Part shown: positions 1 through 33,421 of the stretch, one piece after another
Position numbering within the stretch: the first letter of the stretch is position 1
Layout of the letters: every line of letters begins with the position of its first letter
DNA from: a virus
IMG/VR virus record: IMGVR_UViG_3300022842_000036
Coordinates: 1 to 33,421 of that record
Length of the DNA: 33,421 nt
Reading direction: 5' to 3' (one strand)
Notes under the pieces: model-generated
Told to the model about the DNA's origin: nothing
What the model saw: only the letters and a program-made list of their open reading frames with translations
Databases searched by the model: none
Translations under genes and position numbers: made by a program

Positions 1-1
1 G

Positions 2-82
2 TGTGCCCGGATGAACTATTATTTTACAGGTGTATTGGTTATCGCTTTTATTATTTTAACAATGATTGTAGCACCTCTGTGA
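2..82 (+). CDS. Short hydrophobic peptide or C-terminal end of a gene cut by the left edge
   Basis: An ATG at 11 opens a 23-residue peptide made almost wholly of one hydrophobic segment, ending ...IVAPL with TGA at 80-82. The frame is open back to base 2, so it may instead be the tail of a longer protein. Its stop overlaps the GTG of the next gene (GTGA, 79-82), a translational-coupling arrangement typical of this genome. A membrane role beside the lysis gene is inferred from hydrophobicity and position only. Too little is visible to assign a family. Confidence 0.4.
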   Translation, partial: CARMNYYFTGVLVIAFIILTMIVAPL

Positions 83-267
83 GTAGAAAAACTAATACAG
101 CATTAATAGCATTACTTGGTACAATACTAATGGGTTTAGCTACCTGGACTTTAGTCACACTTATAGAACTTCAATTAATAGTAACCATGATTCAGTCTGA
201 CTTGATGTCTATTGATAAGCAATTCGGAAGGGTTTACAATTTCATCGATTCTGTTAGAGGTAAATAA
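79..267 (+). CDS. Small single-span membrane protein upstream of the endolysin (candidate holin or lysis accessory)
   Basis: A 62-residue protein starting at GTG 79 (MSRKTNTALI...). Residues about 7-29 form one hydrophobic segment, followed by an amphipathic helix-like stretch and a charged C-terminus (SVRGK). The frame extends back to base 1, but GTG 79 is preferred because it gives a clean membrane protein and forms a GTGA overlap with the upstream ORF. Its stop overlaps the endolysin ATG by one base (TAATG). A small membrane protein immediately before a peptidoglycan-cleaving enzyme is often a holin or similar lysis component. That assignment is from context; no family motif was recognised. 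Confidence 0.6.
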   Translation: MSRKTNTALIALLGTILMGLATWTLVTLIELQLIVTMIQSDLMSIDKQFGRVYNFIDSVRGK

Positions 268-740
268 TGAAAATTTCTAGAAACTTTAATCTTCAAGAGC
301 TTATTAAATCGGACACTGCTGTCCGTAAGGGTATAGATAATAATCCTAACTCAGATCAAATAGCAAAACTAAAACTACTGTGTGATAATATTTTACAACC
401 CGTCAGAGATCATTTTGGTCCTGTGGTTGTAACATCGTGCTATAGATCTCCAGAGTTATCAGTTGCAATAGGTAGCTCAGTTAACAGTCAGCACTGTGAT
501 GCAGAAGCCGTTGATTTTGAGTGTCCAGGAGTGGATAATGCAGAACTTTGTGATTGGATATATAAGAACCTTAATTTTGATCAAATGATTCTCGAGTTTT
601 ATAAAAAAGGAGAGCCTTCAAGTGGGTGGTGTCATTGTAGTTATATCGAAGATAAGCCTAGGAAGCAGTTCTTGCATGCCTTTAGAGAAGATGGTAAAAC
701 TAAATATAAACCAATTTTAGGAAAAGCAGTAGATTTATAA
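267..740 (+). CDS. Endolysin, peptidase M15 family (zinc D-Ala-D-Ala carboxypeptidase/L,D-endopeptidase fold)
   Basis: A 157-residue protein with the layout of M15 peptidases of the M15A_3 type. A helical N-terminal part leads to SCYRSPELS (57-65), then the zinc site: H76 in SQH, D83 in AVDF, and H123 in WCHCSY. E110 in DQMILEF fits the usual DQxIxE segment. These enzymes cleave peptide cross-links in peptidoglycan and serve as phage endolysins. No signal peptide is visible, so export would need a holin, consistent with the small membrane proteins just upstream. Length fits a compact single-domain lysin. Start ATG 267 overlaps the preceding stop. The usual G in SxHxxGxAxD is A79 here. Confidence 0.88.
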   Translation: MKISRNFNLQELIKSDTAVRKGIDNNPNSDQIAKLKLLCDNILQPVRDHFGPVVVTSCYRSPELSVAIGSSVNSQHCDAEAVDFECPGVDNAELCDWIYKNLNFDQMILEFYKKGEPSSGWCHCSYIEDKPRKQFLHAFREDGKTKYKPILGKAVDL

Positions 741-898
741 TGGCAATAACTAGAGCGTCAATGACAAAACAATTAGAACCAGGTTTAGGTAGTAGTAATA
801 AAGGTTGGACTAAAAAAGAAAAAGCAGAATTTAAAAAGGTATTGGTCAAAACTCATGGCAAAATCTACAAACCCCATAGCCAAAAACCTAAGGTCTAG
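740..898 (+). CDS. Small conserved-type phage protein, 52 aa
   Basis: The ORF opens at ATG 740, overlapping the endolysin stop by one base, and ends at TAG 896-898. It begins MAITRASMTKQLEPG and continues with a lysine-rich tail (KGWTKKEKAEFKKV...). Short proteins starting MAxTRAxMxxQL are familiar beside structural genes in marine phages, but no function is known to me. Coupled start, phage-like composition and similar neighbours support a real gene. Its last 44 bases overlap the next ORF in another frame. Confidence 0.6.
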   Translation: MAITRASMTKQLEPGLGSSNKGWTKKEKAEFKKVLVKTHGKIYKPHSQKPKV

Positions 899-1007
899 AA
901 CTTACCGCTCTCAAGTGGTACAATCAAAGAAGTTGTACAACCGCAAAAAGGAGATGTTATACACTCTCAAAGCGGCCGCTATAAATAAAGGAGAAACAAA
1001 TGGCTAA
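855..1007 (+). CDS. Small, strongly basic protein, 50 aa, overlapping both neighbours
   Basis: ATG 855 opens MAKSTNPIAKNLRSRTYRSQ, continuing VVQSKKLYNRKKEMLYTLKA and ending TAA 1005-1007. The pattern 'NPIAKNLR..YR..VV.SKK.YNRKK' is one I associate with recurrent tiny marine-phage proteins, which is the main reason to call it. It overlaps the 740-898 gene by 44 bases and the 1000-1203 gene by 8. An AAAAAGG stretch at 834-840 is a poor, distant ribosome site. Possible nucleic-acid or virion binding is suggested only by the Lys/Arg content. It could be a chance ORF, but otherwise 101 bases would be non-coding here. Confidence 0.5.
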   Translation: MAKSTNPIAKNLRSRTYRSQVVQSKKLYNRKKEMLYTLKAAAINKGETNG

Positions 1008-1203
1008 ATCAAAAGGTCCTTGTTGGGACGGTTATGAAATGATTGGAATGAAATCCAAAGGTGGACGTAAAGTCCCTAATTGTGTACCTAAAAAATCAAA
1101 AGGTGGAGAGATGGAATATAATGGATCTCTAATTAATTCAGAAATAGACGGAGTTACTTATAATAATAAATCATATGAGGATTACTATAAGGATATTCTG
1201 TAG
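1000..1203 (+). CDS. Small protein with CWxGY...GGRxVPNCVPK motif
   Basis: A 67-residue protein with a strong ribosome site (AAGGAGA, 988-994) and ATG at 1000. Residues about 8-31 carry a motif with two cysteines (CWDGYEMIGMKSKGGRKVPN, then CVPK), seen in many marine phages either as a short protein or as a tail on virion proteins. A GG-rich, acidic C-terminal half follows and ends in YYKDIL, identical to the end of the next protein. It lies between the lysis genes and head-tail genes, so a virion or assembly role is plausible but unproven. Confidence 0.75.
   Translation: MAKSKGPCWDGYEMIGMKSKGGRKVPNCVPKKSKGGEMEYNGSLINSEIDGVTYNNKSYEDYYKDIL
1183..1203 (+). repeat. First copy of the YYKDIL codon block with embedded ribosome-binding site
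   Basis: Reads TAC TAT AAG GAT ATT CTG TAG. The same peptide plus stop recurs at 1407-1427 with synonymous changes only. The AAGGAT inside the Lys-Asp codons lies about eight bases before the following gene's GTG, so the block also serves as a Shine-Dalgarno sequence for a coupled start. Confidence 0.75.
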
Positions 1204-1427
1204 TGAGAAAAGAAAAAATGTTACTTGGTGGATTATTAAGTGCTGGCATTAGATATGGAGTTAAGAGATATGCTAAAGCTAGTGGTAAAAAACTTATTGA
1301 TTTAACTAAAGGACAATCTACAAAATTAGGTAAAGCAGATAAAGTTGAGGCTATAAAATTACATGGTGCTACAAAATTATCTAAATTAGAAAAAATTAAA
1401 TTAAACTATTATAAGGATATACTATAA
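1203..1427 (+). CDS. Small basic protein, 74 aa, ending in YYKDIL
   Basis: The GTG at 1203 overlaps the preceding TAG by one base, giving MRKEKMLLGGLLSAGIRYGV and then a Lys-rich body (KKLIDLTKGQSTKLGKADKV). There is a short hydrophobic patch near residues 6-18 but no convincing transmembrane span. The C-terminus LNYYKDIL shares its last six residues with the unrelated upstream protein. An ATG at 1218 would drop five residues; GTG 1203 is chosen because the upstream SD is spaced for it. Its stop overlaps the adaptor gene's ATG (TAATG). Function unknown; small assembly or DNA-binding protein are both possible. Confidence 0.65.
   Translation: MRKEKMLLGGLLSAGIRYGVKRYAKASGKKLIDLTKGQSTKLGKADKVEAIKLHGATKLSKLEKIKLNYYKDIL
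1407..1427 (+). repeat. Second copy of the YYKDIL codon block
   Basis: Reads TAT TAT AAG GAT ATA CTA TAA. Compared with 1183-1203 it differs at three synonymous third positions and in the stop codon. It again places AAGGAT a few bases before the next start (ATG 1427). Confidence 0.75.
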
Positions 1428-2122
1428 TGGCTACGTCAGGAACAACAGCTTTTAATTTAACTATAGAAGAAATTATAGATGAAGCATTTAACAGATGTGG
1501 AGTACGACCTAACTCTGGAAATGATTTAAGAAAAGCAAGAAGAAATTTAAACGTATTGTTTTCTGACTGGGGCAATAGAGGGGTTCATTTATGGAAAGTT
1601 GAATTAGATGAAATAGCTCTTGTTGCAGGACAAGCAGAATATACTTGTAATTCAGATGTAAGCGATGTCTTAGAAGCTTTTGTTTCAACTACTGGAGGAG
1701 GAAATGATACAGCTAATACTCAAGATGTGTCTTTAACTAAAGTAGATAGATCTGCTTATGCTGCTCTTCCTAATAAACTAAATCAAGGTCAACCTTCTCA
1801 ATATTATGTTGATAGGCAAACCACTCCTAAAATTTATTTATATCAAGCACCCGATGCTTCGACTTATACTTATGTAAAATTTTATGTAGTTAAAAGAATT
1901 GAAGATGCTGGAGCTTATTCAAATAATCCAGATGCAGTATATAGATTTTTACCATGCATGATTGCAGGGCTAGCTTATTACCTGTCTTTTCAATATGCAG
2001 CAGATAGAGTGCCTCTTTTAAAACAAACTTATGAAGATGAAATGATTAGAGCTTTAGATGAAGATGGTCAAAGAACTTCTTTATATGTTTCGCCAATGAC
2101 TTACTTTGGAGATGGAGTATAA
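1427..2122 (+). CDS. Head-tail adaptor/tail accessory protein (P22 gp4-like or T7 gp11-like class)
   Basis: A 231-residue protein. The N-terminal helices (EEIIDEAFNRCGVRP...LRKARRNLNVLFSDWGNRG, about 13-52) followed by LWKVELDEIAL and a beta-rich middle (IYLYQAPDA, about 143-151) match the usual look of podoviral connector/adaptor proteins that ring the portal. The C-terminal part is helical (YRFLPCMIAGLAYYLSFQYA, then LLKQTYEDEMIRALDEDGQR). The protein would sit between portal and tail. The 2481-3140 gene has the same helix/beta/helix plan, so the two may be paralogous adaptors. Assignment to one named family is not certain without a profile search. Confidence 0.7.
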   Translation: MATSGTTAFNLTIEEIIDEAFNRCGVRPNSGNDLRKARRNLNVLFSDWGNRGVHLWKVELDEIALVAGQAEYTCNSDVSDVLEAFVSTTGGGNDTANTQDVSLTKVDRSAYAALPNKLNQGQPSQYYVDRQTTPKIYLYQAPDASTYTYVKFYVVKRIEDAGAYSNNPDAVYRFLPCMIAGLAYYLSFQYAADRVPLLKQTYEDEMIRALDEDGQRTSLYVSPMTYFGDGV

Positions 2123-2481
2123 TGTCTTACGCTCAAGGTAGAAGATCAATGGCAATATCTGACCGTTCAGGTCAGGCGTTTCCCTATAAAGAAATGGTTA
2201 GAGAGTGGACAGGAGCTCTTGTACATACTTCAGAGTTCGAGCCTAAGCATCCACAGATAAGACGTAAACGAGTTGTTGGAGATGCTATAGCTTTACAGAA
2301 TCCTAGAGCACAAGATTTTACTTTTAAATCGGGAGGAGCTAGGTTTACTACAATAGATTTAACTTTACCTGGATTATTTGCTTTTAATTCAAATGGAATG
2401 CAGCCAGACAATGGTTCAGCTCAGAATAGAGCAAGACAAATGGGGACTCAAATAGGACAAACAACAGTGGAGATTTCATAA
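2122..2481 (+). CDS. Small conserved phage structural-region protein, 119 aa
   Basis: Begins MSYAQGRRSMAISDRSGQAF and includes PYKEMVREWTGALVHTSEFE and KHPQIRRKR. Proteins of this size with 'GxxFPYxEMVxEWTGxLVH' sit next to adaptor genes in marine phages, but I know no function. It has no membrane segment or catalytic motif. GGAG at 2109-2112 and a TAATG overlap with the upstream gene support ATG 2122; the downstream gene is coupled in the same way. Position between two adaptor-like genes suggests a virion component. Confidence 0.7.
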   Translation: MSYAQGRRSMAISDRSGQAFPYKEMVREWTGALVHTSEFEPKHPQIRRKRVVGDAIALQNPRAQDFTFKSGGARFTTIDLTLPGLFAFNSNGMQPDNGSAQNRARQMGTQIGQTTVEIS

Positions 2482-3140
2482 TGGCAATTAGTTACACAGC
2501 TTTTTTAACTCAAATAAGAAGTTATACTGAAGTAGATTCTAATGTATTAACAGATGTATTATTAGATCAATTTATATCTAATACGGAATTAGATGTTGCA
2601 GGTAAAGTAGATTATGATGATTTAAGAAAATACTCAACGGCTAGTTTTATTTCTGGTCAAAGATATATATCTTTACCTTCTGATATGCTTGTTTTAAGAT
2701 CCGTACAGACTATTATATCAAATACTAGAACTTTTTTAGAAAAAAGAGATACTAGTTTTATCTCTGAATATAATAATGATGGAGCTACAGGCTCTCCTTT
2801 ATATTATGCAAACTGGGATGAGAACAATTTTTTAGTGGCCCCAACACCAGATGCCACGGCAGCAGCGGGACAAGTTCAAATAAACTACATTAAATATCCC
2901 CCTCATTTTACTAGTTCTAACACTACTTATCTATCTACTTATCAACAACAATTATTATTGTACGGAGTTTTAGTTGAGTCTTTTGCTTATTTAAAAGGAC
3001 CTGCTGATATGTACAAACTGTATTCAGAGAGGTATAATGAACAAATACAATCTTTTGCTTTACAACAAATGGGCAGAAGACGTAGAGATGAATACACCGA
3101 TGGAGTGCCACGAGTTAAAGTGCCTTCTCCATCACCATAG
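2481..3140 (+). CDS. Phage adaptor protein (SU10-type adaptor family likely)
   Basis: A 219-residue protein opening MAISYTAFLTQIRSYTEVDS, with LDQFISNTELDVAGKVDYDD (about 28-47) and then RYISLPSDMLVLRSVQ, a beta-rich core (NNFLVAPTPDA), and C-terminal helices QQLLLYGVLVESFAYLKGPA and LYSERYNEQIQSFALQQMGR. This order matches the SU10-like adaptor proteins that connect portal to nozzle in short-tailed phages. It ends with a basic/proline tail (RRRRDEY...VPSPSP). The start is coupled to the upstream stop, with GGAG at 2469-2472. A parallel plan in 1427-2122 suggests two adaptor rings or a duplicated gene. Confidence 0.75.
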   Translation: MAISYTAFLTQIRSYTEVDSNVLTDVLLDQFISNTELDVAGKVDYDDLRKYSTASFISGQRYISLPSDMLVLRSVQTIISNTRTFLEKRDTSFISEYNNDGATGSPLYYANWDENNFLVAPTPDATAAAGQVQINYIKYPPHFTSSNTTYLSTYQQQLLLYGVLVESFAYLKGPADMYKLYSERYNEQIQSFALQQMGRRRRDEYTDGVPRVKVPSPSP

Positions 3141-3163
3141 AAATTTAAAATAGGAGAAAAATT

Positions 3164-3604
3164 ATGGCTATTACTACAAATGCAATCACGAACTCTTTTA
3201 AAGAACAAACTTTTCAAGGGCTACATAACTTTGCCGCAAGTGGCGGAGATGTTTTTAAATTAGCAATGTACACAAGTGCAGCAACTATTGGAGCAGATAC
3301 TACTTCATACGCAGTAGGTATTGGTGGACAGGTTGGAAACACTGGAACATACGCAGCCGGTGGCGGAGCGCTAGTTAACGCTTTAGTTTCTGTAAATGGA
3401 ACTACAGCTTTTACTGACTTTAATGATTTATCATTCACTGGAGTTACATTAACAGCAAGAGGAGCTTTGATTTATAATACATCTGAAGCTGCTAAATCTG
3501 TGTGTGTACTTGACTTTGGTGGAGACAAAACTGCAACATCTGGAACATTTACTATTCAGTTCCCTAATGCAAACGATACACAGGCAATTATAAGAATATC
3601 TTAG
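3164..3604 (+). CDS. Virion protein of unknown role, beta-rich, 146 aa
   Basis: Clear ribosome site (AGGAG, 3151-3155) before ATG 3164. The sequence opens MAITTNAITNSFKEQTFQGL and is rich in Gly, Ala, Thr and Ser, with alternating hydrophobic strands (FKLAMYTSAATIGADTTSYA) and an FTGVTLTARGALIYN segment. This composition is typical of virion beta-sandwich proteins. It lies between the adaptor and fibre genes, so a tail-attachment or decoration protein is plausible. No catalytic motif seen; no name assigned. Confidence 0.7.
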   Translation: MAITTNAITNSFKEQTFQGLHNFAASGGDVFKLAMYTSAATIGADTTSYAVGIGGQVGNTGTYAAGGGALVNALVSVNGTTAFTDFNDLSFTGVTLTARGALIYNTSEAAKSVCVLDFGGDKTATSGTFTIQFPNANDTQAIIRIS

Positions 3605-3616
3605 GAGAAATAAAAA

Positions 3617-5341
3617 ATGGCATTGCTAGTACATGATAGAGTAAAAGAAACTTCAACGACAACTGGAACAGGTACATTAGACCTTGCTGGCGCAGTATCA
3701 GGTTTTGAGTCATTTGTTGCAGCTATCGGTAATTCTAATACTACTTACTACGCTATAACAGCCTCAAACGGAGACTTTGAGGTTGGTTTAGGAACTATAA
3801 CGGATGCAACACCTGATACATTAGCAAGAACTACTGTTATTACATCATCCAATTCTAACAATGCCGTTAACTTTGGGGCAGGGACTAAAGAAGTATTTTG
3901 TACTCTTCCCGCAACTAAATCAACTATCCTTGATGCTAGTGGTAACATTGTTGCAAACAATGGAAGTAACTTAACAGCTTTAAACGCAACACAATTAACT
4001 TCAGGTACAGTACCTGATGCAAGATTTCCAGCAACACTACCAGCAGCCAATGGTTCTGCTTTAACAAATTTAAACGCAACTAATTTAGCAAGTGGATCAG
4101 TAGCTTCCGCAAGATTAGCCGATGACTCAGTGACACTAGCCAAAATGGCCCCAGGTACAGATGGAAACATTATTAGTTATGATACTTCAGGAAATCCAGT
4201 TGCAGTAGCAACGGGAAGTTCAGGACAAGTTTTAACTTCAGCGGGAGCTGGTGCAGTACCTTCTTTCCAAACTCCAACCGTTGGTGATATAACTGCAGTT
4301 ACTGCAGGTACTGGTATGACAGGAGGTGGAGCTTCTGGAGACGTTACTTTAAATGTTATAGGTGGAACGGGTATTACAGCAAATGCAAATGATATAACTA
4401 TAGATAGTACTGTTGCTACGTTAACAGGAAGTCAAACTTTAACAAATAAATCTATTGTAGCAACTCAACTTACAGGAACTATTGCAGATGCAAGATTTCC
4501 AGCAACTTTACCCGCACTTAACGGAAGTGCTTTAACAGCTTTAAACGCAACCAACCTTGGAAGTGGTACTGTACCAACTGCAAGACTAGGGACGGGAACA
4601 GCTTCATCAACAACTTTTTTAGCAGGGGATCAAACTTATAAAACAATCACAGCAGACATCACAGCAGTTACTGCAGGTAGTGGTTTAACAGGTGGTGGAT
4701 CTTCTGGAGATGTAACATTAAACATAGGTGCAGGAACTGGTATTGATGTTGCAGCCGATGCAATATCTGTTGACGTATCTGACTTTATGGCTAATGGTTC
4801 TAACAATAGAGTTGTTACAGCCACAGGTGCAGATGCACAGAATGCAGAAGCTAATTTAACTTTTGATGGAACAAATTTAGATTTACCTGACAATACAAAA
4901 ATAAGAGTTGGAACTGGAAATGATTTAGAAATTTATCATGATGGCTCTAATTCCTTTATCGCAGGTGGCTCAGGTAATCAAACTGTAGTTATAAAACCTG
5001 GTGGAACGGGTTCTGTTTTAATTACAAACAGTGCTGGAGATAATATAATTACACAACAAGGAGACGCAGCACATCTTCATTATAATAATGCAAGTATACT
5101 TGCCACAACAGCTGCTGGTGTAGTTCCAGGACTTAACGATACCTATGATTTAGGAGCTTCAGGAAACGTTTGGAGAAACTTATACACTGGTGACTTACAT
5201 TTATCTAACGAAGCAAAAGATGAGGGTAATGAAGTTGATGGCACTAAAGGTAATTGGACTATTCAAGAAGGCTCTGAGGATCTTTACATATTAAATAATA
5301 AATCTGGTAAAAAATACAAGTTTAAACTAGAGGAAATTTAA
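3617..5341 (+). CDS. Long tail fibre protein with repeated modules
   Basis: 574 residues with ribosome site AGGAG (3604-3608). The N-terminal part (MALLVHDRVKETSTTTGTGT ... GFESF) is the domain commonly found at the base of marine phage fibres. Low-complexity fibre repeats follow: two LNATxLxSGTVPxAR / ADARFPATLPALNGSALT modules (about 115-160 and 285-325) and two ITAVTAGxGxTGGGxSGDVT modules (about 224-246 and 347-369). DLEIYHDGSN (about 435-444) is a common fibre-shaft element. The C-terminal 70 residues (NDTYDLGASGNVWRNLYTGD onward) are shared with the 6280-6954 fibre. No peptidase chaperone motif is seen at the end. Likely receptor-binding or fibre shaft. Confidence 0.85.
   Translation: MALLVHDRVKETSTTTGTGTLDLAGAVSGFESFVAAIGNSNTTYYAITASNGDFEVGLGTITDATPDTLARTTVITSSNSNNAVNFGAGTKEVFCTLPATKSTILDASGNIVANNGSNLTALNATQLTSGTVPDARFPATLPAANGSALTNLNATNLASGSVASARLADDSVTLAKMAPGTDGNIISYDTSGNPVAVATGSSGQVLTSAGAGAVPSFQTPTVGDITAVTAGTGMTGGGASGDVTLNVIGGTGITANANDITIDSTVATLTGSQTLTNKSIVATQLTGTIADARFPATLPALNGSALTALNATNLGSGTVPTARLGTGTASSTTFLAGDQTYKTITADITAVTAGSGLTGGGSSGDVTLNIGAGTGIDVAADAISVDVSDFMANGSNNRVVTATGADAQNAEANLTFDGTNLDLPDNTKIRVGTGNDLEIYHDGSNSFIAGGSGNQTVVIKPGGTGSVLITNSAGDNIITQQGDAAHLHYNNASILATTAAGVVPGLNDTYDLGASGNVWRNLYTGDLHLSNEAKDEGNEVDGTKGNWTIQEGSEDLYILNNKSGKKYKFKLEEI
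3990..4724 (+). repeat. Internal imperfect repeats in the fibre gene
   Basis: Two DNA modules recur as degenerate direct copies: about 3990-4098 with 4464-4570 (SGT..DARFPATLPA.NGSALT.LNATNL), and about 4286-4355 with 4655-4724 (ITAVTAG.G.TGGG.SGDVTLN). They differ mostly at third positions. They belong to the fibre coding sequence and can promote length change by recombination. Confidence 0.7.
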
Positions 5342-5346
5342 ACGCT

Positions 5347-6261
5347 ATGTTTGGGGTAACCGCGTATTCTGAAGCGGCCTTTTCAACAGAAAATAGCAAC
5401 GTCATTGCTTATCCTCAAGGTATCGCCCTTACAGGATTAATGGGCGAAGAGTCTAATGTTGCTAATGCTGACGTAAATGTTACAGGAAATCAATCTTCTT
5501 TTATTAGTGGAGGAGCCGTTGCAGGAGCTTCTGCATTAATTACATTAACTGGTTCTCAGTTAACTACTTCTATAGGAGAAGAGACTGTAAACATTAGTGT
5601 TGATATTACAGGTATAGAATTATCGTTAACAAATAAAACATTTTCACAAGATACTTTAACAACTTTTGCTCAAGCACCTTTTGCGACTTTAAGCCAAAGT
5701 GTAGTTGAAATACCAAGTGTTGTAGTTGAAGGAACAACAGGTGCAGGTCAATTACCAAGTTTCTCATTGGCATATACTTTAGGACCTTATTCAGTTTCTG
5801 CTGACGGAAATGTTGGTGTGGTTGTTACAGAACATACAATTAATACATCAATAGCTGATGTAAGTATTACAGGTCATGCAGAAGTTTCTGTAACAGGGAT
5901 TGCTACTACATTGTCAATTGGAGATGAGTCTGCTTTTACAAATCATACTGTTGAGGTTACTGGTCAGCAATTATTAAATATTTCAATTGGAGAAGAATCA
6001 GTAACTGGAAATGTAGATATGCTGTTAACAGGCATTCAACTAACCAATTCAATTGGAGACGTAGACCAAGAAACTAAATATGCTGTTACAGGTAGTCAAA
6101 TGGCTACATCTATAGGTTCGGTAACAACTATCGGTACTGCTGAAATAGACATTACTGGAATACAATTGCAATATGAAGTACCTACTCCAAATATTATAGC
6201 ATGGGCTGAAGTAGACACAGGTATAAGCAGTGTATGGACTGAGGTTGATAGAGCAGCTTAA
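5347..6261 (+). CDS. Tail-associated beta-repeat protein
   Basis: 304 residues. N-terminus MFGVTAYSEAAFSTENSNVI; then a run of repeats with the core (V/I/L)TGxQxxxSIG(E/D)(E/D), for example LTGSQLTTSIGEE, VTGQQLLNISIGEES and LTGIQLTNSIGD, spaced about 24-36 residues. It ends with tryptophan motifs (AWAEVDTGISSVWTEVDRAA). The repeats look like a stack of beta strands, suiting an elongated tail or baseplate component. Genes of this shape accompany fibres in marine phages, but I know no function. Ribosome site is weak (GAGG about 16 bases upstream); ATG 5347 follows the fibre stop by five bases. Confidence 0.7.
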   Translation: MFGVTAYSEAAFSTENSNVIAYPQGIALTGLMGEESNVANADVNVTGNQSSFISGGAVAGASALITLTGSQLTTSIGEETVNISVDITGIELSLTNKTFSQDTLTTFAQAPFATLSQSVVEIPSVVVEGTTGAGQLPSFSLAYTLGPYSVSADGNVGVVVTEHTINTSIADVSITGHAEVSVTGIATTLSIGDESAFTNHTVEVTGQQLLNISIGEESVTGNVDMLLTGIQLTNSIGDVDQETKYAVTGSQMATSIGSVTTIGTAEIDITGIQLQYEVPTPNIIAWAEVDTGISSVWTEVDRAA

Positions 6262-6279
6262 AAAGGATATAATGAAAAT

Positions 6280-6954
6280 ATGGCATCAAGTTATTCAGAT
6301 ATAGGTTTAGAACTTATGGTCACTGGCGAAAACGCTGGTACATGGGGAGATAAAACAAATAATAATTTAAATTTAGTACAACAAGCTGTTGCGGGATATC
6401 AAGCAGTTACTGTAAATGGAACTGGTACTACTACTCTTGCAATGACTGATGGAGTAATTTCAAATGCAAGAAACGCTGTAATAAAATTAACTGGAACAAT
6501 TACAGGTAATATTATTGTAACAATTCCAGGCTCTATTGAAAAAACATATCTTGTAGAAAATGGAACAACAGGTGCTTTTACAGTTACATTTAAACCTACT
6601 TCGGGGACGGGTGCTACTTGGTCTACAACAGATAAAGGGTATAAAATATTATATTCAAATGGAACCAATATTATTGATGTTATGTCAAATTTAAGTGACA
6701 TAACTTTAGGTGACATAACTGCTGCAGGAGACATTTTACCCGGTGCAAATGATACTTATGATTTAGGAGCTGTAGGTAATGTATGGAGAAACATATATAC
6801 AGGAGACTTACACTTAAATAATGAACATAAAAAACAGGGTAATATTGTTGACGGATCTAAAGGTAGTTGGACTTTACAGGAAGGCTCCGACAATATATAC
6901 TTAATCAATAATAAATCTAATGAAAAATTTAGATTAAAATTAGAAAAAATTTAA
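6280..6954 (+). CDS. Second tail fibre/receptor-binding protein sharing a C-terminal domain with the first
   Basis: 224 residues. The N-terminal part (SSYSDIGLELMVTGENAGTW, then GDKTNNNLN) is the phage fibre attachment-type domain often written 'GENxGTWGxxTNxNL'. The middle is beta-rich, and the C-terminal 68 residues (NDTYDLGAVGNVWRNIYTGD onward) align without gaps to the end of the 3617-5341 product, about two thirds identical by eye. This suggests a duplicated distal or trimerisation module. AAGGAT at 6264-6269 is spaced better for an out-of-frame ATG at 6271; the in-frame start at 6280 is kept because it begins the conserved domain. Confidence 0.8.
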   Translation: MASSYSDIGLELMVTGENAGTWGDKTNNNLNLVQQAVAGYQAVTVNGTGTTTLAMTDGVISNARNAVIKLTGTITGNIIVTIPGSIEKTYLVENGTTGAFTVTFKPTSGTGATWSTTDKGYKILYSNGTNIIDVMSNLSDITLGDITAAGDILPGANDTYDLGAVGNVWRNIYTGDLHLNNEHKKQGNIVDGSKGSWTLQEGSDNIYLINNKSNEKFRLKLEKI

Positions 6955-6964
6955 AGGAGATATT

Positions 6965-7723
6965 ATGGGTATTATTTCAAATGGAACTACAATAATTGAT
7001 AACGGGGCAATCGAGTCAGATAAAGTTGATACTGCACAGATTGCAGCAAGTGCTGTTGAAACAGCAGAAATAAATAACGATGCTGTAACGGCAGATAAAT
7101 TAGAAGACACTGCGGTAACTCCCGCTGAGTACACTTTGGCTACAGTTACTGTTGACGCACAAGGTAGAATTACAGCAGCTTCTTCTGGAAGTGCAGGTGG
7201 TGGAAATATGCAAACGAAATATTTTCAACAAGGACCTTCATCAAGTACATACAGTCCTCCTGCAGATGTAAGCAAGTTTACGGCTTTTGCTTGGGCTGGA
7301 GGCGGTGGAGGCGGAGGTTGGGGAAATTCTTGGAGTAGATCTGGCGGTAACGGAGGAGCAGGTGGTTTTGGTTATTATCAAGGTTCTGTTTCAGGTGGTA
7401 GTAATTATGCAGTTTCTATTGGAGCACCTGGAAACGGCGGTAGTTCTGGTCCATCGGGTAGTGCCGGTAATGCTGGTGGTGCAACTAATGTCGGAAGTTT
7501 ATTCACTGTAAACGCTGGTAACGGAGGAAACGGTGGCTTTGGTTCTGGTAACCCCCAAAATGGAAACCCTGGAAATGCTGGAAATGCTCCAGGAGCAACT
7601 TCAACTCCAACTAAAACAATTTTATTTCAAAGTTCACTTGGTTCAGGAGGAAATGTTTCTCCCAGTAGTTCTGGTGGACCGGGTGGGGCAGGTGGTTTAG
7701 TTTTTTACGATAACGGATTATAA
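6965..7723 (+). CDS. Glycine-rich tail-tip adhesin
   Basis: 252 residues with a strong ribosome site (AAAGGAG, 6953-6959). The N-terminal part (GTTIIDNGAIESDKVDTAQI ... DAVTADKLEDTAV) is a trimeric-fibre type of repeat, followed by VTVDAQGRITAAS. From about residue 105 the protein becomes Gly/Asn/Ser-rich with GG(N/S)GG runs and short Pro-containing tracts (GAPGNGG, SGPSGSAG, NGNPGNAGNAPG). Such sequences form packed polyglycine-II helices in known phage adhesins (S16 gp38 is the model), with variable loops at the tip. It is the likely receptor-recognition element. The Gly-Pro tracts matter because a prolyl-hydroxylase-like gene lies 1.2 kb downstream. Confidence 0.8.
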   Translation: MGIISNGTTIIDNGAIESDKVDTAQIAASAVETAEINNDAVTADKLEDTAVTPAEYTLATVTVDAQGRITAASSGSAGGGNMQTKYFQQGPSSSTYSPPADVSKFTAFAWAGGGGGGGWGNSWSRSGGNGGAGGFGYYQGSVSGGSNYAVSIGAPGNGGSSGPSGSAGNAGGATNVGSLFTVNAGNGGNGGFGSGNPQNGNPGNAGNAPGATSTPTKTILFQSSLGSGGNVSPSSSGGPGGAGGLVFYDNGL

Positions 7724-7725
7724 TT

Positions 7726-8190
7726 ATGGCTTATTTTATTTTTAATACTGAAGGATTTATAACAAAAATAGCAGAAGATGATGTTGGAAAAAGCAAATTA
7801 AACATTACTGACTCTGTTTATGATATAAGAACTGTATCAACAGAAGATTTTAACAATGTAAGATTATCTTTAGGCGAAGCTAGAATGGTAGACAATGTGC
7901 CAACGGTTGTATTAAAAGATTCTCTTCCTGTAAAACCGGGTGAAGAGGGTAGTTTAAATATAAAAACTCAAACTGAATTAGAAGCCGCAATAGATCTAGT
8001 TAAACAAGTTGTATCTCCTATAATAGAACATTGTACAGATCACCCGAACTATTCAGACTATGTATCTTATAAAAACTATTTAGATAGTTTTGATGCAAGT
8101 AGTCTTACTTATCCTTTGACAGATAGATCTTGGGAAGAATATTGCGATAGTAATTCAATAACTTTTTATCATCCTTTACAGCTCCCTTAA
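7726..8190 (+). CDS. Fibre-linked protein, possible adhesin chaperone, 154 aa
   Basis: Begins MAYFIFNTEGFITKIAEDDV three bases after the adhesin stop. The first part is beta-like. A helical segment follows (ELEAAIDLVKQVVSPIIEHC) and then an aromatic-rich tail (SYKNYLDSFDASSLTYPLTD, EEYCDSN). A small protein following a tail-tip adhesin is often an assembly chaperone or a cap; that is context only, since I recognise no family. It is the last gene before the palindrome at 8187-8211, and its stop lies inside the left arm. Confidence 0.6.
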   Translation: MAYFIFNTEGFITKIAEDDVGKSKLNITDSVYDIRTVSTEDFNNVRLSLGEARMVDNVPTVVLKDSLPVKPGEEGSLNIKTQTELEAAIDLVKQVVSPIIEHCTDHPNYSDYVSYKNYLDSFDASSLTYPLTDRSWEEYCDSNSITFYHPLQLP

Positions 8191-8211
8191 ATTAGTTTAA
8201 AACTAATTTAA
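8187..8211. repeat. 25-bp near-perfect palindrome at the fibre/oxygenase-cassette junction
   Basis: Arms TTAAATTAGTTT (8187-8198) and AAACTAATTTAA (8200-8211) are exact reverse complements around one base (8199). The left arm includes the stop codon of the 7726-8190 gene, and the right arm ends one base before ATG 8212. It has almost no G/C and no T-run, so it does not look like a standard intrinsic terminator. A protein-binding operator or an RNA hairpin blocking the 8212 start are the simplest readings. Confidence 0.8.
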
Positions 8212-8952
8212 ATGTTTAATAAAATAATCAAATTTTCTACAGAGAAAGAATATTTAAAGGAAGAAAGTCTTTTTCCAGAAGCCTGTAAATTAAATATACC
8301 AGAATGGTATAAAAAACTAGAGCATTCTGCAGATAATAAAACTATAAAGGGCTGCATGCCTTTTTTAGATACTTTAACTAACGGTTATTTACTAAAAATA
8401 CCAACAGATATTTTTTTAAGCCATAATATTTTAAAAGACAATGAGAGAGGTACAATAATGTCTTCTGGAATGTCTGATTCTAATGGACCTCTTTATGTTA
8501 ATATAAATCATGAAAATAATCCACAAATTCACCCTGTAGATCAAGTAAGTAAAAAATGTCCTTTTGTTAATAAAAATAAAAGTTTACCTTTTCATAAAAT
8601 ACTAAACCCGTGGTTAATTAAAACCCCACCTGGTTACTCTTGTCTATTTTTACCTCCTATGAATAATACAGATGATAGATTTTCTATTATTCCAGGGATT
8701 GTAGATACAGATACTTTTGATATGTATATAAATTTTCCAATAATTGTAAATGGAGATAAATATCCAGTTTTAAAAACTTTGTTGAAAAAAGGAACTCCAT
8801 ATGTTCAGGTTATTCCCTTTAAAAGAGATTCTTGGAAATTAAAAATTGGAGAAGTAGATTTAAAAAAAATGAATAAAAAAAGATATTTCTATAATCTTGA
8901 TTTAGTACATAACTATAAAAATAAATTCTGGAATAAAAAAAGTTGGAAATAA
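8212..8952 (+). CDS. DUF6065-like protein heading the oxygenase cassette
   Basis: 246 residues. Recognisable blocks are IPEWYKKL (about 29-36), GCMPFLDTLTNGYLL, NPWLIKTPPGYSCLFLPPMN (about 132-151), IIPGIVDTDTFDMYINFP and GTPYVQVIPFKRDSW. The order TPPGY...PPxN...PGIVxTDxF...xINxxF...GxPxxxxxPxxR is how I remember the DUF6065 family, so this is probably a distant member. The biochemical role of that family is unknown to me. Similar genes sit with 2OG oxygenases in marine phages. No Shine-Dalgarno is visible and the ATG directly abuts the 25-bp palindrome, so expression is probably controlled there. Confidence 0.55.
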   Translation: MFNKIIKFSTEKEYLKEESLFPEACKLNIPEWYKKLEHSADNKTIKGCMPFLDTLTNGYLLKIPTDIFLSHNILKDNERGTIMSSGMSDSNGPLYVNINHENNPQIHPVDQVSKKCPFVNKNKSLPFHKILNPWLIKTPPGYSCLFLPPMNNTDDRFSIIPGIVDTDTFDMYINFPIIVNGDKYPVLKTLLKKGTPYVQVIPFKRDSWKLKIGEVDLKKMNKKRYFYNLDLVHNYKNKFWNKKSWK

Positions 8953-9530
8953 TGGAAGATAATTTAATTAACTACATTAAAGTTTATGAAAATGTTTTAG
9001 ACGAGGAAACTTTAAATAATTTTTTAAAAGTTTGTGAAACTAATCAAAATTTTAAAGACGCAGCTATTGTAGATAATGTAAAAGAAAAATTAGATTTAAA
9101 AATTAGAAAAACAAAGACATGGAGCCTAATCAATTCAATAAATGAAAAAAGTCTTACTTCCGTACATTGGTGTAATTATTTAATAAATGTATTTTCGGAA
9201 AAAATAGGAGAATACTTTTCTGTTTTTAAAGGAGATTTAAATGTATTTATAAACGACATACAGGTTTTAAAATATGATGTAGGAGGTCATTACAAGTTTC
9301 ATGTCGATCATGGATCCAGTACACCAAGAACTTTAAGTCTTATTTTTATTTTAAATGATTCTTATGAGGGAGGAGATTTATTATTTAAAACAGATTTTGG
9401 ATCTAAAGAATTTAAAATTAAAACTAAAAAAAATACTTTAATAATTTGGCCAAGTAATTTTTTATATCCTCATTGCGTAACACCTGTTACAAAAGGAGTG
9501 AGGTATTCAGTAGTATCGTGGGCTTTATAA
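8952..9530 (+). CDS. 2-oxoglutarate/Fe(II) dioxygenase, prolyl 4-hydroxylase-like
   Basis: 192 residues from ATG 8952, which overlaps the upstream stop (TAATG); a TTG three codons earlier is in frame but less likely. The double-stranded beta-helix core carries the iron triad H117-x-D119 (HYKFHVDH) and H174 (LYPHCVTPV), and R184 (GVRYSVVSW) for 2-oxoglutarate. LSLIFILNDSYEGGDLLF and LIIWPSNFLYPH are classic P4H/2OG-FeII_Oxy_3 segments. It should hydroxylate a substrate with O2 and 2-oxoglutarate, giving succinate and CO2. Protein side chains (Pro, Lys) are usual P4H substrates, but the target here is unknown. All catalytic residues are present. Confidence 0.85.
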   Translation: MEDNLINYIKVYENVLDEETLNNFLKVCETNQNFKDAAIVDNVKEKLDLKIRKTKTWSLINSINEKSLTSVHWCNYLINVFSEKIGEYFSVFKGDLNVFINDIQVLKYDVGGHYKFHVDHGSSTPRTLSLIFILNDSYEGGDLLFKTDFGSKEFKIKTKKNTLIIWPSNFLYPHCVTPVTKGVRYSVVSWAL

Positions 9531-10063
9531 TGGATAGATTTAAAATAATTAAAAATTTTTTAAATAAAGAAGAAGTCAGTTTGTTTAAGATATGGTCTGA
9601 TATAATGCATAGAAAAAATTTAAAAAACTTTGATCAAGACAGGAACCAACCCAATAAAGATACTTGTTTTTATGGAACAGCTGCTACAGATGCCTTACTT
9701 ATAAAAAATATTTCTTGTGTGAGTGAAAACACTGGTTTTAAATTATTACCAAGTTATTCTTATGGGCGTGTTTATACAAAATTTGCTCATCTAAAAAAAC
9801 ATGTGGATAGACCTTCTTGCGAAATATCAGTAACCATACAAGTAGGAAGTGATGGAACTCCATGGCCTATATTTATGGGTGGAGAAAAAGTGTTATTAGA
9901 AGAAGGAGATGCTGCACTATATAAAGGCACAGAAGTTCCTCATTGGAGGGAAGAGTTTCAAGGAGACTGGCATTCTCAAATATTTTTACATTATGTAAAA
10001 GCTGATGGTGACTACAAAGAATATTACATAGATAAAAGAAAACTTTTTGGTACAAAAAAATAA
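9530..10063 (+). CDS. Putative 2OG-Fe(II) oxygenase-like protein with HxD...H
   Basis: 177 residues from ATG 9530 (TAATG overlap); the frame extends further upstream into the previous gene, but that start is unlikely. Candidate metal residues are H91-x-D93 (LKKHVDRPSCEISVTIQVG) and H138 in GTEVPHWREEF, followed by QGDWHSQIFLHYV. The spacing of HxD, the 'WPIFMGGE.V.L..GDAALYKG' beta-hairpin and the distal His match 2OG dioxygenase folds seen in marine phages, in a different subfamily from the previous gene. Substrate unknown. H148 could be a functional alternative to H138. Confidence 0.7.
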   Translation: MDRFKIIKNFLNKEEVSLFKIWSDIMHRKNLKNFDQDRNQPNKDTCFYGTAATDALLIKNISCVSENTGFKLLPSYSYGRVYTKFAHLKKHVDRPSCEISVTIQVGSDGTPWPIFMGGEKVLLEEGDAALYKGTEVPHWREEFQGDWHSQIFLHYVKADGDYKEYYIDKRKLFGTKK

Positions 10064-10068
10064 ATAAT

Positions 10069-10287
10069 ATGAATTTTAAACAAAATAAAGATGGTTCTGG
10101 AGAAATTATTTTTTCAAAAGAAGAAATTAATATTATTAAAAAAAATAAAAAATTAATGTTAACTCCTGTTTCATTAAGACATTTTGGAAATGTTTTAGTT
10201 AGAATGGTGACTGATTGGAATTTGAATTTTTCAAAGGAGGTATCTAATTTACCAACAGAGTCTGATTCAAAAGTTGAAGGAAAATAA
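10069..10287 (+). CDS. Small protein of the oxygenase cassette, 72 aa
   Basis: Begins MNFKQNKDGSGEIIFSKEEI and contains LMLTPVSLRHFGNVLVRMVT and DWNLNF. The 'F..EE..II.K.KKL.L...SL.HFGN.L..MV.DWN..F' pattern resembles short conserved proteins found in marine phage oxygenase cassettes, without known activity. No ribosome site is seen; the ATG lies five bases after the previous stop. Strongly AT-rich like its neighbours. No metal-binding pattern. May be a partner or regulator of the adjacent enzymes, but this is only context. Confidence 0.55.
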   Translation: MNFKQNKDGSGEIIFSKEEINIIKKNKKLMLTPVSLRHFGNVLVRMVTDWNLNFSKEVSNLPTESDSKVEGK

Positions 10288-10291
10288 AGAT

Positions 10292-10762
10292 ATGGTTCAA
10301 GTAGAAAATAATTATTTAGATAACGTAGAATTTTCTAAAATACAGAAAGTGGTATCTTCTAAAGATTTTTTATGGTCAATTAAAAAAATGAATCCTTTTA
10401 TTTTAAGTCATTGTTTAGTAGATAAACAAGGAGAAAATAGAAGTTATTTTATAGATAAAGTTTTAAGTAGTGTGTTGAAAAAATTAAAAGCAGAAATTGT
10501 TTTAGAGTCCAGTATTACTGTTTATGACAAATATAATGAAGCACAAGAGCATTTAGCAGAATCTGAATTTTTAAAAAATAAGAGCTATAAAAGTTGTTTA
10601 TTATATTTAAATTCTAACGATGGTTTTACTAAAATATTAGGTTTAGAAAAAATCCATTGTGTAGAAAATAGAGCTGTATTAACAGATGTATCTACTTCTT
10701 TTACAGAAATTAATCCCATAAAAAATAATTTTAAAACTGTTCTAGCTGTTCATTATTTATAA
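10292..10762 (+). CDS. Degenerate 2OG-Fe(II) oxygenase relative, probably non-catalytic
   Basis: 156 residues from ATG 10292; an in-frame TTG at 10274 is possible. AAGGAA (10277-10282) is a reasonable ribosome site. The C-terminal half (SCLLYLNSNDGFTKI...KIHCVENRAVL) closely follows the phage 2OG family segment usually written 'YYxNTNNGYTxF...VExVENRxV...KHxG...RxVINFxY'. In that frame the iron HxD falls at H87-L88-A89 (Asp lost), the distal His is absent (STSF, 134-137), and the 2OG-binding Arg appears as K148. If the alignment is right, it cannot bind iron normally and may be a pseudoenzyme subunit. The ORF is intact. Confidence 0.55.
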   Translation: MVQVENNYLDNVEFSKIQKVVSSKDFLWSIKKMNPFILSHCLVDKQGENRSYFIDKVLSSVLKKLKAEIVLESSITVYDKYNEAQEHLAESEFLKNKSYKSCLLYLNSNDGFTKILGLEKIHCVENRAVLTDVSTSFTEINPIKNNFKTVLAVHYL

Positions 10763-10773
10763 ACTTAAATTGT

Positions 10774-11310
10774 ATGCCACTAAATATATCTCTAAACCCA
10801 AAAGAAAAAGAAAATATTGATAAAAATAAAATAACTTTTGTCAAAGATTTTTGTAAAATAGAAACGAAGTATGACTTTAATTTATTAACTTCTTTTATTG
10901 AAGAATGTGAAGTAGCTGTTTTAATAAAAAATAATAATGAATTTTTAAAAACAGTTGTTCAATTAAGAAATTTACAAGATATGTTTCCAGATTTTAAATT
11001 TATTCAAAGTTTTTTATCTCAAGTTTTTAATTATTGTTTAGATAAGAGAGACGGCTGTGATATATTTTTTAGCCTTAAAAGTTCAGCTGGAATAAGCCAT
11101 GTAGATGAGGAAGATGTTTTTATAATTGGATTGAATGGAATAACAGTATATAAAACTTTTGGAAAAAACACAGATTATTTTGAAATACACAAAGGTGATT
11201 TAATATATATACCAAAGGGAGTACCTCACAAAGTTATTGGACTGTCTCCTAGAATAATACTTTCTGTTGGATTTCACGGTAATAGACAGATAACTAACAA
11301 AGAACTATAA
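10774..11310 (+). CDS. Cupin/JmjC-type Fe(II) oxygenase-like protein
   Basis: 178 residues. The C-terminal beta-barrel carries H109-x-D111 (SAGISHVDEEDVFIIGLNG) and H152 in KGDLIYIPKGVPHKVIGL, the arrangement of JmjC/cupin hydroxylases such as FIH or ribosomal oxygenases. The N-terminal half is helical (LLTSFIEECEVAVLI, LRNLQDMFPDFKF). JmjC hydroxylases act on protein side chains (Asn, His, Arg). It is about half the length of cellular members, so it is a minimal domain. No Shine-Dalgarno; TATAAA at 10758-10763 lies 10 bases before the ATG. A simple cupin without oxygenase activity is an alternative. Confidence 0.7.
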   Translation: MPLNISLNPKEKENIDKNKITFVKDFCKIETKYDFNLLTSFIEECEVAVLIKNNNEFLKTVVQLRNLQDMFPDFKFIQSFLSQVFNYCLDKRDGCDIFFSLKSSAGISHVDEEDVFIIGLNGITVYKTFGKNTDYFEIHKGDLIYIPKGVPHKVIGLSPRIILSVGFHGNRQITNKEL

Positions 11311-11311
11311 A
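11283..11311 (+). promoter_or_regulatory. Candidate promoter giving a leaderless halogenase mRNA
   Basis: TAGACA (11283-11288), 17-base spacer, TATAAA (11306-11311), then exactly six bases to ATG 11318. A transcript starting seven bases after the -10 would begin on the start codon. The promoter lies in the 3' end of the preceding gene. No ribosome site precedes 11318, which fits leaderless translation. The same TAGACA-17-TATAWA-N6-ATG pattern occurs at 16442-16479. Confidence 0.5.
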
Positions 11312-11317
11312 AGTTAT

Positions 11318-12448
11318 ATGAAATTAAAAAAACAAAAAATTGCTATTCTCGGAAGAGGTAACGCCGGATGCTTAAGTGCATTACATTTTAATCATTATAC
11401 AGCGGATGCAGACCGTGAAATTGAGCTATACTACGACCCAGAAATAAAACCTGTTCCTACGGGACAAGGATCTACTTTAGCATATCCAAATTTACTTTGG
11501 AAAACTTTAGGAAGTGATTGGGTTAAAAAACTTCCTTTAACTTTAAAAACAGGAATAATGTATGAAAATTGGGGAAATGTTAAAGATGAATTTTTTCACC
11601 CTTTTCCTCTGGGTAACTATAGTATTCATTGTTCTCCAAAAGATTTTCAAGAATATGTGTGCAATAATCTTAAAGTTAATTTTAAAGAAACAACTGAAAA
11701 TATTTTAAACTATGATCAAATAGACGCTGATTATATTATTGATTGTAGAGGAACTCCTAAAAGTTTTGAAAATTATGATAGTTTAGTTAATCCTTTAAAT
11801 GCTGCACTACTGGCAAATCTACCTAAAAAAAAACATGATGTTAAATACACAAGATGTATAGCAACGCCTCACGGATGGACTTTTTATATACCTTTACCAG
11901 ATACTACTTCTATAGGTTATTTATATAATTCAAACATTACATCTAAAGAAGAAGCTGAAAATGATTTTAAAGAACGATTTAAAGTAGATAAAATTAATCA
12001 TTCAATTAAATTTAGCCAGTATTTAGCTAAAGAACCGGTAATAGACAAAAGAATTTTTTTAAACGGAAATAAACTTTTTTTTCTAGAACCTCTGGAAGCT
12101 AGTGCTATAAATTCATATATTAAAGCAAACAGATGGTATTTTGATGTAATTAATAATTTATCTACAGCCGAAGATTGTAAAAATAATATAAAAGAATATA
12201 TGAGTGAAATAGAAAGTTTTATTTTATGGCATTATATAAAAGGATCTAAATTTAAAACTTCTTTTTGGAAATATGCGCAAGATCTAGCTAAAGAAAATAA
12301 GTCTAGTTCTATTAAACAAATTGAAAACCAAATTTTAAATTTTAATCAAAAAGAAAAAAAGTTTATTAGGAATGAAGAAAATTTTGAGTATGGTCAATGG
12401 TCATTAATGAGTTTTGATAATTGGATTGAAGGAGTAAGCATAAAATAA
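11318..12448 (+). CDS. Tryptophan-halogenase-like FAD-dependent protein
   Basis: 376 residues. FAD Rossmann motif G12-R-G-N-A-G17 after a hydrophobic strand; PVPTGQGSTLAYPNLLWKTL (45-64) sits where halogenases have 'GEAT.P.L'. K77 in LTLKTGIMYENWG fits the catalytic Lys that activates HOCl. ADYIIDCRG (137-145) is the second dinucleotide-fold segment, and FLEPLEASAI (255-264) matches the EPLE(S/A) chloride/FAD strap. The halogenase-specific WxWxIP is HGWTFYIPLP: the first Trp is kept (W187), the second is Phe189. It is about 160 residues shorter than PrnA. Role: halogenation or related oxidation of an indole or similar group; it needs reduced FAD from a host reductase. Substrate unknown. Confidence 0.75.
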   Translation: MKLKKQKIAILGRGNAGCLSALHFNHYTADADREIELYYDPEIKPVPTGQGSTLAYPNLLWKTLGSDWVKKLPLTLKTGIMYENWGNVKDEFFHPFPLGNYSIHCSPKDFQEYVCNNLKVNFKETTENILNYDQIDADYIIDCRGTPKSFENYDSLVNPLNAALLANLPKKKHDVKYTRCIATPHGWTFYIPLPDTTSIGYLYNSNITSKEEAENDFKERFKVDKINHSIKFSQYLAKEPVIDKRIFLNGNKLFFLEPLEASAINSYIKANRWYFDVINNLSTAEDCKNNIKEYMSEIESFILWHYIKGSKFKTSFWKYAQDLAKENKSSSIKQIENQILNFNQKEKKFIRNEENFEYGQWSLMSFDNWIEGVSIK

Positions 12449-13077
12449 TGTTTGAGCCTCAAATAATACCTATTTTTTCAAAAGTAGTGTATATTGATTA
12501 TTTAGACATAGATAATAATATAATTTTAAAAACTCTTGAACAAGAATCTTTTAAAAAAATCTGGGAAGAAGGATCTACAGACAGTCTATGTAAGGTTTCA
12601 TTAAATAAATCTATATTAGAAAAAAAAGAACTCTATTCTTTAAAAGAAAAAATATTTACTGTTTTTAAAAAATATACAAAAAATGTTTTAAAATATAACT
12701 ATAATGATTTTAAGATGACAACATCTTGGATTACAAAAACAAATATCAATCAAAGTTCTTTAATACATAATCATAATAACTCTATGTTAAGTGGTGTATT
12801 ATATTTAAAAACAGAACCTAAAAAAGCTAAAATTATTTTTCACAACCATTCTAATAACTCTAGTTGGAAGTTAAGCACTTCTGAAAGTAATATCTACAAT
12901 TCTGATAAATATACTTTTGATATGAGTGAAAATTTAATAATATTTTTTCCTTCAGAAACCCATCATCAGATTAAAGCTAGTGAGCAACAAACCGAAAGAA
13001 CTTCATTAGCTTTTAATTTTTGTCCCATTGGAGAAATAGGAGAAATAGGTTCAGATAGTTTTATGGAGGTAAAATAG
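12448..13077 (+). CDS. Putative 2OG-Fe(II) oxygenase of the 2OG-FeII_Oxy_5 (TIGR02466-like) family
   Basis: 209 residues; TAATG overlap with the halogenase gene. The core SSLIHNHNNSMLSGVLYL (103-120) and LIIFFPSETHHQI (163-175) with R184 (TERTSLAFNFCPIG) follow the family pattern 'H.H.NS.LSGVYYL...L.LFPS.L.H.V......R.SISFN'. Here H107 and H109 occupy the first ligand motif and H172/H173 the distal one, so the usual HxD is HxH, normal for this subgroup as I remember it. It ends with a short GEIGEIG repeat. Substrate unknown. Like its neighbours it is a minimal single-domain enzyme. Confidence 0.75.
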   Translation: MFEPQIIPIFSKVVYIDYLDIDNNIILKTLEQESFKKIWEEGSTDSLCKVSLNKSILEKKELYSLKEKIFTVFKKYTKNVLKYNYNDFKMTTSWITKTNINQSSLIHNHNNSMLSGVLYLKTEPKKAKIIFHNHSNNSSWKLSTSESNIYNSDKYTFDMSENLIIFFPSETHHQIKASEQQTERTSLAFNFCPIGEIGEIGSDSFMEVK

Positions 13078-13616
13078 TGTACCCTACAATAATAAAAAAA
13101 AATTTGTTTAAAAACCCTTTAAGTATAGTTAACTATTCTAAGACACTTAAATGGAATAAATCAACTGATAAAGATAATTGGCCTGGTTCAAGAACAGATA
13201 ATTTACTTAACATTAATCTAGATTTACATTTTTCAATAATTCAGAATGTGGTTGAAATGTATTTTGGAGATTACGATAAAAAATACAAATCACTTGAAAT
13301 TGATAAAAGCATAATATGTTTTCATAAAATTAAATATGAAGATTGGATAAATTCCATTAAACCTAATAATAAAATACATCAAGATAACTGTGATTTAGCG
13401 GGCATAATTTATTTAAATCTAGACGTAAATGATGAAAATACAGGGACTTCTTTATATGATGAAAATAAAAAGCCTACATTAAAAATATCTAATAATTTTA
13501 ACACTATTGCATGTTATGATGGAAAAGCTTATCATGGAGCTACTTCTTTAGATAAAGAAGAAAGATTAACTATGGTAATATTTTTAAGTGGGATTAAGCT
13601 ACCCTCAACCAAATAA
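13077..13616 (+). CDS. Putative 2OG-Fe(II) oxygenase, DUF6445-like
   Basis: 179 residues from GTG 13077, overlapping the upstream TAG by one base; GGAGG at 13065-13069 supports this start. Iron-binding candidates are H101-x-D103 (NNKIHQDNCDLAGIIYLN) and H153 (DGKAYHGATS), with R163 (EERLTMVIFLSGI) as the 2OG anchor. The TGTSLYDE turn between them (122-129) matches 'GTGLY' of DUF6445-type proteins in marine phages. It closes the cassette; the next gene returns to virion structure. All putative catalytic residues are intact; substrate unknown. Confidence 0.75.
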   Translation: MYPTIIKKNLFKNPLSIVNYSKTLKWNKSTDKDNWPGSRTDNLLNINLDLHFSIIQNVVEMYFGDYDKKYKSLEIDKSIICFHKIKYEDWINSIKPNNKIHQDNCDLAGIIYLNLDVNDENTGTSLYDENKKPTLKISNNFNTIACYDGKAYHGATSLDKEERLTMVIFLSGIKLPSTK

Positions 13617-13633
13617 TTAAGTTTCAATGCTAT

Positions 13634-13661
13634 TTTACTACCTATTGTAATAGGGTATAAT
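13634..13661 (+). promoter_or_regulatory. Candidate promoter with internal dyad before the large tail gene
   Basis: Perfect -10 TATAAT (13656-13661), weak -35 TTTACT (13634-13639), 16-base spacer, and ATG exactly six bases after the -10 (13668). The spacer holds an inverted repeat CCTATT-GT-AATAGG (13641-13654), a possible operator. The 51-base gap 13617-13667 is long for this window and contains no convincing Shine-Dalgarno. It separates the oxygenase cassette from the returning tail genes. Confidence 0.55.
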
Positions 13662-13667
13662 GCTTTT

Positions 13668-15815
13668 ATGGCTTTAAATTTAATTAATATAAGACCAGGA
13701 TTTAACAAACAAATTACAGATACTGCTGCTGAAGGGCAATATGTAGACGGAGATTTTGTAAGATTTCGTTATGGGTTACCTGAAAAAGTGGGTGGATGGT
13801 CTTCTATTACTTCAGATACCTTAGCTGGTGCCGTAAGAGCACAGCATCAATGGGCAGATTTAGATGGTAATAGATATGTAGCACTTGGATCCCAGAGAGG
13901 ATTATATATTTATTATGGAGGAGCGTATTATGATATTACTCCACTAGAGACAGCGCAAACAGGAGGAACGTTTGATACTACAAACACCTCGCCAACGGTC
14001 ACCGTAAACCTAACGGGGCATAATATGATTGCCGGAGACTACTTTACTTTTACAAGTGTAACCCCACCAGTTGGTGCAGGGTACACTGCAGCTAATTTTA
14101 CTGACCAAACTTTTGAAGTAATTAGTGCAACAATTAATACATTTACCATAACGATGGCAACGAATGCGGGAGTTACTGTTGCAGGGTCAGGTGCATGTAC
14201 TATCAACAGATATGTTAAAGTAGGACCTATCGGACAAACATTTGGCTTTGGATTTGGAACAGGTGGTTACGGAGGAGCATCTGGACTTACTACAAACTTA
14301 GATGGAGCTTTATTAGACGACTCTGCAGGTACTGGAGGATCTGGAACTTCTATTACACTTGCATCAACAACAGGGTTTCCAACATCGGGAGTAATTAAAG
14401 TTGGAGCAGAATTTATTTCCTATACAGGTATTTCAACTAATGATCTTACAGGAATTACAAGAGCAGTGGCTGGAACACGATCAGCTCATTCTACTTTAGC
14501 AGGGGTAGAGTATTACACTGCGTGGGGTGCAGCATCTTTATCTTCTACTGTCACACTAGATCCAGCTGATTGGGCTTTAGATAACTTTGGACAAATATTA
14601 ACAGCTACTATATTAAAAGGAAGAACTTTTACATGGCAGCCTATAAGTAATAATAATAATGCTTTATCAGTTAGAGCAACTATTATGGCAAACGCTCCTA
14701 CTAAAACAACTGTTTCAATTGTATCAGACACAGACAGACATTTTTTACATTTAGGAACGGAATCAATAATTGGAACTCCTTCAAGTTTTGATCCAATGTT
14801 AATAAGATTTTCTGACCAAGAAAACTTTAGTGATTATCAACCAACTGCTATTAATACAGCAGGTACTTTTAGAATAGATGATGGAACTGAAATTGTAGGT
14901 GCAGTAAAAGCAAAAGACTATATTTTGGTTTTTACAGATACCGCAGCATATACAATGCAATATGTTGGAGCACCTTTTACTTTTAGTATTAGAAAGGTAG
15001 GATCTAATTGTGGTTTAATGAGCTCACATTCTATGGCTTTTGTAGACGGAGTTGTTTATTGGATGGATGATGCAGGTTCTTTTAATGCTTACAATGGAAC
15101 AGTTGTTAAAATACCTTGTTCAGTGGAAGATTTTGTATTTACTACGAATAACCCAGGAAACTTAGGATTTAATTATGATGCTGGAAGAATAACTTACGCT
15201 AGCCACAATTCATTATTTAATGAAATAAATTGGTTCTATGCTTCGAGTTCAGCTACTGAAATAGATAGATGTGTTACATATAATTACTCAGAAAAAGTTT
15301 GGTACACAAGTTCTTTAGCTAGAACATCTTACTATGATGCTCATTTATTTGACAAACCTTATGCTACTTCTTTTTATAACGCAGGATTACCTACTTTCCC
15401 AGTTATACAGGGAGTGACAAATACTTCTGGATCTGCTACATTTTGGACACATGAAACGGGAGTGGATCAATTGGATAATGGAGTAACTACAACAATCTCT
15501 GCTTTTATTGAAACCGGAGATTTTATGATACACTTAGAGGGTGATGGAGAATACTTTACAAAAATTAGAAGATTTATACCTGATTTTCAAAGACTAGACG
15601 GAACTGCAACAGTTACTATTTTATTAAAAGATTATCCATCAGATACAGCATCTAGTTCTTCTTTAGGACCTTTTTCTGTAACATCAAGTACACAAAAAAT
15701 AGATACACGTGCTAGAGGAAGATCAGCTAGTTTAAAAATAGCTAATCTATCTAGTGGACAAACTTGGAGATATGGAACTTTTAGAGCAGACATACAACCT
15801 GATGGTAGAAGATAA
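13668..15815 (+). CDS. Large tail hub/nozzle-type structural protein (P22 gp10-like class)
   Basis: 715 residues. Opens MALNLINIRPGFNKQITDTA with DGDFVRFRYGLPEKVGGWSS (about 28-47), the standard start of a large podoviral tail protein in marine phages, related in role to P22 gp10 (tail stabilisation) or SU10-type nozzle. The middle is beta-rich with repeated motifs (QHQWADLDGNRYVALGSQRG), a Gly-rich stretch (GFGFGTGGYGG) and propeller-like segments (DGTEIVGAVKAKDYILVFTD; FVDGVVYWMDDAGSFNAYNG). The C-terminus is a beta-sandwich ending RYGTFRADIQPDGRR. It should follow the adaptor ring in the tail. The ATG lies at the predicted transcription start. Confidence 0.75.
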   Translation: MALNLINIRPGFNKQITDTAAEGQYVDGDFVRFRYGLPEKVGGWSSITSDTLAGAVRAQHQWADLDGNRYVALGSQRGLYIYYGGAYYDITPLETAQTGGTFDTTNTSPTVTVNLTGHNMIAGDYFTFTSVTPPVGAGYTAANFTDQTFEVISATINTFTITMATNAGVTVAGSGACTINRYVKVGPIGQTFGFGFGTGGYGGASGLTTNLDGALLDDSAGTGGSGTSITLASTTGFPTSGVIKVGAEFISYTGISTNDLTGITRAVAGTRSAHSTLAGVEYYTAWGAASLSSTVTLDPADWALDNFGQILTATILKGRTFTWQPISNNNNALSVRATIMANAPTKTTVSIVSDTDRHFLHLGTESIIGTPSSFDPMLIRFSDQENFSDYQPTAINTAGTFRIDDGTEIVGAVKAKDYILVFTDTAAYTMQYVGAPFTFSIRKVGSNCGLMSSHSMAFVDGVVYWMDDAGSFNAYNGTVVKIPCSVEDFVFTTNNPGNLGFNYDAGRITYASHNSLFNEINWFYASSSATEIDRCVTYNYSEKVWYTSSLARTSYYDAHLFDKPYATSFYNAGLPTFPVIQGVTNTSGSATFWTHETGVDQLDNGVTTTISAFIETGDFMIHLEGDGEYFTKIRRFIPDFQRLDGTATVTILLKDYPSDTASSSSLGPFSVTSSTQKIDTRARGRSASLKIANLSSGQTWRYGTFRADIQPDGRR

Positions 15816-15979
15816 TGGCTAAGGTAACTAATTTTATTCCAGAACCTAGTCCAGATTATGATCCACAAAATCAACAACAACTTCTTCAATCATTAGAAAC
15901 AATGAAGAATCAATTAAATAGTTCTTTTCAAGAAGACCTAAAACAAGAAGTAGAGAGGTTCACTTGGTTTAATGGCTAA
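15815..15979 (+). CDS. Small helical protein, 54 aa
   Basis: ATG 15815 overlaps the stop of the tail gene (TAATG) and the ORF ends TAA 15977-15979. MAKVTNFIPEPSPDYDPQNQ is followed by a helix rich in Gln/Leu/Glu (QQLLQSLETMKNQLNSSFQE) and EVERFTWFNG. Overlaps the next gene by eight bases. Proteins with this 'FIPEPSPDYDPxNQQQ...W' layout occur at the same place in marine phages, which supports it. The coiled helix suggests a small virion or assembly component; no activity known. Confidence 0.65.
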   Translation: MAKVTNFIPEPSPDYDPQNQQQLLQSLETMKNQLNSSFQEDLKQEVERFTWFNG

Positions 15980-16307
15980 TATATATACAAATGCAAAAGT
16001 AGATTTAACTACAACAGATGCTACAACTTTATATACAACACCTAGTAATTCTAGAGCAATTGTAAAATCTTTATTAATATCAAATGATGCTGGAAGTGCA
16101 GCAACAATAACTGTAACATTAACTAATGCAGCAAGTGTTGTATTTAGTTTATTTAATGTTAAGTCAATAGCTTCTAATGCTACTGAACAATTATTAACAG
16201 AACCTTTAATATTACTAGAAAATGAGATATTAAAAGTTACTGCATCTGATGCTAATGAATTACATGTTGTGGCATCATTATTAGAGATAAATAGAGAAGA
16301 TGTATAA
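15972..16307 (+). CDS. Small beta-rich virion-type protein, 111 aa
   Basis: Begins MANIYTNAKVDLTTTDATTL and shows alternating hydrophobic strands (AIVKSLLISNDAGSAATITV), then an FSLFNVKSIASNATEQLL segment and a C-terminus KVTASDANELHVVASLLEIN. The 'N...T.Y.T....AIV.SL.I.N......TVT.......' pattern is that of a small immunoglobulin-like or beta-sandwich capsid/tail decoration protein. GAGAGG (15954-15959) lies 12 bases before the ATG. No catalytic motif. Flanked by other small virion-region genes. Confidence 0.65.
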   Translation: MANIYTNAKVDLTTTDATTLYTTPSNSRAIVKSLLISNDAGSAATITVTLTNAASVVFSLFNVKSIASNATEQLLTEPLILLENEILKVTASDANELHVVASLLEINREDV

Positions 16308-16444
16308 TGGCTAAAAAATTTAAAGAACACCATGAACGTAATCAGCCTAAAAAAAGAGGGCCTCGAAAACATAAGAAATGTTTATCTAAAAGTGAGAAGC
16401 GTCAAAAAAGATTAAAACGTTACAAAGGACAGGGTAAAGGCTAG
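16307..16444 (+). CDS. Very small, extremely basic protein, 45 aa
   Basis: ATG 16307 overlaps the upstream stop; TAG at 16442-16444. MAKKFKEHHERNQPKKRGPR leads to KHKKCLSKSEKRQKRLKRYK and GQGKG. Twenty of 45 residues are Lys or Arg. I have seen similar 'KRGPRKHKKCLSKSEKRQKRLKRYxGQG' peptides in marine phages. Charge suggests DNA or RNA binding, possibly packaging-related, but this is inference. Its stop codon forms the first bases of the TAGACA element of the next promoter. Confidence 0.65.
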   Translation: MAKKFKEHHERNQPKKRGPRKHKKCLSKSEKRQKRLKRYKGQGKG

Positions 16445-16470
16445 ACAAACAACTTAAAAAGTATTATATA
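16442..16470 (+). promoter_or_regulatory. Candidate promoter giving a leaderless mRNA for the 64-aa gene
   Basis: TAGACA (16442-16447), 17-base spacer, TATATA (16465-16470), then six bases (GATTAT) to ATG 16477. The -35 and spacer length match the element before 11318. TATTAT at 16462-16467 is an alternative -10. No Shine-Dalgarno is present before the ATG. Confidence 0.45.
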
Positions 16471-16476
16471 GATTAT

Positions 16477-16671
16477 ATGGAAATAAAAAAAATACCAGCA
16501 AAAGCAAAAGAAATTGTTAAGCATAAAAGAACAGGTGTAATTTATGCGGATAAAGCTGCATTTGATGCAGATGTAGCTGATTCAAATACAGATACTACAG
16601 CAGAAGATTTTCAACAAGATTTAGAAATTACTGTAGCTTCTTTAACTGTAGACGGTGAATCTAATTTATAA
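16477..16671 (+). CDS. Small protein of unknown function, 64 aa
   Basis: MEIKKIPAKAKEIVKHKRTG, then VIYADKAAFDADVADSNTDT and an acidic C-terminal half (TTAEDFQQDLEITVASLTVD). The first half is basic, the second acidic. The 'P...KEIV.HK.TG.IY....AF..D..D..T.T...D..' pattern is familiar from marine phage structural regions, but the role is unknown. The ATG lacks a ribosome site and falls where transcription should begin. The next gene starts eight bases after its stop. Confidence 0.6.
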   Translation: MEIKKIPAKAKEIVKHKRTGVIYADKAAFDADVADSNTDTTAEDFQQDLEITVASLTVDGESNL

Positions 16672-16672
16672 T
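16667..16672 (+). promoter_or_regulatory. TATAAT element six bases before the glycosyltransferase ATG
   Basis: TATAAT (16667-16672) then TAATTT and ATG 16679. An in-frame TAA at 16673-16675 rules out an upstream start, so the ATG is well fixed and has no Shine-Dalgarno. The -35 is weak (TTAACT, 16642-16647, 19-base spacer). Confidence 0.4.
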
Positions 16673-16678
16673 TAATTT

Positions 16679-17623
16679 ATGCAACCATTAGGTGGAACGG
16701 AGTTGCAATATGCTCAGTTATATAAACACGTAGATAATACGCTGTTAGATAAGTTTCAGATAACTACCTCTATTCCAGAAAAAACACCTTTATCTAAAGA
16801 TAAAATTAATATTCTTTGGGCACAAAATTCTTACGATCAAAGTAACTTAGCTCCATGGTTTGAAGATAAATCTAATCATAATAAATACGATTGGTATGTA
16901 TTTAATTCCCATTGGTGTGCTGAAAAGTTTAGAATGGCTTTTGAAGTACCCCCCGAAAAATGTGTTGTTATTAAAAATGCTATAGAAAAATTTGCACCTA
17001 AAACTATTCATAAAAACGGTGATAAAATAAAACTAATATATACTTCTACTCCATGGAGAGGATTATCTGTATTACTAGGTGCTATGCAGTTAATTAAAAA
17101 TCCTTTAATAGAATTAGATGTTTATTCCTCTACCCAAATATATGGAGATGCTTTTAAAAAAGCTAATGATACTTCTTATAGAGATTTATATAAACAAGCT
17201 AAAAAATTACCTAATGTAAATTATATAGGCTATGCTTCTAACGAAAAAATAATAAAAAAGATGGGCGAGTATAAAATATTTGCTTATCCTAATATATGGG
17301 AAGAGACTTCTTGTATGTCGGCTATTGAAGCTTTAGGAAGTGGACTTCATGGAATTGTAACTAATTATGGAGCTTTGTTTGAGACGTGTTCAGAGTGGCC
17401 AACTTACGTTCAATATGATAGAGATTACAGAAATTTAGCTAAATGTTTTGCTTATGCAATTGAAGGAATTGCAGAACAACTTCATTCAGTAGGAATGCAA
17501 CAGTTATTAGATTCTCAAGTATCTTTTTATAAGAAATTTTATAGTTGGGAAAATAGAAAAAACGAATGGACTAACTTTTTACAAGGAGTATATGATTCAA
17601 AATCACGAACCAATTTGGTTTAA
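16679..17623 (+). CDS. GT-B glycosyltransferase, GT4-like
   Basis: 314 residues. GGTELQYAQL (5-14) is the N-terminal donor/acceptor loop; WYVFNSHWCAEKF and KCVVIKNAIE (95-103) mark the domain linker; KLIYTSTPWRGLSVLLGAM (118-136) begins the C-terminal Rossmann domain. E209 and E217 (EETSCMSAIEALGSG) form the E-x7-E nucleotide-sugar motif of GT4 enzymes. The N-terminal domain is short, but an in-frame stop just upstream fixes the start. It probably transfers a sugar to a phage or host surface glycan or to a virion protein. It overlaps the next glycosyltransferase gene by 32 bases, so the two likely work together. Donor and acceptor cannot be read from sequence. Confidence 0.8.
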   Translation: MQPLGGTELQYAQLYKHVDNTLLDKFQITTSIPEKTPLSKDKINILWAQNSYDQSNLAPWFEDKSNHNKYDWYVFNSHWCAEKFRMAFEVPPEKCVVIKNAIEKFAPKTIHKNGDKIKLIYTSTPWRGLSVLLGAMQLIKNPLIELDVYSSTQIYGDAFKKANDTSYRDLYKQAKKLPNVNYIGYASNEKIIKKMGEYKIFAYPNIWEETSCMSAIEALGSGLHGIVTNYGALFETCSEWPTYVQYDRDYRNLAKCFAYAIEGIAEQLHSVGMQQLLDSQVSFYKKFYSWENRKNEWTNFLQGVYDSKSRTNLV

Positions 17624-18416
17624 CGAAGAACCATCGACACCGGACACTAAGAAAAAAGCAGGCTATTCTTTATTTGTAGCAACACCTGTTCATAGTGAAT
17701 GCTCTATTCATTATGCTCAAGCTTTATTAAATCTACAAAAATATTGTTTTAAAAAGAATGTAAAATTATGGTTTTCCATAATGAAGTCTTCATTAGTTAC
17801 TCAAGGAAGAAACATGTGTGTAAGCGCATTTCTACAACAAAAAGAAGCTACTCATTTATTATTTGTTGATTCAGATATTTCTTTTAATGAATCTGCTGCG
17901 GAAAGATTAGTTGCTTGTGATAAAGATGTTATCTCTATTCCATATCCTTTAAAAGATATAAATTGGGATAAAGGAATGCATATGATTAAAGAAGGTAAGA
18001 TTAAAGAAGCTAAAGATTTAAGAAACAAAGGTTTTTACAGATACCCTATGAAAGTAGAAAATAATTCTGCTATTAAAATTAAAGATGGAGTTATTAAAGT
18101 AGAACATTCTCCAACAGGTTTTATGTTAATAAAAAGAGAAGTAATTCTTAAAATGATAAAGGCTTATCCAGAAATGAGAATTGATCAAGACCAAATTATT
18201 AATGGTAAGAATGAAAAACTACCTGATTTTTGGAATTTTTTTGATACTCAATTTGATCCTGTTAAACATACTTACACGGGAGAAGACTTTGCTTTTTGCC
18301 AAAGATGGAAAGACATTGGAGGTGAATGCCATGCTTGGATTATGGATCACATAACTCATATTGGAGAACATCAATATACAGGTCGTTTTGCGGATGAGTT
18401 GATAAAGACTGACTAA
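17592..18416 (+). CDS. GT-A glycosyltransferase-like protein
   Basis: 274 residues; ribosome site AAGGAG (17583-17588) and ATG 17592 inside the end of the previous gene. After SLFVATPVHSECSIHYAQAL (26-45) comes SSLVTQGRNMCVSAFL and then the metal/nucleotide-sugar DxD, D93-S-D95, in THLLFVDSDISF (87-98). Late motifs VEHSPTGFMLIKREV and YTGEDFAFCQRWKDIGG, with HITHIGEHQY, match phage and bacterial GT-A proteins of this type. Likely a metal-dependent retaining or inverting transferase; donor unknown. Operon partner of the GT4-like gene. Confidence 0.75.
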   Translation: MIQNHEPIWFNEEPSTPDTKKKAGYSLFVATPVHSECSIHYAQALLNLQKYCFKKNVKLWFSIMKSSLVTQGRNMCVSAFLQQKEATHLLFVDSDISFNESAAERLVACDKDVISIPYPLKDINWDKGMHMIKEGKIKEAKDLRNKGFYRYPMKVENNSAIKIKDGVIKVEHSPTGFMLIKREVILKMIKAYPEMRIDQDQIINGKNEKLPDFWNFFDTQFDPVKHTYTGEDFAFCQRWKDIGGECHAWIMDHITHIGEHQYTGRFADELIKTD

Positions 18417-18421
18417 AATGA

Positions 18422-18465
18422 TAGAATTTGTAAGTTATATAACTTATAAAATTTAGGAACAGGAG
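18422..18465 (+). promoter_or_regulatory. Possible promoter/operator before the ejection-protein block
   Basis: The 55-base gap between 18416 and 18472 holds a perfect 16-bp palindrome, TAAGTTATATAACTTA (18431-18446), and a -10-like TATAAA (18445-18450) with a weak TAGAAT 17 bases upstream. The AGGAG ribosome site at 18461-18465 then serves TTG 18472. The palindrome overlaps the -35/-10 interval, as expected for a repressor site. Moderate evidence only. Confidence 0.35.
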
Positions 18466-18471
18466 CTAAAA

Positions 18472-19512
18472 TTGGATCCATTTACAATGGCTTTGGCCAC
18501 ATTCGGTGTACAAAAATTAAGAGGTAAATCTACTAAAAGATCTTTCAGAGACGCTATGCTAATAGGTGGTATGGGTCAAATAGGAGGAATGGCTGGAGTA
18601 GGTGGAATTACTCCTTTTGGATCAGCAACTACAGCAGGAAGTATTCAAGGTTTAGGACAAACTTCAGTAATGCAGGGATTAGGTTCTTTATTTAATCCAG
18701 CAACAGCATCACAGGCAACAGGAACAATAGCAGCTAACTCACCTTTCGCTGCAGGTAATGCGGGAGCAGCGGCAACAGATGCAGCAGCAAAAGCAGCAGC
18801 AAAAGCAGCAGCAGAAAAAGCAGCTTTAGAAGCAGGAAAGCCAACAGGGATTATGGAAACTTTAAAAGGTTTTATTCCTACATCTGATGCAGGAAGAATA
18901 GCAGCAGCATCTATGGCACTTCCTTTACTAGCCGGTGACGATGGTCCTAATAAAATGTATTTACCTGTACCTAATCAAAATTATACAAAATTTGCTAATT
19001 CAGGACATGGGGGAACTCCAACTGGATTTATGACAAGAGATTATGCAACTGGAATAAATTCTCCTTTAGTACAACCTGGAGAGTATATAACACCAGAAGA
19101 AGTTTTAGGAGATGAGCCTACCCAAACATTTAAAGCAGTTGAAATGAATACTGGTGGACTTGCTAGTATTGCAAAATTTAATGAAGGTGGAATGGGTCAA
19201 GTTCTTCCCTCTAAAATGACTCATGATGAAAATGATTCTAATAACTACGACAGAGCAAACGGTTTTGTATTAGATGGAACAGGTCATGGAAAAGATCACG
19301 AAGATACTATGTTAGCTCAATTAGCTGATGGAGAGTTTGTATCAAGATCTCATGCAGTTTTAGGTGCGGGTATTATTGCTGGAGCAAATCCTAGTGATAA
19401 ATCAGACCAAAGAAAAAAAGGTGCTAAGTTTTTTTACGATCAACAAAAACAATTAAAAAGAATTTTTGATTTAATAAATGCAAACAAAAACAGAACTGAT
19501 TCAGTTCACTAA
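18472..19512 (+). CDS. Internal virion/tail-associated protein with Ala-Lys repeats
   Basis: 346 residues from TTG 18472, chosen because AGGAG lies six bases upstream and the product begins MDPFTMALATFGVQKLRGKS. It is Gly/Ala-rich, with a KAAAKAAAEKAA stretch near residue 105, a hydrophobic segment (IAAASMALPLLAG), and NTGGLASIAKFNEGGM. The C-terminal part (DTMLAQLADGEFVSRSHAVL, GAGIIAGANP, KGAKFFYDQQ) is a conserved ending of large marine-phage virion proteins. Function is probably structural or ejection-related. The last 35 bases overlap the next gene. Confidence 0.65.
   Translation: MDPFTMALATFGVQKLRGKSTKRSFRDAMLIGGMGQIGGMAGVGGITPFGSATTAGSIQGLGQTSVMQGLGSLFNPATASQATGTIAANSPFAAGNAGAAATDAAAKAAAKAAAEKAALEAGKPTGIMETLKGFIPTSDAGRIAAASMALPLLAGDDGPNKMYLPVPNQNYTKFANSGHGGTPTGFMTRDYATGINSPLVQPGEYITPEEVLGDEPTQTFKAVEMNTGGLASIAKFNEGGMGQVLPSKMTHDENDSNNYDRANGFVLDGTGHGKDHEDTMLAQLADGEFVSRSHAVLGAGIIAGANPSDKSDQRKKGAKFFYDQQKQLKRIFDLINANKNRTDSVH
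18781..18816 (+). repeat. Tandem 12-base repeat coding for Ala-Ala-Ala-Lys
   Basis: Two exact copies of GCAGCAGCAAAA (18781-18792, 18793-18804) and a third with one change (18805-18816). It codes for the alanine/lysine helix of the surrounding protein; a similar run occurs near 22230. Likely slippage-generated. Confidence 0.8.
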
Positions 19513-19900
19513 AGAGGAAATAGACAGTATATGGAATTTAGTAAAAAATCTAATTCGAAAAGCGTGTATCAGAGCTGGAGGATTTGTAAGTGAAGAACAT
19601 ATTAAAGAATATTGTAAAGAAGGTAAAATGCAGCTTTGGGTGGTTATTACAGAAACTAACGAAGTTCTTTGTGTCTGTGTTACTGAAATTAGAAAATACC
19701 CTAATTACAGTGTTTGCGACACTAAAATTGTCACTGGTAAACGTTATAAAGAGTGGTTTGATTATGTCGATAAAATTTCTGAATGGGCTAAAGAACAAGG
19801 TTGTAAAAAAATGGAAATCTTTTCAAGGCCGGGTTATGTCTCTATGTTCAAAGAAAAAGGTTACTCAGCAACACATGTACAAGTAGAAAAAGAATTATGA
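19478..19900 (+). CDS. GNAT-like acyltransferase-fold phage protein
   Basis: 140 residues. The order ELIQFTKEEIDSIWNLVKNL, AGGFVSEEHIKEYCKEGKMQ, LWVVITETNEVLCVCVTEI, YPNYSVCDTKIVTGKRYKEW, WAKEQGCKKMEIFSRPGY and FKEKGYS is that of a widespread phage protein with a GNAT-like fold encoded near ejection genes. The usual acetyl-CoA loop (Q/RxxGxG/A) is not obvious, so catalytic activity is uncertain. It starts in the end of the preceding gene and its stop overlaps the next ATG (ATGA). Function in phages is not established to my knowledge. Confidence 0.65.
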   Translation: MQTKTELIQFTKEEIDSIWNLVKNLIRKACIRAGGFVSEEHIKEYCKEGKMQLWVVITETNEVLCVCVTEIRKYPNYSVCDTKIVTGKRYKEWFDYVDKISEWAKEQGCKKMEIFSRPGYVSMFKEKGYSATHVQVEKEL

Positions 19901-20979
19901 TAGATATTAAAAAATTAAATATAAAAGAAAAAATAGAGTTATTTAAAAAACTAGGTAAAGAAATTGCTAGTAAAGGTATTAAGGGTGATACAGAATTAGC
20001 TCATATTAATCCTTTTGAAAAACAATTATTAATTAGCCACGGGGGTTCTGGAACAATAAATTTAGAAACAGGTTTACCACAATACTTTGGTGGAGGAGGA
20101 GGTGGTGGATCACAACCGGACACTACTACACAATATATTAGAGAAGCACCAGGGATAGAGGAAAGAAAAATTGGTTTAATGGATACTTCAGCGGAGCTTG
20201 CAAAAACTCCGGTTAACATTCCTCAAATTAATGTACAAGGAATGGGTGCATTAGAACAACAAGGTATTACTCAATCGGGAATTACAGGTGTTGGTGCTAA
20301 TACTATGAATGCAGGTATTGGATCAGTATTAAATGCACAAAATGCGGCAGCTATGGATCCTACTTCATCACAATTTCAAAATTATTTGAATCCTTATTCA
20401 TCTTTCGTTACAGATGAAATTAATAGACAATCTCAAATGCAGCAAAACCAAATAAGCCAAAATGCAGTTATGGGTGGAGCATTTGGTGGTGGACGTGAAG
20501 GCGTTCAAAGAGCAGAATTAGGTGGAAGAACTTTATCTGCTATAGGGCAAGCTCAAGGTACAGTTTTCCAAAATGCATTAAACTCATTTCAAGGTAATCA
20601 AGCATTACAAGCTCAGACAAATTTGAATGCAGGTGCTCAATATGCTCAAATGGGTCAGGCACAACAAGGTATGGCTCAACAAGACATTAATCAATTAATG
20701 GCTGCTGGTGGTTTACAAAGACAGTTAGGTCAACAAGCACTTGATGCAACAAGACAAACTGAATTACAAAGAGCTTACGAACCTTATCAAAGAATGGAAT
20801 TTATGAAAAATATGTATGCTGCAGGACCTACAACTCAATCTGCTATTACTCAATCTACTTCTCCAGGAACTAATCCACTTGCTCAAGCAGCAGGTGCTGG
20901 ACTCGGAGCATACGCAACTTACTCAGCTTTAAATAGACAACCCGCTGCAGTTCAAAATGCGGCAACAAATAGAGCTTAG
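19897..20979 (+). CDS. Internal virion/ejection-type protein, Gln-rich
   Basis: 360 residues; ATGA overlap with the previous gene. After a charged helix (KKLNIKEKIELFKKLGKEIA) comes FGGGGGGGSQP. Then a long Gln/Ala/Asn-rich helical body includes YLNPYSSFVTDEINRQSQMQ, GGAFGGGREGVQRAELGGRT and QQALDATRQTELQRAYEPYQ. 'NPY...V..EI.RQ...GAFGGGREG..RAE' is a recurrent block in marine phage internal virion proteins. It is probably packaged in the head and released with DNA, but this is inferred. A C-terminal Gly/Ala patch (AAGAGLGAYATYSA) could insert in membrane. Confidence 0.65.
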   Translation: MIDIKKLNIKEKIELFKKLGKEIASKGIKGDTELAHINPFEKQLLISHGGSGTINLETGLPQYFGGGGGGGSQPDTTTQYIREAPGIEERKIGLMDTSAELAKTPVNIPQINVQGMGALEQQGITQSGITGVGANTMNAGIGSVLNAQNAAAMDPTSSQFQNYLNPYSSFVTDEINRQSQMQQNQISQNAVMGGAFGGGREGVQRAELGGRTLSAIGQAQGTVFQNALNSFQGNQALQAQTNLNAGAQYAQMGQAQQGMAQQDINQLMAAGGLQRQLGQQALDATRQTELQRAYEPYQRMEFMKNMYAAGPTTQSAITQSTSPGTNPLAQAAGAGLGAYATYSALNRQPAAVQNAATNRA

Positions 20980-20987
20980 GAAAAATT

Positions 20988-23186
20988 ATGGATAAAACCT
21001 TAATGAGACCTTTATTCAGAAAGAGAGCCACTCAACTTAGAGTAGTTGATAGTAAAGCTGTTCCTAAATTTTTCGTTGGGGGAATTATGTCAGCAGCAAA
21101 TACTGCTAGAGCAGTCGCTGCTCCTGCATTTAGATATTTAGGAAATAAAATGTCAGGACCAAAAGTTTCAACTGCATTAACAGGATTAGAAGCAGGTTCT
21201 GCAGGTTACGGTATTAATGAAATGGCCAAAGGAGTTAGAGATGGGGACACAGGACAATTTTTAGAAGGTGCTGCTTATGCTGTACCAGGTGCTGCCTTTT
21301 TACCTTCTACTGCTAGAAGATCTGGAATTGCAGCTATAAGAGAACTAGGAGAATTTGGAGCATCAAAAACAACTCCTGTTGCTCAAGCATTAATAAACAA
21401 TCCAGGTAAAACAGCTGTAGGATCTATTGGTACAGCTTTAGCTGGTCAACAGATGCAAGGAGATGGAACTGCTTCTGATTTAAGTCAAGTTTCTGGAGAA
21501 GTAAAATCTATTGAAGATAGATTAATTTATTCTAAACCAGAATACGAACCAGATCCAAAGAAAAAAGTTACTCAAAATTTAAAAGATTATAAGGAAATGG
21601 AAAAAAACTTTAAACCTAAAGTTATTGGAGTTGAAAATCCTTCTACTCCAGAAGAACTTCAATTAAACGAGGACTTACCTAAAGCAAATAAAATTATAGC
21701 AATTGCAGAAGAACTTGGATTAGATGTAAATAATCTTGCTTCAGTAGGAGAAGAAACTTTAAAAAAAATAGCTGAACAAACTGATGTACCTTTACCAGAT
21801 GTTCTTAGACTATCAGGATTTGATGGAAACGGTCAAGATCCAGAACCTGTTGCACCTACTATAGACGGACAGATTAATCAAGTGACTCAAAATATTGAAG
21901 GAATGACAGATGATGAAGTAAATAGAATGGTTAAGAATAGACAGAATGAAATTAAAAAAGCAAATAATCTATCTCCATTAAGTAAAGAGTTTCAAACATT
22001 TAGAAATGAACTAGATCAAATGACAGGTGGTAGTAGTAATTTAAATAATTTAGTAGCTATGAAATTTGCATCAAAATTAATGACAGGAAAAAGTAATCAA
22101 AGAGGGTTGTCTGGGTTATTAGATATAGCAGGACAAGGTTTAGAATCTGCAAGTACCGATTTAATGAACATAGCCTTAGCTCAAAAAAATCAAGATATGG
22201 TTCTAGCTCAATCATTTTTAAAATCTAAAGCAGCAGCAGCAAAAGCAGCACAAGCTGGACCAGGTTTTGTAGGTGGAGATAAAGTCTTCAGTGTAGAAGA
22301 TCCCGCATACCCAGGACAGTTCTATAATGTTAAAGGAATGCTAGGTAAAGACGGAAAAATTTATCATAGAAATAAAAATAATGAAGTTGTTGAAGCTACA
22401 GCAGGAGCATATGAAAGACCAATAAATTCAGACAAAATGAATTTATATGCATCTAACTTAGAAGAAAATAAAAGAGGAGCTGAAATGATTGACTTTGTTA
22501 TCAACTCTCTTCCACAAGATGGAACTTTTAGTGCTGCATTTGGTTTAGCAAAAGAAGATATATTTGGAACTCTTGAACAAGTTACTGGAACAAATGGAAT
22601 AACAAGTTCTGATTTTGATTCTGAAATAAAAAGTTTAATGAGAAATAATGATGGTACTGAAGAAGGTATGAAAGCAACTGAAAAAATGCTTAAAGAATAC
22701 GATAAAGACATGGGTAAAGTAGAGAAAAGAGCAAATGAAATGGCTAAAGCTTCTTATAAAGAAAGAGGAGGATTCTTTTCAAGACCTTCTGATGATGAAT
22801 TAGCAAGATTTACTAAATTAGCTTTAATTGAACAAAGAATGAAATATCTTGTTGCGAATGCAAACAAAGCAGAAGATAGATTGACTCAAAAAGATATTGA
22901 AAATGCTGCTCAACGTACAGAAATTATTAAATTTTATGGTTCAGCTAAAACGGTTAGAGCAAACTATCAAAATTTAAAAAACGAATTTGAACAAAAAGCT
23001 CAGTCATTTGCTATGTCATACAGACAAAATGGTGGAACGGAATCTTCTATGCAATACTTTAAAGAGAATGTACCTGGAGTATCGCAGTTATATTCTAAAC
23101 AACAAGCAGATTTCTTATCTAAACAAAGAACAAAAAATAAAACTGAAAGAAATAATATTTTAAATACTTTACCCGGGGTACAATAA
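20988..23186 (+). CDS. Large internal virion/ejection protein
   Basis: 732 residues with ribosome site AGGA (20978-20981) and ATG 20988. The N-terminus is basic (RKRATQLRVVDSKAVPKFFV) with a GG motif, then Ala/Gly-rich hydrophobic stretches (GLEAGSAGYGINEMAKGVRD; GAAYAVPGAAFLP). The middle is charged and helical with PDVLRLSGFDGNGQDPEPVA. The C-terminal half (SFLKSKAAAAKAAQ; MATSYKERGG-like segments) is coiled. No enzymatic motif found. Size, composition and position before the 1,095-residue gene match podoviral internal core proteins that leave the capsid with the DNA. Assignment is by context and composition. Confidence 0.55.
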   Translation: MDKTLMRPLFRKRATQLRVVDSKAVPKFFVGGIMSAANTARAVAAPAFRYLGNKMSGPKVSTALTGLEAGSAGYGINEMAKGVRDGDTGQFLEGAAYAVPGAAFLPSTARRSGIAAIRELGEFGASKTTPVAQALINNPGKTAVGSIGTALAGQQMQGDGTASDLSQVSGEVKSIEDRLIYSKPEYEPDPKKKVTQNLKDYKEMEKNFKPKVIGVENPSTPEELQLNEDLPKANKIIAIAEELGLDVNNLASVGEETLKKIAEQTDVPLPDVLRLSGFDGNGQDPEPVAPTIDGQINQVTQNIEGMTDDEVNRMVKNRQNEIKKANNLSPLSKEFQTFRNELDQMTGGSSNLNNLVAMKFASKLMTGKSNQRGLSGLLDIAGQGLESASTDLMNIALAQKNQDMVLAQSFLKSKAAAAKAAQAGPGFVGGDKVFSVEDPAYPGQFYNVKGMLGKDGKIYHRNKNNEVVEATAGAYERPINSDKMNLYASNLEENKRGAEMIDFVINSLPQDGTFSAAFGLAKEDIFGTLEQVTGTNGITSSDFDSEIKSLMRNNDGTEEGMKATEKMLKEYDKDMGKVEKRANEMAKASYKERGGFFSRPSDDELARFTKLALIEQRMKYLVANANKAEDRLTQKDIENAAQRTEIIKFYGSAKTVRANYQNLKNEFEQKAQSFAMSYRQNGGTESSMQYFKENVPGVSQLYSKQQADFLSKQRTKNKTERNNILNTLPGVQ

Positions 23187-26100
23187 TGGTTGCTTTAAAT
23201 AAAGTACAAAAAGCTATTGATGCAAAACAAATAGACACTCGTTCTTTAAGTCAAGAACAGTTAGGTGCTTTAGATGATGCATTTAAAACAGGTGAATTAA
23301 CTGGATATAAAAACGTAGGTGAGTACGAAAGATTAATTGACTTGGGGGCCATGAGTGTAGCTAAAGGTAAAATGGCAAGGTTAAAGCCTATGGAATCTTC
23401 TACAGGAATTGGTAGAGGAGATATGGTATTAGCAGGAACATTAGGTTTTGGAATGCTTCCTTACATGGTGGAAAGAGAATCTTTAATAAGTTCTTATGTT
23501 AAAAATGGTTTCAAAGATAATTACGGTATAGACAACAGATACGTAGCAGGATCAAGTATTTACGATAAAAGATTATCTAAAATGAGTGAGTTTGCTAAAA
23601 AATTAAAAAAAGTACCTGGACCTATAGGTGCTCCAGTTAGATTATTAGGTAATACAATTGGAATGCTAGATAACACTGTAGATTTTTTTAAAAAAGTAAG
23701 CAAGTTTGGACCTAGTCCAGCGTTAGCAGTTGAAGCTAAAGCGTCTTTAGGAGCAATAGCAGGAGCGGCTGGAGGAAGTGCTGCATTTGATATATCTAAT
23801 TTAGGTGCTGATTTTGTAGGAGCTACTTCAAAAGATTTAGCTGAACTAACAGATAGCGATGAAAGAAAACTACCTTTTGTTGAAAGAATGTTTCTTAACG
23901 GACTTAGAGCAAGTAGAGATGAAATGTTATGGACAGGTGGAGCTTTAGGTTTAATAGGAGTAGTTAGAAATGCCGGAAGAGGACTTAAATCTTCGTTAGA
24001 TTTAGATAAACCACAAGCAAAAGCAATAGCTGCAGCAGCAGAAAGATCTAACCAAAAAATAAATATAGTAGATTTAATTCCAGCAGACAATCCCGGATTC
24101 AAAGGAGCTTGGCAAGGCTTTACAAAAAAATTCTTTACTACTCTTGGGGTATACCCTTTGGTAGGACAACCTTTAAAAGATTTTAATAGAACTTTTAATG
24201 CTAATTTAACTCAAGAACAATTATTAAACACTATGGATAACTTAGAACTTCCACCAATGGTTAATAATAGTATTCTTAACTACGCTGGTGTTAATCAAAT
24301 AAAAAGTGAGTTTAAAAACGTTTGGAAAACTATTGATGATGAATACGGAAGATTTAGAAATCATTACGAACAATTAGGTAATCCTACTTTTATACCAACT
24401 ACAAATGTAAGAAACGTTACTAAAACATTATTGGATAGAATGAAACTAGAGTATCCAGAAAAATTTGATATATGGGATGGTTTAGAAAAAGGAGCTAAAG
24501 ATTTAACAGATGTAGATGATCCAATGGTTCAATACATTAAATATTTAAATAGATTAACTGATCCAAATGATTACTACAATAAAGGAGGATACATTCGATT
24601 AAGTGATATGTTGGGTTTATCTAAAATGTTAACTAAAGCATATTCAGGTAGTAATTTTAAAGTAGTAGACAATGAAGTAATTAGATTTAAAAAAGCTTTT
24701 GAAAATGATGTAAACTCTTTAGGAGAAGCCGCTAACAGAGATGTATTAAAAGATAAAATATTTAAAGATGAGTATGGAATGAAGCTTTCTCAAGAAGGCC
24801 CAGAAGCAGCAGAAGCTTTCTTAGATACAAATATTAATGTAGCAAATTCAGCTTTGAAACAATTACAAGAAGCTAACGCTTATTATTCTATGGTTTTAAG
24901 GCCTTTCGAAAAATCTTCTGTAGCTAGAAAATTAATGGCAGTAGATAGAAAATTATTTGCTAGTAAAGGTATAGATATGACAGGTATAGAATCTATTGCA
25001 CCTGATCAAGTTTTTGACAAAGTAATTAAAGGAACTTTATCTGGAGACAGTCCTTTAGCAATTAAACAATTAAAACAAATACTAGGAGTTACTGATTCTT
25101 CATACGACATATTAAAAGCAGATGGTACGATAGATAGAACAGTTAAAATACCTGTTAGTAAAGAATCACAAGCAGTGTGGGATAGATATGTTAAACAGTG
25201 GTTATGGGAATCTATTAACAAAGCTACTTCTAATCCTATCAGAGATTTAAAAGGATTAAGTGCTCAAGCTATTGCTGCTAGAGCAGCTGACAAAGGTTTT
25301 GTTAGAAAGAATTTTAATCCATTAGACTTAGAAACAGAAAGAAGAGTTAGAGCTAAAACTAGAACTGATGAAATAAGTAACGTAACAGATGTAGATGCAA
25401 GAATATTTACTCAAGGAGACGGAGTAGCTAATCTTAATGAAGGTTTAATACGTAACCATGATTTTGGACAATTAGGTATTGATGATCTAACTAAAAATTT
25501 AGGAATTGATAACAAACAAGGTAAAGATAAAATAAGAGAAATATTTGGTGGTGGGCCAAAAGGAGACAAAGCTCTTAAAATGTTTGAAGATCTTGTTGAA
25601 GTTAAAAGAGCTATGGAAAGTGTTCCATCTACAGATCCTGCTAAATTTATTCAAAGAAGTTTAACTTTAAGAGCAGGTAGTGGACAAGGGGGTATGACTA
25701 CTACAGCAGTAACAGGAGCGGTTTTAGGTATAGGAAATACTTTAAAACTTATGTTAGGAGCAAGATTATTTGGTGAAGTTATTGCAAGTGCTAAAGTAGC
25801 TGAAAATGTAATGGAAATGAATAAAGCATATAGATTTATGTTGAATGCAGATGCAGATTCTATTATGCCTGGAAAAGGAAGAGTACCTTTAACTCCTAAA
25901 CTTTTTAATGGAGTTTTATTAACTATTGGAAGAACAGTTAACAGTTTATTTGAAGCAATGGGGGATGAATTTAGAGTTGATCCTAATAAAATAGATTTTG
26001 AAGAAATCAGACAAAAATTAATATCATTAGATCCTAATGTTCCTTTAGGAAATAGTTATGATTTTGGAAGTATGTCTAAATTTACAAGAGACAGAATTTA

Positions 26101-26473
26101 TCCAGAATATGATGTAAGTAAAATGTTAAGTCCTGAAATGAGAAGAGCAGGAGAAGAATATTTAACTGGCGCTTCTATAATGGGTGCTAGCCATAATCAA
26201 TTTCAAAAATTAATGAACTCTAATCCTTTACAACTGGCAGCAGAAGCACCGGTTAACACGCCTCCAGTAGAGCCGATTACAGCACAATCACCAACGACTA
26301 CTATGCCAACGGCCACTCAACCAACAGCAAATCAAGGTGAACAATTTGCTGCATTATTCCCTCAAGATACATTAGGGCAAGCTTTAGCTAATAAAAATCA
26401 ACCTCAACAAATGAATGAAGGTGGGTTAGTAGAAGATGCTTATAAAACAGCAGACGAGGTTCTAAGTGCCTAA
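23186..26473 (+). CDS. Very large internal virion/ejection protein, 1,095 aa
   Basis: The longest ORF of the window; TAATG coupling with the previous gene. It begins MVALNKVQKAIDAKQIDTRS and is largely helical, with hydrophobic Gly/Ala segments (MVLAGTLGFGMLPYM; ASLGAIAGAAGGSAAFDISN; GGALGLIGVVRNAGRG; TTTAVTGAVLGIGNTLKLML). A Pro/Gln/Thr tail ends with QQMNEGGLVEDAYKTADEVL. Large helical proteins with buried glycine zipper-like segments at this position form the ejection conduit of podoviruses (compare T7 gp16 or P22 gp16/gp20). No lysozyme-type motif was noticed. Functional assignment is from size and location. Confidence 0.55.
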   Translation: MVALNKVQKAIDAKQIDTRSLSQEQLGALDDAFKTGELTGYKNVGEYERLIDLGAMSVAKGKMARLKPMESSTGIGRGDMVLAGTLGFGMLPYMVERESLISSYVKNGFKDNYGIDNRYVAGSSIYDKRLSKMSEFAKKLKKVPGPIGAPVRLLGNTIGMLDNTVDFFKKVSKFGPSPALAVEAKASLGAIAGAAGGSAAFDISNLGADFVGATSKDLAELTDSDERKLPFVERMFLNGLRASRDEMLWTGGALGLIGVVRNAGRGLKSSLDLDKPQAKAIAAAAERSNQKINIVDLIPADNPGFKGAWQGFTKKFFTTLGVYPLVGQPLKDFNRTFNANLTQEQLLNTMDNLELPPMVNNSILNYAGVNQIKSEFKNVWKTIDDEYGRFRNHYEQLGNPTFIPTTNVRNVTKTLLDRMKLEYPEKFDIWDGLEKGAKDLTDVDDPMVQYIKYLNRLTDPNDYYNKGGYIRLSDMLGLSKMLTKAYSGSNFKVVDNEVIRFKKAFENDVNSLGEAANRDVLKDKIFKDEYGMKLSQEGPEAAEAFLDTNINVANSALKQLQEANAYYSMVLRPFEKSSVARKLMAVDRKLFASKGIDMTGIESIAPDQVFDKVIKGTLSGDSPLAIKQLKQILGVTDSSYDILKADGTIDRTVKIPVSKESQAVWDRYVKQWLWESINKATSNPIRDLKGLSAQAIAARAADKGFVRKNFNPLDLETERRVRAKTRTDEISNVTDVDARIFTQGDGVANLNEGLIRNHDFGQLGIDDLTKNLGIDNKQGKDKIREIFGGGPKGDKALKMFEDLVEVKRAMESVPSTDPAKFIQRSLTLRAGSGQGGMTTTAVTGAVLGIGNTLKLMLGARLFGEVIASAKVAENVMEMNKAYRFMLNADADSIMPGKGRVPLTPKLFNGVLLTIGRTVNSLFEAMGDEFRVDPNKIDFEEIRQKLISLDPNVPLGNSYDFGSMSKFTRDRIYPEYDVSKMLSPEMRRAGEEYLTGASIMGASHNQFQKLMNSNPLQLAAEAPVNTPPVEPITAQSPTTTMPTATQPTANQGEQFAALFPQDTLGQALANKNQPQQMNEGGLVEDAYKTADEVLSA

Positions 26474-26642
26474 AAAATCTGCATTAGATAAAATTGAATA
26501 CCATGAAAAAATCTGCAGATTAATGCAAAAACAAACATTTGAAAAAATTGAAAAGATAGAAACTCGTATTAATAGACTAGAGAAGTTTATTATAGGGGGT
26601 TTAGGAGCTATACTTTTAGCTGTACTTTCTAACCATATGTAG
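26466..26642 (+). CDS. Small coiled-coil plus membrane-anchor protein (XhlA-like)
   Basis: 58 residues: GTG 26466 overlaps the end of the ejection gene by eight bases, GAGG about eight bases upstream, TAG at 26640-26642. The N-terminal part is a charged coiled coil (LDKIEYHEKICRLMQKQTFE, KIEKIETRINRLEKF) followed by one membrane span FIIGGLGAILLAVLSNHM at the C-terminus. This layout is that of XhlA/haemolysin-type phage lysis accessory proteins. It is far from the endolysin, so it could equally be a membrane-docking protein for ejection. It is a tail-anchored protein in either case. Confidence 0.65.
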   Translation: MPKKSALDKIEYHEKICRLMQKQTFEKIEKIETRINRLEKFIIGGLGAILLAVLSNHM

Positions 26643-26654
26643 TATTAATATGGA

Positions 26655-27386
26655 ATGATATTTACAGAAAACTTAGAAGACAATTCATTTACTTTAACAG
26701 AACTAGAATTAATAGAAAAATTTCCCTATAAAAGATACTCTAGGGCAGAAGATCCTACTACAGGAAAACGTATGTATTCTGTAGATGGAACTAAATTACC
26801 TTCCGTAACTACTATACTTGGTGCTACAAAAGACAAAGAATCTATAGAAGCTTTGGAACGATGGAAGCAACGTGTTGGAGAAGAAGGAGCAGAAAAAATT
26901 AAAAATGATGCTGCTTCTATGGGAACTGAAATGCATTTAGTTATTGAAAAGTATTTAGAGGGACAGGGTTATTTAAATATTTCTGAAAAAGGAAATAGAG
27001 CTAGAAAAATGGCTCATACTATTCTTAAAAATATTAGTGGATTAACTGAAGTTTGGGGAAATGAAATTAGTTTAGCTTATCCAGAAAAATATGCCGGAGC
27101 AACAGATTGTATTGGAGTCATAGATGATAAAGTAACTATCTTTGATTGGAAACAAACTAACAAACCTAAAAGAAGAGAATGGAGTGCTGTACAAGATTAT
27201 TTTACACAGTTAGGAGCCTATAGTTTAGCTCATGAAAGTATGTACGGGAAAATAGATCAAGTTAAAATATGTATGTGTTCAAGAGATTTTAATTATCAAG
27301 AATTTTCATTAGAAGGCCAAGAGTTAAAAGACTACCAGGAAAAATGGTGGGAACGATTTGAAAAATATCTAAAAGCTACTTCTTAG
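26655..27386 (+). CDS. PD-(D/E)XK superfamily exonuclease
   Basis: 243 residues. The core motifs run in order: LPSVTTIL (48-55), GTEMH (90-94), E137 in GNEISLAY, D151 in YAGATDCIG, D164-W-K166 (TIFDWKQT), and Q185...Y189 in FTQLGAYSLA. This is the RecB/Cas4-like nuclease layout of phage and MGME1-type exonucleases: the Asp/Lys pair binds metal and cleaves the backbone, and the QxxxY helix contacts the active site. Role is probably host DNA degradation or recombination/replication processing. Start ATG 26655 has no clear ribosome site; TATTAA lies six bases upstream. Followed on the other strand by a convergent gene. Confidence 0.85.
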   Translation: MIFTENLEDNSFTLTELELIEKFPYKRYSRAEDPTTGKRMYSVDGTKLPSVTTILGATKDKESIEALERWKQRVGEEGAEKIKNDAASMGTEMHLVIEKYLEGQGYLNISEKGNRARKMAHTILKNISGLTEVWGNEISLAYPEKYAGATDCIGVIDDKVTIFDWKQTNKPKRREWSAVQDYFTQLGAYSLAHESMYGKIDQVKICMCSRDFNYQEFSLEGQELKDYQEKWWERFEKYLKATS

Positions 27387-27543
27387 CCACTTTGTCTTTG
27401 TTGGGACCTTCTTTAATAATGTAATCTTGAGTTCCATTAGCGCCTGTTTCAACTTCTTTCTTTAAGTTTCTAAACAGAGCCATCTCTTTTACTTTTTTAT
27501 ATTGTTGTTTTAAAAATGTTTCTATTACTTTTGTATCTCTCAT
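27376..27543 (-). CDS. Small minus-strand protein, 55 aa
   Basis: Read on the minus strand from ATG 27543-27541 to TAG 27378-27376. MRDTKVIETFLKQQYKKVKE continues MALFRNLKKEVETGANGTQD, then YIIKEGPNKDKVAKK. It follows the helicase gene by 14 bases and its end overlaps the exonuclease gene (convergent) by 11 bases. It is too small for the usual cutoff, but the frame fills the gap between the two genes. Function unknown. TATACT lies exactly six bases before its ATG. Confidence 0.55.
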   Translation of the reverse strand: MRDTKVIETFLKQQYKKVKEMALFRNLKKEVETGANGTQDYIIKEGPNKDKVAKK

Positions 27544-27549
27544 TGAATA

Positions 27550-27578
27550 AGTATAGACTATTTTAACCAGTTTTTAAA
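27550..27578 (-). promoter_or_regulatory. Candidate minus-strand promoter for the 55-aa gene
   Basis: On the minus strand: TTTAAA (27578-27573), 17 bases, TATACT (27555-27550), six bases (TATTCA), ATG 27543. No Shine-Dalgarno. It lies across the 3' end of the helicase gene. The -35 is weak (4/6). Confidence 0.35.
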
Positions 27579-28988
27579 CTCATCTCCCATGGTCGCTATA
27601 GCTAATTTATCTTTTTGATGAAGAGCACTTAAAATACGTTCATCTAAGCTATTTTTACATATAATATCTGTATATAAAACAGTTTTAGTTTGACCAGATC
27701 TGTGGGCTCTATCTTCGGATTGTCTTCTAACTTCATAGTTAAAGTTATTAGAAAAATAAACTACATTAGTTGCTGCAGTTAAGGTAAGTCCAAAACCACC
27801 TGTGGTAGGATTACCTACAAAGAATAAACATTCAGGATCTTCTTGAAATCTTTTCATAGCAATAGTTCTTTTAGCAGAATCAATTGCACCATAATTTGCA
27901 ACTACAGAAGCTTTACCGTATTTGTCTTGAAGAAATTCAATAATGTTTTCTATATTATAAATATAGTTAGCCCATATAATCATTTTACCATTTGCTTCTT
28001 CAATTATATCCGACAAAGCATGTAGTTTAGGATTTTTAAATTCTTTTAATTCCGCATCATTTGTTTTTACAAAACCATTACCTACTTGATGTAGTTTAAT
28101 TATTTCAGTTAACTTATTATTATAAGAAACAGTTTCATCTTCAATGATGGCAATAGCAGATTGTTTTAAAGATTTATAAACTCTTTCTTGCTCTTCATTC
28201 ATATCTACATATCTTTTGGTATATTGTTTAGGAGGCAGATCTAAGCATTCATCTTTAGTAACACGGTAAGAAAACGTTTTTAATTTTTCTTCAAGTTCTT
28301 CTAATTTAACATAGTACTTGGGTATTTCAGTGTATTTTCCTCCACCTAAATCTAATCTATGTGTAACACAATATCTATTTCTAAATGTATAGTAAGAAGA
28401 GAAACCTAATAGATCTTCATTTAAAAAACCACACTGAGTATATAAATCTAATGGTGATTTAGTAACAGGAGAACCTGTTAAGATTCTTCTGTAGAAAGAG
28501 TATTTAGCTAATTTTAAAATATTTCTAGTTCGTATGGCTTTATGATTTTTAATTGTAGTGGACTCATCTACAATAGTCATGGCTTTGTGTTTTTTTAAAA
28601 ACTCTGTAGCACCTTTAAGTCCTCTAGCAGTAGACAAGGCTTCAACGTTCATGCAAAAAATAGTTAAATCTTTATTTACTTTATAAGCTTTATCTAATTT
28701 TTTAGGTTTATCTATATTCCAAATGTAAGTAGTGTAGTCAATATCTGGACTCATGTGTTTTTCGATCTCATCATAGGCCCATACCGTGTATACGGATTTA
28801 GGTGCAATAATTAAAACACCTGTAATACCTTCATGAAGTCGTAGTAAACCGATATTATCTATTGTAACTTTTGTTTTACCTGTTCCCATTTCCATGAAGA
28901 AAGCGTAATTTAATTTATTCCAGGATTTTTCTAAGGCAATTTTTTGATGCTCGTAAGGAGCAGTTTTAAAGTTAAACAAGTTCAACAT
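27558..28988 (-). CDS. SNF2-like superfamily 2 helicase
   Basis: 476 residues on the minus strand. Motif order: YEHQKIALEKSW (12-23, Q-motif-like), MGTGKTK (34-40, Walker A), VLIIAPKSVYTVW, D141-E-S-T144 (Walker B, DExx), TGSPVTKSPLDLY (motif III), YGAIDSAKR..., TGGFGLTLTAATNVVYFSNNF (motif V) and RAHRSGQ (427-433, motif VI arginines). This is a small SNF2/Swi2-type ATPase as found in many phages, likely remodelling or translocating on dsDNA in replication or recombination. No nuclease domain. It and the 55-aa gene are the only minus-strand genes here, driven by the divergent promoter at 28998-29026. Confidence 0.85.
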   Translation of the reverse strand: MLNLFNFKTAPYEHQKIALEKSWNKLNYAFFMEMGTGKTKVTIDNIGLLRLHEGITGVLIIAPKSVYTVWAYDEIEKHMSPDIDYTTYIWNIDKPKKLDKAYKVNKDLTIFCMNVEALSTARGLKGATEFLKKHKAMTIVDESTTIKNHKAIRTRNILKLAKYSFYRRILTGSPVTKSPLDLYTQCGFLNEDLLGFSSYYTFRNRYCVTHRLDLGGGKYTEIPKYYVKLEELEEKLKTFSYRVTKDECLDLPPKQYTKRYVDMNEEQERVYKSLKQSAIAIIEDETVSYNNKLTEIIKLHQVGNGFVKTNDAELKEFKNPKLHALSDIIEEANGKMIIWANYIYNIENIIEFLQDKYGKASVVANYGAIDSAKRTIAMKRFQEDPECLFFVGNPTTGGFGLTLTAATNVVYFSNNFNYEVRRQSEDRAHRSGQTKTVLYTDIICKNSLDERILSALHQKDKLAIATMGDEFKNWLK

Positions 28989-28993
28989 AGTGG

Positions 28994-29021
28994 TTGACTT
29001 ATAGGTTTTAATGACTATATA
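28994..29021 (+). promoter_or_regulatory. Plus-strand promoter for the primase/helicase operon
   Basis: TTGACT (28994-28999), 16-base spacer, TATATA (29016-29021). The predicted start near 29028 gives a short leader with a strong ribosome site (AAAGGAGGT, 29033-29041) seven bases before ATG 29049. Back to back with the minus-strand promoter; the two overlap and probably compete. Confidence 0.55.
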
Positions 29022-29026
29022 GTCAA
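28998..29026 (-). promoter_or_regulatory. Minus-strand promoter for the SNF2-type helicase
   Basis: On the minus strand: TTGACT (29026-29021), 17-base spacer, TATAAG (29003-28998); each hexamer matches 5 of 6 consensus bases. Predicted start is about three bases before ATG 28988, so the leader is nearly absent. No Shine-Dalgarno. Its -35 overlaps the palindrome that covers the opposing promoter's -10. Confidence 0.6.
29012..29025. repeat. Perfect 14-bp palindrome in the divergent promoter
   Basis: TGACTATATAGTCA spans the plus-strand -10 and the minus-strand -35. A half-site-like TTGACTTATAG lies at 28994-29004. Placement suits a repressor or activator site governing both directions. Confidence 0.65.
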
Positions 29027-29048
29027 GGTAATAAAGGAGGTCATTTTT

Positions 29049-29591
29049 ATGAACCTAGAACAACTAACAAATATAAGTATAGACACCGATAAAACCAAAG
29101 ATATTGCAAATCTATGCAATGAATTACTTTCTCAAAATAAAACTGTAGAACAAGCTGAAATAGCACTTAAAAATGCTAAAGCAGAGCAACTACGTTTATC
29201 TGAAGAAGTTATCCCTGCTGTAATGTCTGAGGCAGGTATATCAATGCTCAAACTAGAAGATGGTTCTTCTGTTGAGGTTGCACCTTATTACTATGCGAAG
29301 ATCCCAGAAGATAAAAAAGCGGATGCTTTTAAATGGCTACGTGACAATAACTTTGGGGATTTGGTTAAAAATAATTTAACCTTATCGTTTAGTAAAGGAG
29401 AAGATTCTGACGCAGCTAGAGTAAAAGCTGAGCTAGAAGCTAAAGGTCTTGTCGTAGACCAAAAAGAGGACATCCATTGGCAAACGCTTCGAGGATTTGT
29501 TAAAGAGCAATCCGAGAAAAATAAAACTATACCCTCAGACTTATTTGGGTTATACGTTGCTAATAGAACTAAGATAAAAACTAACAAGTAA
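29049..29591 (+). CDS. Conserved-type replication-region protein, 180 aa, unknown function
   Basis: First gene of the rightward DNA-metabolism operon, with the best Shine-Dalgarno in the window. Residues 1-60 are helical (LNELL...VEQAEIALKNAKAEQL). The sequence then becomes mixed (VIPAVMSEAGISMLKLEDGS; SSVEVAPYYYAKIPEDKKAD) and ends FGLYVANRTKIKTNK. Proteins with this coiled N-terminus and 'MLKLEDGSSVEV..YYYAKIP' stretch appear before SSB-like and primase genes in marine phages. Function is not known to me; a nucleic-acid-associated protein is likely from context. Confidence 0.6.
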   Translation: MNLEQLTNISIDTDKTKDIANLCNELLSQNKTVEQAEIALKNAKAEQLRLSEEVIPAVMSEAGISMLKLEDGSSVEVAPYYYAKIPEDKKADAFKWLRDNNFGDLVKNNLTLSFSKGEDSDAARVKAELEAKGLVVDQKEDIHWQTLRGFVKEQSEKNKTIPSDLFGLYVANRTKIKTNK

Positions 29592-29609
29592 CAACTATAG
29601 GAGTAACAC

Positions 29610-30416
29610 ATGGCACAAACAGAAACGCCAAAATCAGAAGTAGTTAAAAAAGAAACTGCATCTGCCCCATCACTAGATGTTTCATCATTGGAACAGTTAG
29701 CTGGTGCAGGAGCGGAAAACATTACATCAAATGATGTATCCCTTCCGTTCTTAAAGATCCTCACTAACAATTCACCTCACGTAACTCAAGGTGATTCTAA
29801 GTTTATTGAGAATGCAAGACCAGGACAGGTAATTAATACTGTTCTAAATAAACTTTATAATGGTAAGGACGGTTTTAAAGTCGTTCCTTGTTTTTATAAA
29901 TTTGAATACGTAGAGTGGGCTGACAGAGGTACACAGAATTCTGTTGCACCTGTTAATTCATATGCTGCGGATTCAGACATTATGGCTACAACTACTAGAG
30001 GAGATGATAGAAAAGATAGGTTACCAAATGGTAATTATATTGAACCGACTCATTATCACTATGTAGTAATTGTAGATGAAAACGATCAACCGTCAGAGAC
30101 AGCAGTTATAGTCATGAAGGCCACTCAAGCTAAGAAGTCTAAGAAGTGGAATTCAATGATGCTTTCTCAGAGAAGAAAAGGTAAAAACGGAATGTTCCAA
30201 CCACCAACATGGTCTCAAATTTATTTGATGAAGACTATGCTTGAAAAGAATAGTTTAGGTTCTTGGTTTGGATGGGAAGTTGAACACCATAAAGACATTC
30301 CTAATCAAGACTTAATGGATACGGCTATGTCGTTCTATGAAACTTGTAAGCAAGGAAATACTAAGGTGAATCTTGCTCAAGAAGGCGAGCCACAAGTAAC
30401 ATCAGCACCGTTTTAA
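29610..30416 (+). CDS. Conserved phage protein next to the primase, possible ssDNA-binding or recombination protein
   Basis: 268 residues; ribosome site AGGAG (29600-29604). The N-terminus is disordered (TETPKSEVVKKETASAP). The conserved part contains DVSLPFLKILTNNSPHV, FIENARPGQVINTVLNKLYN, VVPCFYKFEYVEWADR and KKWNSMMLSQRRKGKNGMFQ. 'PFLKIL...SP.V.....FI..A..G...NT.......G..V.P......Y.EW' is a widespread phage family, usually unassigned. A binding role on single-stranded DNA is inferred from its place between operon leader and primase; a hydrophobic, non-acidic C-terminus (VTSAPF) differs from classic SSB tails. Confidence 0.55.
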   Translation: MAQTETPKSEVVKKETASAPSLDVSSLEQLAGAGAENITSNDVSLPFLKILTNNSPHVTQGDSKFIENARPGQVINTVLNKLYNGKDGFKVVPCFYKFEYVEWADRGTQNSVAPVNSYAADSDIMATTTRGDDRKDRLPNGNYIEPTHYHYVVIVDENDQPSETAVIVMKATQAKKSKKWNSMMLSQRRKGKNGMFQPPTWSQIYLMKTMLEKNSLGSWFGWEVEHHKDIPNQDLMDTAMSFYETCKQGNTKVNLAQEGEPQVTSAPF

Positions 30417-30418
30417 AT

Positions 30419-31960
30419 ATGGAATCGCTAGAATTTTTTAGCGACCTATTCGGCGGATTAGACTCCGCTTACGGTACCTATGAGCTCAATGGGGCTCATA
30501 GGTCTGATGGTAAAGCAGAAGGTAAAGCGCTTACTAAGAAAGGGTCTGTAACAAACGAACTATTTGAAAAACATCTAAAAGGTGAAGTCTCTATAGGTAT
30601 TGTTCCAATTATGAAGGACAATAACTGTAAGTGGGGCTGTATTGATGTAGATAAATATTCTATGGATATTAAATCTACTATTAAAAAAATTAGAGAACTA
30701 AAACTTCCACTCTTTCCTTATAGATCTAAGTCTGGTGGATTACATTTATTTTTACATATTGATGGTGTGATAACTGCATCTGAGATGATTAATAAATTAA
30801 CTGAGATAGCCGGAGTATTAGGTTTTGGAGATTGTGAAATATTTCCTAAACAAAGAACAATTAATGTAGAACTAGGAACTATAGGTAATTGGTTAAATCT
30901 ACCTTACTTTAATGCAGAAATGACTATGCGATATGCATTAGATGACAACGGCCACTCGATACCTTTTGAGAAATTACCAGAAGCTGTTAGTAAATTTAGA
31001 TTAAAACCTAAAGATTTCTATGCAATAAAAATTGAAGTACAGGAAAACGGAGACGATATGTTTAAGGAATATCCTCCATGTGTACAATCATTTATGACAA
31101 CGCAGATGGAGCAAGGTGGTAGAAACGAAGCTTTGTTTAATGTGGGTGTATGTATGATTAAGAAGTTAGGTAAAGAAGGAGCATGGGAACATGATCTTCA
31201 AGAAGTAAATAAAGCTTGGGGAGAAAATGCATTACCTGCAAAAGAAGTTAAGGCTACAATTATTAATTCTTTAACTAAAGAAAAAGAATATAATTATAAA
31301 TGTAACACTCCGCCTGCTAAAAGGTTTTGTAACCAAGATCTATGTATTAAAAGAAAGTTAGGTATAGGTAAAAGTAACTATAGTTTTTCTGTAGATTCTT
31401 TTCAAAAGATTAATACTAAGCCACCTAAATATATTTTAACTATTGATAAGAAGCCTATAAGATTAACTGGACAAGAACTTTGTCAGCAACAATTACTTAA
31501 AACACAGTTGTTTGATACAGATATTGTTTGGAAAACTATGGAGAAGGAATCATTTCATTTATGGTTAAATTATCTTAAAACAATACAAACTGATGTGGAA
31601 GGTTATGACTTTACAGATGATGATAAAGATGAATTTGAATACATATTCAAAAACTTTATTGATGATAACCAAGTTGCAGATGATATATCTCAAACACAAA
31701 GTGATTATGTTTATGAAGAAGATGGTTATATGTTTTTTAGATTAGAGGTCTTTAAAAAGTTTTTAAAGAAAGAAGGTCAGAACTTAAAGGCTCCAGAAGT
31801 AAAAGAAATATTAATAGACAATGGAGCAGAGTATATAAGGAAGCATAAGGAATACACAGCTAGACTTTGGAAAATATCTAAACCTAAGTTTGAATCTGTA
31901 AAAGATCGTAACGTTAACTTTAACAAGAAGATGCCTAGCTTTGATCCAGATAATCAATAA
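30419..31960 (+). CDS. Archaeo-eukaryotic-type primase (AEP, TOTE-like primase domain)
   Basis: 513 residues. The catalytic D76-x-D78 (GCIDVDKYSMDI), S105-G-G-x-H109 (RSKSGGLHLFLH) and EIFPKQ (140-145) are the three motifs of the AEP polymerase/primase fold. LPLFPYRSKSGG matches the TOTE-type group. After GNWLNLPYF comes a helical primase C-terminal domain (RNEALFNVGVCMIKKLG...) with a Cys cluster, KCNTPPAKRFCNQDLCIK (about 289-306), a probable zinc or Fe-S site. There is no attached helicase domain. It probably makes primers for phage DNA synthesis with the neighbouring helicases. No ribosome site is visible; the ATG lies two bases after the upstream stop. Confidence 0.8.
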   Translation: MESLEFFSDLFGGLDSAYGTYELNGAHRSDGKAEGKALTKKGSVTNELFEKHLKGEVSIGIVPIMKDNNCKWGCIDVDKYSMDIKSTIKKIRELKLPLFPYRSKSGGLHLFLHIDGVITASEMINKLTEIAGVLGFGDCEIFPKQRTINVELGTIGNWLNLPYFNAEMTMRYALDDNGHSIPFEKLPEAVSKFRLKPKDFYAIKIEVQENGDDMFKEYPPCVQSFMTTQMEQGGRNEALFNVGVCMIKKLGKEGAWEHDLQEVNKAWGENALPAKEVKATIINSLTKEKEYNYKCNTPPAKRFCNQDLCIKRKLGIGKSNYSFSVDSFQKINTKPPKYILTIDKKPIRLTGQELCQQQLLKTQLFDTDIVWKTMEKESFHLWLNYLKTIQTDVEGYDFTDDDKDEFEYIFKNFIDDNQVADDISQTQSDYVYEEDGYMFFRLEVFKKFLKKEGQNLKAPEVKEILIDNGAEYIRKHKEYTARLWKISKPKFESVKDRNVNFNKKMPSFDPDNQ

Positions 31961-33421
31961 AACTGCTAAAATATTTGGGCCTCCTGGTACAGGTAAAACC
32001 ACGAGGCTTATTAAAATAATAGAAAAATGGTTAAGGTTAGGTGTACAACCCCATGAGATTGTCTATGTATCTTTCACAAACAAAGCTGTTAACGAAGCTG
32101 TATCAAGAGTAGTTAAAAAATTTAAAGATTACAAAGAAGAAGATTTTGATAATTTTAGAACTATTCATTCTTTTTGTAAAAAACATTTAGATAACGTTCA
32201 AGTGGTAGATCCTAGAATAGATATGTTGGAGTTTCATACGGATTGGGGAACTGTTTCAGCTAACATGAGTGATGAAGACATGAACAACAGGGTATTTAAT
32301 AACTGGTTTCTTAGAGTATATGACAAATCTAGAAATTTATTAATTGAACCAGATGAAGCTTTTAGAAGAGAGACAATTAAAAGAGGAAGGTTAATTCAAT
32401 ATAGAGACATCATAAGAAATTATGAAAAATTTAAAAAGAATCATAAAATAGACTTTACAGATATGGTTGAAAAATATATTGAAGAAGTTAATCCACAACA
32501 TTACAAAGTATTTATAGTAGATGAGGCTCAAGATCTAACTCCACTTCAATGGAAATTTGTCTACAAGATAGCAGAAAAAGCAAAAAGAATTTATTTAGCT
32601 GGAGATGATGATCAAGCCATATATGAATGGAATGGTGCAGATGTACATTCTTTTCTAACTTTCCCTGGGAAAGTATTTACCTTAAAAAAATCATATAGAT
32701 TAAACAAAGATGTCCATAGTTTATCAAAAGAAATATTAAAATTTATAACTGTGAGACAAGAAAAAGAATTTACTAGCAACAATGTAAGAGGTTATATAGA
32801 GAGATACTCTAAGTTTAATGAGATTCCAATAGGTAAAATAGAGGGCTCCTGGCTAATTTTAGGAAGAGTAAGAAATAATGTAAACGAATTAAGAGATTTT
32901 GCTAGAGCAAAAGGCTTATACTTCCAAGACATGAGAGGTAATAAATCATTTAATATGAACAAATGGTTAGCTATTTCTTATTGGGAGAAGTTAAAAAAGG
33001 GAGGAACTCTTAACAAAGAAGAAGTGGGAATTATGTATGACTTTATTCAAGAGATAAAAAGAGGATGGAGAAAGATAGATGCTAAATCTTGGTCAGCTGT
33101 TCATCCTAATGAACCTTTAGATCTACAATTTTTAAAAACTCAAGCAGGACTACACACACCTAACAACAATTGGTGGGAAGTACTAAACCGTAAATTTACT
33201 ATAAAGGACTTGGATTATTTTGAAACTATGTTAAAAAACAATGTAGAACTTGATGACAAAGCTAACATTATTATTGACACTATTCACTCCGTTAAAGGAG
33301 GAGAAGCAGACAATGTTATTATATATGAGAAGTCTAATTGGCCATCTCATTTTAATAGTAAGAATGGTAATGATAAAATGGCTGAAGCCCGAGTCTGGTA
33401 TACAGGAGTGACTCGTGCTAA
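31941..33421 (+). CDS. UvrD/Rep-like superfamily 1 helicase, 3' end beyond the window
   Basis: At least 493 codons, truncated at the right edge. TTG 31941 is the best start seen (MIQIINKTAKIFGPPGTGKT), overlapping the primase end by 20 bases; no ATG lies before Walker A, so the start is uncertain. SF1 motifs: I GPPGTGKTT, Ia VSFTNKAVNEA, II IVDEAQD, III LAGDDDQAIYEWNGAD, V DTIHSVKGGEADNVI and VI ARVWYTGVTRA at the edge. The motifs are intact. This 3'-5' helicase class unwinds DNA in replication and repair. It follows the primase directly, so the two are probably co-expressed. Confidence 0.85.
   Translation, partial: MIQIINKTAKIFGPPGTGKTTRLIKIIEKWLRLGVQPHEIVYVSFTNKAVNEAVSRVVKKFKDYKEEDFDNFRTIHSFCKKHLDNVQVVDPRIDMLEFHTDWGTVSANMSDEDMNNRVFNNWFLRVYDKSRNLLIEPDEAFRRETIKRGRLIQYRDIIRNYEKFKKNHKIDFTDMVEKYIEEVNPQHYKVFIVDEAQDLTPLQWKFVYKIAEKAKRIYLAGDDDQAIYEWNGADVHSFLTFPGKVFTLKKSYRLNKDVHSLSKEILKFITVRQEKEFTSNNVRGYIERYSKFNEIPIGKIEGSWLILGRVRNNVNELRDFARAKGLYFQDMRGNKSFNMNKWLAISYWEKLKKGGTLNKEEVGIMYDFIQEIKRGWRKIDAKSWSAVHPNEPLDLQFLKTQAGLHTPNNNWWEVLNRKFTIKDLDYFETMLKNNVELDDKANIIIDTIHSVKGGEADNVIIYEKSNWPSHFNSKNGNDKMAEARVWYTGVTRA

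Follow-up and report, generated by a model that had tools for sequence, protein, structure and literature searches.

Oxygenases and a short halogenase downstream of a glycine-rich phage adhesin: a candidate tailoring module for the receptor-binding tip

The window analysed here, the whole 33,421-nucleotide stretch of IMG/VR virus record IMGVR_UViG_3300022842_000036, carries downstream of a tail-fibre adhesin gene a cassette that is probably (at an estimated probability of about 60%) a post-translational tailoring module, oxidising and halogenating the receptor-binding tip of the phage itself. This reading is based on the anatomy of the locus, on predicted folds and recurrent synteny, on active sites that are intact, and on the co-variation of a halogenase with adhesin tryptophan (Trp); from these we infer the adhesin as substrate, the chemistry at individual residues and the benefit to the phage. 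Across related loci the short type of halogenase is almost confined to Trp-bearing fibre tips, which suggests chemical modification of the receptor-binding tip by the phage's own enzymes.

The cassette comprises nine co-directional ORFs (a to i, Table 1), including five oxygenases whose iron sites are intact (b, c, f, h and i), a degenerate relative (e), a DUF6065-like protein (a), and an intact short flavin halogenase homolog (g). Its GC content is 24-29%, versus about 30-43% across most of the remaining window. The preliminary description had listed five iron oxygenases, one degenerate relative and a halogenase-like flavoprotein, an inventory borne out by profile matches, which place most of the ORFs within oxygenase families, by the intact triads, and by the degeneracy of e. 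The palindrome on the left and the promoter with a dyad on the right, between which it had placed the cassette, are both present, the latter as a real promoter-like site with a 14-nt dyad. The left-hand repeat occurs in the window's form only in near-identical relatives, and any upstream inverted repeat with arms of at least 8 is found at 25 of 142 DUF6065 genes; thus it is no general module boundary, and its interpretation as a mobile-element boundary was rejected. In relatives the variable slot is likewise ended by a structural/tail gene of the 715-aa type.

Table 1. Features of the adhesin locus and the adjoining cassette in the window.
Feature	Coordinates	Strand	Evidence or remark
Glycine-rich tail-fibre adhesin, proposed substrate	6965..7723	+	Gly_rich_2 27.7 bits vs 24.3; fold
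154-aa ORF, putative fibre chaperone	7726..8190	+	Position, size (Pam3 gp25 = 162 aa)
25-nt inverted repeat, 12-bp arms	8187..8211	.	Left of cassette
a, DUF6065-like, predicted dUTPase-like beta-clip fold	8212..8952	+	phrog_7084 E 8e-42
b, P4H-like 2OG/Fe(II) oxygenase, core	8952..9530	+	2OG-FeII_Oxy_3 E 4e-18
c, 2OG-type oxygenase, core	9530..10063	+	phrog_2954 E 2e-45
72-aa conserved small protein, HFGNxLvkiv motif	10069..10287	+	Conservation
e, degenerate 2OG-oxygenase relative	10274..10762	+	phrog_274 relative
f, JmjC/cupin oxygenase, accessory	10774..11310	+	JmjC_2 34.4 bits vs cut-off 22
g, short (376 aa) flavin-dependent halogenase homolog, accessory	11318..12448	+	Trp_halogenase PF04820
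h, 2OG-FeII_Oxy_5 oxygenase, accessory	12448..13077	+	E 6e-15
i, DUF6445-like/phrog_1644 2OG oxygenase, accessory	13077..13616	+	phrog_1644 and weak 2OG match
715-aa virion structural/tail gene	13668..15815	+	phrog_3287 E 2e-80; closes variable slot

The decisive context is the adhesin gene, upstream of the interval 8212-13616, to which the preliminary description had confined the cassette. Its AlphaFold2 (AF2) model matches the fibre gp24 of the cyanophage Pam3 (Z 15.9, 162 aa, 2.5 A), and its product is a tail-fibre adhesin with hypervariable loops, in which a conserved glycine framework is interspersed with hypervariable segments. Three tryptophans, Trp110, Trp119 and Trp123, are encoded at nt 7292, 7319 and 7331. 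A collagen-like Gly-X-Y substrate for the P4H was rejected, since the adhesins contain few (GXY)n runs and the domain is poly-glycine. The 154-aa ORF, which comes after the adhesin gene in almost all loci of the DUF6065 type, most likely encodes a protein that folds and trimerises the adhesin; it has no match in Pfam families or PDB sequences, including no sequence match to gp25, and assignment to a known chaperone family was therefore dropped.

Of the two core oxygenases, b carries the iron site H117xD119...H174 and has an alternative start at TTG 8943, while c, which is without any Pfam family match and starts at TTG 9473 in the ORF list, carries H91xD93...H138, kept in 61 sequences. The 362-aa phrog_3531 aligns to both c and b in a fusion-like manner. 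Genes of the c type are frequently labelled 'ferrochelatase' in annotation. The accessory oxygenases carry the sites H109xD111...H152 (f), H107xH109...H173 (h, of the HxH type) and H101xD103...H153 (i), and in homolog alignments the triads of all five enzymes are conserved at 95% or more. No HxD...H triad is recognisable in e, either in the window copy or in the relatives shown, and e is thus the degenerate member. The DUF6065-like protein is by its predicted fold dUTPase-like, and neither an oxygenase nor a relative of one. Its model (pLDDT 84.7) matches dUTPase with a VIA Z of 10.7 over 119 residues at 2.4 A, and dUTPases make up all 50 listed structural matches, so that a degenerate oxygenase was rejected; the Foldseek E-value is only 0.01. 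A motif-3-like GIVDTDTF and a motif-4-like GTPYVQV were spotted by eye. Pfam DUF6065 (PF19541) scores 14.2 bits on this protein, under the curated cut-off of 26.6; there is no sequence match in the PDB, and no mention of DUF6065 was found in the papers searched.

The halogenase homolog g matches PF04820 with E 6e-34 (118 bits, versus a curated cut-off of 21), contains the FAD motif GxGxxG as GRGNAG, and has the catalytic Lys77 and Glu260, kept across A4. In cellular genomes the short type was found at 6 loci in 84,980, mostly in MAGs of Euryarchaeota, none with an adhesin-oxygenase cassette like that of the window, which argues against a cellular origin.

Hundreds of marine phage contigs show this arrangement of an adhesin with oxygenases and halogenases. 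When 77 loci were collected using a different, non-oxygenase ~150-aa ORF as query, a Gly-rich adhesin was immediately upstream in 72, and an oxygenase lay at most three genes away in all 64 testable loci. The distance between DUF6065 and a Gly-rich ORF is two genes in 67/69 loci, and at most four genes in 68 of 69, versus a permutation mean of 37.4 and a maximum of 51. The adhesin, the ~150-aa ORF, the P4H and c are near-invariant across loci, while the accessory enzymes vary freely. The strong synteny among relatives that the preliminary description had proposed to look for is thus present. Its view of these genes as solitary in marine phages is refuted: at this place, uncultured marine phages commonly have cassettes with 2-9 genes of oxygenase type. 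Oxygenase clusters, adjoining Gly-rich ORFs, also exist in three pelagiphages in culture, Mosig, HTVC008M and HTVC033P. Halogenase positions showed no enrichment relative to Gly-rich ORFs in permutation (15 observed versus 17.8), because many halogenases sit in other contexts: among distinct short halogenases, 37 are accompanied by fewer than two oxygenases and by no Gly-rich ORF within the region viewed, and in several cultured cyanophages the halogenase is far from any adhesin. The cultured cyanophages S-RIM14 and S-RIM4, for their part, carry a short halogenase and also a Gly-rich ORF that contains Trp.

Trp is present in the Gly-rich domain of the adhesin in 34/35 loci with the short halogenase, versus 22/41 with the long type (p = 1.2e-5) and 51/111 with none (p = 7e-9). 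A prediction noted beforehand put this proportion at 90% or more; replication gave 15/16 counted by locus, above that level, and 15/17 counted by ORF, below it. The association persists when clusters are counted (21/22 versus 39/69, p = 6e-4), under nearest-neighbour matching (24 versus 1, p = 8e-6), and under length matching and a long-halogenase control, with residual phylogenetic confounding possible in loci sampled by homology; in the DUF6065-type subset alone it rests on two related loci. Trp ranks first of the 20 residues in association with the short halogenase. Neither the ~150-aa protein nor other neighbouring ORFs are enriched in Trp. The long halogenase does not track adhesin Trp. 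Adhesin Trp also occurs in about half of the loci that lack the short halogenase, and its presence is therefore not diagnostic. An exploratory enzyme-residue screen linked the long halogenase with His (p 3e-6, matched p 1e-4), and also gave correlations of the long halogenase with Cys and of h with Cys.

In the proposed mechanism, the core enzymes b and c would place hydroxyl groups on side chains of the adhesin's glycine-rich domain, probably assisted by the DUF6065-like and 72-aa proteins; the changing accessory set (f, h, i and g) would place further marks on loop residues, with the loop tryptophans as the candidate target of the short halogenase; and the marks may alter receptor binding or tip stability. 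A more tentative extension is a modular residue code, in which swappable oxygenases and halogenases each serve a particular side chain in the hypervariable loops (Trp for the short halogenase, perhaps His for the long one), so that chemistry would add to sequence in diversifying host recognition.

Several other explanations were weighed. Neutral hitch-hiking, by which the end of the adhesin operon would be a recombination hotspot gathering unrelated moron genes and the Trp link would reflect shared ancestry, is rather unlikely. Accessory genes do differ strongly among loci, variable islands near host-recognition genes of marine phages have been described (PMC3909814), and the sampling of loci was homology-based; but the near-invariant P4H, c and ~150-aa ORF are not a random assortment, the oxygenase iron sites are retained, and the Trp link is robust to the matching and control just given. 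It is unlikely that the oxygenases act instead on host proteins (e.g. ribosomal ones) or deplete 2-oxoglutarate, with the halogenase changing host metabolites. JmjC_2 weakly resembles ribosomal protein L16 arginine hydroxylases, a 2OG/nitrogen role has been proposed for cyanophages (PMC3037559), and metabolite halogenation has been reviewed (PMC10452541), but this explanation fails to predict the tail-module location, the synteny with one adhesin type and the Trp co-variation, and two fixed plus several changing oxygenases would be odd for 2OG draw-down.

Of the substrates suggested in the preliminary description, a virion protein is favoured by the adhesin synteny and the Trp link, while the multi-step small-molecule pathway gained no positive support. 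Halogenases co-occur with oxygenases in natural-product clusters, and the two stand side by side here, but it is very unlikely that the cassette makes a small molecule or peptide that is halogenated and oxidised: profile searches of the cassette found no genes for scaffold making, peptide maturation or export, and the adhesin stays in place while enzyme content changes freely. The 72-aa protein, which matched no family above noise in profile searches, shows conservation throughout except in a variable C-terminal tail, unlike a leader with a variable core, and was thereby rejected as a RiPP-like precursor. Finally, the adhesin could be the target with g a tryptophan-hydroxylating flavin monooxygenase (cf. 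QhpG) and not a halogenase. Its QhpG match is weak (E 0.002, far under the cut-off), it reads GWTFYIP in place of GWxWxIP, with the second Trp replaced by Phe, and it lacks some 100-150 residues of length relative to tryptophan halogenases with solved structures; the halogenase catalytic Lys and Glu are nevertheless retained, making this distinctly unlikely.

Several known systems come close to this locus. Myocyanophage Pam3 has the same order of a glycine-rich hypervariable receptor-binding domain (gp24) followed by a ~160-aa chaperone gene (gp25; PDB 7YPX), but the accessible part of its report describes no tailoring enzymes (PMC9608196). The gp38 adhesins of the T-even-type phages S16 and PP01 similarly display protruding hypervariable receptor loops on a poly-glycine II framework, but sit at the tip of gp37, with no modifying enzymes described in the available sections (PMC12892980). 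Flavin-dependent tryptophan halogenases, among them VirX1 from a marine virus (PDB 6QGM), share the Pfam family and active-site Lys and Glu of g, although VirX1 has 531 aa. The virus-encoded P4H of PBCV-1 is discussed with collagen-like tail-fibre proteins in a Baltic Sea virus study, which terms the use of viral prolyl 4-hydroxylase 'cryptic' (PMC9301287); PBCV-1, however, infects eukaryotic algae, whereas in the window a P4H, c and others follow a glycine-rich, non-collagen adhesin. T4-like cyanophages and pelagiphages encode several 2OG oxygenases of the same families per genome, but these are read there as serving nitrogen/2OG metabolism or DNA repair, with no adhesin link in the available sections (PMC3037559).

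No paper was found that ties these oxygenases or halogenases to phage adhesins, and the 2OG oxygenases and tryptophan-halogenase homologs of marine phages have hitherto mostly been treated as metabolic genes. Through the adhesin link, the receptor-binding tip becomes a concrete candidate for their substrate, with named residues and named cultured phages. If the tailoring reading is true, sequence alone would be insufficient for understanding phage receptor-binding proteins, and the prediction of host range would need to take chemical marks into account.

The cassette at 8212-13616 of this 33.4-kb IMG/VR viral record comprises nine ORFs (a-i), all on the same strand, with a GC content of 24-29% compared with about 30-43% across most of the remaining window. 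Profile searches, homologue alignments and the intact iron sites of b, c, f, h and i bear out the preliminary description, which listed five iron oxygenases, a degenerate relative, a DUF6065-like protein and a halogenase-like flavoprotein. The first half of the 362-aa PHROG family 3531 matches c and the second half b, the pattern expected of a c-b fusion. Relatives of c widely carry the annotation 'ferrochelatase', and the PHROG of e goes by the name 'DNA endonuclease V'; these names appear to be misannotations of 2OG-oxygenase-type proteins. The product of d carries a conserved HFGNxLvkiv motif, and follows c in many DUF6065-type loci. Behind the tail gene, two more ORFs (16679-18416) match the glycosyltransferase-related phrog_2170 and phrog_1574, the latter ORF with a weak glycosyltransferase match.

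Features of the adhesin-cassette region, with identities from profile searches and iron sites from homologue alignments
Feature	Positions	Assignment	Iron site or motifs
Adhesin	6965-7723	Glycine-rich tail fibre; Pfam Gly_rich_2, 27.7 bits (cut-off 24.3)	
Following ORF	7726-8190	154 aa	
a	8212-8952	DUF6065-like; phrog_7084, E 8e-42; Pfam DUF6065 score under cut-off	
b	8952-9530	P4H-like Oxy_3, E 4e-18	HxD...H, intact
c	9530-10063	phrog_2954	HxD...H, intact
d	10069-10287	72-aa protein	
e	10274-10762	phrog_274 relative	None recognisable
f	10774-11310	JmjC_2	HxD...H, intact
g	11318-12448	Trp_halogenase, E 6e-34; short, 376 aa	Retains GRGNAG, Lys77, Glu260; motif GWTFYIP
h	12448-13077	Oxy_5	HxH...H, intact
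i	13077-13616	phrog_1644/DUF6445-like	HxD...H, intact

The module extends beyond the cassette and takes in the upstream adhesin. In 80 marine contigs fetched through the DUF6065 gene, the recurring order is adhesin, ~147-aa ORF, DUF6065, P4H, c and a ~75-aa ORF, usually followed by a variable oxygenase set and a ~715-aa tail gene; the gene preceding the ~147-aa ORF was glycine-rich in all loci inspected. A glycine-rich ORF lay two genes off in 67/69 DUF6065-anchored loci, and within four genes in 68 (permutation mean 37.4, maximum 51); the c-anchored set gave 35 against 22.8 (maximum 32). An independent sample was fetched with A5, a different ~150-aa non-oxygenase protein that follows the adhesin elsewhere: a glycine-rich ORF was directly upstream in 72/77, and all 64 loci with three genes in view had an oxygenase among them. 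The cultured HTVC033P, Mosig and HTVC008M likewise contain glycine-rich ORFs, then P4H, c and further oxygenases. In the haloarchaeal viruses HF1 and HSTV-2 (L094 6001-8742, L095 6001-9167), a DUF6065 relative and a glycine-rich ORF lie a few genes apart on opposite strands, and the cassette oxygenase families are absent from the stretch examined. Complete cassettes hold 1-9 oxygenase-type genes, counts being approximate because the family HMMs of b, e, h and i overlap, and the window thus stands at the rich end without being unique.

The DUF6065 model, built from 36 sequences (pLDDT 84.7), matches dUTPases (Z 10.7, 119 residues), to which all listed entries belong; Foldseek gave a best E-value of only 0.01, and a PDB sequence search no match. 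On this predicted fold DUF6065 was ruled out as an oxygenase; it may have another enzymatic activity or else serve as a trimeric assembly factor. For the adhesin, an alignment of 39 relatives shows hypervariable segments within a conserved glycine framework. Its AlphaFold2 model (pLDDT 90-97 over much of the glycine-rich part) resembles the cyanophage Pam3 fibre (Z 15.9, 162 residues) and, more weakly, the ALK/LTK glycine-rich domain. The proposed Pam3 receptor site is the distal loops of the glycine-rich domain, and gp25, a 162-aa chaperone, folds the fibre (PMC9608196). The 154-aa ORF resembles gp25 in place and size, with no detectable homology in Pfam families or PDB sequences, and so is only a putative fibre chaperone.

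The short halogenase co-varies with adhesin tryptophan. In the first sample, at least one Trp occurred in the glycine-rich domain in 18/18 halogenase cassettes versus 24/64 without halogenase, with adhesin family and length as possible confounders; within one adhesin type of equal length, the counts were 14/14 versus 28/63 (p = 7e-5). For new halogenase loci, Trp was predicted beforehand in at least 90%, with 60% or less counting as refutation. In the new short-halogenase sample, Trp was present in 15/16 when counted by locus, above that level, and in 15/17 by ORF, narrowly below it. For a separately fetched set of long halogenases (430 aa or more) the count was 22/41, which did not differ from that of halogenase-free cassettes (51/111). 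Pooled short-halogenase loci reached 34/35 (p = 1.2e-5 versus long, 7e-9 versus none), the short/long split having been made at the replication analysis, outside the prespecified prediction. The association persisted by sequence clusters (21/22 versus 39/69, p = 6e-4) and when each short-halogenase locus was matched with its three nearest relatives lacking a short halogenase (24 versus 1, p = 8e-6). Trp ranked first among the 20 residues, and neither the ~150-aa protein nor other ORFs showed a raised Trp content. In the adhesin of the window, Trp119 and Trp123 fall within the first hypervariable segment, which is flanked by conserved glycine motifs; Trp110 sits just ahead of this segment. In an exploratory comparison, long halogenases (L383-L460) accompanied more His in the glycine-rich adhesin (10.5 versus 6.3 per 1000 residues; p 3e-6, neighbour-matched p 1e-4). 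Some cassettes (L111, L113, L117) have two halogenase genes, one short and one long in L113 and L117.

Phage 2OG oxygenases have been ascribed to nitrogen/2OG metabolism or DNA repair (PMC3037559), phage halogenases are viewed as acting on metabolites (PMC10452541), and viral P4H use has been termed cryptic, with collagen in tail fibres noted (PMC9301287). Our literature search, which covered few subscription journals, found no paper tying phage 2OG oxygenases, P4H or halogenases to adhesins. Against adhesin tailoring, Trp is common where the short halogenase is absent, many halogenases sit in other contexts, in several cultured cyanophages the halogenase gene is far from any adhesin, and some influence of shared ancestry always persists. 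Gene layout, predicted folds, recurrence across loci and co-variation are demonstrated here, and their most economical reading is that the cassette enzymes modify the product of the adhesin gene immediately before them. In this scheme, b and c would carry out core hydroxylation, accessory enzymes would add optional marks, and g would halogenate (or hydroxylate) loop Trp residues, tailoring that may in turn affect phage fitness.
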